Positions 1-64,000 of a stretch of 64,000 nucleotides of DNA are shown piece after piece. Source of the stretch: an uncultured Candidatus Pelagibacter sp. (GTDB taxonomy: Bacteria > Pseudomonadota > Alphaproteobacteria > Pelagibacterales > Pelagibacteraceae). Location of the stretch: contig CAJQSX010000002.1 in assembly GCA_905616465.1 (NCBI GenBank), positions 1 through 64,000 of the forward strand. Direction: 5' to 3'. The notes below the pieces were generated by a model. It ran no database searches. It had not been told where the DNA came from and saw only the letters and a list, made by a program, of their open reading frames with translations. Numbering within the stretch: position 1 is the first letter of the stretch; every line of letters starts with the position of its first letter. The translations under genes and the position numbers were made by a program.

Positions 1-1129
1 ATTGATATACAACCTGGTCACCCCACTTAAAAGCCATTTCACATCCTGCAAGATAAAATTCCCACATTCTAAAAAATTTTTCATCAAACATTTCAATGAT
101 CTTTTGTTTATTTTTAATACAATTTTCTTTCCAATATCTTAGTGTGTGTGAGTAATGAAGTCTTAAAACCTCTATATCAGAAACAATTAAGCCTGCTTTT
201 TCTATTGGTGTTGTTACTTCGCTTAAGCTGGGTGTGTATCCCCCTGGAAAAATATATTTTGTTATCCATGGGTGTGGATCTCTTGGAGGATTAACCGATC
301 CTATGGTGTGTATTAATGAAATACCATCATTTTTTAATAAATTTTCGATTTGATTAAAAAAATTTTTATAAAATTTTCTTCCAACATGCTCAAACATTCC
401 GACACTTACTATTCTATCAAATTTTTCTTTAAGCTCTCTATAATCCATTAATTTAAATTTAACCTGACTTTCTAAATTCATTTCTTTTACTTTTTGGTTG
501 CAATATTTAAATTGATTTTCTGACAATGTAATTCCTGTAACTTCACACTTTGCACTTTTGGCTATATCAATTGCTAATGAGCCCCAGCCACAACCTATAT
601 CTAAAACTTTTTGATTAGGTTGAATATTTAATTTTTTTATAATGTGTCGAATTTTATTATTTTGTGCTGTTTCTAAACTATCATTTTTATCTTTAAAATA
701 AGCACAAGAATATTGTTTCTTTGGATCTAAAAATAGATCATATAAACTATCTGAGATATCGTAATGATGGGATACATTCATTTTAGATTTTTTTATAAAA
801 TTAAAATTTGTTAAATATCTATATGAGCCTCTAAGTCTATTAATTAGATAACTAAAAAAATTTAATTCTTTTCTTCCAAAATTCATTAATGCCAAATCTA
901 AAAATTCAGTAAGAGTTCCATTCTCTATAATTACTTCACCATCTGTGTATGCTTCCCCAAAATACAAATCAGGATGAAACAATAATTTATAATGTAGCTT
1001 CTTATTTAAAATTTTTAATTTCATCGGATTAATGCCAGGATTACCAATGATATAATCTTTTGAATTGGCATCTGTTAGAATGAATCCACCCTTTTTAAAA
1101 ACCTTATTTAAAAAACTTGCTAGTTGCAT
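1..1129 (-). CDS. cfa: Cyclopropane-fatty-acyl-phospholipid synthase (3' end cut by window edge)
   Basis: SAM-dependent methyltransferase that adds a methylene bridge to unsaturated acyl chains of membrane phospholipids. I read 376 codons from the ATG at 1129 to the window edge. The family is about 380-400 residues, so nearly the whole protein is present and only the C-terminus is missing. Seen: the SAM-binding motif VLDIGCGWG near residues 175-183, the block SVGMFEHVG near 242-250, and near the cut end the conserved stretch FRMWEFYLAGCEMAF. The start lies one base after the stop of the DapA-family gene upstream, so the two are probably co-transcribed. The N-terminal domain (about 1-115) matches the usual Cfa substrate-binding part only loosely. 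Some homologues methylate other lipids, so the exact product is not certain. Confidence 0.88.
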   Translation of the reverse strand, partial: MQLASFLNKVFKKGGFILTDANSKDYIIGNPGINPMKLKILNKKLHYKLLFHPDLYFGEAYTDGEVIIENGTLTEFLDLALMNFGRKELNFFSYLINRLRGSYRYLTNFNFIKKSKMNVSHHYDISDSLYDLFLDPKKQYSCAYFKDKNDSLETAQNNKIRHIIKKLNIQPNQKVLDIGCGWGSLAIDIAKSAKCEVTGITLSENQFKYCNQKVKEMNLESQVKFKLMDYRELKEKFDRIVSVGMFEHVGRKFYKNFFNQIENLLKNDGISLIHTIGSVNPPRDPHPWITKYIFPGGYTPSLSEVTTPIEKAGLIVSDIEVLRLHYSHTLRYWKENCIKNKQKIIEMFDEKFFRMWEFYLAGCEMAFKWGDQVVYQ

Positions 1130-1130
1130 A

Positions 1131-2015
1131 CTATGCTGCCAATGATGATTTATTTGTAAAATTTAAATCCTTTAAGGAATTTATCAAATCTTTTTCATCA
1201 GTTTTATTTAAAAGACTTAAAGGAGGTAAAATATTTTTATAAATTTCATTTTCACGAGAATAGAAAGTGTGTAATCCAGAGATCAAATTATATTTATCAA
1301 AAACACTTCTTATATTACATAATTTTTTATTAAGCGATTGTTCCTTTCCTGAAAGAAAATCATCATAAACTTTTCTTGATACCTCTGCAGTCACATTGCA
1401 TGTTGCGGTTATTATTCCTGAACATCCCAATTGCAACCCTTTTAATAATTTTAACTCTGAGCCAGGCAAAATTGAAAAGTTCTCTAGTTTTAAGTTTTCA
1501 AATAGATTGTATGAACTATCTTTTACACCTACTATCTGATTTGGAAATTTTCTTACAAGTTCTTTGATGCAATCTATACTAAATTTATATCCACACAATT
1601 TCTCAAAATTATAAAGAATGATTTTACATTCTGGAACAGACTCTACTAATTTTGTATAAAATTCTATTGCTTCAAAGTCCCCATATTTGTAATAAGCTGG
1701 AGGCATAATTAAAAATTTCTTAAAATTTAATGAAGTTGCTATTTTCATAAAATTGATTGTTTCACCTAAAGAATTTAAACCTGTACCAATTAAATGCTTG
1801 TCTTTGTATTTGCTTATTGAAAGTTTGTTTAATAAATCAATTTTTTCAGAAATAGGTATCAATTGAGATTGTCCTGTGCTTCCAAATATTGCTGTGCCGT
1901 GACACCCTTGGTCTATTAGATTTTCTGCGTGATTTATTGTTTTTTCGACATTTAGGCTCAAATCGGAATTAATAACCGACATAGTAGCTGCGAAAATTCC
2001 ACTTATTTTTGTCAT
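1131..2015 (-). CDS. DapA/NanA-family class I aldolase (dihydrodipicolinate synthase-like)
   Basis: A 294-residue protein of the dihydrodipicolinate synthase / N-acetylneuraminate lyase superfamily, TIM-barrel enzymes that form a Schiff base with a keto acid. Seen: GSTGQ at 45-49 in place of the usual GTTGE, Tyr135 in IILYNF, and Lys165 in VGVKDSS, which match the catalytic Tyr and Schiff-base Lys. The protein is divergent and its neighbour is a lipid cyclopropanase, not a lysine or sialic acid gene, so I do not call it dapA. Substrate unknown; a sugar-acid or 4-hydroxy-2-oxo acid aldolase is possible. It reads straight into the cfa gene with a one-base gap. Confidence 0.72.
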   Translation of the reverse strand: MTKISGIFAATMSVINSDLSLNVEKTINHAENLIDQGCHGTAIFGSTGQSQLIPISEKIDLLNKLSISKYKDKHLIGTGLNSLGETINFMKIATSLNFKKFLIMPPAYYKYGDFEAIEFYTKLVESVPECKIILYNFEKLCGYKFSIDCIKELVRKFPNQIVGVKDSSYNLFENLKLENFSILPGSELKLLKGLQLGCSGIITATCNVTAEVSRKVYDDFLSGKEQSLNKKLCNIRSVFDKYNLISGLHTFYSRENEIYKNILPPLSLLNKTDEKDLINSLKDLNFTNKSSLAA

Positions 2016-2064
2016 AATAAAAATTTATATAAAAAATATACTTAGTAAAGTTTATAAATACTAT

Positions 2065-3027
2065 ATGAAAATATTAGCAGTTCAAAATAGAATGGGTGTT
2101 GGAGATACTGTAATTTTCCTACCTTTTATAAAAGCTTTATCTAAAAAATTTAATTCACCTATTAGTATACTTGTAAAAAAAAATTCAAAAGCTGATCAAT
2201 ATTTATACCATACCAACTATATTGATAAAATTCTTCTTTTAGAAAGAGATGAAAAAACTAATAATAGACATGGTGGGCTTTTAGGAAGTTTCAATTTAAT
2301 TAAAGATATTAGAAAATATAATTTTAATAAAATCATCATTTTTAATTCATCTTTTAGATTTAATTTAATTGCCAAATTCTCAGGAATTTCTGAAATTTAT
2401 CAATATCCATTATTTCAAAAATCTAAACAACATATCACTGGTGTTCCAAGAAAATTTATAAAAGATAAATTTGATTTAGTGGTCAATGAGGATCCTGAAG
2501 TGCAAATTGATGATATATCAATATCTAAATCAATTGAAAGATTTCAAATAAGTAAAAATGAAATAAATATACTTTTAGGTATAGGGGGGTCCGGGCCTAC
2601 TAAAAGAATTCCTTCAAACACATTTCTGAGTGTAATTGAAAAAATATCAAAAGTTAAAAAATGCAAATTTTTTCTTGCTACTGGAAATGATAGTGAAGAA
2701 CGGGTCATACTTAACGAAATACTACAGTCTAAATTTAAAAATCTTTGTGTACCTTTGAATAATTTTTCAATTAAAGAAACTTTACCAATTATAAAAAATT
2801 GTAATTTATCTATTTGTAATGATTCTAGTTTTAGTCATCTGTCTGCAGCTCTTGGTATAAAAACTATAACTTTAATGGCAGACACTCCATTAATTTATGG
2901 AAATTATAGTTCTAAAATGTTTCCGATAATTCCTGAAGGGGAGGAAACGGTTACCCATAATACATTGGGAAAAGAAAAAATTAGTGCACAAAAAATATTT
3001 AATAAAATTATTGAAATTAATAATTAA
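2065..3027 (+). CDS. Glycosyltransferase family 9 (heptosyltransferase-like)
   Basis: A 320-residue GT-B glycosyltransferase that resembles ADP-heptose:LPS heptosyltransferases. Seen: the N-terminal GT9 start with NRMGVGDTVIFLPFIKAL at 8-25, a second-domain phosphate loop GIGGSGPTKR near 173-182, and the C-terminal nucleotide-sugar block CNDSSFSHLSAALG, where the family more often has a NDTGPMHLAAAL-like sequence. It probably adds a sugar to surface polysaccharide or LPS core at the cytoplasmic face. It stands alone, with no LPS core genes beside it. Its last four bases overlap the end of the convergent J-domain gene. The altered DTG motif leaves the donor sugar open. Confidence 0.72.
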   Translation: MKILAVQNRMGVGDTVIFLPFIKALSKKFNSPISILVKKNSKADQYLYHTNYIDKILLLERDEKTNNRHGGLLGSFNLIKDIRKYNFNKIIIFNSSFRFNLIAKFSGISEIYQYPLFQKSKQHITGVPRKFIKDKFDLVVNEDPEVQIDDISISKSIERFQISKNEINILLGIGGSGPTKRIPSNTFLSVIEKISKVKKCKFFLATGNDSEERVILNEILQSKFKNLCVPLNNFSIKETLPIIKNCNLSICNDSSFSHLSAALGIKTITLMADTPLIYGNYSSKMFPIIPEGEETVTHNTLGKEKISAQKIFNKIIEINN

Positions 3028-3527
3028 GAGATATCGTTTAAAACTAAATCTTTAGCTTCATTCACAATAGAAGATAGTCGAGAAGTCTCAGGAGAAACAT
3101 CGGGATGAATTTTTTTTTGAATCTTAATGTAAGCTTTGTTTACATCCTCTTTGGTAATTTTTCTTCCAATATCTAAATTCAAAATTTTGTATGCCTCTGA
3201 AACGGGTATAGATGACAAGTTGTTAGACGTCGATTGATTGAAAGAAAATCGTCCTGATCTTCTCAAAGTTTGAATTAATCTAAAAAGCGATATTAATTGA
3301 AAAATAGATAAACCTTTTAATTTTAATAGAGCAAGACTTGCAAAAGTAAGAGGCAATGATAATAGAAATTTGCCACCGATAGCGAATAGAATTGCCAAAA
3401 CTATAAATCCTATAATTGTTAAAATTCTCAGACTTTTTGATATTTTTTTTGACGAAATATTGCCAATAAGCCTCAATAGAAAATAAAAAATAGTCAATAT
3501 AACTACTGTATAAATTATTATATTCAT
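3024..3527 (-). CDS. Membrane-anchored J-domain protein (Tim14/Pam18-like)
   Basis: 167 residues. The N-terminal half is hydrophobic with likely membrane segments at about 3-20, 34-50 and 53-70. The C-terminus carries a short J-domain: SEAYKILNLDIGRKITKEDV from residue 110, then IHPDVS with the invariant HPD at 141-143, then a terminal helix. The layout (membrane anchor first, J-domain last) matches DnaJ-like co-chaperones common in alphaproteobacteria that resemble the mitochondrial Tim14/Pam18. It should stimulate an Hsp70 (DnaK) at the inner membrane. Client unknown. The gene starts only 16 bases from the divergent oligopeptidase B gene. Confidence 0.75.
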   Translation of the reverse strand: MNIIIYTVVILTIFYFLLRLIGNISSKKISKSLRILTIIGFIVLAILFAIGGKFLLSLPLTFASLALLKLKGLSIFQLISLFRLIQTLRRSGRFSFNQSTSNNLSSIPVSEAYKILNLDIGRKITKEDVNKAYIKIQKKIHPDVSPETSRLSSIVNEAKDLVLNDIS

Positions 3528-3543
3528 ATATTTCTTCTCACTT

Positions 3544-5619
3544 ATGAAAGTACCACAACTTAGAAAAAAACCAGAAACAAAATCTTGTCACAACGTCACT
3601 TGGGAGGATGATTATAGCTGGATTCATCAAAAAAATATTTTAGAGGTATTAAGGGATAAAGATAAATTAGACCCTGAGGTTAGGGAATATCTAATTCAAG
3701 AGAATAACCATACAGAACATCACTTAAAAGATACTAAAATTTTACAAAAAAAATTATTCGATGAAATCAAAGGAAGAATTAAACTTGATGATGAGTCTCT
3801 TCCTTATAAGGATCATACATATGAATATTGGACCAAAACAACAGTTGAAGGAAACTATTCAATAAAATTAAGAAAAAAAATTAATACTGATGAAATCGAA
3901 GAGATTTGGGATGGGGATAAGGAAAAAGAAAAACTTGGTGTAGAGTATTTTGGTGTAGGTGATCTAGAGGTTAGTCATAATGATAAATATCTTGCTTATT
4001 CTTTGGATATTAAGGGATCTGAATATTACACAATCTTTATAAGAGACATTGTTACTAATAAACTTATAACAAAAGAAATTACAGATACGTCTGGAACCAT
4101 TACTTTTAGTTTGGATGATGCATATATTTTTTATTCAAAATTAGATAAAAATCATCGGGCAAGGAAGATTTATAGGCATGAAATTGGAAATTTTACTGAT
4201 CATGATGAGTTAATTTTTGAGGAAAAAAGTGAGGCTTTTTCAGTTGGTATTGGCTTAAGTTCAGATGAAAAGTATTATTTTGTTTCAACATCGGATCATA
4301 ATACCTCTGAACAATATTACTTTAAAATTGATGAAAAAAAACCAAAACCTAAATTAATAAAAAGAAGAAAAAAAGGAATTTTGTACTCAATAAATTCTTG
4401 GGATGGTAAATTTTATAACCACACAAATGAAGATGCTGAAGACTTTAAAATAGATATATCTGAAAGCTTAGACAAACAAAATTGGAAAGTTTTTATCGCT
4501 GCAAAAAATGAGGTTCTAATTGGTGGTTGTGTATTTTTAAAAAACTGGATAATTCGTTCTGAAACTTCTAATGCATTAGATAAATTATTTGTAAAAAATA
4601 TTTCTACAGGATTAGAAGAAGAATTAATTTTTTCTGATGAAAAAATTTATGTACCAAATGTTTCTCTAAGACAAAAAAATAAAAATACTGATGAAATTTA
4701 TGTTGGATATTCTTCTCCCAAAACTCCTTCTAAAGAGTATTTGTATGATCTTTCAACCAAATCTAAAAAATTAGTAAAAGAACAAGAGATACCATCAGGA
4801 CACAATCCTGATGATTATATTATAGAAAGAGTTGAGTTTCAATCTCATGATGGAAGATTGGTGCCCTTAACTATAACAAGACATAAAAAAACTAAAATTG
4901 ATGGGTCGGCTAATTTATTACTTTATGGGTATGGCTCATATGGGCACTCAATGAGTCCCAGTTTTTCTTCAACCAGATTATCTTTAATTAATAGAGATAT
5001 AATTTGGGCTACCGCACATATCAGGGGTGGGATGGAAAAAGGAATGAAATGGTGGAAAGAAGGAAAGCTTACTAATAAAAAAAATACATTTGAAGATTAC
5101 ATTTATGCTACAAAATATTTAATTGAAAATAGATATTCTTCAAAAGGTAAAATTATTGGCATGGGTGGTTCGGCTGGTGGATTGCTTATGGGAGCAGTGG
5201 TTAATCAAGCACCCGAACTTTTTTTAGGAATTATAATGGCAGTTCCATTTGTAGACTCATTAACTACTAATCTTGATCACTCTTTACCTTTAACGGTTGG
5301 AGAATTTGATGAATTTGGAAATGCAAAAGATAATAAAGAACATTTTGATTATATTTATTCTTATGCTCCTTACCATAATATTAAAAAAATGGATTATCCT
5401 GATATGTTAATTACAACTAGCCTAAGTGATAATAGAGTTTTGTTTGATGAGCCTGCGAAGTTCACTGCAAAATTAAGAGAATATAAAACGGATAATAATT
5501 TACTTCTTCTAAAGACAGAGATGAATGCTGGTCATGGTGGAAAATCTGGTAGAGATGGCGCCATTCAAGAAATTGCTCTTGATTATGCGTTTGCATTAAA
5601 AATTTCAGAAAAAATTTAA
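3544..5619 (+). CDS. ptrB: Oligopeptidase B (prolyl oligopeptidase family, S9A)
   Basis: Serine peptidase of 691 residues, the usual length for oligopeptidase B, which cuts short peptides after basic residues in the cytoplasm. Seen: an N-terminal beta-propeller region (about 1-410), then an alpha/beta-hydrolase domain with GMGGSAGG giving nucleophile Ser543, Asp629 in SLSDNRV, and His664 in NAGHGGKSGR. No signal peptide is visible. The N-terminus (PQLRKKP, then WEDDYSWI) is typical of the family, which supports the ATG at 3544. It probably serves peptide turnover. The gene ends six bases before a convergent lipoprotein gene. Confidence 0.9.
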   Translation: MKVPQLRKKPETKSCHNVTWEDDYSWIHQKNILEVLRDKDKLDPEVREYLIQENNHTEHHLKDTKILQKKLFDEIKGRIKLDDESLPYKDHTYEYWTKTTVEGNYSIKLRKKINTDEIEEIWDGDKEKEKLGVEYFGVGDLEVSHNDKYLAYSLDIKGSEYYTIFIRDIVTNKLITKEITDTSGTITFSLDDAYIFYSKLDKNHRARKIYRHEIGNFTDHDELIFEEKSEAFSVGIGLSSDEKYYFVSTSDHNTSEQYYFKIDEKKPKPKLIKRRKKGILYSINSWDGKFYNHTNEDAEDFKIDISESLDKQNWKVFIAAKNEVLIGGCVFLKNWIIRSETSNALDKLFVKNISTGLEEELIFSDEKIYVPNVSLRQKNKNTDEIYVGYSSPKTPSKEYLYDLSTKSKKLVKEQEIPSGHNPDDYIIERVEFQSHDGRLVPLTITRHKKTKIDGSANLLLYGYGSYGHSMSPSFSSTRLSLINRDIIWATAHIRGGMEKGMKWWKEGKLTNKKNTFEDYIYATKYLIENRYSSKGKIIGMGGSAGGLLMGAVVNQAPELFLGIIMAVPFVDSLTTNLDHSLPLTVGEFDEFGNAKDNKEHFDYIYSYAPYHNIKKMDYPDMLITTSLSDNRVLFDEPAKFTAKLREYKTDNNLLLLKTEMNAGHGGKSGRDGAIQEIALDYAFALKISEKI

Positions 5620-5625
5620 CTTATA

Positions 5626-5931
5626 TTAAAAACAACCATTTGACACAAAACCAATCACTACAGAATTGGTATCTACTTCAAATCTTCTTTTGCAAAGTAT
5701 TCCATATTTTTTTGTATTATAAATAAGTTCCAAATTACCTTTTTCATTTTTAAAATCTTCATCTGGTTTGCCCAAGTCCATTTGTAAATTGTTTACAGTT
5801 TTTCCAATATATTGACTTAATTTAGTATTTTCTTTTTTAACGATCACATTTGTCTTTTGCTTAATTGTCTGACAGCCAGAAAATAGAATTAAAAGAAACA
5901 AACTTAACAAAATAAATTTTATTTTTTGCAT
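5626..5931 (-). CDS. Small predicted lipoprotein, function unknown
   Basis: 101 residues with a clear lipoprotein signal: a hydrophobic segment at 5-17 and the lipobox LFSGC with the acylated Cys at 20. The mature part contains YIGKTVNNLQMDLGKPDED, which resembles the small SmpA/OmlA (BamE-like) fold with its Gly-x-Pro turn, but the similarity is weak. Two later cysteines (in LCKRRF and at the C-terminal NGCF) could form a disulfide in the periplasm. I do not recognise a specific function. It converges on the oligopeptidase B gene with a six-base gap. Confidence 0.65.
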   Translation of the reverse strand: MQKIKFILLSLFLLILFSGCQTIKQKTNVIVKKENTKLSQYIGKTVNNLQMDLGKPDEDFKNEKGNLELIYNTKKYGILCKRRFEVDTNSVVIGFVSNGCF

Positions 5932-6050
5932 AATTCAATTTTAACATTAAATGTGGCATCAATATAAACTTATTAGTTGAATTGTGTTAATAAGCTTATG
6001 TTTTTGAGAGTATTTTCTTCAAAAGTCTAATAATATTTGAACTTAATCTT

Positions 6051-6056
6051 AGGAGG
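6051..6056 (+). promoter_or_regulatory. Shine-Dalgarno site that fixes the start of the purine permease
   Basis: AGGAGG lies four bases before the ATG at 6061. Such a perfect site is rare in this window and shows that the ATG, not the in-frame TTG at 6037, is the start; the TTG frame would run through the AGGAGG itself. Confidence 0.85.
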
Positions 6057-6060
6057 ATCA

Positions 6061-7395
6061 ATGTTAGAAAAATATTTTGACTATAAAAAACACAAGACTG
6101 ATTTCAACACAGAGGTAAGGGCTGGAGTTACGACTTTTTTAACTATGGCGTATATATTGGCATTGCAGCCAATGATAATGAGTGCAGGTGGATTTGATGG
6201 TGGTTCAATTTTTACTGCAACAGTTTTCGCTACAGCCATTGCCTGTTTTATAATGGGATTTTACGGTAAGACTTGGCCAATTGGTTTAAGTTGTGGGATG
6301 GGCTTAAATGCTTATGTAGCTTACTATGTGTGTGGAACTCTGGGACACACACCTCAAGAAGCACTTGGTGCAGTTTTAGTTGCAGGAGTAATATTTCTTG
6401 CTATTTCACTAACACCTATAAGAGCATGGATAATAAATGCGATTCCAAGAAGCTTAAAGCTTGGTATTGGAGCGGGTATTGGACTGTTTTTAGCTCTTAT
6501 TGGTTTTACTTTAATGGGACTGACTGTGTCAAATGAAGTAACCGTAGTTCAACTACAAAATGGATTTCATAAAGATCCTTTAATCATGGTTGCTTTAGCT
6601 GCCCTAATAACAATGTTTGTTTTAGACAAATTAAAAATTAAAGGTGCAATTATAATTGCATTAACTTCTTGGACTGTAATTGCTTGGATATTTATTCCAA
6701 ATGAAATACTAGATAAAAATTATTCAAATTTTGGAGGCTTTGCTGATGGTATAATAAGTATGAAGATTCCAGCAATGACTCATTTACTTGATTTTAATCT
6801 ATCAGCTATTTTTTCAGGAGCAATGATGTCTGTTATTTTCACTTTATTTTTTGTTGATTTTTTTGATACTGCCGGAACTCTTACATCAGTTGCTAATGTG
6901 GCTGGAAAAGTTGATAGAAACGGCCGTGTTGAAGATATTGATAAAGCTCTTCTTGCAGATAGTGCTGGAACTGTTGCTGGTGCACTCCTTGGTACAACAA
7001 CGGTGACCTCATATGTCGAGTCTGGCTCTGGAGTTAAAGAAGGTGGACGTACAGGAATGACTTCTATTGTGATTGGAGTATTATTTTTATCAATGATATT
7101 CTTTTCTCCTCTTTTCCTTAGCATACCGAAACAAATTGATGCTGCAGTATTAATTTTTGTTTCTATTCTTTTTTTGCAAAATCTTAAAGATATAGAATGG
7201 GAAGATATTACTGAGTCAGGACCTGCAGCTTTAGCTGCAATGACCATGGCGTACACATACAATATAAGTCATGGGATAGCGGTTGCATTTGTGGCTTACG
7301 CATTAATTAAAATCTTTACTGGAAGTATAAAAGGTGTTTCACCAGCTATTTGGATTGTTGCAGTTTTAAGTGCTATAAACTTGTATATATATTAA
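6061..7395 (+). CDS. NCS2/AzgA-type purine permease (adenine, guanine, hypoxanthine)
   Basis: A 444-residue multi-pass inner-membrane transporter of the AzgA branch of the nucleobase:cation symporter 2 family. Seen: the N-terminal block EVRAGVTTFLTMAYILALQP, the substrate block GLSCGMGLNAYVAYY near 80-95, FFVDFFDTAGTLTSVAN near 260-276, and TSYVESGSGVKEGGRTG near 318-334, all AzgA signatures. Start set by the perfect Shine-Dalgarno at 6051. The gene converges on a purine-type phosphoribosyltransferase and shares a hairpin terminator with it; together they would import a purine base and convert it to a nucleotide. The exact base cannot be told from sequence. Confidence 0.87.
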   Translation: MLEKYFDYKKHKTDFNTEVRAGVTTFLTMAYILALQPMIMSAGGFDGGSIFTATVFATAIACFIMGFYGKTWPIGLSCGMGLNAYVAYYVCGTLGHTPQEALGAVLVAGVIFLAISLTPIRAWIINAIPRSLKLGIGAGIGLFLALIGFTLMGLTVSNEVTVVQLQNGFHKDPLIMVALAALITMFVLDKLKIKGAIIIALTSWTVIAWIFIPNEILDKNYSNFGGFADGIISMKIPAMTHLLDFNLSAIFSGAMMSVIFTLFFVDFFDTAGTLTSVANVAGKVDRNGRVEDIDKALLADSAGTVAGALLGTTTVTSYVESGSGVKEGGRTGMTSIVIGVLFLSMIFFSPLFLSIPKQIDAAVLIFVSILFLQNLKDIEWEDITESGPAALAAMTMAYTYNISHGIAVAFVAYALIKIFTGSIKGVSPAIWIVAVLSAINLYIY

Positions 7396-7418
7396 ATTAT
7401 TTAAAAATTTTTAATAGT

Positions 7419-7454
7419 ATTAATAGGGTTAGAATTCATTCTGACCCTATTAAT
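7419..7454. terminator. Bidirectional hairpin terminator between convergent purine genes
   Basis: An inverted repeat of 16 pairs (one G-T wobble) with a four-base loop at 7435-7438. The 5' arm is 7419-7434 and the 3' arm 7439-7454, with a GGG/CCC core at 7426-7428 and 7445-7447. A T-rich stretch follows on the plus strand (TTTCTCTT), and on the minus strand a run of A and T follows the other side. The 3' arm contains the last five bases of the phosphoribosyltransferase gene. It is the strongest hairpin I found in the window. Confidence 0.8.
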
Positions 7455-7968
7455 TTCTCTTAATTATATCTTCAATACTTAATTCTTCATAATGCTCAGT
7501 TGGTTGAACAATCCAGGGGTCGTGTTCCAATCTAACTGAACAAAAATCTGGCTCAAATGTAGAGGATTTTTTCTTCCACAAACAAGCTGTTTTAACTTCG
7601 TTAATAAAATTTTTAGTTGGTCCATAATTTTTTAGCCATTCAATACTTTTATTCAAAGTAAGACCTGTATCTGACAAATCATCAATTAATAATACTCTGT
7701 TAAAATCTTTATCAGCAGCTAAAGAACTAATTTCTCTAGCAAACATAAGTTGTCCCTGTTTATCCTCCATGCCTTCACCCGAATAACTTTGAATTACTAT
7801 GTAAGCTATGGGTAGCTTTAAAACTCTTGATAAAATATCTATTATAGGAGCAGCACCTCTCATAATACCCACTAAAACTGTTGGATTGTAATTTTTATGA
7901 ATTTGAATTGCTAGTTTTTCAACAATCTGGGTATACTCTTTAAAGGAAATAATTAATTTGTCTGCCAT
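7450..7968 (-). CDS. Purine-type phosphoribosyltransferase (Gpt/Hpt-like)
   Basis: Transfers a phosphoribosyl group from PRPP to a purine base in salvage. About 172 residues from the ATG at 7968; another ATG at 7983 would add five residues (MINKF), and I prefer the inner one because the family begins close to the KLIISFKEY segment. Seen: GIMRGAAPIIDILSR (early PRTase loop), VIQSYSG (flexible loop) and the PRPP-binding motif VLLIDDLSDTGLTL. The C-terminal LEHDPWIVQPTEHYEE resembles xanthine/guanine enzymes of the Gpt type. The convergent AzgA-type permease supports a purine role. The base preference is inference. Confidence 0.8.
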   Translation of the reverse strand: MADKLIISFKEYTQIVEKLAIQIHKNYNPTVLVGIMRGAAPIIDILSRVLKLPIAYIVIQSYSGEGMEDKQGQLMFAREISSLAADKDFNRVLLIDDLSDTGLTLNKSIEWLKNYGPTKNFINEVKTACLWKKKSSTFEPDFCSVRLEHDPWIVQPTEHYEELSIEDIIKRN

Positions 7969-8016
7969 AAATTTATTTATCATATTAAAAAAAATAAAAA
8001 AGATTAAAAAGTAATT

Positions 8017-8907
8017 ATGAGAATTTTTGATTGTTTTATGTATTTTGATGAAGATGTTGTTTTGGATCTCAGACTTAATACACTAAATGACGATGTTGAT
8101 TATTTTGTGATTGTAGAAAGTAATTTCACACATAAAGGAGATAGGAGAAGTCTAAAATTTGACTATAAAAATTTTCCAAAATTTAGAGATAAGATAATTT
8201 ATCTAATATACGATAAGAAACCTAAAAAATTAGAAAACATTGATGAAAAAGATAGTCACGGTCAACAAAATAGAAAATATATTTTTAATGCGATTCATAG
8301 AGAAAATGGTCAAAGAAATTTTATAGCTGAAGGTCTCAAAATTGCAGAAGATGATGATTTGATTCTTATCTCAGATGTTGACGAGATTCCTAATTTAAAA
8401 AATATTAATTTAAAAAACTTTAAAGAGAGGTTAATTTTTTTTAATCAGGAAATGTTTTATTATAAGTTTAATCTTAAATTACCTGATTATAATTGGGTCG
8501 GAACTAAATCGTGTAAAAAGAAATATTTGAAGTCGCCACAATGGCTAAGAAATATAAAAGATAAAAAATATCCTTTTTATAGACTTGATACTTTTTTTTC
8601 AAAAACTAAGTATTCTAATATTAGATTTATAAATGAAGGTGGTTGGCATTTTACTAATATAAAATCTGCTGATGAAATAAGACATAAACTTAAATCTTAT
8701 CTTCATCATAGAGAATTTGATGTAAACCCTTTGTCTATTAACGAAATTGATAATCTCATCAAAAATCAACAAGCAATTTATGACTTAAAAGTGGACAAAA
8801 AAGTTCAAAAAATAGGTCATGGTAATAAATTAGAAAAATATGATTTGAAAAAATTACCCCCATATATAAATGATAATTTAAATAAATTTAAAAAGTGGAT
8901 TGATTAA
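8017..8907 (+). CDS. Glycosyltransferase family 17 (N-acetylglucosaminyltransferase-like)
   Basis: 296 residues that match family 17 glycosyltransferases, whose animal member adds a bisecting GlcNAc; bacterial members sit in surface polysaccharide loci. Seen: the family start MRIFDCFMYFDEDVVLDLRL, YFVIVESNFTHKG at 29-41, and the acidic motif ISDVDEIP at 118-125, the likely metal and nucleotide-sugar site. Later GGWHFTNI near 208-215 is also typical. The gene is followed without a gap by a DUF1330 protein. Acceptor and donor are unknown. Confidence 0.77.
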   Translation: MRIFDCFMYFDEDVVLDLRLNTLNDDVDYFVIVESNFTHKGDRRSLKFDYKNFPKFRDKIIYLIYDKKPKKLENIDEKDSHGQQNRKYIFNAIHRENGQRNFIAEGLKIAEDDDLILISDVDEIPNLKNINLKNFKERLIFFNQEMFYYKFNLKLPDYNWVGTKSCKKKYLKSPQWLRNIKDKKYPFYRLDTFFSKTKYSNIRFINEGGWHFTNIKSADEIRHKLKSYLHHREFDVNPLSINEIDNLIKNQQAIYDLKVDKKVQKIGHGNKLEKYDLKKLPPYINDNLNKFKKWID

Positions 8908-9207
8908 ATGAAAAAAGGTTATTGGATTAGTCTTTATATAAAGATTAATAGCCAAGAAAATTTAAAAAAATATGCAGAAACTGTAACATCAATAATAAAA
9001 AGTTATGGTGGTGTTCCGCTTGTTAGAGGTGGAAATTATGAAACCTTTAATGGAAAAAACTTTATCAGAACTGTAGTGTGGGAGTTTCCAAGCTATGAGA
9101 AAGCAATTAAATGTCACAACTCTAAAGAATATCAAGCTGGCTGGTCTTTAGCAAAAGATACAACAGAAAGACACATGCAAGTAATTGAGGGATTTAATAC
9201 TGAATAG
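8908..9207 (+). CDS. DUF1330-family small protein
   Basis: 99 residues with the DUF1330 ferredoxin-like dimeric alpha/beta barrel pattern: KGYWISLYIKI strand, then a helix to YAETVTSIIKSYGG, VRGGNYETFNG, VVWEFPSYEKAIKCHNSKEY and a C-terminal strand with QVIEGF. The biochemical role of the family is unknown. The ATG follows the stop codon of the glycosyltransferase gene directly (TAAATG), so the two are translated from one transcript. Its 3' end overlaps the convergent glycosylase gene by 14 bases. Confidence 0.8.
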   Translation: MKKGYWISLYIKINSQENLKKYAETVTSIIKSYGGVPLVRGGNYETFNGKNFIRTVVWEFPSYEKAIKCHNSKEYQAGWSLAKDTTERHMQVIEGFNTE

Positions 9208-9829
9208 GCTCAGGATCAATGCTTCTCCACAAATACCATGTTGCAACTGAACAATAGGGTGAAAAATTTTTTTTAAGAGTATTTATAAATTTTTCTGGTG
9301 GTAAATATTTTTTTTTATAGTTTTTAGAAATTGCTCTTAGAAGACCAATATCCTGTACTGGCCAAATATTTGATCTATTATAAGTAAAAAGCAATATCAT
9401 TTCTGCAGACCATCTTCCAATTTGCCTCAGATTTGAAAGATAAATTATAGCCTCTTCATCATTCATATTGGCTATAAGCTTTGGGTTAAAAGATTTATCT
9501 ATTGTTTGTTTTGCTAAACTTTTTATACCAAAAACTTTTTGACGACTTAAACCACAGCCTTTAATTTGGGAAAAAGTTAAATTTGAAACCGTTTTAGCAT
9601 TAATTCGGTTGTTACATTTTTTTTTAAATCTTAAAAAAACAGCATTAGCTGCAGCAACACTTATTTGTTGACCTATAATGCTTTTGCATAGTGAAAAGAA
9701 AATATCTCTTCTAGATGTTAGAATGGTTTCTGATGGGCTTTGATAGTTTCTAATCAATCTAGACATTACTTTATCTTTCTTTGATAAATATCTTTTTGCA
9801 ATATTCCAATATTTTGGAGTTTTAGTCAT
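9194..9829 (-). CDS. DNA-3-methyladenine glycosylase II (AlkA-type HhH-GPD)
   Basis: Base-excision repair enzyme that removes alkylated bases. 211 residues form the core HhH-GPD fold without the N-terminal domain of E. coli AlkA (282 residues). Seen: SIIGQQISVAAANAVFLRF at 50-68, the helix-hairpin-helix LSNLRQIGRWSAEMIL at 131-146, and WPVQD with the catalytic Asp160. No iron-sulfur cysteines are seen, which separates it from MutY/Nth. It overlaps the end of the upstream transporter gene by four bases on the same strand. Confidence 0.86.
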   Translation of the reverse strand: MTKTPKYWNIAKRYLSKKDKVMSRLIRNYQSPSETILTSRRDIFFSLCKSIIGQQISVAAANAVFLRFKKKCNNRINAKTVSNLTFSQIKGCGLSRQKVFGIKSLAKQTIDKSFNPKLIANMNDEEAIIYLSNLRQIGRWSAEMILLFTYNRSNIWPVQDIGLLRAISKNYKKKYLPPEKFINTLKKNFSPYCSVATWYLWRSIDPEPIQY

Positions 9830-10734
9830 TTATTGCTTTTGGAATAATGGGTTTTTTTATAGATTTCTCTTCTAAAAATTATTAATGTTGAAATAATTAC
9901 TAAAAATGCTCCAGCTAATGTTTTGATTGTTGGAATTTCTCCCCAAATAAAATATCCAAAAAATATTGCAAAAACTAAGGCTAAATATTTTAAAGGAGTT
10001 ACAAGAGAAACTTCAGAATGTTTGTATGACTGACTTAACCATAAGTTAGCAGCCCCACCAAAAATACCAATGAATGACAATAATACAAAATGATAAAAAC
10101 TTGGCATCACCCATCCCTGAGGTATGGTCAAAAAACTTAGTAAGGTTATAGATAAAGAAAAATAAAAAGAAATTAACCAAACTGGCTCTGTTGAAGACAG
10201 TTGTCTAATTGTTATTGCTACATACGAAAGCCCCAAACAAAATATTACTGGAAAGATATAGTAAATATTTAATTCACTTATTCCAGGCTCTGTTATTATT
10301 ATAATGCCAATAAAACCAATGAGAACTGCTAACCATCTATAAACTCCGACTTTTTCATTTAATAAAAAAATTGAAAAAATAGTTGTGAATATTGGAGCTG
10401 CAAAAGAAATACTTACGACAGTTGCTAGGGGTAACTTTCTTAAAGCTATAAAAATTGCAACCAAAGCAATCAAGCCCGATATACACCTTAGTGCATGTAA
10501 GCCCAGTCTATGCGTATGATAAAAATTATGAAATCTGTCTCTTGGTATTACAAAAAAATAAAAAACTATTCCAAAAAAACCTCTAAAAAATAAAACCTGT
10601 CCAATTGGGAAGTCAACAGACCATTTTACAATAACATCCATTAAAGAAAATGTACAAATGGACATAAACATGTACAAAAAGCCCAGTTGATTTTTACTTA
10701 ACATATGAATAATTTGTAGTTTAAATTTATTCAT
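9826..10734 (-). CDS. EamA/DMT-family drug/metabolite transporter
   Basis: About 300 residues with ten predicted membrane helices and two EamA repeats, as in inner-membrane exporters of the drug/metabolite superfamily. Seen: ICTFSLMDVIVKW in helix 1, RCISGLIALVAIFIALRKLPLA, SISFAAPIFTTIFSIFLLNEKVG at the end of repeat 1, and SLVTPLKYLALVFAIFFGYFIWGEIP in repeat 2. The frame is open upstream to an ATG at 10761, but that would overlap the divergent msrA gene, so I choose the ATG at 10734; 10704 is also possible. Substrate unknown. Confidence 0.8.
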   Translation of the reverse strand: MNKFKLQIIHMLSKNQLGFLYMFMSICTFSLMDVIVKWSVDFPIGQVLFFRGFFGIVFYFFVIPRDRFHNFYHTHRLGLHALRCISGLIALVAIFIALRKLPLATVVSISFAAPIFTTIFSIFLLNEKVGVYRWLAVLIGFIGIIIITEPGISELNIYYIFPVIFCLGLSYVAITIRQLSSTEPVWLISFYFSLSITLLSFLTIPQGWVMPSFYHFVLLSFIGIFGGAANLWLSQSYKHSEVSLVTPLKYLALVFAIFFGYFIWGEIPTIKTLAGAFLVIISTLIIFRREIYKKTHYSKSNK

Positions 10735-10739
10735 AATCA

Positions 10740-11183
10740 ATGGAAATAGCAGTTTTAGCACTTGGATGTTTTTGGGGACCTGAAATTAAATTTAGTAAAA
10801 TTGATGGAATTTTTAAAACAGAGGTAGGATATTGTGGGGGAGATAGTCCTACAACAACGTACAAGGAGGTGTGTACGGGAAAAACTAATCATGCTGAAGT
10901 TGTTAAGCTTGATTTTGATGAAAAGACTATTTCATATGAAAAAATTTTAAATGCTTTTTTCGAAATTCATGATCCAACAACTTTAAATTCTCAAGGACCT
11001 GATTTTGGAACGCAGTATAGAAGTGAAATTTTTTATTTAAATAATAATCAAAAAAAAATGGCTAAGAAGGTTCTTAAAGAAGTTAGTCAAAAATTATCGA
11101 GTAAAGTTGTAACTAAAATTTCTTTACTAAAGAATTATTGTCCTGCAGAAGAATATCATCAAATGTATTTGGAAAAGAGATAA
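10740..11183 (+). CDS. msrA: Peptide-methionine (S)-S-oxide reductase
   Basis: Repairs oxidised methionine. 147 residues, shorter than E. coli MsrA (212) but of the compact type. Seen: the active site ALGCFWGPE with catalytic Cys10, VGYCGGDSPTTTYKEV, NHAEVVKLDFD, FFEIHDPTTLNSQGPDFGTQYRS in pieces, and the terminal EEYHQMYLEK. It starts five bases from the divergent transporter gene, so its promoter must lie inside that gene or the leader is very short. First gene of a tight plus-strand run with sseA and an RND efflux pair. Confidence 0.93.
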   Translation: MEIAVLALGCFWGPEIKFSKIDGIFKTEVGYCGGDSPTTTYKEVCTGKTNHAEVVKLDFDEKTISYEKILNAFFEIHDPTTLNSQGPDFGTQYRSEIFYLNNNQKKMAKKVLKEVSQKLSSKVVTKISLLKNYCPAEEYHQMYLEKR

Positions 11184-11184
11184 A

Positions 11185-12000
11185 ATGTCATTAGTAGAAA
11201 CCGACTGGTTAGAAAAAAACTTGGGGAATGTTAAAATTATTGATTGTTCATGGCATATGCCTCAAACAAAAAGAAATGGTTTTGATGAGTATAAAATTCA
11301 GCATATTCCAGAAACTTTTTTTTTTGATTTAGATTTTAATTCAAAAAAAAATATTCAACTACCACACATGTTGGTCGATATAAATAGTTGGGAAAAAATA
11401 GTCTCTAAAATGGGAATTAAAACAAATGATAAAATAATCATTTATGATAATTCGGATGTTTCTAGTGCATGTCGTTGTTGGTTTAATTTTATTTATTTTG
11501 GACATGATCCAAAATTAGTTTATGTCTTAAATGGGGGACTTAAAAAATGGATTGTAGAGAGAAGAAAAGTTACAACCAATTTGCCAAATGTTGACGTATC
11601 CAATTATAAATGTCTTGAAAAAAAAGAATTAGTCAAAGATAAGAATTTAATTGATCAAAATATTGATGCTCAAAAATTTAAAGTAATTGATGCTAGAAGC
11701 AAAGAAAGGTTTGAAGGAATGGTTGGTGAGCCCAGAAAAGGATTAAGAAGTGGTAATATTAAATATTCTTTTTGCATACCATTTAATCAATGTTTAAATG
11801 AAAATAAAACATTTAAAAATAAAAAAGAACTAAAAAATGTTTTTAGATCATGCTTAAAAAATATTAATGAAAAAAATATAGTTTTTTCGTGTGGTTCTGG
11901 AGTCACTGCTTGTGTTTTGGCTATAGCTTATTCTTTAATAAATGATAATTATCTGCCAATAATATACGATGGTTCTTGGGCTGAGTATGGTAAAATTTAA
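11185..12000 (+). CDS. sseA: Rhodanese-type sulfurtransferase (3-mercaptopyruvate sulfurtransferase)
   Basis: 271 residues with two rhodanese domains. The N-terminal one is inactive and the C-terminal one has the loop CGSGVTA with catalytic Cys236; the CGSGVT loop is typical of mercaptopyruvate sulfurtransferases (thiosulfate enzymes have CRKGVT). Also seen: WHMPQTKRNG near 23-32, and VIDARSKERFEG then EPRKGLRSGNI, the conserved linker to the second domain. It starts one base after msrA and ends directly before the RND adaptor gene. Likely role: sulfur transfer from 3-mercaptopyruvate. Confidence 0.88.
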   Translation: MSLVETDWLEKNLGNVKIIDCSWHMPQTKRNGFDEYKIQHIPETFFFDLDFNSKKNIQLPHMLVDINSWEKIVSKMGIKTNDKIIIYDNSDVSSACRCWFNFIYFGHDPKLVYVLNGGLKKWIVERRKVTTNLPNVDVSNYKCLEKKELVKDKNLIDQNIDAQKFKVIDARSKERFEGMVGEPRKGLRSGNIKYSFCIPFNQCLNENKTFKNKKELKNVFRSCLKNINEKNIVFSCGSGVTACVLAIAYSLINDNYLPIIYDGSWAEYGKI

Positions 12001-12870
12001 ATGAAACGATCCACAAAAATTATAACAATTTTAACTATTTTTTTTCTGGTTATTACTTTGGTGATAGCTGCAAGAACAGTGGTAGGTAACCATTTCAAGA
12101 AAAAATTTAGCAAAAGACCTCCTCCTGGAATAATAGTTACTGAAGTTGTTAATGAAGAATTTTCTGAAAAATTAGAAACTTTTGGAACAGCTATATCCAG
12201 TAAAAGTAAAACTTTTAAAATTAGAAAAGATGATGTTTCCGGTGAATTAAAATTAAAAGAAAAAGTAAAAAAGGGTGATTTAATTTTAAAACTTATAAGT
12301 GGAGATATAACTGCTCCTTTTAGTGGTGTTATTGGATACACAGGATTAACAGAGGATATTTTTATTTCGGATAATATATTTATTATAACACTTGATGATA
12401 ATTCAACTATTTACTCTGATATTAAAGTCCCTGAAAGCTATGCACCATTTATTAAAAAAGGATTGTCAGTCGAAGCAAGAGTTTCAAGTTATAGGAATAA
12501 AATTTTCAAGGGTGAAATAGATTTTATATCCAGTAGAATTAATGCAGATACTAGAAGTTTATTGTCTAGGGTAAAAATTAATAATGAGGATTTAGAATTA
12601 TTATCAGGATCTTTGCTTGAAATTACTATTAAATTTAATTCAAGAGATTCCTTAAGTGTTCCAGATACAAGTATTATGATGGAAGGAGAAAAATCATACA
12701 TTTACACTGTATCTGATAAAAATATTACAAATAAAACTGAGATAAAAATTGGAATAAGAGCAGATGGGTTTATTGAAGTTATCTCTGGTCTTAATGAGGG
12801 AGAAACTATTGTTGCCGAAGGGTTAAAAAAAGTTAGGCCTAAAGGTGAAATAAAACCTATTAAAAAATAA
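12001..12870 (+). CDS. RND efflux periplasmic adaptor (membrane fusion protein), lacking the alpha-hairpin
   Basis: 289 residues, against about 370-400 for AcrA-type adaptors. One N-terminal membrane anchor at 7-26. The first lipoyl half ends at KVKKGDLILKL (88-98) and the second half begins almost at once with DITAPFSGVIG (102-112), so the helical hairpin that normally lies between them and contacts a TolC-type channel is absent. A beta-barrel (about 135-220) and a membrane-proximal part with SVPDTSIMMEGE follow. Its stop overlaps the start of the RND pump by one base (TAATG). It should couple the pump to an outer partner in another way, or serve transport that does not span the envelope. 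Confidence 0.85.
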   Translation: MKRSTKIITILTIFFLVITLVIAARTVVGNHFKKKFSKRPPPGIIVTEVVNEEFSEKLETFGTAISSKSKTFKIRKDDVSGELKLKEKVKKGDLILKLISGDITAPFSGVIGYTGLTEDIFISDNIFIITLDDNSTIYSDIKVPESYAPFIKKGLSVEARVSSYRNKIFKGEIDFISSRINADTRSLLSRVKINNEDLELLSGSLLEITIKFNSRDSLSVPDTSIMMEGEKSYIYTVSDKNITNKTEIKIGIRADGFIEVISGLNEGETIVAEGLKKVRPKGEIKPIKK

Positions 12871-15800
12871 TGTTTATAACTGATGTAAGTATAAGAAGAC
12901 CGGTTGTTGCGTGGGTAATGTCTCTTATCTTAATTGTTTTTGGAATATTTGTTTTTTCACAATTACCTGTAAGAGAATTGCCTGAAGGCCTACAGCCTCC
13001 TGTGGTTCAGATTAAAGTAGACTACAATTCTGCATCGGCTCCTATAATTGATCAAGAAATAACTCAAGTAATTGAAAAAGTGATTGGTGGAGTAGAAGGA
13101 GTAAAAAATATCAACTCAACATCAGAAAATGGAAGTAGTTCAATTAATGTTGAGTTTAATACTGATATTAACTTAGATAATGCAGCCAACGATATAAGAG
13201 AAAGAGTTGCAAGAATTGTTGATAGACTACCAAGTGAAGCTGGTGCCCCTCAAATACTTAAACAGTCAGCAGGTTTTTCAACTACTATGTGGCTAGCTGT
13301 ATCTTCGGCAACTTGGAGTGATTTAGAACTTGGAGATTATGTTGAAAGATATTTGGTAGATCAATTTTCGAGCGTTAAGAACGTAGGAACCATTAGAACA
13401 GGTGGTTTAAGGGATTTAAGTGTTAGAGTTTGGATAGATCCAATTAAACTAGCAGCATACAATTTAACTATTCAAGAAGTTGAGGAGGCAATAAGAAAAG
13501 AAAATGTAAGTCTGCCAGCGGGTACTCTTGAGGCTAACAATATTGATTTAGTACTAAATTTAGATAAATCATATGATGATATAAAAAAATTAAAAGCATT
13601 ACCTATAAAAAAAAATCAAAATAGTGTTGTGAGACTTGCAGATGTTGCCAATATTGAGTTTGGTCCAGTTTCAGAAAAAAATCTTTTTAAGGCGCAGAGT
13701 AAGGATGCTTTAAATTTAAAAACGGTAGGAATTGGTATTTACGCAAAAAGTGGTGCCTCAACAGTAGAGCTCTCTAGAGAAATAAGTAAAAAAATCGATG
13801 AAGTTAAAAAAACTTTACCTGATGATCTCAATATAGAGGTCGCCTTTAATAGAGCAACGTATGTGGGTACCGCAATCAACGAAGTTTATAAAACTTTAAT
13901 AATCGCTTTTATACTTGTGGTTATTATTATCTATTTATTTTTAGGAAATATAAAAGCAGTGATTGTTCCAGCGGTTGCATTACCTGTAAGTTTGATAGCA
14001 TCCTTTTTGGGTATTTACTTATTTGGATTGTCAATAAATATTTTTGTTCTATTGAGTTTTATTTTAGCAATTGGAATAATAACAGATGACTCAGTTATAA
14101 TGACTGATGCAATATATAGAAGAATTGAAAATGGGGAGAGTCCTTTAGTTGCAGCTTATAAGGGGTCAAAACAAATTAGTTTTGCAATCATTGCCACAAC
14201 ATTAATTCTAGTTGCAGTATTTGTTCCCTTAATTTTTATAGATGGAATTGCAGGAACATTATTTAGAGAAACCGCAATAGCCTTATCTTTTTCAGTTGTG
14301 GTATCGTCTTTTGTTGCACTTACATTATCGCCCATGTTAGCAAGTAAATTTTTAACTAAAGAGCCAAAACAAAATTTTATAGTTACTAAGTTTGATAAAT
14401 TTTTTAAATTATTATCAAAATTTTATGAAGAAACATTAGTGTATTGGTTAAAAAAAAAAAAAATCATAATTTCGTTTATCATTTTCACTATTATTGTCTC
14501 TGGTCTATTATTTAATTTTACAAAAAAAGAATTACTTCCTATGGAAGATCGAGGGGTTTATCTTGTCCTTGGATTTACCGATGAAGGAAGTTCTTTTGAA
14601 TATACTGAAAAAAGAGCAGAAGATGTTGAAAAAAGATTAATTCCACTTCTTCAGGCTGAGGATAGTCCATATAAAAGATTTATAATGAGAGTTCCAGGCT
14701 TTGGAAGCAATAAAAATTCATTTAATAGTTTTATAATTATTGCATTATTAGATGATTGGGCTGATAGAAAAAAAAGTTCACAAACAGTAATGAGGGAGGC
14801 GATTGGAAAAATTGTTACAGTACCAGAAACTGTAGCTTTTCCAATATCACCACAATCTATTAGAGTTTCTAGTTACAACAAGCCGGTCCAAATGGTCATA
14901 TTAGGTAGCACTTATGAAGAGTTAGAAGAAATTCAATCTAAGGTTATTAGAAAATTAAGACAAAATAAAAATTTATCAAGAATAGAGTCTGACTATTCTA
15001 GAGACAAGCCTGAAATTAAATTAGTAATAAATAAAAATATAGCTAAAGACTTAGATGTATCTACTGACTCAATTGGAAAAACTTTGGAAACCCTTTATGG
15101 TGGAAAAACTGTAACTAAATTTAATAGACTTGGTAAAGAATACCCAATTATACTTCAGCAGTACTTAGCAGATAGAAGATCTCAGGAAGGACTTTCTAAA
15201 ATATTTGTTAGATCAGAAAGTACTGGTAAACTAATTTCTTTAGCAAATTTAGTTGAATTCAGTGAGAAAGGGTCTGCAAAAAAATTAGCAAGATATAACA
15301 GGCAGAGAGCTGTAACTATTTCTGCAAATATATCACCGTCCTATACACTTACTGAGGCAATTACATATTTAGAAAAAACTATGGATGAAGTCAGCCCTTC
15401 CAATCAAATCGCATGGAAGGGTAAATCAGAAGAAATAAAAGAGACGAGCAATGAGTTATTTATTATTTTTGGATTAGCCTTCTTAACTGCATATTTAGTA
15501 ATGGCTGCAACTTTTAATTCATTTATTCATCCATTTATTATTATGTTAACTGTGCCTCTTGCCTTGTTTGGAGGGCTGGTTTTTATCCTATTTTTAAATA
15601 GCTCTGTTAATATCTTCTCACAAATAGCACTCGTTATTCTAATTGGAATATCGACTAAAAATAGTATTTTAATTGTTGATTATGCCAATCAGTTAAGAAC
15701 AGCTGGTAAAAATATTGAAGCATCAGTTAGAGAAGCCTGCCAATTAAGATTTAGACCAATAATGATGACATCAATAAGCACAATGATAGCAATGATGCCT

Positions 15801-15998
15801 CTGGTTATAGGTAATATTGGACCAGGAGCAGGTGAAGCTTCAAGATTAGCTGTAGGATCAACAATTCTAGGAGGAATGATAATCTCAACATTCTTCACGT
15901 TGTATGTAACACCATCAATGTATTTAATATTAGCCAAAAATACAAAAAGAATGGATGCTGTTGATATTGAGTTAGATAAACAACTAACTAAAAAATAA
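12870..15998 (+). CDS. RND-family efflux transporter (AcrB/MexB-like)
   Basis: 1042 residues, the usual size for trimeric proton-driven RND pumps (AcrB 1049). Seen: the N-terminal start FITDVSIRRPVVAWVMSLIL, twelve membrane helices in two sets, GIITDDSVIMTDA with the proton-relay Asp406 and Asp407 in helix 4, and STKNSILIVDYAN with Lys930 in helix 10, the three residues of the relay in this family. Large periplasmic loops lie between helices 1-2 and 7-8. A run of 14 A bases at 14450-14463 encodes four lysines at 528-531, just before helix 7. Substrate unknown. Its end overlaps the convergent lytic transglycosylase gene by 11 bases. Confidence 0.92.
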   Translation: MFITDVSIRRPVVAWVMSLILIVFGIFVFSQLPVRELPEGLQPPVVQIKVDYNSASAPIIDQEITQVIEKVIGGVEGVKNINSTSENGSSSINVEFNTDINLDNAANDIRERVARIVDRLPSEAGAPQILKQSAGFSTTMWLAVSSATWSDLELGDYVERYLVDQFSSVKNVGTIRTGGLRDLSVRVWIDPIKLAAYNLTIQEVEEAIRKENVSLPAGTLEANNIDLVLNLDKSYDDIKKLKALPIKKNQNSVVRLADVANIEFGPVSEKNLFKAQSKDALNLKTVGIGIYAKSGASTVELSREISKKIDEVKKTLPDDLNIEVAFNRATYVGTAINEVYKTLIIAFILVVIIIYLFLGNIKAVIVPAVALPVSLIASFLGIYLFGLSINIFVLLSFILAIGIITDDSVIMTDAIYRRIENGESPLVAAYKGSKQISFAIIATTLILVAVFVPLIFIDGIAGTLFRETAIALSFSVVVSSFVALTLSPMLASKFLTKEPKQNFIVTKFDKFFKLLSKFYEETLVYWLKKKKIIISFIIFTIIVSGLLFNFTKKELLPMEDRGVYLVLGFTDEGSSFEYTEKRAEDVEKRLIPLLQAEDSPYKRFIMRVPGFGSNKNSFNSFIIIALLDDWADRKKSSQTVMREAIGKIVTVPETVAFPISPQSIRVSSYNKPVQMVILGSTYEELEEIQSKVIRKLRQNKNLSRIESDYSRDKPEIKLVINKNIAKDLDVSTDSIGKTLETLYGGKTVTKFNRLGKEYPIILQQYLADRRSQEGLSKIFVRSESTGKLISLANLVEFSEKGSAKKLARYNRQRAVTISANISPSYTLTEAITYLEKTMDEVSPSNQIAWKGKSEEIKETSNELFIIFGLAFLTAYLVMAATFNSFIHPFIIMLTVPLALFGGLVFILFLNSSVNIFSQIALVILIGISTKNSILIVDYANQLRTAGKNIEASVREACQLRFRPIMMTSISTMIAMMPLVIGNIGPGAGEASRLAVGSTILGGMIISTFFTLYVTPSMYLILAKNTKRMDAVDIELDKQLTKK
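14450..14463 (+). repeat. Homopolymer run of 14 A within the RND pump gene
   Basis: Fourteen consecutive A bases span the last base of a TTA codon, four AAA codons and the first base of ATC. It is the longest single-base run I noticed in a coding region here. A change of one base would cut the pump between its two halves. Confidence 0.9.
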
Positions 15999-16590
15999 TA
16001 TATTTATTTTTACTTAATGAATTACCACACTTAGATAGTTGCTTTTTATAAATGTTAGATTGTTTTTCAACTTTTTTTGCTAAACCAATTACTTTTTTGT
16101 TTTTTTTATAATTTTTATAATTTCCCCACCCTTCATGGTAAGCTACATACTGTTTAAAGCTATCCTTAAGTGGTATCTTCAAAATAGATTTCGTTTTATT
16201 CGTATACCAACCAATAAAATCCACGCTATCTTTGAATCTTGCTCTCGTTGCAAGCTTATTACCAGTTTCATCTTTGTACTGTTGCCAAGTTCCTTTAACG
16301 GCTTGCGAATAACCAAATGAACTTGATGGACGTTTAAATGGAATTATTTTAAATAATTTTTGTCTAGTCGGTTTTGCAAGCCAATCAAAATTTGACTCTG
16401 CTTTAATAATAGCAAGTTGGATATAAATTGGTGTACCCCACTTTTGCTCAACCTTTAGAGTATGTTTGTACCATAGATATCTTTCATCAAAAATCTTACA
16501 ACTATTAGAGGTATTTTGGGGAATAGATGTGCATGCGGAAATTAAAAATAAGAAAAAGATTAAATTTTTTTTAAAATAATTATGAGTCAT
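15988..16590 (-). CDS. Lipoprotein with lysozyme-like (SLT) lytic transglycosylase domain
   Basis: 200 residues. A lipoprotein signal precedes Cys20 in FLISAC, so it is probably anchored in the envelope. The SLT-like domain follows: WGTPIYIQLAIIKAESNFDW with likely catalytic Glu65, SSFGYSQAVKGTWQQYKDETG (the GYSQ block of lytic transglycosylases), and YVAYHEGWGNY. It should cleave peptidoglycan glycan strands to give anhydro-muropeptides. It follows the VanZ-like gene without any gap. Related lipoproteins of this size are common in alphaproteobacteria without a well-studied member. Confidence 0.8.
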   Translation of the reverse strand: MTHNYFKKNLIFFLFLISACTSIPQNTSNSCKIFDERYLWYKHTLKVEQKWGTPIYIQLAIIKAESNFDWLAKPTRQKLFKIIPFKRPSSSFGYSQAVKGTWQQYKDETGNKLATRARFKDSVDFIGWYTNKTKSILKIPLKDSFKQYVAYHEGWGNYKNYKKNKKVIGLAKKVEKQSNIYKKQLSKCGNSLSKNKYIIF

Positions 16591-16980
16591 TTATCGATTT
16601 TTAAAAAATTTATACAGGTTGAATAATATAAATATTAAAAAAACTCCTAAAAAATTTCCAAATAAATCTGGGTATTCAAAACTTCTTTTTGGAATCAGAA
16701 TGTGACTCAACTCTAAAATTATTGAAATAAAAAATAAATATATGAATAAAATACTGATTTTTTTATCATTAGATGAAATTACTCCTAATAAAGATAAAAT
16801 AATAAAAGCATAAGCGTGATTTGATGAAAAGACTGAAAAATCAGATGTTATTTGAGGTTGTTTTTGAAAATCTCTATAGATTAACCATCCAATAATACTG
16901 CCTGGGTAAAGATATATTACTATCAGCCCCATGTTAGATGTATGGAAAATAATTTTTGTTAATAAAGGTATTTTTTTCAT
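16591..16980 (-). CDS. VanZ-like membrane protein
   Basis: 129 residues with four membrane segments and the VanZ-family pattern: SSNHAYAFIILSLLG in helix 2, where the His-Ala-x-Ala-Phe motif is usual, then ELSHILIPKRSFEYPDLFGNFLGVFL, with the characteristic E, R, D and N residues. The role of these small proteins is poorly known. It directly precedes the lytic transglycosylase gene on the same strand, with adjacent stop and start codons. Confidence 0.75.
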   Translation of the reverse strand: MKKIPLLTKIIFHTSNMGLIVIYLYPGSIIGWLIYRDFQKQPQITSDFSVFSSNHAYAFIILSLLGVISSNDKKISILFIYLFFISIILELSHILIPKRSFEYPDLFGNFLGVFLIFILFNLYKFFKNR

Positions 16981-17024
16981 TTCAGTAACAAATTTTTGTT
17001 TATATTAAATCACTTGTAATAAAA

Positions 17025-17738
17025 ATGAGTTATTTAATTTTAATTAGGCATGGTCAAAGTACTTGGAATTTAGACAAAAGATTTACAGGTTGGGTGGATG
17101 TTGATTTAACAGAAAACGGTAAGTTAGAAGCCAAAAAAGCCGGAGATTTAATAAAAAGTCAAAATATAGAAGTTGATTATTATTATTCCTCGTTTCAACT
17201 TAGGGCTATTAATACTCTTAAACTAGTTCAAGAGTCATTGAATTATAAGAAAAATTTTATAAGAGCATGGCAATTGAATGAAAGGCATTATGGTGCACTT
17301 ACTGGTCTTAGTAAAGTTGAAATGATTGAAAGATTAGGGGAAGAAAAAGTACATCAATTTAGAAGATCTTGGGATTTAAAACCAGACCCTTTAGATAAGC
17401 AGAGTCCATTTCATCCATCCAATATTGATGTATATAAAAATGTACCAGCTGAAAATATCCCTGATACCGAGTCATTAAAAGATACCTTTGTGCGTGTTAC
17501 AAATTATTATAAGTCAGAAATTAGAAATAATTTAAACAATGGAAATATATTGATATCTGCCCATGGAAATTCACTAAGAGCTTTGTGTAAATATTTATTT
17601 AAACTTGATAAAATACAAATTTCAAATTTAGAAATACCCACTGGAAATCCATTATTAATAAAAATAGATGAAGACCAAAAGATTGAAAGTTGTAGATATC
17701 TAGATCAAGATCGAGCTAAAGATCTTGTAGTTTTTTAA
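17025..17738 (+). CDS. gpmA: 2,3-bisphosphoglycerate-dependent phosphoglycerate mutase
   Basis: Interconverts 3- and 2-phosphoglycerate in glycolysis and gluconeogenesis. 237 residues. Seen: LIRHGQSTWN with phospho-accepting His9, FTGWVDVDLTENG, LNERHYGALTGLSK and the second histidine block SAHGNSLRALCKYL. These are hallmarks of the cofactor-dependent enzyme, not of the cofactor-independent GpmI. Its 3' end overlaps the convergent murU-like gene by 23 bases, the longest such overlap here. Confidence 0.94.
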   Translation: MSYLILIRHGQSTWNLDKRFTGWVDVDLTENGKLEAKKAGDLIKSQNIEVDYYYSSFQLRAINTLKLVQESLNYKKNFIRAWQLNERHYGALTGLSKVEMIERLGEEKVHQFRRSWDLKPDPLDKQSPFHPSNIDVYKNVPAENIPDTESLKDTFVRVTNYYKSEIRNNLNNGNILISAHGNSLRALCKYLFKLDKIQISNLEIPTGNPLLIKIDEDQKIESCRYLDQDRAKDLVVF

Positions 17739-18402
17739 AAATTTTTAGATTAGTTGCGTGATGAAACTTAATCTTACTTTCAAATCCATATAATTGATTA
17801 TTCTTAATTAAATCATACCAAATCTTATTAATAGAGAAATTAATCAATTTTTCTTTTTCTATTATTGATCTGTTTAATATTTGGCAACCTGTATAAATAA
17901 AGCTTTTACTTTTTTGATTAATCAAATAGTTTTGTAAATCAAAATCACCTCTCATATCTTTATCAAAGCTTAATTCTTTATTTACCAATAAAAGAATGTT
18001 TTTAATTTTTTTCGAAAAATATAAATTAATCATTAAATTAATTTCATCAATATATTTACTGTTCCAAATTGTATCAGGATTAAAAATTAAGAAATCTTTC
18101 TCATTGCTTTTGTTAATTAGATTTAGAATACCTCCACCGGTATCGAGAATCATGTCTCCATCCTGTATAACTTCTATAGTAACTTTAAAATTACGATCTT
18201 TAAAAAATTCATAAAATCTTTCTTTTAAATAAAAAGTATTAATTAAAATTTTTTTTATACCTAATTTTTTAATTAATTGAATGCAGTTTTCGAGCAAGGT
18301 TAAATCATTTATTTTTAAAAGAGGCTTTGGAGTATCTAGGGTAATTGGGTTTAATCTCTTTCCAAAACCTGCACATAAGATTATTGCTGTATTTATTTTC
18401 AT
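17716..18402 (-). CDS. murU: N-acetylmuramate alpha-1-phosphate uridylyltransferase (MurU-like)
   Basis: Nucleotidyltransferase of 228 residues. Seen: the N-terminal signature ILCAGFGKRLNPITLDTPKPLLKI split over 8-31, which matches GxGxRxxPLTxxxPKP, then QDGDMILDTGGGILN with the metal-binding region, and FNPDTIW with the later acidic site. MurU turns MurNAc-1-phosphate into UDP-MurNAc in cell-wall recycling. The gene directly upstream encodes the matching sugar kinase AmgK, which strongly supports this role over glucose-1-phosphate transferases of the same fold. Stop and start of the two genes touch. Confidence 0.85.
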   Translation of the reverse strand: MKINTAIILCAGFGKRLNPITLDTPKPLLKINDLTLLENCIQLIKKLGIKKILINTFYLKERFYEFFKDRNFKVTIEVIQDGDMILDTGGGILNLINKSNEKDFLIFNPDTIWNSKYIDEINLMINLYFSKKIKNILLLVNKELSFDKDMRGDFDLQNYLINQKSKSFIYTGCQILNRSIIEKEKLINFSINKIWYDLIKNNQLYGFESKIKFHHATNLKIFKKLQDL

Positions 18403-19374
18403 TTATTTGGGTAATTTTTCAATAAAATTTTTATCCAATATATTAGTTAACTCTTTAAATATATTGTAATTATTTGATCTTAATTTAATCAAGCTCCAAG
18501 CATAAGGAATTAGTTTTAAATATTTTTTTTTATTGTCCCTCACTGCTAGCCTGGTAAATATCCCAATAATTTTTAAATTTCTTAAAACTGATATTATTTC
18601 AAAATCATTTATAAATTTTTTTGTATTCAACTTTTTTTGCGATTTTAAATAAATATCAAGTATTTTATCCTTAAAACTATTAGATGTTTTAAATCGTACA
18701 TCATCTATTAAAGAGGCTAAATCATACGCCTTATTACCAATGAGCGCGTCCTGTGTGTCTATTACCCCTATTTCGTCAATTATCCACATTAAGTTAGAAA
18801 CGTGAAAATCTCTATGTACAAAAACATCATTTTTCAGAGAAATCTTTTTAATTAAAACCTTTATTACTTTTTCATATGCTCTTACAAATTTTGGCTGATC
18901 TTTTTTAGGTAATTCTTGCCACGCATACCAGCTAGAAAAAAGTTTAGCTTCTTCAAATAATATTTTAGAACTATATTTTGGAACTATATAATTTTGCTTT
19001 TTAAAATTTATTACTTTTTTATCTTTAACGGACTGTATTCTATTTAATAAATTTATTATTTTTTTAAAAATTAATAATTTATTTTTTTTATTTTTTTTTA
19101 AAAGATGAAAAATTGTTTGATTACCAAAATCTTGGATTTCTATAAAATCCTTAGAATAACTTTCTTTTATTAACTTTGGTGCTAAAACATCATTTTTTAT
19201 TAGGATCTTATTGATGGCATCATAATTAAGTAAATTTATTTTTTTGTTTTTTTTCGCGCAAACTATAATTGAACTTATGTTATTTTCTTTTTTTCTAAAA
19301 AAATATCTAAATGAAGCATCACCCTTTATTTTTTTTAATTTTGATTTATCTAATGGCATTAAGTCTTTCATCAT
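18403..19374 (-). CDS. amgK: N-acetylmuramate/N-acetylglucosamine kinase (AmgK-like aminoglycoside phosphotransferase fold)
   Basis: 323 residues of the APH kinase fold. Seen: LKKIKGDASFRYFFR, with the GDASFR loop typical of AmgK, the catalytic loop VHRDFHVSNLMWI with Asp189, and VIDTQDALIGNKAYDLASLIDD with the metal-binding Asp near 206. It phosphorylates MurNAc at the anomeric carbon for MurU, the next gene. The start at 19374 overlaps the end of tsaE by 29 bases; an ATG five codons on (19359) would reduce this to 14. The tsaE-amgK-murU order is common in alphaproteobacteria. Confidence 0.86.
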   Translation of the reverse strand: MMKDLMPLDKSKLKKIKGDASFRYFFRKKENNISSIIVCAKKNKKINLLNYDAINKILIKNDVLAPKLIKESYSKDFIEIQDFGNQTIFHLLKKNKKNKLLIFKKIINLLNRIQSVKDKKVINFKKQNYIVPKYSSKILFEEAKLFSSWYAWQELPKKDQPKFVRAYEKVIKVLIKKISLKNDVFVHRDFHVSNLMWIIDEIGVIDTQDALIGNKAYDLASLIDDVRFKTSNSFKDKILDIYLKSQKKLNTKKFINDFEIISVLRNLKIIGIFTRLAVRDNKKKYLKLIPYAWSLIKLRSNNYNIFKELTNILDKNFIEKLPK

Positions 19375-19822
19375 TTAAACCTTTGATAGATAAAAACCTT
19401 TTATTTAAATCTTCTCCATATTCAAAAAATAAATCAATCTTATTTTCAATTTTTCTTTCAATTTTTTCTGGCCATTCAATTAATGTAAGTGTTTCTTTGT
19501 AGTTTTCAAATAGTCCAATATTTTCTATCTCGGCACTATTAGTTAACCTATATAAATCATAATGTTGAATTATAACACTTCCCACATCATACTCATTTAC
19601 TAAATTAAATGTTGGACTTGTGACTTCTGTTAAATTTAAATGATTATTTTTTTGAAGGTTATTAATTATATGCCTTATAAATGTTGTTTTTCCAATACCT
19701 ATTTCCCCATGAAAATAAATTACTTCTCCTTTTTTTATTATTAGTGAAAATCTTTTAGCTAATTCAATTGTCTTAACTTCTAAAGAGATATCTATTATTT
19801 CGCTATTAGTAGCGATATGCAT
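19346..19822 (-). CDS. tsaE: tRNA threonylcarbamoyladenosine biosynthesis ATPase TsaE
   Basis: P-loop ATPase needed with TsaB and TsaD for the t6A modification of ANN-decoding tRNAs. About 158 residues from the ATG at 19822. Seen: [16 protein letters not shown] (Walker A), then [15 protein letters not shown] and [10 protein letters not shown], which is the TsaE signature with TSPTF, and LIEWPEKIE (Walker B side). An upstream ATG at 19852 would add ten residues and overlap ahcY by 47 bases; the inner start still overlaps by 17. Confidence 0.92.
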
Positions 19823-21092
19823 CGGGTTTGAATGGACCTTCTGTTTCAACATTTATATATTCAGCTTGGTCTTTTGATAGTTTTGTAAGTTTTGCGCCAA
19901 CTTTTTTTAAATGAAGCATTGCTACTTTTTCATCTAAACTTTTTGGTAACACATAAACTTTATTTTCATAAGTTTTATGGTTATCCCAAAGCTCTATTTG
20001 TGCCATTACTTGATTTGTAAATGATGCACTCATAACAAAGCTTGGGTGTCCTGTTGCACATCCTAAGTTAACCAATCTGCCTTTTGCTAATAAAATAATT
20101 CTCTTACCATTAACTAATTCTATCTCATCTACTTCTGGCTTAACTTCTGTCCATTTATAATTTTTTAAGGCTTCTACTTGAATCTCATTATCAAAATGAC
20201 CAATATTACATAATATTGCTCTATCTTTCATATCTCTCATATGATCTGCGGTCACAATATCTATGTTACCTGTTGCTGTAACAACAATATCTGCTTTACT
20301 AATTGCCTCATCCATTAAAACTACTTCATAACCTTCCATCGCTGCTTGAAGGGCACAAATTGGGTCTGCCTCTGTAACCATAACTCTTGCACCACTTTGT
20401 CTTAAAGATGCTGCGCTCCCCTTTCCAACGTCACCAAAGCCAGCAACAATTGCAACCTTACCTGACATCATGACATCCGTAGCTCTTCTAATTCCATCTA
20501 CTAAACTTTCTCTACAACCATATAAGTTGTCAAATTTTGATTTTGTAACTGAATCGTTAACATTAATTGCTGGGATCATTAAAGATCCATCTTTTTCCAT
20601 CTTGTTTAATGCTTTAATTCCTGTTGTTGTTTCCTCTGAAACACCTTTTACTTCTTTTAACAAATCTTTGTAATCGCTATGCATCATTGCAGTTAAATCA
20701 CCACCATCATCTAATAACATATTTGCTTTCCAATCTTTTTTTCCTTCAATTGTTTGCCTTATACACCAAATGGCTTCCTCTTCAGTTTCACCTTTCCAGG
20801 CAAAAACAGGTATTCCCGCTTTAGCTATTGCTGCTGCTGCGTGATCTTGAGTTGAAAAAATATTGCAGGAAGACCACCTAACTTCAGCCCCGAGGTCCGT
20901 TAAGGTTTCGATTAAAACTGCTGTTTGAATTGTCATGTGAAGGCATCCCAAAATTTTTGCTCCCTTTAAAGGTGCTTTACCTGAGTATTCTTCTCGTAAT
21001 GCCATTAATCCTGGCATTTCACTTTCTGCTATAGAAATTTCTTTTCTTCCAAATTCAGCTAATGATATATCTTTTACTTTAAAATCATCCAT
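19806..21092 (-). CDS. ahcY: Adenosylhomocysteinase
   Basis: Splits S-adenosylhomocysteine into adenosine and homocysteine, closing the SAM cycle. 428 residues. Seen: the N-terminal [38 protein letters not shown], the NAD-binding loop [21 protein letters not shown], and the invariant C-terminal KPDAYRY. No riboswitch is evident in the 43 bases upstream. In many alphaproteobacteria ahcY follows chvI-chvG after PTS genes; here it follows chvG directly. Confidence 0.96.
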
Positions 21093-21135
21093 ATTTGAAT
21101 TTTATATAACAAAAAATTAATTAATCAACTTATGA

Positions 21136-22677
21136 TTAAGATTTAGGAAATACGATCTCCACATTTGCACCCCGTTTATCATCTCTATTAAATGCGGCTA
21201 TAGAGCCTTTATGAAGCTCAACTAAATTCTTAACTATATTTAAACCTAAGCCAGAATGTTGACCAAATTTATCGGGTCTATTGCTATAAAATCTTTTAAA
21301 AATTTTTGTTGTATCTTTTTCCTTAAATCCTTGTCCTTCATCAAGGATATTAATTACTATCTGTTTGTTAAAATTTTTTGATATTCTAACCTCAATATTT
21401 TCATTATCTTCACTAAAAGAAATTGCATTATCTAGTAAATTTGCAACTATTTGTTCAATTCTATTTTCAATTCCATTAATTGAATAAGATTTGCCTCCAT
21501 CATTTATACAGGAAATTTTAATACCTCGCTTGACTTGATAAATATTATTATAATCATCAACTACGGAATTAATAATAGGAACAATATCTGTTTTCTTAAA
21601 TTTCTCCTTACTTAGTGCAACTTCATCTTTTAATATTTGTGAGTAATCTGTGATCAACCTCTCAATTCTTTGTACATCATGGTTTAAAATGTTTATCAAT
21701 TTTAGTCTTTGATCTGCATCTTTTGTATCATTAAGAATTTCAGATGCACTTTTTAAAGAAGCTAAAGGATTCCTAATTTCATGGACTAGATCGGTTGAAA
21801 AATTTTCAGCATGTGAAATTCTTTTTTGAAGTTCAAGCGTCATATCCTCAAGAGATTTTGAAAGTAAGCCTAACTCATCATTTCTTGCTTTAAGATTATC
21901 AATATTTATTTTTTTATTATCTTTGTTTTTAATCTTATTTGTATAATTTACTAAGTTTTGTATCGGTTTTAAAAAATATCTATTTAAAACATAAGAAAAA
22001 ATTAATATTACAATTCCAACCGCAAATGCAGTTCTAATAATGAAAGTTTTTCTCTCATCAATTGCAGCTCGTACGTCATTTGCATTTTCAGTGATGGCAA
22101 TATAACCTATGTTTTTATCATCCTGAAAAACATTTTTTATTGTTGTTAATTTAAAGTTATTAAATTCTTCTTGAGTGAATGTAAATGGAGTTCCATAACT
22201 TTTTGATCCTGCATAATTAAAAAGGATATCTCTTAAAGACACAAGGTTATCATTTCCTATATTTATATTTTTTTCTTCAATAATCTCTTTTGTTTTTTTT
22301 TCATTTAAAATTTCTAATTCAATTATATCTAACCTCGAAGAAAATGATCTGGGATCAAGATCAAGTGTGTCGGTATCACCAACTAAATCTAATTCATTAT
22401 TAAAAAAAATTACTCTATCAAGACTTTGAAAAATAAATCTTGTAGAAAATAAAAAACTTCTAATATCTTTTTCATTGAACATAATTTCTAATCTATTTAA
22501 ATTTTCAATAGTATTATTAATTATTTCAATATGGTTAGACGATTTTTTTTTAATCAAATTTGGTTGAATATTTTTTAAATATAAAAATGTAAACAAGCCT
22601 ATTATTGTAAAAAAAATAAAATTAATAAATAAAAATTTTTTTAATATTGATAAATTTTTTAAAAGATAATTAAACAT
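21136..22677 (-). CDS. chvG: Sensor histidine kinase ChvG-like
   Basis: 513 residues. Membrane helices at about 14-34 and 214-232 flank an extracytoplasmic sensor domain (about 35-210). HAMP follows (about 235-285), then the dimerisation helix with HEIRNPLASLKSASE carrying His299, and the ATPase domain with NLLDNAISFS, DEGQGF and HSGLGLNIV (N, G1 and G2 boxes). The start overlaps the end of the chvI-like regulator by one base, so they form one unit. ChvG/ChvI (ExoS/ChvI) systems sense envelope or acid stress in other alphaproteobacteria. The sensing partner ExoR is not seen here. Confidence 0.88.
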   Translation of the reverse strand: MFNYLLKNLSILKKFLFINFIFFTIIGLFTFLYLKNIQPNLIKKKSSNHIEIINNTIENLNRLEIMFNEKDIRSFLFSTRFIFQSLDRVIFFNNELDLVGDTDTLDLDPRSFSSRLDIIELEILNEKKTKEIIEEKNINIGNDNLVSLRDILFNYAGSKSYGTPFTFTQEEFNNFKLTTIKNVFQDDKNIGYIAITENANDVRAAIDERKTFIIRTAFAVGIVILIFSYVLNRYFLKPIQNLVNYTNKIKNKDNKKINIDNLKARNDELGLLSKSLEDMTLELQKRISHAENFSTDLVHEIRNPLASLKSASEILNDTKDADQRLKLINILNHDVQRIERLITDYSQILKDEVALSKEKFKKTDIVPIINSVVDDYNNIYQVKRGIKISCINDGGKSYSINGIENRIEQIVANLLDNAISFSEDNENIEVRISKNFNKQIVINILDEGQGFKEKDTTKIFKRFYSNRPDKFGQHSGLGLNIVKNLVELHKGSIAAFNRDDKRGANVEIVFPKS

Positions 22678-23384
22678 TAACTAACATTCCATCTATATCC
22701 ACTTCCATACCTAGTTTCTATAGCTGAAAAATCAGGATCAACTTTTTTAAATTTTTTTCTTATTCTCTTAACATGGCTATCGATTGTTCTATCTTCAATG
22801 TCCGTATCTTCTCTATAGGCAATATCCATGAGTTGAGCTCTTTCTTTTATTATACCAGGTCTTTTAGCGAGCTCTTTAACAATTAAAAACTCTGTAGTCG
22901 TTAATTTTTCTGGAAGTTGTTTATCATTCCATTCACATTCTAACTGTGATGGATCAAGTTTTAATTTTCCGTGGGCAATAATACTTTTGTTTTCCTCTAT
23001 GCTATTATCAACATCTTTTTTTCTTAATTGAACTCTAATTCTTTCAATTAATACTTTAATTGAAAATCCACCTGATTTTTTCATGAAGTCATCTGCACCA
23101 AGTTTTAATCCTAACAACTCATCAAGCTCTTCATCCTTTGATGTTAAAAATATTACTGGCATTGAGGTTTTTTTTCTTAATTTTTTTAACAACTCTTCAC
23201 CATCCATTTTGGGCATTTTAATATCAATCACGGCAAGATCAGGAGGTGTTCTTGATAAACCATTTAATGCACTCTCACCATCAATATAGGTTTGAACTTT
23301 AAAACCCTCTTTTTCTAAAGCGATACTTAAACTTGTTAATATATTTCTATCATCATCAACTAAAGCAATTGTTTGTTTATGCAT
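22677..23384 (-). CDS. chvI: OmpR-family response regulator ChvI-like
   Basis: 235 residues: receiver domain with the acidic pair at 10-12, phospho-acceptor Asp54 in AVIDIKMPKMDG and conserved Lys in the block FMKKSGGFS, then a winged-helix DNA-binding domain. The C-terminal part with YREDTDIEDRTIDSHVKRIR and AIETRYGSGYRW is the ChvI signature. It is encoded just before the ChvG-like kinase and overlaps it by one base. Confidence 0.9.
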   Translation of the reverse strand: MHKQTIALVDDDRNILTSLSIALEKEGFKVQTYIDGESALNGLSRTPPDLAVIDIKMPKMDGEELLKKLRKKTSMPVIFLTSKDEELDELLGLKLGADDFMKKSGGFSIKVLIERIRVQLRKKDVDNSIEENKSIIAHGKLKLDPSQLECEWNDKQLPEKLTTTEFLIVKELAKRPGIIKERAQLMDIAYREDTDIEDRTIDSHVKRIRKKFKKVDPDFSAIETRYGSGYRWNVS

Positions 23385-23433
23385 GCGTTGATTTAAAAAT
23401 ACTAAATTGTTCTAATTTGGGCAATTAATTAAT

Positions 23434-26208
23434 TTAATGCAGCAAACCCCAGTTATCTCCACTATTGATGTCAATTGTTAAAGGTATAGAAAATGAATGA
23501 AAATCACTATTAACAACACTTATCATTTCATCTTTTATAATCTTCGTCATTTTGTTTATCTCATTTTTTTGGACTTCAAATATAAGTTCATCGTGGATTT
23601 GCAATAGCATTTTAGATTTTAATGATTTTTGCTCACCTAATTTTTTATCAAGTCTTATCATTGCTAGACGCATTATCTCTGAAGCTGATCCTTGAATTGG
23701 AGCATTGATGGCAGCTCTTTCTTGAAAATTTCTTACATTGAAATTTTTATCGTTGATTCCATTAAAATGAGATCTACGTCCAAAAATATTATTAACATAT
23801 CCACTTTTTCTACAAAATTTGATTGTATTATCCATGTAATATTTTATTTCTGGAAATCTTGAGAAATAAGCATTTAAAAAATCTTTAGCCTCATAACTTG
23901 AAACATTAATTTGTTTTGCTAATCCATATTGAGAAATTCCATAAATAATACCAAAATTTATTGCTTTGGCTTTTCGTCTCATATCTTGATTAACTTTTTT
24001 TATATCAACATCAAATACTTGGCTTGCAGTTAGTGAGTGAATATCTTCATTATTTTTAAATGCTTTTTTTAATTCTTTTACATCAGCTAGATCTGCTAAG
24101 ATTCTCATTTCAATTTGGTTATAGTCAGCTGAAATTAAAGTAAAATTTTTTTCAGCTATAAAAGCTTTTCTTATGTCCTTTCCATCCTCTGATTTGACGG
24201 GAATATTTTGTAAATTTGGCTCACTAGAGGCAAGTCTTCCTGTTGTTGTGGCGGCCAACAGAAAAGAAGTGTGAATTCTTTTTGTAGCTGGATTAATGTG
24301 CTCAGGCAAAGCATCAGAATAAGTATTTTTAAGCTTTGATACTTGTCGCCAATCTAAAATTAATTGTGGAAATTTATGTCCTTTAAATGCTAGGTCCTCA
24401 AGTACACTTGCATTAGTAGCAAAGCTTCCTTTTCTAGTTTTTTTTAGTACTGCAATCTTTAAATCATTATAAATGACTTCACCCAATTGTTTTGGCGAAG
24501 CGATATTAAATTCTTTTTTTGAGATTTTAAAAACTTCTTTTTGTAATTTATCAATCTTTTTTTCAAATTTTAATGATAATAACTTTAAAAACTTATTATC
24601 AATTTTTATTCCTTCAATTTCCATGAAAGCTAGTATCTTAATTAAAGGCTTTTCAAAAATTTCATAAATATTGATTAATTTTTCTAATTTAAGATTTTTG
24701 TTAAATATTTTATATAATCTATATGTTATATCAGCATCTTCTGCGGCGTATTCCTTTGCTTTCTCTAGCTCTACATCACTAAAACTTATTTCTTTTTTTC
24801 CGCTTCCGACAATTTCTTTAAAAGAAATTGTTTTATGTTGTAGGTGAATTTCAGATAAAGTATCCATATTATGTCTATTTTTTCCAGCATCTAGCACATA
24901 AGACATCAACATTGTATCTTCCATTGAAGTCATGCTTATTCCTTGCTTGTATAAAACAATAAAATCAAACTTAATATTTTGACCAATTTTTTTTACACTC
25001 ACATCTTCTAAAAGGGGTTTTAGTTTTTTAATTACATTCTCTTTTTTTAGACATCCACTAAACTTATGTCCTATTGGAATATAACAGGCCTTACCAATTT
25101 TAGTACTTAATGAAATGCCTATCAAGTCTGCTTGGTGTACATCTAATGAACTGGTTTCTGTATCAATTGCAAGCTCCCCGCTTTCTTCTGCTTCATTAAT
25201 CCACTCATCAATCTCATCTTCATTAGTAATTAATTGGTAATTTTTTTTATTTATATTTTGTTTTTTTTTTTGGGGTATTGCCTCTATTGCATTTTCTTCT
25301 AATTCAGGTTCACCATATGCCGAGATAGCAGAACTAAGAATCCTATTAAATTCCATTTCTCTTAAAAATTTATATAATTTTTCTTTATCAATTTTTTTAA
25401 GTTGAAAATCTTCTATCTTTCTTTCAACTGGAGCATCTTTCATTAATGTTACTAATTTTTTACTGATAATTGCTTTATCTTTATTTTCTATAAGTGTTTC
25501 TCTTCTTTTGTTCTGTTTTATTTCATGTGCGTTATTTAGTAACTTTTCTAAAGTGCCATATTTATTAATAAGTTCTGCTGCAGTCTTAACACCTATGCCT
25601 GGAACTCCAGGAACGTTGTCGCTACTATCACCTGCTAATGACTGCACATCGATTACTTTTTCAGGGCCTACTCCAAATTTAGTTACTATATCTTCTTGTG
25701 TTACAAATTTGTTTTTCATGGGATCAAATAATCGAACATCTTTTTTATAAAGTTGCATTAAATCTTTATCTGATGACACTATTGTCACTTTTGCTCCTTT
25801 AGCTAAAATTTGCTCAACATAAGTTGCTATTAAATCATCAGCCTCATAATTAGGAAGATCAACAGCTGGTAAATTAAAAGCAATCACTGATTTTCTTATA
25901 TATTCAAACTGTGGAGCTAAATCATCAGGAGCTTCAGATCTGTTTGCTTTATAATCTGAATAAATTTCATTTCTAAAAGTTTTTCTTGCTGCATCAAAAA
26001 TTACCGCAAAGTGTGATGGTTTTTGAAGATTTTCACTAGACTTTGAATCTTCTAGTAACTTAAATAACATGCTACAAAAACCACTTACAGCTCCCACTGG
26101 AAGACCATCACTTTTTCTAGTTAATGGTGGTAGTGCATAATAGGCTCTAAAAATATATCCAGAACCATCTATTAAATAAAAATGATCTGTTTTTTTAATT
26201 TTAGTCAT
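23434..26208 (-). CDS. polA: DNA polymerase I
   Basis: 924 residues, nearly the length of E. coli PolA (928). All three domains are visible. The 5' nuclease (about 1-300) has DGSGYIFRAYYALPP, YEADDLIATY and AGDSSDNVPGVPGIG. The 3'-5' exonuclease (about 330-500) has LAIDTETSSLD with the Asp-x-Glu pair, so proofreading is probably active. The polymerase has TGRLASSEPNLQNIP, SADYNQIEMRILA, RRKAKAINFGIIYG and QIHDELIFEV. A short gap of 49 bases separates it from chvI downstream. Confidence 0.96.
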   Translation of the reverse strand: MTKIKKTDHFYLIDGSGYIFRAYYALPPLTRKSDGLPVGAVSGFCSMLFKLLEDSKSSENLQKPSHFAVIFDAARKTFRNEIYSDYKANRSEAPDDLAPQFEYIRKSVIAFNLPAVDLPNYEADDLIATYVEQILAKGAKVTIVSSDKDLMQLYKKDVRLFDPMKNKFVTQEDIVTKFGVGPEKVIDVQSLAGDSSDNVPGVPGIGVKTAAELINKYGTLEKLLNNAHEIKQNKRRETLIENKDKAIISKKLVTLMKDAPVERKIEDFQLKKIDKEKLYKFLREMEFNRILSSAISAYGEPELEENAIEAIPQKKKQNINKKNYQLITNEDEIDEWINEAEESGELAIDTETSSLDVHQADLIGISLSTKIGKACYIPIGHKFSGCLKKENVIKKLKPLLEDVSVKKIGQNIKFDFIVLYKQGISMTSMEDTMLMSYVLDAGKNRHNMDTLSEIHLQHKTISFKEIVGSGKKEISFSDVELEKAKEYAAEDADITYRLYKIFNKNLKLEKLINIYEIFEKPLIKILAFMEIEGIKIDNKFLKLLSLKFEKKIDKLQKEVFKISKKEFNIASPKQLGEVIYNDLKIAVLKKTRKGSFATNASVLEDLAFKGHKFPQLILDWRQVSKLKNTYSDALPEHINPATKRIHTSFLLAATTTGRLASSEPNLQNIPVKSEDGKDIRKAFIAEKNFTLISADYNQIEMRILADLADVKELKKAFKNNEDIHSLTASQVFDVDIKKVNQDMRRKAKAINFGIIYGISQYGLAKQINVSSYEAKDFLNAYFSRFPEIKYYMDNTIKFCRKSGYVNNIFGRRSHFNGINDKNFNVRNFQERAAINAPIQGSASEIMRLAMIRLDKKLGEQKSLKSKMLLQIHDELIFEVQKNEINKMTKIIKDEMISVVNSDFHSFSIPLTIDINSGDNWGLLH

Positions 26209-26332
26209 TATAAATTATTATTAATTAAAGTATTATTATAATTACAATATCATCTATAAAAAAAAAATATACTTTACTTATTTGAGTAAATTAAAACTAG
26301 ATTATTATTAAAAAAATAGTATCATATTATTA

Positions 26333-26884
26333 ATGGATCTTACTAAAATAAACTCTCAATCAAAATTAATTAAATCATTTATTGTAATAATTTTAGGTTC
26401 AGTTGCACTTACGATATCTGCTAAACTAAAAATTCCTTTTTATCCCGTGCCAATGACGATGCAAACATTTGTTGTTTTGTTTTTAGGTTTAAGTTTTGGA
26501 TATAAAATGGGTTTGACAACAGTAGGTTTATATTTATTGGAGGGAATTGCTGGCTTTCCTGTTTTTTCAAATTCTCCAGAAAAAGGTATTGGCTTAGTTT
26601 ATTTTACTGGACCAACAATGGGTTATTTAGTGGGGTTTTTGGTAGCTTCTTTTTTATCTGCTTTTATAAATATGAAAGATAATTTTTTAATTATCTTTCT
26701 AAAACTTTTAATGTCAGTTTCTACTATATATATTCTTGGAATTTTATGGCTTGGAACCCTAATTGGTTGGGATAAACCAATCTTTAGTTTAGGTGTTACT
26801 CCATTTTTATTAGCTGAATTTTTTAAGTTAGCTCTTTTAACGTTATTAGCAAAAAAAATTATTAAATTTAGAGATTTTATCTAG
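26333..26884 (+). CDS. bioY: Biotin transporter BioY (ECF S-component)
   Basis: 183 residues with six membrane helices and the BioY signatures: LKIPFYPVPMTMQTFVVLF at 32-50 and GLYLLEGIAGFPVF at 66-79, followed by GPTMGYLVGFLVASF. It takes up biotin, alone or with an ECF energy module; no such module genes lie nearby. The 124-base region before it, shared with the divergent polA, is very AT-rich; a sequence at 26250-26259 differs by one base from the BioR operator, but I do not call it. The last eight bases overlap the regA-like gene. Confidence 0.9.
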   Translation: MDLTKINSQSKLIKSFIVIILGSVALTISAKLKIPFYPVPMTMQTFVVLFLGLSFGYKMGLTTVGLYLLEGIAGFPVFSNSPEKGIGLVYFTGPTMGYLVGFLVASFLSAFINMKDNFLIIFLKLLMSVSTIYILGILWLGTLIGWDKPIFSLGVTPFLLAEFFKLALLTLLAKKIIKFRDFI

Positions 26885-27449
26885 GGGATCTTTTAGATAA
26901 TATTCTTTGAAGAGTTCTTCTATGCATCTTAAGTCTTCTTGCAGTTTCAGATACATTTCTATTACATAATTCAAAAACTCTATGAATATGTTCCCACTTT
27001 ACACGGTCGGCTGACATTGGGTTTTCTGGCGGAGCAGCTTTTTTTGATGGGTCTGCCAACAATGCTTTTTCAACATCATCTGCATCTGCCGGCTTTGCAA
27101 GGTAATCAATTGCACCTTCTTTAATTGCGGCAACGGCAGTCGGTATGTTCCCATATCCAGTTAACATAATAATTCTACTTGAGGAATTTGAGCTTTGAAT
27201 TTCTTTAACAACCTCCAAGCCATTTCCATCTGCTAGCCTTAAGTCAACTACTGCAAAACCCGGTTTTTTAACTTTTACAGCTTCTATTCCTTTTTTTACA
27301 CTTTCAGCTTGTAAAACTTCAAAACCCTTCTTTTCCATTGCCCTTGATAACCTATCTCTAAAGGGATTGTCATCATCTACGATTAACAAGGATTTATTAT
27401 CAAAATTAGATAATTTTTGAAGTGTTGCTTCATTTTTCATTAAGTACAT
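26877..27449 (-). CDS. regA: RegA/PrrA/ActR-type redox response regulator
   Basis: 190 residues. Receiver domain with acidic residues at 25-27, Asp69 in AVVDLRLADGNG and LTGYGNIPTAVAAIKEGAIDY. After a proline-containing linker (AAPPENP) comes a Fis-type helix-turn-helix with NVSETARRLKMHRRTLQRIL, almost identical to RegA/PrrA/ActR of other alphaproteobacteria, which control redox-dependent energy metabolism. Its partner kinase RegB is not adjacent. A second ATG at 27440 is an alternative start. It is divergent from the polyamine operon across 142 bases. Confidence 0.92.
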   Translation of the reverse strand: MYLMKNEATLQKLSNFDNKSLLIVDDDNPFRDRLSRAMEKKGFEVLQAESVKKGIEAVKVKKPGFAVVDLRLADGNGLEVVKEIQSSNSSSRIIMLTGYGNIPTAVAAIKEGAIDYLAKPADADDVEKALLADPSKKAAPPENPMSADRVKWEHIHRVFELCNRNVSETARRLKMHRRTLQRILSKRSPR

Positions 27450-27528
27450 ATGGAGGCTAATTTAGAAAATACAATAGATAATTATTTGCTTTACATCCAT
27501 TTATTATTGGCTTAATTGCACATTTTAT

Positions 27529-27563
27529 AAAAAGTTTTTATATGTTTTTAAAACTTTTTTTTT
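27529..27563 (+). other. AT-rich hairpin plus T-run in the leader of the polyamine operon
   Basis: Ten-base perfect arms (27529-27538 and 27550-27559) with a single G-C pair enclose an 11-base loop. T bases continue to 27563 before GTTAAATTT and the ribosome site. The shape is like a weak terminator or attenuator just before the decarboxylase gene. Base composition alone makes such repeats likely in AT-rich DNA, so function is uncertain. Confidence 0.35.
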
Positions 27564-27578
27564 GTTAAATTTTTTTTT

Positions 27579-27583
27579 GGAGA
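27579..27583 (+). promoter_or_regulatory. Ribosome binding site that fixes the decarboxylase start
   Basis: GGAGA lies eight bases before the ATG at 27592. It favours this ATG over the in-frame TTG at 27562, which lies upstream of it in a T-rich run. Confidence 0.7.
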
Positions 27584-27591
27584 CACTTACA

Positions 27592-28776
27592 ATGCAAAAA
27601 TTTAAATCAGTTGAAGATTTAATAAATCAACTGAAACCTGAAAAGCCTATTTATTGTATCAGAAGACATTCTGTTACTTCTGCTTCAAAATTTTTTCAGA
27701 AAAATTTTCCTGGGGATGTTTTATATGCAGTTAAAACTAATCCTCACCCTATAGTAATAAAAACGCTTTTAGAAAGTGGCATTAATCAATTCGATGTAGC
27801 TTCAATTGAAGAAATCAAACAAATAAGGAAATTTACAAGTACTGCAAAATGTTCTTACATGCATACTATTAAAAGTCCTGAAAGTATTAATAGAGCTTAT
27901 TTTGAATATGGAATTAAAACTTTTTCTTTAGATACAAAAGAAGAGTTAATAAAAATTATAAAAAATACGAATAATGCTAAAGATCTAGAATTATTTATAA
28001 GAATTGCTGTTTCAAATGAGCATGCTGAAATCGATTTATCAAAAAAATTTGGTGCTCTAAATTCAGAAGCCTTAGGTTTGTTAAGATTGGCAAAACAATA
28101 TGCCTTTAAAGTTGGATTAAGTTTTCATGTCGGGTCTCAGTGCATGCATCCTATTTCTTATGCTAAAGGGATATCAGAAGTTGGAAAAATAATTAAAAAA
28201 ACGAAAATTATTCCTGATTATATAAATGTTGGAGGGGGTTTTCCAGCAATCTATCCTGATTTAATACCTCATAATTTGATTGCATACTTTAATGAAATCC
28301 AAAAAAGTCTAAAAAATTTAAAACTAGAAAAAATGCCTAAAATAATTTGTGAACCTGGAAGAGCTTTAGTTGCCGAAAGTGGCTCAACTATAGTTAAGGT
28401 TAATTTAAGAAAAAAACAAAAATTATATATAAATGATGGAACATATGGAACTTTATTTGATGCTGGGACACCCAACATTGTTTTTCCAACTAAAATGATT
28501 AAAGAAACCTCAAATAAGATTATATCAAAAAAGATGACTGCATTTGATTTTTTTGGACCGACTTGTGACAGTATGGATTATATGAAGGGTCCATTTATTC
28601 TTCCAAATAATATTAAAGAAAATGACTATATTGAATTAGGACAACTAGGTGCCTACGGACTAACTTTTAGAACACAATTTAATGGGTTTTATTCTGATGA
28701 AATATATGAAGTTGATGATGCTCCAATTATGAGCCTGTACAATAAAAACATTCCTAAAGCTACTTTGGTCGCTTAA
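27592..28776 (+). CDS. PLP-dependent fold III decarboxylase (ornithine/lysine decarboxylase type)
   Basis: 394 residues of the alanine-racemase-fold decarboxylase group that includes eukaryotic-type ornithine decarboxylase. Seen: DVLYAVKTNPHP with PLP-binding Lys48, HVGSQCMHP, INVGGGFPA, CEPGRALVAESG, and FGPTCDSMDYM with active-site Cys325-Asp326. It should make putrescine (or cadaverine) from ornithine (or lysine). Alphaproteobacterial members can accept both. It overlaps the deoxyhypusine-synthase-like gene by one base (TAATG) and so leads a three-gene polyamine operon. Carboxynorspermidine decarboxylase is less likely, given the CDSMD motif and context. Confidence 0.86.
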   Translation: MQKFKSVEDLINQLKPEKPIYCIRRHSVTSASKFFQKNFPGDVLYAVKTNPHPIVIKTLLESGINQFDVASIEEIKQIRKFTSTAKCSYMHTIKSPESINRAYFEYGIKTFSLDTKEELIKIIKNTNNAKDLELFIRIAVSNEHAEIDLSKKFGALNSEALGLLRLAKQYAFKVGLSFHVGSQCMHPISYAKGISEVGKIIKKTKIIPDYINVGGGFPAIYPDLIPHNLIAYFNEIQKSLKNLKLEKMPKIICEPGRALVAESGSTIVKVNLRKKQKLYINDGTYGTLFDAGTPNIVFPTKMIKETSNKIISKKMTAFDFFGPTCDSMDYMKGPFILPNNIKENDYIELGQLGAYGLTFRTQFNGFYSDEIYEVDDAPIMSLYNKNIPKATLVA

Positions 28777-29819
28777 TGTCAAAAGATAAAAGCTTAGTTC
28801 ACAATAGTAAAAAAGATTTTTTAAAAAATCCTGTAGAACATATTGATATTACTTCCTTTGACTCTAGAAAAATAATTTCTTCAATGGAAAAAATGTCTTT
28901 TGTTGCAAGAGAAACTGCTAATGCTGCAAATATATATAACGACATGCTAAAAGATAAAGACTGTACCATTTTTTTAACGTTAGCTGGATCCACATCTGCG
29001 GGTGGATGTATGAATGTTTATAAAGATCTAGTTAAATACAATATGGTGGATGCAATTATTGCAACAGGAGCTTCTATTGTAGATATGGATTTCTTTGAAG
29101 CTCTAGGATTTAAACATTATCAAGGATCACAATTTCAAGATGATACTGAATTAAGAAATAATTATATAGATAGAATATACGACACCTATATCGATGAAGA
29201 AGAGCTCCAAACGTGTGATAAAATTATTTGCGAAATAGCAGATACTTTAGAGGCAAGAAGCTACACTTCTAGAGAATTCATTAATGAAATGGGCAAATAT
29301 TTAAAAAAAAATTCCAAAAAGAAAGATTCTTTAATTGAAACTGCTTACGATAATAATGTGCCTATTTTTTGTCCAGCTTTTACAGATTCAAGTGCAGGAT
29401 TTGGTCTGGTAATACATCAAGAAAAAAATCCTAAACATCATATAACCATAGATTCTATCAGAGAATTTAGAGAGCTTACTGAAATTAAAATTCAATCTAA
29501 TGGATCAGGACTATTTATGATTGGTGGTGGTGTTCCAAAAAATTTTATTCAAGATACCATTATATGTGCAGAACTTTTAGGCAAAGAAGTGGGCATGCAC
29601 AAGTATGCAATACAAATAACCGTTGCGGACAGCAGAGATGGAGCGTGTAGTAGTTCAACCTTAAAAGAAGCAAGCTCTTGGGGTAAAGTTGATATAGCTA
29701 AAGAGCAAATGGTATATGCAGAAGCAACAAGTGTATTGCCATTAATAGCTAGCGATGCTTATCATAAAGGTGAGTGGAAAAGTAGAAATAGAAAAAACTT
29801 TACTAAAATTTTTAAATAA
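28776..29819 (+). CDS. Deoxyhypusine synthase-like protein (probable homospermidine-type synthase)
   Basis: 347 residues. Seen: TLAGSTSAGGCMNVYKDLV and AIIATGASIVDMDFFEALG (NAD-binding part), FCPAFTDSSAGFGL, MIGGGVPKNFIQDT, and EASSWGKVD with Lys304, matching the lysine that carries the aminobutyl group in deoxyhypusine synthase. Bacteria lack eIF5A, the substrate of the eukaryotic enzyme, so this homologue most likely transfers an aminobutyl group between free amines, as in homospermidine formation. It stands between a diamine-forming decarboxylase and a ureohydrolase, which may mean that a guanidino compound such as agmatine is a substrate. The start overlaps the upstream stop. Confidence 0.85.
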   Translation: MSKDKSLVHNSKKDFLKNPVEHIDITSFDSRKIISSMEKMSFVARETANAANIYNDMLKDKDCTIFLTLAGSTSAGGCMNVYKDLVKYNMVDAIIATGASIVDMDFFEALGFKHYQGSQFQDDTELRNNYIDRIYDTYIDEEELQTCDKIICEIADTLEARSYTSREFINEMGKYLKKNSKKKDSLIETAYDNNVPIFCPAFTDSSAGFGLVIHQEKNPKHHITIDSIREFRELTEIKIQSNGSGLFMIGGGVPKNFIQDTIICAELLGKEVGMHKYAIQITVADSRDGACSSSTLKEASSWGKVDIAKEQMVYAEATSVLPLIASDAYHKGEWKSRNRKNFTKIFK

Positions 29820-29821
29820 AA

Positions 29822-30697
29822 TTGAAATATCTCTCTAATAAAAATGGATTTTTAGGAATTGACAATAAGGTTAATTTTAAAGAAAAAGTAGTTGTGGTTC
29901 CTTTCGGTCTAGAAAAAACTGTCAGCTACGGTGGTGGCACTAAAAATGGACCTAGGGAGATCATCAAAGCATCACATCAGGTAGAGCTTTACGACGAAGA
30001 GTTAAACTGTGAACCTTACAAAAAAATAGGTATTAAAACTTTAAAACCATTTAAAATTAACAAAGATATCAAAAAAGCTCTAAATAAAATGTCTAAGATA
30101 AACGAAGAAATTTTGGACAAAAAACTTTTTCCAATGACTTTTGGTGGTGAACACTCAATAACTCCCGGATGCATTGATCCATTTACAAAAAAATACGAAA
30201 AGATTTGTCTTTTACACTTTGATGCTCATGCAGACTTACGTGAAAGTTATAATGGAGAAAAATTTTCACATGCTTCGGCTATTAAAAGATGCTTAGATTA
30301 TCCAAATGTTTCTGTAATTTCATTTGGGATAAGAAATATTTCTCAAAGCGAAATTCCTTTCCTAAAAAAAAATTCCTCAAGAATTAATATATTTTGGGCA
30401 AAAGATAAAAATAAATGGGACCTTAATAAATTTAAGAAATTAATAAAAGATAAAACTGTTTATCTAACATTTGATGTTGATGGACTAGATTCAAGCATTA
30501 TGCCCGCTACAGGAACACCTGAACCCGGTGGATTATTATGGGATGAAACTCTAAATATCATAAAAATTGCAGCAAAAAATTCAAAAATAGTTGGTGCAGA
30601 TATTAACGAACTTTCACCTATAAAAGGTTTTAATTCATACAATTTTCTTGTGGCTAAGTTAGCCTATAAAATTTTATCTTATAAATTTTTATGTTAA
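29822..30697 (+). CDS. Agmatinase/arginase-family ureohydrolase
   Basis: 291 residues of the Mn-dependent ureohydrolase family. All metal ligands are present: His111 in FGGEH, Asp134, His136 and Asp138 in FDAHAD, and Asp218 and Asp220 in FDVDGLD, followed by PATGTPEPGG, which favours agmatinase-type enzymes. The start codon is TTG at 29822, two bases after the upstream stop; no ATG occurs until residue 90, and the conserved SYGGGTKNGP at 35-44 needs the early start. It hydrolyses a guanidino compound to an amine plus urea; in this operon the substrate could be agmatine or a guanidino polyamine made by the preceding enzyme. Confidence 0.86.
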   Translation: MKYLSNKNGFLGIDNKVNFKEKVVVVPFGLEKTVSYGGGTKNGPREIIKASHQVELYDEELNCEPYKKIGIKTLKPFKINKDIKKALNKMSKINEEILDKKLFPMTFGGEHSITPGCIDPFTKKYEKICLLHFDAHADLRESYNGEKFSHASAIKRCLDYPNVSVISFGIRNISQSEIPFLKKNSSRINIFWAKDKNKWDLNKFKKLIKDKTVYLTFDVDGLDSSIMPATGTPEPGGLLWDETLNIIKIAAKNSKIVGADINELSPIKGFNSYNFLVAKLAYKILSYKFLC

Positions 30698-31248
30698 ACT
30701 TTAGCAGCTTTAAGGGTGCCTAGTAATAATCTGAAAGGTATTAACATTATCAAGGCTACAAATATCTTAACTGCTAAGTCACCTAAAGATAATGTAAACC
30801 ATGGTATTCCTGTTGCATAAAACGATATTGAAAAGAATAAAAAAGTGTCAACAGTAGAACCAATAAATGAAGAAGTAAGAGGTGCAATAAACCATTTCTT
30901 TTTTCTTAGTTTAGCAAAAATTTGAACATCTAATAATTGAGCTATTATAAAAGCAGTACCAGATCCAATTGCAATTCTCACTGAAATTAAATCTGCAAAA
31001 TTAGTTGAAAATAAAAGAGTAAAACTAATACCTGTGGCAAATCCAATATAAACAATTTTTCTAGCAACCACCTTGCCATAGGATCTGTTTGCTAAATCGG
31101 TAATTAAGAATGCAATTGGATAACTAAAAGCGCCATAAGTTAGTATTTTTTCTAACCCATAATATTTAATTGGGAACTGAACTAAAAAATTTGAAGATAA
31201 AACAACCACTCCCATTAGAAATGAGAGAAGTAAAAACAGCCTATTCAT
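30694..31248 (-). CDS. Queuosine precursor transporter (YhhQ/VUT family)
   Basis: 184 residues with about six membrane helices. Seen: GAFSYPIAFLITDLANRSYGK at 39-59, where the PxxFLxTDxxNxxYG pattern is the family signature, then SGTAFIIAQLLDVQIFAKLRKK, and SSFIGSTVDTFLFFSISF. The E. coli member YhhQ imports the queuosine precursor preQ0. The gene overlaps the stop of rpmB by one base and ends the lysS-pyrD-rpmB run. Confidence 0.85.
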   Translation of the reverse strand: MNRLFLLLSFLMGVVVLSSNFLVQFPIKYYGLEKILTYGAFSYPIAFLITDLANRSYGKVVARKIVYIGFATGISFTLLFSTNFADLISVRIAIGSGTAFIIAQLLDVQIFAKLRKKKWFIAPLTSSFIGSTVDTFLFFSISFYATGIPWFTLSLGDLAVKIFVALIMLIPFRLLLGTLKAAKV

Positions 31249-31559
31249 TATGCAGATTTTGCTAAAGGTTTTTTCTTAAATGGAGATTTAATTAAAATGC
31301 CTTTTTTTAATTTTTTAAGTCTTGGAGATAAATTCTTATTTTTTACAGTTTTCAAAAAAACATCAAAACTTCCTTTTTTGTCTACTGATCTCACACCAGC
31401 ATTACTTACTGTTAATTTCAAACTTCTTTTTAAAAGTTCACTTGTAAATTTTACTTTTTTCAAATTAGGTAAAAATCTTCTTTTAGTCTTATTGTTAGCG
31501 TGACTAACGTTATGACCTTTCATGGGAATTTTACCAGTGAGTTCACATTTTTTAGACAT
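31248..31559 (-). CDS. rpmB: Large ribosomal subunit protein L28
   Basis: 103 residues, longer than E. coli L28 (78) but usual for alphaproteobacteria. Seen: the start [23 protein letters not shown] in parts, [25 protein letters not shown], and a basic tail [14 protein letters not shown] good promoter lies between pyrD and this gene (31571-31599), so it can be expressed on its own, with a leader of only a few bases. Confidence 0.95.
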
Positions 31560-31570
31560 AGTAGCCCGAT

Positions 31571-31599
31571 TATATAAGGGGTGATGAGGTTCGCGTCAA
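31571..31599 (-). promoter_or_regulatory. Promoter of rpmB
   Basis: On the minus strand the -35 box TTGACG (31594-31599) and the -10 box TATATA (31571-31576) are separated by exactly 17 bases, and the -10 continues to TATATAAT. Transcription would begin around 31564, about five bases before the ATG at 31559. The spacer is unusually GC-rich for this genome. Confidence 0.72.
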
Positions 31600-31608
31600 G
31601 TAATAGAA

Positions 31609-32661
31609 TTAGGATTTAGATTTATTTCCAATGATTTCTGTAAAATTTTTAACCCCTTCTTTTAACAATAATTCACTTAAATCATTTTTAATCGTGTTAA
31701 CAATATTTGGCCCCTTATAAACCATTCCAGTATAAAGTTGAATATAATGTGCGCCGGCTAAAAATTTATTATAAGCACTCGAGCCAGAATCCACACCACC
31801 AACCCCTATAATTTTAATTTTATTTTTTAAATGTTTATAAAATTTATTAATTAATAAATTTGATTTATCTTCTATCGGTTTTCCTGACAAACCACCTTTT
31901 TGATGTTTTTGAATATTTGTTAATTTTTCTCTTGTAGCATTTGATGTATTTGAAATAATGATAGCTTCAACCTCATTATTAATCAATACCCCTGAGATTT
32001 TTTCTATCTCACTATCATTTATATCTGGAGCAATCTTTACTACGATAGGTATTTTTGAATTAAGATTTTTTTTTTCTTTTTTTATTTCTTTTAATAATTT
32101 ATCTAATCGTGTTTGATCATGAAAATTTCTTAAATTTTCAGTATTTGGTGATGAAATATTAATTGTGATATAATCAGCAACTTCATAAAAACTTCTTAGA
32201 CCTGACAAATAGTCCTCCAATCTATTTTGGGCATCTTTATTGGGACCAATGTTTACACCTAGTATCCCAGTTTTTGGATTTTTCCTAATTCTATCCAAAA
32301 CATTTTTAGCTCCATGATTATTAAATCCTAATCGATTAATTAACGCTTCATCCTCCACTAATCTAAATACTCTTGGTTTAGGATTGCCATATTGACTTAA
32401 TGGAGTAATGGTGCCCACTTCTACAAAGCCATATCCCAGTTTAAATAACTGATTATAAACCTCAGCATTTTTGTCAAAACCTGCAGCCATTCCAATCGGG
32501 TTTTTTAGATCTTTGTTAAATAAAGTAGTTTTAAACAAGCTATCATTTTCTTCATCTTGAAAAAAATTTGGTACAAAGTTAAATTTAAGAGATTTAATTG
32601 CTAATGTATGTGCTTTTTCTGGATCTAATTTAAAAATTAACGATCTTAAATTTGAAAACAT
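31609..32661 (-). CDS. pyrD: Dihydroorotate dehydrogenase, quinone type (class 2)
   Basis: Oxidises dihydroorotate to orotate in pyrimidine synthesis, passing electrons to quinone at the inner membrane. 350 residues. Seen: the N-terminal membrane-association helix region (FSNLRSLIFKLDPEKAHTLAI), PIGMAAGFDKNAEVYN, GFVEVGTITPLSQYGNPKPRVFRL in pieces, GVNIGPNKDA, and ITINISSPNTENLR with the catalytic Ser. The N-terminal extension marks class 2. Its start overlaps the stop of lysS by one base. Confidence 0.95.
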   Translation of the reverse strand: MFSNLRSLIFKLDPEKAHTLAIKSLKFNFVPNFFQDEENDSLFKTTLFNKDLKNPIGMAAGFDKNAEVYNQLFKLGYGFVEVGTITPLSQYGNPKPRVFRLVEDEALINRLGFNNHGAKNVLDRIRKNPKTGILGVNIGPNKDAQNRLEDYLSGLRSFYEVADYITINISSPNTENLRNFHDQTRLDKLLKEIKKEKKNLNSKIPIVVKIAPDINDSEIEKISGVLINNEVEAIIISNTSNATREKLTNIQKHQKGGLSGKPIEDKSNLLINKFYKHLKNKIKIIGVGGVDSGSSAYNKFLAGAHYIQLYTGMVYKGPNIVNTIKNDLSELLLKEGVKNFTEIIGNKSKS

Positions 32662-34223
32662 TACTTAATTTTTTTCATTATAAGCTCTTTTGTTTCATTA
32701 ACACCAAAAAAACTTATGAAGAAACCCATACGAGGTCCATTTTCATCTCCAAAAACAACTTCATAAATTAATTTGAACCAGTCTCTAAGATTTTCTGTAT
32801 AACCATTTTCTTTTCCTGTGGAATATATCAAAGTTTGAATGTCTTCTGGAGACATTTGATCATTGCATTTTTCAAGAATTTTAATAAGTGCTTCTAAGGC
32901 TAACTTCTCATCCTCATTTGGAGTTTTGTATTTTTTCTTTGATTTAATTACATCATTAAAATACTTTATTGCATAACCTACTAATGCATCAAATATTGGG
33001 TAATTTTTTTCTTCAATATTTTTTTTGTATTTTTTAACAAATTTCCAAAGAAGTTCTTTTGTGTCAGCATTGCTAGTTTCTACAAGATTCAAAAGCATTG
33101 AGAATGACATAATTGCATTTTCATTAGGAATAACACCATTGTGGACGTGCCAACAAGGATTCAATAACACTTGTAGTTCATCTTGTTTTTTTGCTTTTGC
33201 AATAAAATCTAAATATTCATCCACTGCTTTTGGAACTATTTCTTTATAAAGTTTTTTTGCTCTTTTTGGATTTTGATACATGTATAAAGATAAACTTTCA
33301 GGTGATGCATATTTTAACCACTGATCAATTGTAATTCCATTACCTTTTGATTTTGAAATTTTTTCACCTTTTTCATCCAAAAATAATTCATAAGCAAATC
33401 CAGAGGGATTATTTTTACCAATTAAATTTACAATTTTTTTTGATAAAATTGCACTTTCAATAAGATCTTTGCCATACATTTCAAAATCAATATCAAGAGC
33501 ATACCATCTCATTGCCCAATCTACTTTCCATTGAAGCTTACAATTTCCATCTAAAATACTTTTCTCAAGTTTTTTTCCTTTGTTGTCAAAAATTATTTTT
33601 GAATTATCTTTATCAATTTCTGAAACTGGAATTTCTAGAACTTGTCCACTATCTGGGCAAATTGGTAAAAATGGACTATAAGTTTTCTGTCTTTCTTTGC
33701 CTAATGTTGGTAAGATAATATTCATTATTCCATCATAATTTTCTAAAATTAGCTGAAGTGTAGAATTGAAAAAACCAGATTTATATAATGATGTAGAGCT
33801 TTTAAAAGTATAATTAAAATTAAAGTTATTTAAAAAATTTTTAAGCATCTCATTATTGTGCTCACCAAAACTTTTAAATTTTTCAAATGGATCTGGAACT
33901 TGAGTTAAGGGCTTGTGTAAATTCTCTTCTAACAATTTTTGATTTGGTACATTTTCTGGAATTTTTCTAAGTCCATCCATGTCGTCTGAAAAAGTAATAA
34001 TCTCTGTAGGGATTTCCGTTAATTGCTTTAAAGCATTAACCATCATAGATGTTCTCGCAACTTCTGCAAAGGTTCCTATATGAGGCAAGCCACTGGGACC
34101 ATATCCAGTTTGAAGTACAATCCTTCCTTTTTTTTCAATAAATGATTTTCTTTCTCGAAGCATTTTTTTTGCCTCAACAAATGGCCATGCATTAGTTTTG
34201 TCTAAATTTTCTTTTTTTATCAT
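32661..34223 (-). CDS. lysS: Lysyl-tRNA synthetase, class I
   Basis: 520 residues of the class I LysRS type found in archaea, alphaproteobacteria and spirochetes, not the class II enzyme of E. coli. Seen: QTGYGPSGLPHIGTFAEVAR with the HIGH-type signature LPHIGT, FSDDMDGLRKIP, and the KMSKS-type loop EKISKSKGNGITIDQWL, then YMYQNPKRAKKLY. It charges tRNA-Lys. First gene of the lysS-pyrD-rpmB-transporter run and divergent from trkH. Confidence 0.95.
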   Translation of the reverse strand: MIKKENLDKTNAWPFVEAKKMLRERKSFIEKKGRIVLQTGYGPSGLPHIGTFAEVARTSMMVNALKQLTEIPTEIITFSDDMDGLRKIPENVPNQKLLEENLHKPLTQVPDPFEKFKSFGEHNNEMLKNFLNNFNFNYTFKSSTSLYKSGFFNSTLQLILENYDGIMNIILPTLGKERQKTYSPFLPICPDSGQVLEIPVSEIDKDNSKIIFDNKGKKLEKSILDGNCKLQWKVDWAMRWYALDIDFEMYGKDLIESAILSKKIVNLIGKNNPSGFAYELFLDEKGEKISKSKGNGITIDQWLKYASPESLSLYMYQNPKRAKKLYKEIVPKAVDEYLDFIAKAKKQDELQVLLNPCWHVHNGVIPNENAIMSFSMLLNLVETSNADTKELLWKFVKKYKKNIEEKNYPIFDALVGYAIKYFNDVIKSKKKYKTPNEDEKLALEALIKILEKCNDQMSPEDIQTLIYSTGKENGYTENLRDWFKLIYEVVFGDENGPRMGFFISFFGVNETKELIMKKIK

Positions 34224-34310
34224 GATTTACACTTAAACTTATTATTATAGTGAATTTATTAATTCTTATAGAGTTGAAATTTATTTACCATAAAATAATG
34301 TTCTATCAAA

Positions 34311-35750
34311 ATGTCTAATTATAAAACAGTTTTTTTTACTCTGGGAATTTTACAAATAATTCTTGGTGTGTTCATGTTTATTCCAATAATCATTCAATTT
34401 CTTTATGCAGAAATGGATTCATCTTTTTTTGGGGCTTCACTTGTAACAATTATTTTTGGAACATTATTTTTTTTGTCTAATATAGATCATGATAAAAAGT
34501 TGACCTTACAGCAAGCCTTTTTATTAACTGCATTGTCTTGGCTGAGTATTGCAATATTTGGCTCACTACCTTTTGTATTTTCAGATTTAAATTTTTCTTT
34601 CACTAATGCTTTTTTTGAAAGCATGTCTGGTATAACAACTACTGGCTCTACAATTATTCCAAATCTTAATGAAATGCCAAAAAGTATTCTATTATGGAGA
34701 GCTATTCTTCAATGGTTGGGTGGTATTGGAATAATAATTATGGCAATAACTTTAATGCCAATAATGAATGTTGGTGGAATGCAATTATTCAAAGTATCAA
34801 GTAACGACTCAAATGAAAAAATTCTACCAAAGTCTAAAGAAATCGCTCTTCGTTTAATTTACATCTATTCATCACTAACTTTGATTTGTGGAATTACTTA
34901 TAATATTTTCGGCATGAGTTTTTTTGATAGCTTGACACATTCAATGACAACTATAGCTACTGGAGGATTTTCAAATTATAATGAGTCTATTGGTTTTTTT
35001 AATAGTGTTGCAATTGAAATATCTTCAATGATTTTTATTATTTTAGGAAGTTTGCCTTTCATTGCATATATCAAATTTATAAGTGGTAACAAAAAAATTT
35101 TAATAAATGATACACAAATAAAATCTTTTTTTAGAATTATAATTGTTAGTATCGTTATTCTTTCCATATATTTAATAGTAAATAATTCTGATGAATTTAA
35201 TTTAAGATCAGTTTTTTTTAATGTTATTTCAATATTAACTGGAACTGGTTATGTAAATGCAGAATTTGACAATTGGGGTAGTTTTTCGTTGATACTTTTT
35301 TTAGGATTAATGTTTATTGGTGGTTGCGCAGGTTCCACAACATGTGGAATTAAGATATTTAGAGTTCAAATATTATATTTATTTGTAGTAAATCAACTAA
35401 AAAAAATAATTTATCCTAAAGGTGTCTTTGTTTTAAAATATGATCAGAACCCTGTCGATAACAAATTTATTGCATCGATAATTTCCTTTATTTATATGTA
35501 CCTTGTAATATTTTTTGTTTTAACAGCTCTTTTATCTTTGACTGGCTTAGATTTTGTCACATCTATTTCGGGAGCGGCAACATCAATTTCCAACGTGGGT
35601 CCTGGTTTGGGCTCAATAATTGGGCCTAATGGAAATTTTTCAACTCTTCCAGATATCTCAAAGTGGATTTTAACTTTGGGAATGATATTGGGCAGGCTTG
35701 AATTATTTGCAATACTAGTTTTGTTTTTACCTTCATTCTGGAGAAACTAA
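34311..35750 (+). CDS. trkH: TrkH/KtrB-family potassium uptake membrane subunit
   Basis: 479 residues (E. coli TrkH 483) with the four pore repeats of the Trk/Ktr/HKT family. Selectivity-filter blocks are seen at SMSGITTTGST, MTTIATGGFSN, ILTGTGYVNAEFDNWG and SISNVGPGLGSI. It imports potassium across the inner membrane. The regulatory subunit TrkA is not adjacent. It is followed after two bases by the AmpG-like permease gene. Confidence 0.93.
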   Translation: MSNYKTVFFTLGILQIILGVFMFIPIIIQFLYAEMDSSFFGASLVTIIFGTLFFLSNIDHDKKLTLQQAFLLTALSWLSIAIFGSLPFVFSDLNFSFTNAFFESMSGITTTGSTIIPNLNEMPKSILLWRAILQWLGGIGIIIMAITLMPIMNVGGMQLFKVSSNDSNEKILPKSKEIALRLIYIYSSLTLICGITYNIFGMSFFDSLTHSMTTIATGGFSNYNESIGFFNSVAIEISSMIFIILGSLPFIAYIKFISGNKKILINDTQIKSFFRIIIVSIVILSIYLIVNNSDEFNLRSVFFNVISILTGTGYVNAEFDNWGSFSLILFLGLMFIGGCAGSTTCGIKIFRVQILYLFVVNQLKKIIYPKGVFVLKYDQNPVDNKFIASIISFIYMYLVIFFVLTALLSLTGLDFVTSISGAATSISNVGPGLGSIIGPNGNFSTLPDISKWILTLGMILGRLELFAILVLFLPSFWRN

Positions 35751-35752
35751 AG

Positions 35753-37129
35753 ATGCTTGAAATTAAAAAACAATCACTCTCAGAAACTTTCTCAATTTAT
35801 TTTGATAAAAGAATGTTAAAAATCTTATTATTAGGATCAATATCAGGATTTCCTTGGGTATTGATTGGAAGTAGTTTGAGTTTATGGCTCAAAGAAGATG
35901 GACTTAGCAGATCTACCGTTGGGTGGGCTGGTTTAATATTTGCTGTTTATGCTTTTAATTATTTGTGGGCGCCATTAATAGACAGAATACAGATACCCTA
36001 CCTTACAAAAAAAATTGGGCATAGGCGAGGATGGATTGTCTTAATGCAGTTTATCATATTAGTTTCTCTTGTTTTATGGAGCTTAATCAATCCAACTGAA
36101 AATTTAGCACTGGTTATTACAATTGGACTTTTAATTGCAGTTGCCTCAGCAACGCAAGACATAACTGTGGATGCCCTAAGAATTGAACAAATCAGTGAGA
36201 ACGAAGGAAAGTCAATGGCCGCTGGAGCTGCCATGGCTGTTGTAGGATGGTGGAGTGGATATAAACTGGGTGGAGTACTTTCTTTGTTTTCTGCAGAATA
36301 TTTACAAAATTTAGGTTTTGATAATTATTGGCAAATTACCTTTATTATTCTAGGTGTATTGGTGATTCTAATGAACATTGGTCTAATGTTTGTCAGTGAA
36401 AAAAATTCAGATGAAAGAATGATTAAACAGGCTGAGCACGACCAGATAATTTCAAGTAAATTGGGAGATAAGAATTTTATATCTAAGTTTCTTACATGGA
36501 TTGGAGGTACAATAAGTGGACCAATAATTAGTTTTTTTAAAAAAAATGGATTTTCAATAGCAATTGGTATTTTAGGATTTGTTTTCTTATTTAAAGTTGG
36601 TGAGGCTTTTTTAGGAAGAATGTCAATAATCTTTTATCAAGAGATTGGATTTAGTAAATCAGATATTGCTATTTATTCCAAAACCTTGGGTTGGGTCACA
36701 ACTGTAATCTTCACACTTCTTGGTGGGCTTTTTGTAATTAGATCTGGTGTCTTAAAAGCTATGTTTTTAGCTGGAATTATTATGGCTGGAACAAATCTAT
36801 TATTTAGTGTTTTGGCTTGGAGTGACAAATCAGAGTTATTATTTGCCATAGTGGTTATATTTGATGATATAGCCGCTGCATTTGCAACGGTGGCATTCGT
36901 AGCCTTTATTTCTCTACTTGTTGATAGAACTTATACGGCAACTCAATATGCTTTGCTTGCTTCTATTGGAACCGCTGGAAGAACAACTCTTGCCTCATCC
37001 TCAGGAGCTCTTGTTGATTGGTTAAATGGAGATTGGGGTTTATTTTTTATTTTAACCGCAATAATGGTTATACCTTCATTAATAATTTTATGGTCGATGA
37101 GAGATAAATTAAAATTGAGTGAAAAATAA
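35753..37129 (+). CDS. MFS transporter, AmpG muropeptide permease-like
   Basis: 458 residues, about 12 membrane helices. Seen: GFPWVLIGSSLSLWLKEDGLS and NYLWAPLIDRIQIPYL with the basic-rich loop KKIGHRRGW, then ATQDITVDALRIEQI, all AmpG-type signatures. AmpG imports anhydro-muropeptides for peptidoglycan recycling. The next gene encodes an NlpC/P60 peptidase that could trim imported or periplasmic peptides, and the window also has amgK and murU. Substrate by homology only. Confidence 0.8.
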   Translation: MLEIKKQSLSETFSIYFDKRMLKILLLGSISGFPWVLIGSSLSLWLKEDGLSRSTVGWAGLIFAVYAFNYLWAPLIDRIQIPYLTKKIGHRRGWIVLMQFIILVSLVLWSLINPTENLALVITIGLLIAVASATQDITVDALRIEQISENEGKSMAAGAAMAVVGWWSGYKLGGVLSLFSAEYLQNLGFDNYWQITFIILGVLVILMNIGLMFVSEKNSDERMIKQAEHDQIISSKLGDKNFISKFLTWIGGTISGPIISFFKKNGFSIAIGILGFVFLFKVGEAFLGRMSIIFYQEIGFSKSDIAIYSKTLGWVTTVIFTLLGGLFVIRSGVLKAMFLAGIIMAGTNLLFSVLAWSDKSELLFAIVVIFDDIAAAFATVAFVAFISLLVDRTYTATQYALLASIGTAGRTTLASSSGALVDWLNGDWGLFFILTAIMVIPSLIILWSMRDKLKLSEK

Positions 37130-37871
37130 TTTTTATAATAAATCGCTAGGAAATATATATTCAAGACCTTATATAAATTCTGAGGTTGCTACACAAATAT
37201 TATATGGTGATAAATTTATAATTTTATCCAAAAATAAAAATTGGATTAAAATTAAAACTAGTTTTGATAAATACACTGGTTATATAAAAAATGATAATTT
37301 TGTAGGATCATTTAAACCTACACACAAAATTTATACCTTAAAAAGTAAAATATTTAGAAATATAAAATCTAAGTTTGTAGAAACAAAAAAATATCTATAC
37401 TTTTCTAGTGCAATCACCAGTTTTGAAACTAAAAAAAATTTTATTAAATTCGACAAAAAAAATTGGATTAAAAAAAAAGATTTAAGAAAAATCAATCATA
37501 TAGAAAATAATTATATAAAAATTTTAAAATTATTCTTAAAAACAAAATATTTATGGGGAGGAAAAAGCGCAGATGGAATAGATTGCTCAGCTTTAATTCA
37601 GATATTTTTCAAATATAATAATAAATTTTTTCCTCGAGATACAAAAGATCAAATAAAATTTTGTAAAAAGAAAATTCATAAAAATTTTAAAGATGGAGAC
37701 ATTATATTTTGGAAGGGTCATGTTGGTCTTTGTCTAAATAATGAAAAATTTATTCATGCATATGGGCCAAAGAAAAAAGTCTTAATTATGCCAATCAATT
37801 ACACTTTAAATTTAATTGCCAATACAGCGAACTTAAAGGTAAAGAAAATTAGTAATATTACAGATTATTAA
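37119..37871 (+). CDS. NlpC/P60 family cysteine peptidase with SH3b domains
   Basis: 250 residues. Two bacterial SH3-like segments (about 10-62 and 70-125) come before the catalytic NlpC/P60 domain with SADGIDCSALIQ (Cys156), WKGHVGLCL (His201) and FIHAYGP (His213). This resembles gamma-D-glutamyl-diamino-acid endopeptidases that cut cell-wall peptides. The start is GTG at 37119 and overlaps the permease gene by 11 bases. No signal peptide is seen, so it may act in the cytoplasm on peptides imported by the AmpG-like neighbour. Confidence 0.84.
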   Translation: MKNNFYNKSLGNIYSRPYINSEVATQILYGDKFIILSKNKNWIKIKTSFDKYTGYIKNDNFVGSFKPTHKIYTLKSKIFRNIKSKFVETKKYLYFSSAITSFETKKNFIKFDKKNWIKKKDLRKINHIENNYIKILKLFLKTKYLWGGKSADGIDCSALIQIFFKYNNKFFPRDTKDQIKFCKKKIHKNFKDGDIIFWKGHVGLCLNNEKFIHAYGPKKKVLIMPINYTLNLIANTANLKVKKISNITDY

Positions 37872-38764
37872 TTTCTTCCAAAATCTGGCTTATTAATATC
37901 CTGTTTTAGCTTAATAATCTTAGATCTTACTTTTTTGGTCATGACTAATTTATTAAGAATTGATTTATTGTTTTTAGAATTAATATCTTTTTTAAATGAA
38001 TTTAAATTTTTAATAAATAAATCAATTGCTTTTGAGATATTCTTTTTATTATTAAAAAAAATATCCCTCCACATAATCTCATTAGAAGCTGCTATTCTTG
38101 AAAAGTCTCTAAGGCCTCCAGCGCTAAATTTAATAAGATCATATTTTTCTTGTTTCTCAAAATCCTGTGCTGACTTTACTAAATTATAAGCTATTAAGTG
38201 TGGCAAATGACTTGTTATTGAAAATATTTTATCGTGTTTTTCCGTGTCCATTTCGACAATTTTAGAACCAATACTTTTCCAAAAAAATTTTAATTTTAAT
38301 AAATGATTTTTGTTGGTATTTTTATCTTTTATTAAAACGCACCATTTATTTTCAAATAAATCATGTTTCCCATACCTGGGTCCACTTACTTCTGAACCAG
38401 TGATGGGATGACTTGATGTCCAGGAAATATTTTTTTTTAAAAATTTATTAATAATTTTAAAAGACTCTTTTTTAGCAGAACCAACATCTGTAATTATATG
38501 ATCTGATTTTAAAAAGCTGTTCATCTTTAAAATTATCTTTTTATATGAACTCATTGGAGTGCATAAAATGATCAAATCTGATTGTTTTATTCCATCTTCT
38601 AATTTATTTACAATAGTTCCTTTGAGTTTTAGTTTTTTAATTTGCAAAATATGGGATCTTGATTTTTCATATATAAAAATTTTTTTTGCTATTTTATTTT
38701 TAGAAATCTTTCTCAACAAAGATGAGCCAAGTAATCCACATCCAATAATTAATATATTTTTCAT
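37868..38764 (-). CDS. tyrA: Prephenate/arogenate dehydrogenase
   Basis: 298 residues. Seen: the Rossmann start ILIIGCGLLGSSLLRKI at 4-20, LIILCTPMSSY, ITDVGSAKKE, SSHPITGSEVSGPRYG, and the catalytic-side block SITSHLPHLIAYNLV. It converts prephenate (or arogenate) to the precursor of tyrosine. The four-base overlap with hisC upstream, whose product may also aminate aromatic keto acids, is a usual alphaproteobacterial pair. Confidence 0.9.
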   Translation of the reverse strand: MKNILIIGCGLLGSSLLRKISKNKIAKKIFIYEKSRSHILQIKKLKLKGTIVNKLEDGIKQSDLIILCTPMSSYKKIILKMNSFLKSDHIITDVGSAKKESFKIINKFLKKNISWTSSHPITGSEVSGPRYGKHDLFENKWCVLIKDKNTNKNHLLKLKFFWKSIGSKIVEMDTEKHDKIFSITSHLPHLIAYNLVKSAQDFEKQEKYDLIKFSAGGLRDFSRIAASNEIMWRDIFFNNKKNISKAIDLFIKNLNSFKKDINSKNNKSILNKLVMTKKVRSKIIKLKQDINKPDFGRN

Positions 38765-39846
38765 TTAGAAAATATTTCCTTTATAGCGGTTAAAAATTTA
38801 GAATTTTCTTCTCTTGATCCAATCGTTAACCTTAATTTATTTTTAATATTATATCCCTCTTCAGTTGATCGTAAAATAATACCTTTATTTTTTAGTTTTT
38901 CATAAAGTACTTTTGCTTTTAATTTGCATCTCTCAAAATCTAGTAACAAAAAATTAGCTGTTATATCGTTTGAATAAATCTCATATTTTTCTAAAAATAA
39001 TTTTATTTTTTTTGCATATAGTAAATTGTGTTTTACAGACTTTTTGACAAAAGTTTTATCTTTTAACGCTTCTATTGCAGCATATTGAGCAACTTGGTTC
39101 ACATTAAATGGTGATTTTATTTTATTAAGAGCTTCAATAATTTTTTTTGCACCATAGCCCCATCCTATTCTCAATGCTGACAAACCAAATATTTTTGAAA
39201 AAGTTCTTAATATAAAAACATTATCCCTAGTCTTGAATAAATTCATTCCTGAAGAGTAATCTTTATTTTGCATATATTCGCTATAAGCATCATCTACTAC
39301 TAATAAAATATTTTTATTCAATTTTTTTCTTAAATCTAGTAATTCATTTCTTTTTAAAAAAGTTCCAGTGGGATTATTTGGATTTGCTAAAAATACAATT
39401 TTTGTTTTACTTGTAACATTTTTTAGTATTTCAAATATTGAAACTTTATAATTATCTTCTTTTGCAAGTGTTACTTTTGCTCCTACTATTTTAGCATATA
39501 TCCTATACATCAAAAAACTATACTGAGGTACAATTACCTCATCTTTTGGTTTTAAATATAATTGACATAACATTTGAATTACTTCATCAGAACCTGCACC
39601 GCAAATAATCTTATTAGCTTTACACTTAAAATTTTTGGCTATTTCTTCTCTTAGTTTCTCACATCTACTGTCTGGATATCTAAAAAATTTTAGTTTTTTA
39701 CTAGAAAACACTTTTTTAACATTTGGACTAACCCCTAATGCAGACTCATTTGCTGATAATTTTATAATTTTTTTAAATCTTTTAATATTCGATTTCCCAG
39801 GCTTATAAGCCTCAATATTAATTTTTTTAAACATAGGAACAGTCAT
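38761..39846 (-). CDS. hisC: Histidinol-phosphate aminotransferase (may also act in aromatic amino acid synthesis)
   Basis: 361 residues, fold I PLP aminotransferase. Seen: KLSANESALGVSP, YPDSRCEKLREEIA, GAGSDEVIQ, FLANPNNPTGT, VVDDAYSEY, and TFSKIFGLSALRIGWGYG with PLP-binding Lys218. Makes histidinol phosphate; the adjacent tyrA suggests a second role in tyrosine and phenylalanine synthesis. An inner ATG at 39834 is an alternative start. Divergent from metX across a 194-base region that holds the metX riboswitch. Confidence 0.9.
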   Translation of the reverse strand: MTVPMFKKINIEAYKPGKSNIKRFKKIIKLSANESALGVSPNVKKVFSSKKLKFFRYPDSRCEKLREEIAKNFKCKANKIICGAGSDEVIQMLCQLYLKPKDEVIVPQYSFLMYRIYAKIVGAKVTLAKEDNYKVSIFEILKNVTSKTKIVFLANPNNPTGTFLKRNELLDLRKKLNKNILLVVDDAYSEYMQNKDYSSGMNLFKTRDNVFILRTFSKIFGLSALRIGWGYGAKKIIEALNKIKSPFNVNQVAQYAAIEALKDKTFVKKSVKHNLLYAKKIKLFLEKYEIYSNDITANFLLLDFERCKLKAKVLYEKLKNKGIILRSTEEGYNIKNKLRLTIGSREENSKFLTAIKEIFSK

Positions 39847-39917
39847 ATTTTTTATTTTTATTCTTTATAAATAATATAGTTAAATATTCATACTGAATTA
39901 ATGTAGTTTTTTTAAAA

Positions 39918-39946
39918 TTGACAACCTGGGTCACTTCTAGTACAAA
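39918..39946 (+). promoter_or_regulatory. Promoter of metX
   Basis: The perfect -35 box TTGACA (39918-39923) is followed after 17 bases by TACAAA (39941-39946), a 4/6 match to the -10 consensus. Predicted transcription start near 39953, exactly where the SAM-II aptamer begins, which supports both calls. Confidence 0.75.
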
Positions 39947-39950
39947 TTTT

Positions 39951-40000
39951 ATGCGCTGATTTAACTGAATTGCGAGCGCTTTAAAAAAACAGCTAAACAA
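39951..40000 (+). ncRNA. SAM-II riboswitch upstream of metX
   Basis: The stretch matches the SAM-II aptamer, a compact H-type pseudoknot that binds S-adenosylmethionine and shuts methionine genes. Seen: the stem GCGC at 39953-39956 paired with GCGC at 39976-39979, the conserved loop CTGATTTAAC (39956-39965), ATTGC (39969-39973), and the 3' block AGCTAAA (39991-39997). It closely follows the SAM-II sequence found upstream of metX in marine metagenomes, as I remember it. It lies 41-90 bases before the metX ATG, with a plausible promoter right before it. Confidence 0.9.
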
Positions 40001-40040
40001 GTTTTTTTCTCACAATTCACCAAATTAGCAAAAAATTGGT

Positions 40041-41144
40041 ATGGGTAAAATAAAAACATTAATAATTCAAAAATCTCTTAAATTAGATTGTGGAAAAATA
40101 ATTAAGGATTTTCCTATTGCATATGAGACTTATGGAAAGCTAAATAAGAAAAAAAGTAATGCGATTTTAGTTTTTCATGCTTTGACAGGTGATCAATTTG
40201 TATCTGGAATTAATCCGATTACTAAAAAAGATGGCTGGTGGTCATTTGCTGTTGGACCTAATAAGGCCATTGATACAAATAAGTTTTTTGTAATATGTGC
40301 AAATGTTATCGGTGGGTGTATGGGCTCATATGGACCAAATTGTAAAGATGCTAACACAAATGAAGCATTGGGTATTAATTTTCCAGTTATAACTATTAAT
40401 GATATGGTCAACGCTCAGTATAATTTACTAGAATTTTTTGATATTGAAAAACTTTTTTCAGTTATTGGTGGTTCAATGGGTGGCATGCAGGTATTGCAAT
40501 TTGCTAGCAATTTCCCAAATAAAGTAAAAACTGTTATTCCTATTGCTTGTACTTCAAATCATTCAGCGCAAAATATTGCTTTTAACGAACTTGGTAGACA
40601 GGCAATCACTGCTGATAATTATTGGAATAATGGAGATTACTATACTAATACTAATCATCCTAATAAAGGGCTAGCTGTTGCTCGTATGGCGGCACATATT
40701 ACTTACTTATCAAAAAAAGGATTACAGAAAAAATTTGGAAGGAAATTGCAACAAAGAGATGATTTAAAATTTGGATTTGACGCAGATTTTCAAATTGAAA
40801 GTTATTTAAGATACCAAGGATCAGTCTTCGTCGATAGATTTGATGCCAATAGTTATCTATATATTACTCGGGCAATGGATTATTTTGATTTAACAAAACA
40901 ATTTGATGGCAATTTGTCAAAAGCTTTTTTGAATACTAAAGCTAAATTTTTTGTAATTTCATTTACTTCAGATTGGTTATATCCAACCCAAGAAAATAAA
41001 GAAATAGTTTTTGCCTTAAACTCTATAGGAGTCGATGTGGGTTTTGTGGAAATCGATTCTGACAAAGGTCATGACTCTTTTCTACTTGATGTTCCTGATT
41101 TTTTAAATGCTCTCAGAAATTTTTTAGAAAAATCTATTAATTAA
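40041..41144 (+). CDS. metX: Homoserine O-acetyltransferase (MetX family)
   Basis: Activates homoserine for methionine synthesis. 367 residues of the alpha/beta-hydrolase fold. Seen: FHALTGDQFV, the block GGCMGSYGPN (oxyanion region), VIGGSMGGMQ with nucleophile Ser145, SFTSDWLYP with the catalytic Asp, and KGHDSFLLD with the catalytic His near the C-terminus. Some alphaproteobacterial MetX proteins use succinyl-CoA, so the acyl donor is not certain. Under a SAM-II riboswitch and paired with metW two bases downstream. Confidence 0.92.
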   Translation: MGKIKTLIIQKSLKLDCGKIIKDFPIAYETYGKLNKKKSNAILVFHALTGDQFVSGINPITKKDGWWSFAVGPNKAIDTNKFFVICANVIGGCMGSYGPNCKDANTNEALGINFPVITINDMVNAQYNLLEFFDIEKLFSVIGGSMGGMQVLQFASNFPNKVKTVIPIACTSNHSAQNIAFNELGRQAITADNYWNNGDYYTNTNHPNKGLAVARMAAHITYLSKKGLQKKFGRKLQQRDDLKFGFDADFQIESYLRYQGSVFVDRFDANSYLYITRAMDYFDLTKQFDGNLSKAFLNTKAKFFVISFTSDWLYPTQENKEIVFALNSIGVDVGFVEIDSDKGHDSFLLDVPDFLNALRNFLEKSIN

Positions 41145-41146
41145 AT

Positions 41147-41743
41147 ATGAAACAAGAATTTAATGTAATTGCAAATAACATTGAGAACGCCACGAGGGTG
41201 CTTGATGTTGGTTGTGGTGATGGTGTTTTAATGGAATATTTAAAAAATGAAAAAAATGTTGATGTTAGAGGTTTGGAAATATCGAAAGATAAAGTTCAAA
41301 AATGTATATTAAAAGGATTAACTGTAATTGAAGGTAATGCGGAAGTTGATTTAAAACAATTTCCAGATAACTCATTTGACTATGTGGTGCTTAGCCAAAC
41401 GCTTCAGGCATTTATAAACCCTGAGCTGGTTGTCAAGGAACTTTTAAGAGTAGGAAAAAAATCAATTATAACCATCCCTAATTTTGGATTTTGGAAGGTT
41501 AGATTACATTTATTAATTAAAGGTACTATGCCTGTAACTAAAACTTTACCAGAAGAATGGTACAACACACCTAACTTACATATGTGTACTATTAAAGATT
41601 TTGTAGAATTTTCAAATAAAATAAATTTTAAAATTTTTAAATCTATTGCTATATTTGAAAAAAAAATTTCTTTAATCAATAAAAAAAATTTGTTTACAAA
41701 AAATTTATTTTCAGAATTTGGTATTTTTTTAATTGAAAAATAG
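41147..41743 (+). CDS. metW: MetW methyltransferase-like protein
   Basis: 198 residues with a class I methyltransferase fold: RVLDVGCGDGVLMEYL at 17-32, RGLEISKDKVQKCI, and the MetW block VLSQTLQAFINPELVVKELL, then KSIITIPNFGFWKVRL. MetW works with MetX in many bacteria, possibly stimulating the acyltransferase. The two-base spacing from metX fits a shared transcript under SAM control. Confidence 0.92.
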   Translation: MKQEFNVIANNIENATRVLDVGCGDGVLMEYLKNEKNVDVRGLEISKDKVQKCILKGLTVIEGNAEVDLKQFPDNSFDYVVLSQTLQAFINPELVVKELLRVGKKSIITIPNFGFWKVRLHLLIKGTMPVTKTLPEEWYNTPNLHMCTIKDFVEFSNKINFKIFKSIAIFEKKISLINKKNLFTKNLFSEFGIFLIEK

Positions 41744-41747
41744 TTTT

Positions 41748-42467
41748 ATGAAAGTTGAAATTATAAAATGTCTTCAAGATAATTATAGTTATTTGATTAT
41801 AGATGAACAAACAAATGAGGCGTGTGTTATAGATCCAAGTGAAGCAAATCCAATTATTAACTATTGTGAAAAAAATGATGTTAGGCCAAAGTATATTTTA
41901 AACACGCATCATCATTTTGATCATGTCGGTGGTAATCAAGAGATTAAGGATAAATATTCCTCAGTAGTTTTAGGATTCAAAGGTGATAAAGATCGTATAC
42001 CAGGAATTGATTTACTTTTAGAAGATCAACAGATTTGGAAGACAGGTAATTTTGAAACAAAAATTACCCATATACCAGGTCATACCAGGGGTCATATTTC
42101 TTATTATTTTTTTAATGAAAAAATTATTTTCTCCGGCGACACCCTTTTTTCTTTAGGTTGTGGAAAAATTTTTGAAGGAACATATGATGAAATGTATGAA
42201 TCTTTAAGTAAATTTAAAAACCTTCCATTAGATACAAAAATTTACTGTGGCCACGAATATACTCTGCAAAATTCAAAATTTTGTATAAAACACGATCCTT
42301 CAAATCAAAAACTTATTAACAAGATGCTGGAGATAAAAAAAAAAATTAACAATGGAACTCCAACTTTGCCGAGTACTCTGAAGGATGAGCTTGAATGTAA
42401 TATATTTCTAAGAGCAAATAATATTAGAAGTTTCTCAAAATTAAGGGATTTGAAGGATAATTTCTAG
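41748..42467 (+). CDS. gloB: Hydroxyacylglutathione hydrolase (glyoxalase II)
   Basis: 239 residues, metallo-beta-lactamase fold. Seen: THHHFDHVGG with metal ligands His54, His56, Asp58 and His59, HIPGHTRGHISYYF, FSGDTLFSLGCGKIFEG, and CGHEYTLQN. It hydrolyses S-lactoylglutathione to lactate and glutathione in methylglyoxal detoxification. The ATG at 41748 is chosen over an in-frame TTG at 41733, which would overlap metW; the family starts at about this methionine. Confidence 0.92.
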   Translation: MKVEIIKCLQDNYSYLIIDEQTNEACVIDPSEANPIINYCEKNDVRPKYILNTHHHFDHVGGNQEIKDKYSSVVLGFKGDKDRIPGIDLLLEDQQIWKTGNFETKITHIPGHTRGHISYYFFNEKIIFSGDTLFSLGCGKIFEGTYDEMYESLSKFKNLPLDTKIYCGHEYTLQNSKFCIKHDPSNQKLINKMLEIKKKINNGTPTLPSTLKDELECNIFLRANNIRSFSKLRDLKDNF

Positions 42468-42477
42468 GTTATTCAGC

Positions 42478-42505
42478 TTGACTAAATAGAGGCTCGGACT
42501 ATATT
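42478..42505 (+). promoter_or_regulatory. Promoter of rplU
   Basis: TTGACT (42478-42483) and TATATT (42500-42505) are separated by 16 bases, each a 5/6 match to the consensus. The expected start near 42512 leaves a leader of about 22 bases before the rplU ATG at 42534. It lies in the 66-base gap after gloB. Confidence 0.68.
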
Positions 42506-42533
42506 GCCTTTACAATTTTTAACGATAAATACT

Positions 42534-43025
42534 ATGTCCTACGCAGTCATTCAAACAGGTGGTAAGCAATACAAAGTTAAATCTGGAGAAATCTTAAAGA
42601 TTGAAAAATTACCTGATTCAAAACCCGATACAAAAATAGAATTTAAAGAAATTCTTGCTTATGGAGATGATAAGATAATTGAATTAGGCTCTCCAACTGT
42701 AGCTGGTGCAAAAGTTGAGGCTGATCTTCTTGAAAATGGAAAAAATAGAACAGTATTAATATTTAAGAAAAGAAGAAGACAAAATTCAAGAAGAAAAAAT
42801 GGTCATAGACAGCAATATTCATTAATAAGGATTAACAAAATTTTCTCAAAAGACGGAAAAGTTTTATCTGAAGCAGAACAAATGGTTAGACAATCAAAAA
42901 AAATTGAAAAAGTAGAAATAGAAGCAGATGCTAAAAAATCAACAAAAAAAGTAGAAGCTAAAGCATCTATTAAAAAAGTTAAAGTACCTACTAAAAAAGT
43001 AGAGACTAAAGTAGTAAGTAAATAA
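42534..43025 (+). CDS. rplU: Large ribosomal subunit protein L21 with a lysine-rich C-terminal extension
   Basis: 163 residues, against about 103 in E. coli. The first 103 or so form L21: SYAVIQTGGKQYKVKSGE, LAYGDDKIIELGSPTVAGA, and KKRRRQNSRRKNGHRQQYS before IRINKI. The tail from about residue 110 is a repeated basic and valine/alanine-rich stretch (KKVEAKA, KKVKVP, KKVETK) likely to be disordered. The ATG at 42534 is the family start; the frame is open to a TTG at 42504, which I reject. A good promoter lies upstream. Confidence 0.95.
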   Translation: MSYAVIQTGGKQYKVKSGEILKIEKLPDSKPDTKIEFKEILAYGDDKIIELGSPTVAGAKVEADLLENGKNRTVLIFKKRRRQNSRRKNGHRQQYSLIRINKIFSKDGKVLSEAEQMVRQSKKIEKVEIEADAKKSTKKVEAKASIKKVKVPTKKVETKVVSK

Positions 43026-43037
43026 ATTAGATAGATT

Positions 43038-43292
43038 ATGGCAACAAAAAAAGCAGGTGGATCATCAAGAAATGGACGTGATAGTGCTGGTCGTAGACTT
43101 GGTGTTAAAAAATATGGTGGCGAAGTTGTGATTCCTGGAAATATAATTGTTAGACAAAGAGGAACAAAAATTTTTCCTGGTGAAAATGTGGGCATGGGCA
43201 AAGACCATTCAATTTTTTCAGTTATAAGTGGGAAAGTGATATTTAAAAAAGGTAAATCGGATAGAACAACAGTTTCAGTACAACCAAATTAA
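43038..43292 (+). CDS. rpmA: Large ribosomal subunit protein L27
   Basis: 84 residues, typical length. Seen: [21 protein letters not shown] at the N-terminus (split by my limit: [14 protein letters not shown] then SAGRRLG), [20 protein letters not shown], and [16 protein letters not shown]. It has no cleaved N-terminal extension of the Firmicute type. It follows rplU after 12 bases. Confidence 0.97.
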
Positions 43293-43304
43293 TAGTACAA
43301 CTAA

Positions 43305-45398
<2,094 letters not shown>

Positions 45399-45399
<1 letters not shown>

Positions 45400-46649
45400 T
45401 GAAAGATTATTTACTCAAATTAGGTAAACAAGCAAAAAAGGCCTCTAATAATACTATAAAATCTAAAAAAAAAGATAAAGTTCTTCAGGATTATTGTAAT
45501 TTAATATTTAAATACCAATTGAATATTATCAGAGAAAATAAAAAAGACTTAAAACTAGCTAAAAATAAGAAATTAAAGGAAAATTTAATTAAGAGACTTC
45601 TCATCGATAAAAAAATTATTTCCCAGATCATAAATTCAATAAAAACAATCATAAAATTTAAAGATCCAGTAGATCGGGTGTTAGAAAGCTGGAAGAGACC
45701 TAATGGTCTAAAAATATCAAAAGTAACAACTTCAATTGGTGTTGTTGCGGTAATTTATGAAAGTAGACCTAACGTTACCTCAGATATTGCTTCGTTATGT
45801 TTTAAATCTGGTAATCCAGTAATCCTAAAAGGTGGTTCTGAGGCATACCATTCTAACAAAATTTTTACTAATTTATTTAAAAAAGCCCTTCAAAAAAATA
45901 GTGTAGATCACAATCATGTTCAATTTATTGATTACAAAAATAGAAAAGTTGTTGATTACTTATTAACCAAAATGGTCAAATATATTAATGTGATTATTCC
46001 AAGAGGAGGTAGAAGCTTAGTTAAAAAAGTACAAGACTTATCTAAAATACCAGTGATTGGTCATCTTGAGGGAGTATGTCATACTTATATTGATAAGAAT
46101 GCAGATTTATCGATGGCTAAAAAAATTACATTAAATGCTAAGTTAAGAAATACTTCAATATGTGGTGCAACAGAAACTATTTTAATCCATCAAAGTTTAT
46201 TAAAGAAATTCTGTAATCCAGTATTATCTAATCTTGAAGATAATGGCTGTAAAATCATTGGAGACAATAATGTTAGAAAATTTTATAAAAGAAAAATAAA
46301 AATAGCTAAAAAAAGTGATTGGGCGAAGGAATATTTGTCACCCATAGTTTCTGTAAAATCTGTAAAAAATATTGATGATGCAATAGGTCATATTAATAAA
46401 TATGGCACAATGCATACTGATGCAATAATCACTAAAAATTTAAAATCTGCTAAAAAATTTTTAAAAGAAGTAAAAAGCTCAATTGCAATGCATAATACTT
46501 CTACTCAATTTGCAGATGGTGGAGAGTTTGGTTTTGGTGGAGAAGTTGGAATTTCCACAAATACTCTTCCGCCAAGAGGACCTGTTGGTTTAAACCAACT
46601 TGTTTCTTACAAATATCAAGTTTCAAGTAATGGAAAAATTAGAAATTAA
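45399..46649 (+). CDS. proA: Gamma-glutamyl phosphate reductase (glutamate-5-semialdehyde dehydrogenase)
   Basis: Second enzyme of proline synthesis. 416 residues (E. coli 417), aldehyde dehydrogenase fold. Seen: GVVAVIYESRPNVTSDIASL, CFKSGNPVILKGGSEA, IPRGGRSLVKKV, NTSICGATETIL with catalytic Cys255, and the C-terminal FADGGEFGFGGEVGIST, with RGPVGLNQLVSYK. Read with proB in one operon. Confidence 0.96.
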
Positions 46650-46656
46650 GTTGAAA

Positions 46657-47172
46657 ATGAAAAAAATTAAAATTGGTATTTTAGGTGGATCTTTTGACCC
46701 TGCTCACAAAGGCCATTTAGCTATTTCAGAAGAAGCTTTAAGAAGATTTAATTTAAAATCTATTATATGGGCAATTACTAATCAAAATCCTTTTAAACAA
46801 AAAAGTGCCAGCAATTTAGAAAAAAGAATGGATATTTGTAAAAAAATTATTGGTAAAAACAAGTTAATTAAGGTTAAATTTTTTGAAGATATTATCAATT
46901 CCAATAGGACTGCTGATTTAATAAATCATTTAAGTAAAAATAAAAAATATGATCTATTTTTCTTAATGGGTGCAGATAATTTAATTAATTTTCATAAGTG
47001 GTACAAATGGAAACAAATTCATAGAAAATCAAATGTTATAGTGTTTGATCGTCATGGTTATAAGAAAAAATGTTTAAATTCAAAGGTATATAGGAGTTTG
47101 AGTGAAAAAAAAGTTACCTTTGTTGAATACAATAAGGTCAACATTTCATCTTCTCAATTAAGAAAAATTTGA
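46657..47172 (+). CDS. nadD: Nicotinate-nucleotide adenylyltransferase
   Basis: Adenylates nicotinate mononucleotide in NAD synthesis. 171 residues from the ATG at 46657. Seen: IGILGGSFDPAHKGHLAISE, with the GGSFDPxHxGH signature, ITNQNPFKQ, FLMGADNLINFHKW, and VNISSSQLRK, which matches the ISSTxIR motif. The frame is open upstream (ATG at 46630, TTG at 46600), but these would run into proA, and the signature sits close to the chosen start as in the family. Confidence 0.93.
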   Translation: MKKIKIGILGGSFDPAHKGHLAISEEALRRFNLKSIIWAITNQNPFKQKSASNLEKRMDICKKIIGKNKLIKVKFFEDIINSNRTADLINHLSKNKKYDLFFLMGADNLINFHKWYKWKQIHRKSNVIVFDRHGYKKKCLNSKVYRSLSEKKVTFVEYNKVNISSSQLRKI

Positions 47173-47189
47173 TAGTCTAAATTTAATTA

Positions 47190-47540
47190 ATGGATAAAAT
47201 TTCAGATCTTAAAGCTATCATAATTAAAACCTTAGATTTAAATAAAGCTCAAGACATAATAAGCATTGATTTAAAAGGTAAAAGTTCAATGGCTGATTAT
47301 ATGATTATAGCTAGTGGAAATTCTTCCAGACATATTCAATCTTTATCAGAGCAAGTTTTGGAAAAATTTAAAGATAATGGTCTAAAGAACTCAAAAATTG
47401 AAGGCAAGGAAAGCGGTGAATGGAAATTGGTAGATGGAATAGATCTCATAGTTCATATCTTCCACCCAGAAAAAAGAAAATTTTATGAGTTAGAAAAAAT
47501 TTGGTCAGAGCTAATACCAAAAGAAAATGTAATGATATGA
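47190..47540 (+). CDS. rsfS: Ribosome silencing factor RsfS
   Basis: 116 residues of the RsfS/Iojap family, which binds L14 and blocks subunit joining when nutrients are scarce. Seen: DIISIDLKGKSSMADYMIIASGNSSRH in pieces with KSSMADYMI, GEWKLVDGIDLIVHIFHPEKR and FYELEKIW. In many alphaproteobacteria rlmH comes next; here the stop overlaps ctpA (ATGA). Confidence 0.94.
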   Translation: MDKISDLKAIIIKTLDLNKAQDIISIDLKGKSSMADYMIIASGNSSRHIQSLSEQVLEKFKDNGLKNSKIEGKESGEWKLVDGIDLIVHIFHPEKRKFYELEKIWSELIPKENVMI

Positions 47541-48676
47541 AAAAGAAAATTTTAGTATTATATTTTTTTCTAAATTGTTTATTTTTAACAAATATTTCGA
47601 CCTCCACTGAGAATAATATTTATAAAAAAATTGATTTATTTGGTGAAGTATTAAAAAAAATTAATGAAGAATATGTAGATGAAATAAATCAATCAGAAAG
47701 TATGGACTCTGCCATCAATGGCTTGCTTCAATCTCTTGATCCTTACTCAGCTTATATGTCTCCCGAAAGTTTTAATGAAATGCAAACAGAAACTAGTGGG
47801 GAATTTGGAGGACTTGGAATAGAAGTTGGTATGGAATCAGGTTTGGTAAAAGTAATTTCACCAATTGATGATACCCCCGCATCTAGAGCAGGTATTAAAG
47901 CGGGTGACTACATTGTTAAGATTAAAGATACGCAAGTACAAGGCAAATCTCTAGTTGAAGCTGTTGATTTAATGCGTGGCCCTGTTGGTTCAAGCATCAA
48001 ACTAACTGTGAGAAGAAGAGGAGAAAAAAAAGCTCTTACATTTAATATAGTTAGAGAAATTATAGAGATACAGTCTGTTAAATCTGATCTATTACAAGAT
48101 AACATTGGATATATTAGACTAACATCATTTAATGAAAATAGTAGTGAACAAATAGAAACTAAGATTAAAGATTTAGAAAAAAATGAAAATGTTAATGCTT
48201 ACATTTTAGATCTTAGAAATAACCCAGGAGGCTTACTGTCACAAGCAATAAGGATTTCTGATTTCTTTCTAGATAACGGAGAAATTGTATCAACAAAAAG
48301 TAGAAAAGCTTCTGAAAATAGAAAATGGTTTGCAAAAAAGGGTGACATAACAAACGGTAAAACCCTAGTTATACTAATAAATTATGGGTCAGCTTCTGCA
48401 TCAGAAATTGTTGCTGGTGCTCTAAAAGATCATAAAAGAGCAATAATATTGGGTGAAAATAGTTATGGAAAAGGTTCGGTTCAATCAATTATACCATTGA
48501 AAAATAAAGGAGCAATTAGACTGACTGTTGCCAAGTATTATTTACCGTCAGGAAAATCTATTTCAGAAGTAGGTGTAAGTCCTGATATTACAATAGTTGA
48601 AGAAGGTGAAGAATTTAAAATAAAAACAGAAACTGACAATCAGCTTGGATACGCAATCAAACTCTTAAACGGATAA
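47537..48676 (+). CDS. ctpA: C-terminal processing peptidase (S41 family)
   Basis: 379 residues. Probable signal peptide at 1-20, then an N-terminal helical part, a PDZ domain (about 80-165, with GLGIEVGMESG and PASRAGIKAGDYIV), and the S41 catalytic domain with LDLRNNPGGLL, GSASASEIVAGAL (likely nucleophile Ser287) and SYGKGSVQ (Lys312), 25 residues apart as in known Ctp peptidases. It trims or degrades periplasmic proteins. The ATG at 47537 shares four bases with the rsfS stop region; an in-frame TTG at 47501 is rejected. Confidence 0.93.
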   Translation: MKKKILVLYFFLNCLFLTNISTSTENNIYKKIDLFGEVLKKINEEYVDEINQSESMDSAINGLLQSLDPYSAYMSPESFNEMQTETSGEFGGLGIEVGMESGLVKVISPIDDTPASRAGIKAGDYIVKIKDTQVQGKSLVEAVDLMRGPVGSSIKLTVRRRGEKKALTFNIVREIIEIQSVKSDLLQDNIGYIRLTSFNENSSEQIETKIKDLEKNENVNAYILDLRNNPGGLLSQAIRISDFFLDNGEIVSTKSRKASENRKWFAKKGDITNGKTLVILINYGSASASEIVAGALKDHKRAIILGENSYGKGSVQSIIPLKNKGAIRLTVAKYYLPSGKSISEVGVSPDITIVEEGEEFKIKTETDNQLGYAIKLLNG

Positions 48677-49153
48677 ATGGAAGATAAGTTTAAAAATTTG
48701 CCGCTAAGATGTGGTGTTGGGATTATTGTACTTAATAAGAGCAATAAAGTTTTTGTTGCAAAAAGAATTGATAACGCGAAAAACTTTTGGCAAATGCCTC
48801 AAGGAGGTGTTGATCAAGGAGAAGGCTTTTTAAAAGCTGCCTATAGAGAATTAGAAGAAGAAACTAGTATTAAAAATGTTGAATTAATAAAAGAACTTGA
48901 TGGATTAATCTCGTACGAGCTACCTAAAAATTTACTAGGTGTGATCTGGAAAGGCAAATATAGAGGTCAAGAACAAAAATGGTTTATAATGAAATTTTTA
49001 GGTCAAGATAGTGAAATTAATATTAAAACTAAAAATCCAGAGTTCTGTGAATGGAAATGGATTGATCTTGAAAATATAACTGACTTAGTTGTAGACTTTA
49101 AATTACACGTGTATGAGGATGTTAAAAAAAAAGTTAATGAAATTCTTAATTAA
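48677..49153 (+). CDS. rppH: RNA pyrophosphohydrolase (Nudix)
   Basis: Removes pyrophosphate from mRNA 5' ends and so starts decay. 158 residues. Seen: RCGVGIIVLNKSNKVFVAKR, FWQMPQGGVDQGE, and the Nudix box from GVDQGEGFLKAAYRELEEET, which fits GX5EX7REUXEE, then the C-terminal EWKWIDLENI. The ATG follows the ctpA stop directly. The end overlaps the convergent atpC by eight bases. Confidence 0.93.
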   Translation: MEDKFKNLPLRCGVGIIVLNKSNKVFVAKRIDNAKNFWQMPQGGVDQGEGFLKAAYRELEEETSIKNVELIKELDGLISYELPKNLLGVIWKGKYRGQEQKWFIMKFLGQDSEINIKTKNPEFCEWKWIDLENITDLVVDFKLHVYEDVKKKVNEILN

Positions 49154-49537
49154 GAGTTTTTAATACATCAATTTTTTGATCCACTAAATACTTGTCTTGA
49201 TCTGTAATTTCACTATTTGATGAATGCGCTTCTGCTTGCTGGAGTAATTCATTAATTTTATCTTTATCAAAATCTTTGATATCAAAAATCGAGCTTGTTA
49301 GTACTGATAAATTATTATTCTTAAATTCAACAATTCCATCTCCAACATAATAATGTTCCTCTCCAGACTTAGAAAAGATTTTAATAATGCCCGGTTTTAA
49401 GAATGAAATGATTGATATGTGGTCTTTTAAAATTCCCATTTCTCCTTCAAAAGCTGGCACAACAACTTCTGTTACATCTTCTTTTGAAAGAAAAGATTTT
49501 TCAGGATTTACTATTTCTATCTTAAACTCTTCACTCA

Positions 49538-49538
<1 letters not shown>
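49146..49538 (-). CDS. atpC: F1-ATPase epsilon subunit
   Basis: 130 residues (E. coli 139). The N-terminal beta-sandwich is clear: FKIEIVNPEKSFLS, VTEVVVPAFEGEMGILKDHI (VVPAFEGEMGIL with the family GExGxLxxH pattern), then YYVGDGIVEFKNNNLSVL. The C-terminal helical part is short. Last gene of atpHAGDC; its start overlaps the atpD stop by one base. Confidence 0.95.
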
Positions 49539-51834
<2,296 letters not shown>

Positions 51835-51837
51835 ATA

Positions 51838-53373
51838 TTATGAATTAAAATTTTTCTTAAGCTCCGTTATTACTTCAACCAATGATTTTTCAGTATCTTC
51901 CTCGAGCTGACCTGTGCTTAAAACAGATTCTAAAATTTTTGGTTTTTCAGATTTACATTTTTCAATAATCTTAGATTCAAATTCAGCAATATCTTTAAGC
52001 TCTACATCATCCAGGTAACCTTTAACTCCACAAAAAACAGAAATTACTTGTTCAGCAACTGTCATTGGGGAATATTGTTTTTGTTTTAAAAGTTCAGTTA
52101 ATTTTGAGCCTCTATTTAAAAGTTTTTGTGTTGATGCATCTAAATCAGATCCAAATTGAGCAAAAGCAGCCATTTCTCTGTATTGAGCAAGTTCAAGCTT
52201 CATTGAACCAGAAACTTTTTTCATTGCTTTTGTCTGTGCTGCAGAACCAACTCTAGAAACTGATAGACCTACGTTAATTGCTGGTCTAATTCCTTGGTTA
52301 AATAATTCTGTTTCAAGAAATATCTGTCCATCAGTAATTGAAATTACATTAGTTGGGATAAACGCTGAAACGTCTCCACCTTGTGTTTCAATTATTGGAA
52401 GAGCAGTTAATGATCCTCCACCATGCTCATCACTAAGCTTGGCGGCTCTTTCAAGTAATCTACTGTGTAAGTAAAATACATCTCCTGGGTAAGCTTCCCT
52501 TCCTGGAGGTCTTCTTAATAAAAGTGACATCTGTCTGTAAGCTACAGCCTGTTTAGATAAATCATCATAAATGATTAATGCATGCATACCATTATCTCTA
52601 TAAAATTCACCCATAGTACAACCTGTATAAGGAGCCAAGAATTGAAGCGGTGCTGCGTCTGAAGCTGTGGCGGCAACGATTGTTGTGTATTCCATTGCAC
52701 CAGCTTCTTCTAAGGTTTTTTGGATTTGTCTAACTGTAGATCTTTTTTGACCTATGGCTACGTAGATGCAATAAAGTTTTTGCTTTTCATCTCCAGATTC
52801 ATTTATTTTTTTCTGGTTAATGATTGCATCAATCGCAACCGCAGTTTTTCCTGTTTGTCTGTCACCAATAATTAATTCACGTTGTCCTCTTCCAACAGGT
52901 ACTAAACTATCAATTGATTTTAAGCCCGTTTGCATTGGCTCACTAACAGATTGTCTTGGAATAATTCCAGGAGCTTTTACTTCAACTCTACTTTTTTTTG
53001 TTGCTTTGTCTAAAGCACCTTTGCCATCAATTGGATTTCCCAATCCATCAACAACTCTTCCTAATAATTCTTTTCCAACAGGTGTATCAACAATACTTCC
53101 TGTTCTTTTAACAACATCACCTTCTTTAATTTTTCTATCATCTCCAAAGATTACAACTCCAACATTTTCACTTTCTAAGTTTAAAGCCATTCCTTTTGAT
53201 CCATCGGAAAATTCTACCATCTCTCCAGCCTGAACATTATCTAAGCCATACACTCTAGCAATACCGTCTCCAACTGATAAAACTTGGCCAACCTCTGTTA
53301 CTTCAGCTTTGTCACCAAATTTTTTGATTTGTTCTTTTAATATCTTTGTTACCTCTGATGGGTTTATCTCCAT
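51838..53373 (-). CDS. atpA: F1-ATPase alpha subunit
   Basis: Non-catalytic nucleotide-binding subunit, 511 residues (E. coli 513). Seen: [36 protein letters not shown] in parts with Walker [29 protein letters not shown] in parts, and [18 protein letters not shown]. It starts directly after the atpH stop. Confidence 0.98.
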
Positions 53374-53931
53374 TTATGCCTCTATCATCCTATTTTCAAT
53401 TTGTTGTAATTTATTTTTAATGGAAGTGTCTACCATCGTACTTCCAACTTGCACAATTAAACCCCCAATTAAACTCTTATCATGTTTGTAGTTTAATTTT
53501 ATTTTTGAACTAAAATTTTTAGTTAATTCTTCTTTGATGTTGTTGACTTCATTCTCAGTAAGATCTTTCGCAGTAGTCAACTCTGCTTTTAACTCACCTC
53601 TTTTGATCGAACATATCCCAATAAAACTTTTTAAAATTTTATGTACATAAAAGAATCTTCTTTTAAATATCAGAAAGTTTAAAAATTTTGTTAATAATCT
53701 ATTTAATTTATATAGTTCTGAAATTTTGTTTAAAGCATTAAGCTGATCTTCTTCATTGTTTGTTGGGTCTTTAATTAAAGACTTAAAATCTTCACTTAAA
53801 GTGATTAAATTAATAATTGATGTAGAGTGTACTTCAATCTCACTTAACGTATTAGCTTCTGTAGCCAATTCATAAAGAGCCAAAGAATATCTGCTAGCTG
53901 ATGTATTAGAAAAACCTTTGTTCTTACTCAA
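53374..53931 (-). CDS. atpH: F1-ATPase delta subunit
   Basis: 185 residues (E. coli 177), the stator link between F1 and the b subunits. Seen: SASRYSLALYELATEA at 11-26, an alpha-helical N-domain, and the C-terminal block SLIGGLIVQVGSTMVDTSIK. The start codon is TTG at 53931, with AAGGA seven bases before it. No in-frame ATG exists until the last residues, and the conserved SRYSLAL motif near residue 13 requires this start. First gene of the F1 operon; the Fo genes are not here, as usual in alphaproteobacteria. Confidence 0.93.
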   Translation of the reverse strand: MSKNKGFSNTSASRYSLALYELATEANTLSEIEVHSTSIINLITLSEDFKSLIKDPTNNEEDQLNALNKISELYKLNRLLTKFLNFLIFKRRFFYVHKILKSFIGICSIKRGELKAELTTAKDLTENEVNNIKEELTKNFSSKIKLNYKHDKSLIGGLIVQVGSTMVDTSIKNKLQQIENRMIEA

Positions 53932-53937
53932 TTTTTT

Positions 53938-53942
53938 TCCTT
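53938..53942 (-). promoter_or_regulatory. Ribosome binding site supporting the TTG start of atpH
   Basis: On the minus strand AAGGA precedes seven A bases and then the TTG at 53931. This clear site is good evidence that translation of the F1 operon begins at a TTG. Confidence 0.7.
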
Positions 53943-54039
53943 ATAAATAATTGATGATTTATTAAAATTTTGTTTTAATTAACATATGCCCCTAATATCT
54001 TCAAGTCACACATTGTTAAAAATTGTTATTTTTTATAGA

Positions 54040-55995
54040 TTAATTGAAGTTTATTGGGTCAACATCAACCGAAAGTTTTATACCAGCTGAAAATTTAAAT
54101 TTTTCGATATTTTTAGCTATAGAATTTTGTAATTTGAGGGATTTTGACCCTCTAATTAATAATCGTACTCGGTATTTTCTTTTAAGCCTAAATATCGGTG
54201 CACTTACAGGACCAAGAACTTTTGCATCAATTTTATCTTTTATAAAATTTTTAAAATAAAAAGCATCTTTTTCTAGTCTTTGTTCATTTTCACCAGTTAA
54301 TATTAATGAAATAAATCTTTCATATGGAGGAAGTTTATTTTTTTTTCTTATTTCTAACTCTCTATCTAAAAAAATATCTGGATTACTATTTGTAATCTCA
54401 GTAATCATTTTAGTATTTGTGTTGTAAGTTTGAAAATAAACTATAGCAGGCTTACCAGTTCTGCCAGCTCTTCCTGACAGTTGATGGTATAATTGTAAGT
54501 TTTTCTCCGCTCCTCTTAAATCATGACCTTGAGTTGATAAATCTATATCAACTACAATAATACAATTTAAGTTTGGAAAATGAAATCCCTTTGAAATTAG
54601 TTGAGTTCCAACTAGAATTTCTATTTCATTATTTATAATTTTTTTTAGTTTTTCAGATGAATCTTTTTTATTCATTGTGTCGCTTGAAAATATTTCAATT
54701 TTTTTTGAGGGAAAATTTTTTTTTACTTCTTCAGATATTCTTTCCACTCCAGGTCCACTGAAAACAAAATCACATTTACCATTTTTGGAACAATTTCTGT
54801 TCAAGGAAGATTTAAATCCACAGTAATGACATAAAAGATTATCTTTACGTTTATGATAAACCAAATTTACAGAACAGTTTGGACAGGAATAAGTATCAAA
54901 ACATTTATTACATAAAACATGTGGTGAAAATCCTCTTCTATTTAAAAAAAATAAAACTTGGTCATTTTTATTTAGATGGTAATTTGCCTTCTGGATTATC
55001 TCTTTTGATAGCCAAGATTGTTTTTCTAATTTTGTATTATTTAAATTTATGATTTCATACTTGGGCAATGAAGCGTCCTGATATCGTTTTTTTAATTTAG
55101 AAACTGTATATTTACCTTTTTTTATATTTTCATAAGTTTCAATAGAAGGTACTGCTGTAATTAAATTGATTGGAATGTTTTCAAAAGAAGCTCTGGAAAT
55201 TGCCATATCTCTGGCGTTATAAGTTATCCCCTCATCTTGTTTATATGATTGGTCGTGCTCTTCATCTACAATTATAATTCCTAATTTTTTAAAAGGTAAA
55301 AAAAGAGATGATCTTGCTCCAATAATTACTTTTATTTTTCCTTCGTTGACTCCACTCCAGATTATTTCTTTTTTTTTCTTAGTAATTCCTGAGTGCCATA
55401 CAGCTGGCATGAAACCAAAAAATTCATAAAACTTTTGTTCAAACTGTCCTGTTAAACCAATTTCTGGTAATAAAATTAAACCTTGAAAACCTTTATTAAT
55501 AATCTTTTTTAATGCCTCAAAGTACACTATGGTTTTTCCAGATCCTGTTGTTCCTTGTAAAACATGTACTCTAAATTTTTCATTTAAATTATTCATTAAT
55601 TTCAATGATTTTATTTGTTCTTCAGATAGCTCTAAAAAGTGCTCTTTAATTTTAATTAAATATTTTTCATATTTTTCATCTGGTAGTTTTTCGACTGCAT
55701 TACTACTTAATAAAAGAAGTTTTAATGCCATACCCTTTGGAACAATATTGTATTCAGAAAACCAATTTAAAAATTTGATGATATTTTTTTTTAAAGATGA
55801 AATCGTCAATTTTTTTATAATCTTTTTAATCTTAAAGTTCTTTGTGTTATTTTTTTCAAATTCATCCCAAACTACTCCTGTAATTTTTGATTTACCAAAT
55901 GGCACAATCACATAATCTCCCATTTTTAGAATAAGATCACTTTCGTATGTAAATGGATGATTAAATATATTTGGTAAAAGAACTGGATATTTCAT
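54040..55995 (-). CDS. priA: Primosomal protein N' (replication restart helicase PriA)
   Basis: 651 residues, shorter than E. coli PriA (732), mainly at the N-terminus. Seen: LQGTTGSGKTIVYFEAL (Walker A), IIVDEEHDQSYKQDEG (DEEH box), a zinc-binding module with repeated CxxC pairs (HVLCNKCFDTYSCPNC and LLCHYCGFKS), SGPGVERISEEV, and the late helicase motifs GTQLISKGFHFPN and QLSGRAGRTGKPA. It reloads the replicative helicase at stalled forks. The helicase core looks complete. Confidence 0.94.
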   Translation of the reverse strand: MKYPVLLPNIFNHPFTYESDLILKMGDYVIVPFGKSKITGVVWDEFEKNNTKNFKIKKIIKKLTISSLKKNIIKFLNWFSEYNIVPKGMALKLLLLSSNAVEKLPDEKYEKYLIKIKEHFLELSEEQIKSLKLMNNLNEKFRVHVLQGTTGSGKTIVYFEALKKIINKGFQGLILLPEIGLTGQFEQKFYEFFGFMPAVWHSGITKKKKEIIWSGVNEGKIKVIIGARSSLFLPFKKLGIIIVDEEHDQSYKQDEGITYNARDMAISRASFENIPINLITAVPSIETYENIKKGKYTVSKLKKRYQDASLPKYEIINLNNTKLEKQSWLSKEIIQKANYHLNKNDQVLFFLNRRGFSPHVLCNKCFDTYSCPNCSVNLVYHKRKDNLLCHYCGFKSSLNRNCSKNGKCDFVFSGPGVERISEEVKKNFPSKKIEIFSSDTMNKKDSSEKLKKIINNEIEILVGTQLISKGFHFPNLNCIIVVDIDLSTQGHDLRGAEKNLQLYHQLSGRAGRTGKPAIVYFQTYNTNTKMITEITNSNPDIFLDRELEIRKKNKLPPYERFISLILTGENEQRLEKDAFYFKNFIKDKIDAKVLGPVSAPIFRLKRKYRVRLLIRGSKSLKLQNSIAKNIEKFKFSAGIKLSVDVDPINFN

Positions 55996-56019
55996 ATTTT
56001 TTGAATTTTTTAATAAAAA

Positions 56020-57924
56020 TTATCTTAAATAATTTTCATGAAATTTTCTATCAAACAAGATATTACCAATATATCGGCTACCTTCTAACGTGGTATGACC
56101 ATAATCATAAAACATTTTTTTTCCATTTTTATCGATACTATGGCAAGAACTTTTATTATCGTCACATAAAATTGAATATATATCATAGAGTATTACTTGA
56201 TTTTTGTACATTTTTTTAATTTGGTCATTAATTGTTTTAAAATTTTCATATTTTAACTGATCAAAAAAGTAACTGTCCATCAAAACTTTGCTTGGTATTT
56301 TTTCTTCTTTTAAATAAAATAAATCGAGGATCGTTTGATTTTTTTTATTGTTAGATGCAAATTCTGGCTTTTTCAAAAAAATGATTAATTTTTTTTGATT
56401 TTGATCAGCTAATTGAATTAGCTTTTGTAAATAAGCTAAATCTTTTTTTTTATATCTTTGGCTATACAGAATATAATCAGCATGTTTGAAGTTATGTGAA
56501 AGAAGAAGATTTTTTTTTCTATAATTCTCAAAATCAACCAAATTTATACCATATCTAGCAAACTCGTAATTTTCGAATTTTGCCTCATTAGTTTTGAAAA
56601 TATTAAATAAATCTTTTGAATGGGAGTCTCCGATAATTAAAACTTTTTGCTTACTATTTTTTGGGTTAAATTGTGGTGAAAAGTTTACGCTGTCGTTTTT
56701 AAATGAAAAAATATTTTTTGTTTGTCTTAAAGAATATTTGTTAATATTTCTGAGATAAATTGAACTTTCATAAGCTAAATAATTATTATCTAAGTTATAA
56801 TTTGTGTAATTTTCTTTTTTTGATTTTGAAACATATTTGGCAGTTACTAAAAATAGTATGAGGATAAGAAATAAAATTAAGCTATATAATATCTTTATTA
56901 CTCTAAATCTTTTTTCAATTAAAAAATATGTAATAATTGAAACTATAAAACAAACTAATATTAAAATTAATTTTTTGTAATCTGTAAATTCAACAAAAAG
57001 ATAAGATCCTAATACCAAAATAGGAAAATGCCAAAGGTATAATGAGTATGAAATTTTTCCTAAATAACTAAAACCTATTTTTATTTTTTTAAAACTTTCA
57101 TCATTATTAAAAATAATCATTAATCCAATTCCAATGATAAAAACTAAGGTGTGTGGACTAGGATGATAGCTTTCGTTTTGTAAGAATTGTAAATACAAAA
57201 ATAATATAATTAGTCCCAATAGATATAAATAAGAGTGAAACTTTTTTTTAATTTTCTGTTTTATAAAGTCAGAATATAAAAAAATAATTGCACCACTTAA
57301 AAATTCAAATACTCTTGAGAATGAGTTATAGAAATTAAACATATTATGTATCTTATAATTTTTTATGACAAATAAATAAGATAAGCCTATTAAAATAAAT
57401 ATTATGAAATGAATTACTTTTTCTTTACTTTTAAAAACAAAAAACAATAGAGGGAAAAAAATATAAAATTGCATTTCAATCGACAAACTCCAAAAATGCA
57501 AATTTATTAAACTGTTTTTTTCAGCAAATTGGTAAAGTACTGCTGATGCCCAAAAATAAAAATTAGAGACTGCTGTTGCTATTGAGAATGAAGCGTTGAT
57601 GTTTTTATTTAATAAAAAAAAATCAAATACAAAAAAAAGTGATAATATTGATACGATCAATACTATAGATAATAGCGGTATAATTCTTTTTATTCTTCTT
57701 TCATAAAAGTATAATAATGAAAAATTTTCTATTTTATTTTCAATTATTATTTTTGTTATAATAAATCCTGAAATAACAAAAAATATATCTACTCCTACAA
57801 ATCCACCTTTAATTATCTGATAATCTAAATTGCTTAATTTAAAATGGTATAAAATTACTAAGATTACAGATAAACCTCTCAGTGCCTCTATATCAATTCT
57901 TAAATTTTTTTTATTAATCATCAA
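56020..57924 (-). CDS. Membrane acyltransferase with SGNH domain (OafA/YrhL type)
   Basis: 634 residues. The N-terminal acyltransferase-3 domain (about 8-365) has ten or so membrane helices with DIEALRGLSVILVILYHF (His27 region), GFVGVDIFFVISGFII, YFYERRIKRIIP and HFWSLSIEMQFY. The C-terminal extracytoplasmic SGNH part has VLIIGDSHSKDLF with Ser434 and a final DYGHTTLEGSRYIG with the Asp-x-x-His pair. Such proteins add acetyl or other acyl groups to surface polysaccharide or LPS. It lies inside an otherwise conserved lpdA-priA-atp neighbourhood, and its very AT-rich composition suggests a variable or transferred gene. Confidence 0.85.
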   Translation of the reverse strand: MMINKKNLRIDIEALRGLSVILVILYHFKLSNLDYQIIKGGFVGVDIFFVISGFIITKIIIENKIENFSLLYFYERRIKRIIPLLSIVLIVSILSLFFVFDFFLLNKNINASFSIATAVSNFYFWASAVLYQFAEKNSLINLHFWSLSIEMQFYIFFPLLFFVFKSKEKVIHFIIFILIGLSYLFVIKNYKIHNMFNFYNSFSRVFEFLSGAIIFLYSDFIKQKIKKKFHSYLYLLGLIILFLYLQFLQNESYHPSPHTLVFIIGIGLMIIFNNDESFKKIKIGFSYLGKISYSLYLWHFPILVLGSYLFVEFTDYKKLILILVCFIVSIITYFLIEKRFRVIKILYSLILFLILILFLVTAKYVSKSKKENYTNYNLDNNYLAYESSIYLRNINKYSLRQTKNIFSFKNDSVNFSPQFNPKNSKQKVLIIGDSHSKDLFNIFKTNEAKFENYEFARYGINLVDFENYRKKNLLLSHNFKHADYILYSQRYKKKDLAYLQKLIQLADQNQKKLIIFLKKPEFASNNKKNQTILDLFYLKEEKIPSKVLMDSYFFDQLKYENFKTINDQIKKMYKNQVILYDIYSILCDDNKSSCHSIDKNGKKMFYDYGHTTLEGSRYIGNILFDRKFHENYLR

Positions 57925-57955
57925 TTCCCTATCTTATCTTAAAGTTAGAGTAATC

Positions 57956-59356
57956 TTAAGAGTGAATTGCTCGTCGGTCTACAGATAGTGCCGCTTCTTT
58001 TACGGCTTCAGAAAAAGTTGGATGGGCATGACAGGTTCTTGCAATATCTTCAGAACTTGCTCCAAATTCCATGGCAACTCCAATTTCAGCTATTAATTCT
58101 CCCGCATGAGGTCCTATTAAATGAGCACCAAGTACTTTGTCGGTTCTTTCATCAGCAAGAATTTTTACAAAACCTTCGGCATTATCAATTGCTTTAGCTC
58201 TTGAGTTTGCCATAAATGAAAATTTTCCAATTTTATATTTAATATTGAGTCCTTTTAGTTGCTCTTCAGTTTTTCCTATAGATGCAACTTCTGGGCTTGT
58301 ATAGATAACCCCTGGGATAGTATCATAATTTACATGACCTGATTGACCCCCAATATTTTCTGCAACTGCAATTCCTTCATCCTCCGCTTTATGAGCAAGC
58401 ATTGGTCCATTAATTACATCCCCTATAGCGAAAATATTATCCTTATTTGTTCTAAAATTTTTGTCCGTTTTTACCCTATTTTTTTTATCTAACTCAACAC
58501 CAATTGTTTCTAAATTTAATCCATTTGTGTTTGGTTTTCTACCTACTGAAATCAAAACAACGTCGCAATCAAAATCTTTTTTATTATTATCTTTATCTAC
58601 TGTAGAAACAGTAGCTCCTGATTTATTTTTTTTAATTGATTTAACCTTGTGCTGCATATGAAAATTAATTCCTTGTTTTTTTAAAATTTTCATAAATTCA
58701 TTTGAAATTTCTCTATCCATACCTGGGGTAATATGGTCTAAAAATTCAACTACATGCACTTCAGCCCCAAGTCTTGACCAAACTGAGCCCATTTCTAAAC
58801 CTATATAACCTCCTCCAACTACTAACATTTTTTTTGGAACCTGTTTTAAATTTAATGCCCCTGTCGAAGATACAATTACTTTCTCATCAAATTCGATTTC
58901 TGGCAAAGATACTGGTACTGAGCCTGTTGCAATTATTATATTTTCAGCTTGTATAAGAGTTTCTTTATTTTGACTGTCTTTAACAGAAATTTCATTTTTC
59001 GATTTAAAGCTTCCAGTACCTTTAAAATAAGTTACTTTGTTTTTCTTTAATAAAAACTCAACTCCTTTAGTTAAGATCGTTACCGCTTTATCTTTATTTT
59101 TCATCATTTTACTCAGATTTAATTTTACTTCACCAACTTCTATTCCTTTGCTTGATAGATTTTGAGCTTTATGAAACTCTTCTGACAAATTTAATAAACT
59201 CTTTGAGGGAATACAGCCAATATTTAAACAGGTTCCTCCCAAAGAGCCTCGAGACTCTACACATGCAGTTTTTATACCTAATTGCGCAAGTCTAATTGCA
59301 CAAACATACCCGCCTGGACCACCACCAATTACTATTGTTTGGAATTTCTCTGACAT
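57956..59356 (-). CDS. lpdA: Dihydrolipoamide dehydrogenase (E3)
   Basis: 466 residues (E. coli 474). Seen: the FAD start VIGGGPGGYVCAIRLAQLG, the redox pair in LGGTCLNIGCIPSK, VVGGGYIGLEMGSVW (NAD), FAIGDVINGPMLAHKAEDEG in parts, and the dimer-interface HAHPTFSEAVKEA with the catalytic His-Glu pair. It reoxidises the lipoyl group of E2; position after sucB shows service to the 2-oxoglutarate complex. Confidence 0.97.
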   Translation of the reverse strand: MSEKFQTIVIGGGPGGYVCAIRLAQLGIKTACVESRGSLGGTCLNIGCIPSKSLLNLSEEFHKAQNLSSKGIEVGEVKLNLSKMMKNKDKAVTILTKGVEFLLKKNKVTYFKGTGSFKSKNEISVKDSQNKETLIQAENIIIATGSVPVSLPEIEFDEKVIVSSTGALNLKQVPKKMLVVGGGYIGLEMGSVWSRLGAEVHVVEFLDHITPGMDREISNEFMKILKKQGINFHMQHKVKSIKKNKSGATVSTVDKDNNKKDFDCDVVLISVGRKPNTNGLNLETIGVELDKKNRVKTDKNFRTNKDNIFAIGDVINGPMLAHKAEDEGIAVAENIGGQSGHVNYDTIPGVIYTSPEVASIGKTEEQLKGLNIKYKIGKFSFMANSRAKAIDNAEGFVKILADERTDKVLGAHLIGPHAGELIAEIGVAMEFGASSEDIARTCHAHPTFSEAVKEAALSVDRRAIHS

Positions 59357-60649
59357 TTAAATATCTAAAAATAACCTTCTTGGATCTTCTAAATTTTCTT
59401 TAATCATCTTTAAAAATGAAACTGACTCTTTTCCATCAACAATTCTATGATCATATGACAAAGCTAAATACATAATTGGCCTAATCTTAATTTCTCCATT
59501 AATTGCTATTGGTCTTTCAACAATATTATGCATTCCTAAAACGCCAGATTGAGGTAAATTTAAAATTGGTGTTGATAGCATTGATCCATAAACGCCTCCA
59601 TTGCTTATTGTAAATGTTCCACCCTGAAGATCTTCAATTGTTAATTTTCCATCTCTAGCTTTTTCTGAAATTTCTTTGATATTTTTCTCTATATCAGCAA
59701 ATGATAACTCATCTGCATTTTTTAAAACAGGAACTACCAAACCTTTTTCTGTTCCAACTGCAAAACTAATATTATAGTAATTTTTATAGATTATATCTTC
59801 GCCATCTATTTCAGCGTTAACGACAGGATATGATTTTAAAGCTACTATGCAAGCTTTAACAAAAAAAGACATAAAACCAAGTTTAATTCTATATTTGCTT
59901 TGGAAATCCTCTTGATTTTCTTTTCTCATCTCCATGATGTGGGACATATCAACTTCATTAAATGTTGTTAACAATGCAGCATTTTCTTGTGCTTGTTTTA
60001 ATCTTTTTGCAATTGTTTGTCTTAACCTGGTCATTTTAACTCTTTCTTCTTGACCATATTGAACTTTTCTTTCTGAAGACTGAGGTTGTACTCCCATTAA
60101 ATTTATCAAATCGCCTTTTAAAATTCTTCCATCCTTTCCTGTACCTTTAACAGACTGAATATCTAATTTTTTTTCGTCTACTATTTTTCTAACAGCTGGC
60201 GACAAAATTTGATTTTGAATTTTTGCATCTAAAGTTTTTTCTTCTTTTATTTCATTTGATAAAACCAATGGTTCATCAACCAAATTGTCCTCTTCGGGTT
60301 TTTTATCAAAAATTTCCACTTCTTTTTTAGAAGCTTCTAGATTTACAACGTTATTTTCTTTAGGTGATGGGTCAATTTTTTTTTTTTCTTCTTTTTTATT
60401 TTTCCCTACATTATTTTCTGATACTGAACCTAATAAGGCTCCCACCGCTACAACTGATCCATCTTTGGAATTAATTTCTGATAAAACTCCACTAATTGGT
60501 GATGGAACCTCTAAATTTACTTTATCCGTCTCTAACTCAACAATGGGTTCGTCTGCATCAACTGCATCACCTTCATTTTTCAACCATTTAGCAACCGTTG
60601 CTTCAGTAATGCTTTCTCCAAGGATCGGAACTACAATTTTATTATTCAT
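59357..60649 (-). CDS. sucB: Dihydrolipoyl succinyltransferase, E2 of 2-oxoglutarate dehydrogenase
   Basis: 430 residues. One N-terminal lipoyl domain (1-80) with [15 protein letters not shown] carrying the lipoylated Lys43, a charged linker rich in Lys, Glu and Pro, an E1/E3-binding domain at about 148-185 ([28 protein letters not shown]), and the catalytic domain ending with [17 protein letters not shown], whose His and Asp are catalytic. The stop touches lpdA and five bases separate it from sucA. Confidence 0.97.
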
Positions 60650-60654
60650 TATTT

Positions 60655-63561
60655 TTATTCAAATACTTTTTTTATAATTTCTTGTTGTTGAGAAATATGT
60701 CTTTTTGCATACCCTGTTGCTGGTGAAGCGTCCGGACTTCTTCCTATATACGAAATTTCCTTATTATTAGCGTTAATAGTGTCTAAAGTCCATTGTATAT
60801 AATCTCTCACCGAAAACCATGCACCCATATTTTTTGGCTCTTCCTGACACCAATAAAATTTCGCATTTTTTGCAAATACCTTAAGTTCTTTAACAAGAGT
60901 TTTTGCTGGAAATGGATACAGTTGTTCAATTCTGAACAATATAACATCATCCTTTTTTAATTTTTCTCTGGCAACTAATAAATCAAAGTAAATTTTACCC
61001 GAGCACATTATTACTTTTTTAATCTTAGAGTTTTTTCTTAACTTTATAAAACCACTAGTTTTTGGGTCAATAGCATGATCCCATAATATTCTATGAAATG
61101 AATTTTCTTTACTAAAGTCCTCTAAGTTAGAAATACAATGCTTATTTCTCAATAAAGATTTAGGTGTCATTATGATTAATGGTTTTCTAAAATCTCTGTG
61201 CATTTGTCTTCGTAATGCATGAAAATAATTTGCTGGAGTGGTGCAATTCATTACTTGCATGTTATCGTTAGCACATAATTGTAAAAATCTTTCTAAACGA
61301 GCTGATGAGTGTTCTGGCCCTTGTCCTTCATATCCGTGAGGCAACAACAATACTAATCCAGATGCTCTTGACCATTTTCTTTCACCGGATGCAATAAATT
61401 GATCTATTACTACTTGTGCTCCATTAGCAAAATCTCCAAATTGCGCCTCCCAAAGGGTCAGTGTATTTGGTTCAACCAAACTATATCCATATTCAAAACC
61501 TAAAACTGCTAATTCAGATAAAAAACTATCCACTACTTCAAATTGTTTTTGATTATTTGAAATATTATTTAAAGGTACGTAGCGACTATTGTCTTTTTGG
61601 TTTCTTAATACAGAGTGTCTTTGACTAAATGTTCCTCTTCCAGAGTCTTGACCAACAAGTCTTACTGGATAACCCTCCTCTAATAAAGATCCAAATGCTA
61701 AAGATTCCGCCGTTGACCAGTCTATACTAGATCCATTTTTAACAGCTTCATTTCTAGAATTTAATATTTTAACTATTGTTTTATGTAAATTTAATTTTTC
61801 TGGAGCAGAATTTATTTTTTCTGAAATTTCTAAAAGTTTCTTAGAATCACACCCTGTTATACCCCTTTTGTCCTTTCCTTTTTCAGGTCTATAAGCTGAC
61901 CATGAACCCTCAAACCATTCAATTTTTGTTTTATAGTCCTTCGCATTTTTAAACTGGTCATCAAGTAAATCTTTGAATTTTTTAATTGAACCCTCTAACT
62001 CTTCGTTAGTCATTGTATTTTCAGATACTAATTTGTTACCATAAACTTTGATTGGGGAAGGGTGAGATCTAATCTTTTCATACATTAAAGGCTGAGTAAA
62101 TGATGGCTCATCACCCTCATTATGACCAAATCTTCTGTAACAAATCAAATCCACAACAACATCTCTATTAAATTTTAATCTAAACTCTGTAGCTATTCTG
62201 GTCGCATAAACTACAGATTCTGGATCATCTCCATTTGCGTGAATGATTGGTGCATCAACCATCTTAGCCACATCTGAAGGATAAGGAGAAGAACGAGCAA
62301 ACCTTGGGCTAGTAGTAAAACCTATCTGGTTATTAACAATGATATGAATTGTTCCTCCAGTATTATGTCCCGGCAAACCAGACATTGCAAAACATTCCGC
62401 AACTACACCCTGCCCAGCAAATGCTGCATCGCCATGTATCAAAATTGGTATTACTTTATTTCTTTCTTTGTCTTTGTGAAAAAATTGTTTTGCTCTTGTT
62501 TGACCAAGAACCACTGGGTTAACTGCTTCTAAATGAGATGGATTATCTGTTAAACTAACATGTACAGAATTACCATCAAACTCTCTATTTGAAGATGCCC
62601 CTAAATGATACTTAACATCACCAGCACCATCCTTTGATGATGAATTAAATTCTCCTGCAAACTCATTAAATATTCTTTTATAAGATTTTTGCAAAACGTT
62701 TGCTAATACATTCAGTCTCCCTCTATGAGACATTCCAATTTTAACTTCCTTAACTTTATATTGGCCACTAATTTTAATTATTTGCTCAAGAGCGGGTATT
62801 AAACTTTCTCCACCATCTAATCCAAATCTTTTTGTCCCAACATATTTTTTATGTAAGAATTTTTCAAATCCCTCCGCCTGAATTAACTTATTTAGTATCG
62901 CATCTTTTCCATTTTTTGTGAATTTTAATGCATTCTCATCATTTTCAATTCTATCCCTAAGCCACTTTCTTTCTGTTGGGTTTGATATATGCATATATTC
63001 ATAACCAACTGGCCCACAATAAGTTTTGTTTAAAAAAGTTAATATTTCTCTTAACGTTGAAGACTCTCTATTTATTACTCCATCTAAATAAATTTTTTCT
63101 TTATAATCAGCTTTCTTAAATCCATAATATTCTGGATGAAGTTCATCTAGATATTCTGTTTTCATCATCCCCAGTGGATCAAGTTTAGCTAATAAGTGCC
63201 CTCTTTGTCTATAGGCCCTGATTAATGCAACAGCTCTTATTGAGTTAGCATTATTTTTAATTAAATTTTCTGAAGTAATAGCTGTAGTATTATTGTCTTG
63301 AGAAGTTTTCTCATCCACTTCTTCAATTTTTCTTTCAATATCGTTAATATCAATTTTTTTTTTTAAACTCCAAGAGGGTCCGTTGATTTCTTTTACAATA
63401 ACATTTAATTCATCTCCGATTCCCTCAAAATAATTTTTCCAACTACTTGGTAAATCTTTATCATTATTAATAAACTTGAGGTACATTTGTTCAATAAATG
63501 CATTGTTAGATTTATTTAAAAATGAATTTTTTTCAAATTCAAAATTTTTTGATGATGACAT
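60655..63561 (-). CDS. sucA: 2-oxoglutarate dehydrogenase E1 component
   Basis: 968 residues (E. coli 933). Seen: the N-terminal E2-binding segment with [55 protein letters not shown]-type substrate site at [17 protein letters not shown], the TPP motif [10 protein letters not shown], and [19 protein letters not shown] in parts. It decarboxylates 2-oxoglutarate in the TCA cycle. It lies 34 bases after sucD. Confidence 0.97.
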
Positions 63562-63595
63562 TTGTTAAATTAATATAATACCAGAAAAATATTTT

Positions 63596-64000
63596 TCAAT
63601 TAGACAATTTATTAAATAATGTTTTACCTAACTCAGAGGGTGATTTAGCAACGGTAATTCCACATTCTTCCATCTTTTTAATTTTATCTTCTGCCCCACC
63701 TTTGCCACCTGATATAATGGCACCAGCGTGCCCCATTCTTCTTCCAGGGGGTGCTGTTATTCCAGCAACAAAACCAACCATAGGCTTTTGAATTTTGTGG
63801 TTTTTTACGAATTCAGCTGCTTCTTCTTCAGCAGAACCTCCAATTTCTCCAATCATAAGAATAGATTTTGTTTCTTCGTCAGTTAAAAATAGATCTAAGC
63901 AATCTATAAAACTTGTTCCATTAACTGGGTCCCCCCCAATTCCAATACAAGTTGATTGCCCTAACCCATTCTCGGTTGTTTGCGCAACAGCTTCATAAGT
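63596..64000 (-). CDS. sucD: Succinyl-CoA synthetase alpha subunit (5' part outside window)
   Basis: The C-terminal 134 residues are visible; the full protein is about 290. Seen: [55 protein letters not shown] with the phosphorylated histidine in GHAGA, and a C-terminal [11 protein letters not shown]. It makes ATP or GTP from succinyl-CoA. The gene runs off the right edge; sucC is expected beyond it. Confidence 0.96.

Follow-up and report, generated by a model that had tools for sequence, protein, structure and literature searches.

A Candidatus Pelagibacter gene cluster that may lead from arginine to homospermidine through caldomycin

Three adjacent genes of an uncultured Candidatus Pelagibacter sp., coding for a decarboxylase, a homolog of deoxyhypusine synthase (DHS), and a ureohydrolase, are proposed here with moderate confidence to form a pathway from arginine to homospermidine that proceeds through agmatine coupling and urea removal. 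The decarboxylase would convert arginine to agmatine. The DHS homolog would then join two agmatines to the bis-guanidino compound caldomycin by moving a guanidinobutyl group, and the ureohydrolase would cleave caldomycin to homospermidine and two ureas, with N1-aminobutylagmatine as a later intermediate. In a side branch, some agmatine may be cleaved by the ureohydrolase to putrescine, the substrate of a SpeD-SpeE fusion whose gene lies elsewhere in the genome. The substrates of all three enzymes are predicted here from the families to which the proteins belong, their residues, the order of the genes, and phylogeny. Work by others has shown arginine decarboxylase (ADC) activity for two SAR11 homologs and, in Thermus, both the coupling of agmatine and the action of the ureohydrolase. 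In Thermus thermophilus, CdmS joins two agmatines to caldomycin while the levels of putrescine and spermidine stay unchanged, and homospermidine arises from caldomycin through TtSpeBap, N1-aminobutylagmatine being a minor intermediate (PMC10981699).

The initial annotation had suggested that the DHS homolog may join an aminobutyl group to agmatine and that the ureohydrolase then releases urea to yield a triamine. A guanidino substrate of the DHS homolog is indeed probable, but agmatine itself would be the donor and a guanidinobutyl group would be moved; the donor is read as agmatine because CdmS, the nearest characterized relative, couples agmatine. Urea release toward a triamine is likewise probable, but, by analogy with the CdmS system, its substrate would be bis-guanidino and aminobutylagmatine would appear only later. 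Several elements of this picture are already published, namely the ADC activity and the gene cluster of Pelagibacter (2023, PMC9992855), the chemistry (2024, PMC10981699), and the family name. The titles and abstract openings of the open-licence papers matched in literature searches contained no report of caldomycin in SAR11 or of module exchange within a genus. If the proposal is true, caldomycin, reported from one heat-loving bacterium, would also be formed as an intermediate by cells that rank among the most abundant in the ocean. It would then be wrong to call this alphaproteobacterial enzyme group "homospermidine synthase from putrescine," and presumed ornithine decarboxylase (ODC) genes beside such a DHS would code for ADCs.

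Organization of the gene cluster

The window, that is, the whole stretch of 64,000 nucleotides analyzed, is part of contig C2 of a draft genome (797,566 bases, 44 contigs, 67% complete). ORF and Pfam results agree with the earlier description of a decarboxylase, a DHS homolog, and a ureohydrolase tightly packed on the plus strand at 27592-30697. The first gene (27592-28776) codes for a PLP decarboxylase with the alanine-racemase fold (Pfam Orn_Arg_deC_N/Orn_DAP_Arg_deC), an ODC homolog and predicted ADC of 394 amino acids counted from its ATG; an in-frame TTG is also present at 27562. It overlaps by 1 base with the DHS gene (28776-29819; 347 amino acids; Pfam DS, 329 bits), which is followed after a gap of 2 bases by the gene for a SpeB-type ureohydrolase (29822-30697; 291 amino acids from a TTG start; Pfam Arginase, 200 bits). 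Upstream, the border is formed by a response-regulator-like gene on the minus strand (26877-27449), named by eye, which precedes both versions of the operon, the one with SpeB (L002) and the one with the alternative module described below (L016 and L021). Downstream, the ORF list and the locus comparison place the border of the exchanged module at a membrane-protein-like gene on the minus strand (30694-31248), here called VUT. No RNA element was found in the window (Rfam, gathering threshold). Decarboxylase, DHS, and ureohydrolase genes are adjacent in nine of the 15 genomes of the class sample that have the same DHS type, including the genome of the window, and their order is thus not attributable to chance. 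Elsewhere in this genome (G000:C5:39230-40015), a second arginase-family gene has 29% identity to the operon SpeB and scores over the agmatinase cut-off.

Family membership and pocket residues of the DHS homolog

In comparisons with NCBIfam, the DHS homolog reached 578.7 bits to the caldomycin synthase family NF002699 (cut-off 500) and stayed under the cut-offs of all six other families matched. These are the homospermidine biosynthesis family NF001980 (191.2 bits, cut-off 450) and the deoxyhypusine synthase models NF002006 (308/434), NF002630 (242/364), TIGR00321 (233/304), NF002294 (166/350), and NF003052 (153/380; bits/cut-off). The lysine at position 304 noted in the initial annotation was found within an SWGK motif (codon 29685-29687) and is equivalent to the catalytic K299 of CdmS and K329 of human DHS. 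In total, six of the seven pocket residues named for CdmS are identical in the window DHS, with an offset of +5 at all seven positions: S72, E141, D148, F209 (codon 29400-29402), E298, and K304 correspond to S67, E136, D143, F204 (D243 in human DHS), E293, and K299, and C291 takes the place of L286. The seven residues were derived by docking agmatine into a modeled structure, not from mutants (PMC10981699), and the alignment used here comprised 167 rows, with Thermus CdmS and a proven putrescine-using SpeY outside it. At the position of L286, 156 of the 167 rows have C and six have L. The archaeal DHS of this alignment also carry L, and this position is therefore not diagnostic. The residues at S67, E136, D143, and F204, by comparison, all differ in five eukaryotic and archaeal DHS, which are the human enzyme (N, N, E, D), 7cmc and 8put (both archaeal), and two proteins from haloarchaeal plasmids.

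The system resembles that of T. thermophilus (PMC10981699) in its NCBIfam product name, in six of the seven named residues, and in the ureohydrolase partner. It differs in that the host is no thermophile, C replaces L286, the genes form a compact operon whose first gene codes for an ODC-fold decarboxylase, and the substrates are predicted. A divergent DHS was observed in one further genome (G258, L045, 1504-3323), where it adjoins an agmatinase that scores over its cut-off. This DHS has 24% identity, lies under all NCBIfam cut-offs, and carries A, E, E, and N where CdmS has S67, E136, D143, and F204; a plasmid search with it gave no match.

Arginine as the predicted substrate of the decarboxylase

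In Ca. Pelagibacter ubique as in Ca. Fonsibacter ubiquis, the "ODC" protein acts as an arginine decarboxylase, and its activity toward ornithine and lysine is undetectable (PMC9992855). The decarboxylase of the window, whose substrate had been left open in the initial annotation, is probably of the same arginine decarboxylase kind. It has 82% identity to a homolog of the same genus and 60% to one of the same family. In a tree of 88 rows calculated by a quick method, it groups with every one of the 14 tested rows from genomes of the same DHS type in a clade of 21 rows (SH-aLRT 97), apart from 20 presumed canonical alphaproteobacterial ODCs, which group by themselves (support 100). The clade contains 14 of the 15 class genomes with this DHS type; in the fifteenth, G069, the decarboxylase match is no more than weak and lies outside the tree. 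Eight rows were omitted, which are L228 (a duplicate of the window sequence), L253, L254, L255, L268, L291 (internal stops), L296, and L287 (odd aligned region); among them, only the duplicate stems from a genome of the same DHS type. The name canonical ODC refers to one checked protein, whose best matches among solved structures are lysine/ornithine decarboxylases (224 bits, as compared with 123 bits for the window protein), and to the tree for the other rows; the two proteins tested against NCBIfam passed no model. By extension, we infer that the whole clade would consist of ADCs.

The acid at the position of D332 in ODC was rejected as a marker, because it fails to set the DHS-linked decarboxylases apart from the remainder of their wider subfamily, where an acid is mostly missing too. 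The division into ADC and ODC was based on the tree instead. Among the 20 presumed canonical ODCs, this position is occupied by D (14), G (5), or S (1), and the next residue is E in all but one, in which M-aligned residues follow. Agmatine deiminase or agmatinase was detected in 30 of the 32 genomes represented in the 21-row clade and its 11-row sister versus 99 of 209 others, and in 7 of 17 genomes whose sole retrieved decarboxylase was a canonical ODC; in these counts the agmatinase cut-off is approximated by an E-value (approximately 84-85 genomes), and related genomes are not independent, which makes the P values rough. The initial annotation had named speA as a gene to look for in the whole genome, and no canonical speA scored over its cut-off in any of 37 genomes (the window's own, 22 of the genus, and 14 of another family of the order). 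Weak matches occurred in 32 of them, some being the operon decarboxylase itself, and the strongest, in G012, represents a diaminopimelate decarboxylase (445 bits against a cut-off of 298).

In-place exchange of the ureohydrolase

The ureohydrolase scored 206.8 bits to the agmatinase model TIGR01230 (cut-off 174.3), and it did not reach the cut-off of the narrower model NF002564 (119 versus 302). All six ligand residues noted in the initial annotation are present in the motifs GGEHS, HFDAHAD, and TFDVDG, which were aligned with three structures; in the arginase family, these residues are the metal ligands.

The survey covered 61 genomes, many of them incomplete: the window's own, 36 of the same genus, and 24 of another family of the order. 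Of the 37 genus genomes, 30 showed a DHS of the NF002699 kind (28 over the cut-off); in the 24 of the other family none was detected. Eighteen of the 37 carry a close ortholog of the ureohydrolase (85-100% identity, one being a fragment) and 15 others carry an agmatine deiminase; the two were never seen together, and four genomes had neither. Remoter arginase-family genes (27-33%) are present in many genus genomes of both module kinds. In the window's genome, 67% complete, SpeB is present and AIH was not seen. A comparison of 32 module loci of the genus, 18 with the ureohydrolase and 14 with the deiminase (out of 15 such genomes), together with three operon loci, revealed the same downstream gene next to all 32 modules, followed by rpmB and pyrD homologs. 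A carbon-nitrogen hydrolase gene lies between DHS and deiminase in all 13 deiminase loci that extend far enough. The alternative module matches the AIH and NCPAH genes that accompany the ODC/ADC gene of Ca. Fonsibacter ubiquis (PMC9992855); the window has SpeB in their place.

On a tree of ADC and DHS combined (29 rows), five module changes are needed at best, and at least three are forced by supported branches. The ADC tree alone has six (at least two) and the DHS tree alone, built without seven segregating columns, has three (at least one). In L016 and L021 the operon is a mosaic, of the SpeB type through the ADC gene and the start of the DHS gene and of the AIH type after approximately 0.2-0.3 kb of the latter, a pattern that speaks for homologous recombination within this gene. 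Judged from these loci and trees, the ureohydrolase of the genus is swapped in place for an amidohydrolase/deiminase pair, more than once and partly by recombination within the DHS gene. Positions 80, 83, 152, and 217 of the DHS segregate with the module in the 29 rows, which had suggested that DHS and module are strictly co-adapted. L026 and L011 are exceptions, however, and together with the mosaic loci they make linkage by recombination the simpler reading.

The swap of the last step in place would amount to a natural experiment on the order of the pathway. The DHS of a genome with the deiminase (L022) also scores over the caldomycin synthase cut-off (576 bits). One SAR11 deiminase tested, with its first residues missing, reached 239 bits against the agmatine deiminase cut-off of 382, and one amidohydrolase reached 303 bits against 410 for N-carbamoylputrescine amidase. 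As these scores lie under the NCBIfam cut-offs, a shifted substrate of both enzymes is possible. A broader version of the proposal would have the caldomycin route ocean-wide in SAR11. In nearly half of the genus, a diverged pair of agmatine deiminase and carbamoylputrescine amidohydrolase would then take over from the ureohydrolase and open the bis-guanidino intermediate, which would be another, novel path to homospermidine, and the pair would be swapped repeatedly by recombination able to carry most of the synthase gene. This version is tentative and, taken as a whole, rather doubtful.

Other polyamine genes and alternative pathways

As stated in the initial annotation, neither speD nor speE lies near the operon, but a speD domain is encoded elsewhere in the genome (G000:C23), and its counterpart in G012 is a SpeD-SpeE fusion. 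In SAR11, SpeE is described as fused with SpeD (PMC8437039). The speD domain is present in 31 of the 37 genus genomes, and the operon would therefore add to spermidine synthesis without replacing it. Native polyamines reported in PMC8437039 are spermidine and homospermidine in strain HTCC1062, which counts for the caldomycin pathway, and spermidine alone in HTCC7211, which counts against it. So does the verdict of the same authors that dys2 is not primarily a homospermidine synthase. In the compound table of that paper, agmatine is the sole guanidino polyamine.

The published route for such clusters is described in the text and a figure legend of PMC9992855 and leads from arginine to agmatine by ADC, to putrescine by SpeB or by AIH and NCPAH, and then to homospermidine by a SpeY-type DHS. 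The Ca. Pelagibacter ubique cluster treated there (ODC/ADC, DHS/SpeY, and arginase/agmatinase) has the same kinds of genes and an assayed ADC also of 394 amino acids; the difference lies in its route through putrescine, and the label of its DHS as homospermidine synthase, a SpeY using putrescine, counts against the caldomycin pathway. The observed exchange favors the route through putrescine as well, because SpeB and the AIH/NCPAH pair both yield putrescine from agmatine, and a swap at one site is easiest if putrescine is all that either has to make. Replacement of SpeB by the deiminase and amidohydrolase in 15 of the 37 genomes accordingly fits a putrescine-using DHS at least as well. The SpeD-SpeE fusion, too, needs putrescine. 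However, the window DHS lies under the NF001980 cut-off and over that for caldomycin synthase, it has the pocket residues of the CdmS type, and CdmS itself left putrescine unused (PMC10981699). On balance, synthesis from putrescine is a serious but unlikely reading of the operon. A mixed route, with an aminobutyl group from putrescine or spermidine joined to agmatine and one urea then removed, as suggested in the initial annotation, could draw on the minor N1-aminobutylagmatine seen with Thermus CdmS and the ureohydrolase (PMC10981699). Yet agmatine was the substrate supplied, and this compound therefore reflects partial removal of guanidino groups from caldomycin; moreover, Thermus CdmS left putrescine and spermidine unchanged (PMC10981699), which makes the mixed route quite improbable.

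Finally, the operon might break down imported agmatine and other polyamines and have no part in synthesis. Agmatine is one of five polyamines that SAR11 takes up, and dys2 was originally proposed to act in spermidine breakdown (PMC8437039), but an operon headed by an arginine decarboxylase speaks for synthesis, and a purely catabolic role is the least probable of these alternatives, to be regarded as very unlikely. The coupling of two agmatines to caldomycin is retained as the preferred reading. A cluster in Marinimicrobia (PMC10407285) also combines genes for an ADC, an agmatinase (speB), and a DHS homolog (speY), but the ADC there is pyruvoyl-dependent and derived from SpeD.

Distribution outside the genus

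DHS genes were detected in 16 of 241 genomes of the class Alphaproteobacteria, 15 of which remain after exclusion of G258 with its other DHS type. In a scan of contigs, the best 80 of 563 relatives came mostly from Caulobacter, Brevundimonas, Phenylobacterium, or the family or order of these genera; Thermus was absent from the 80. Two cyanobacterial plasmids (L199 and L200, both at 5998-7041) carry a DHS homolog of 56-57% identity that adjoins rocD, with iron-transport genes nearby. The homolog of L199 scores over the caldomycin synthase cut-off, and its neighbor is rocD and not a gene of agmatine metabolism, which counts against the caldomycin pathway. In G069 (L037, 1438-3672), a DHS of the same type as in the window is followed by a saccharopine-dehydrogenase-type gene, possibly for a carboxynorspermidine dehydrogenase, and no ADC-type decarboxylase lies within this locus. 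A search at the phylum level also yielded weak DHS-domain matches in 22 genomes that all belong to one family (f162), with reading frames of approximately 260-355 amino acids.
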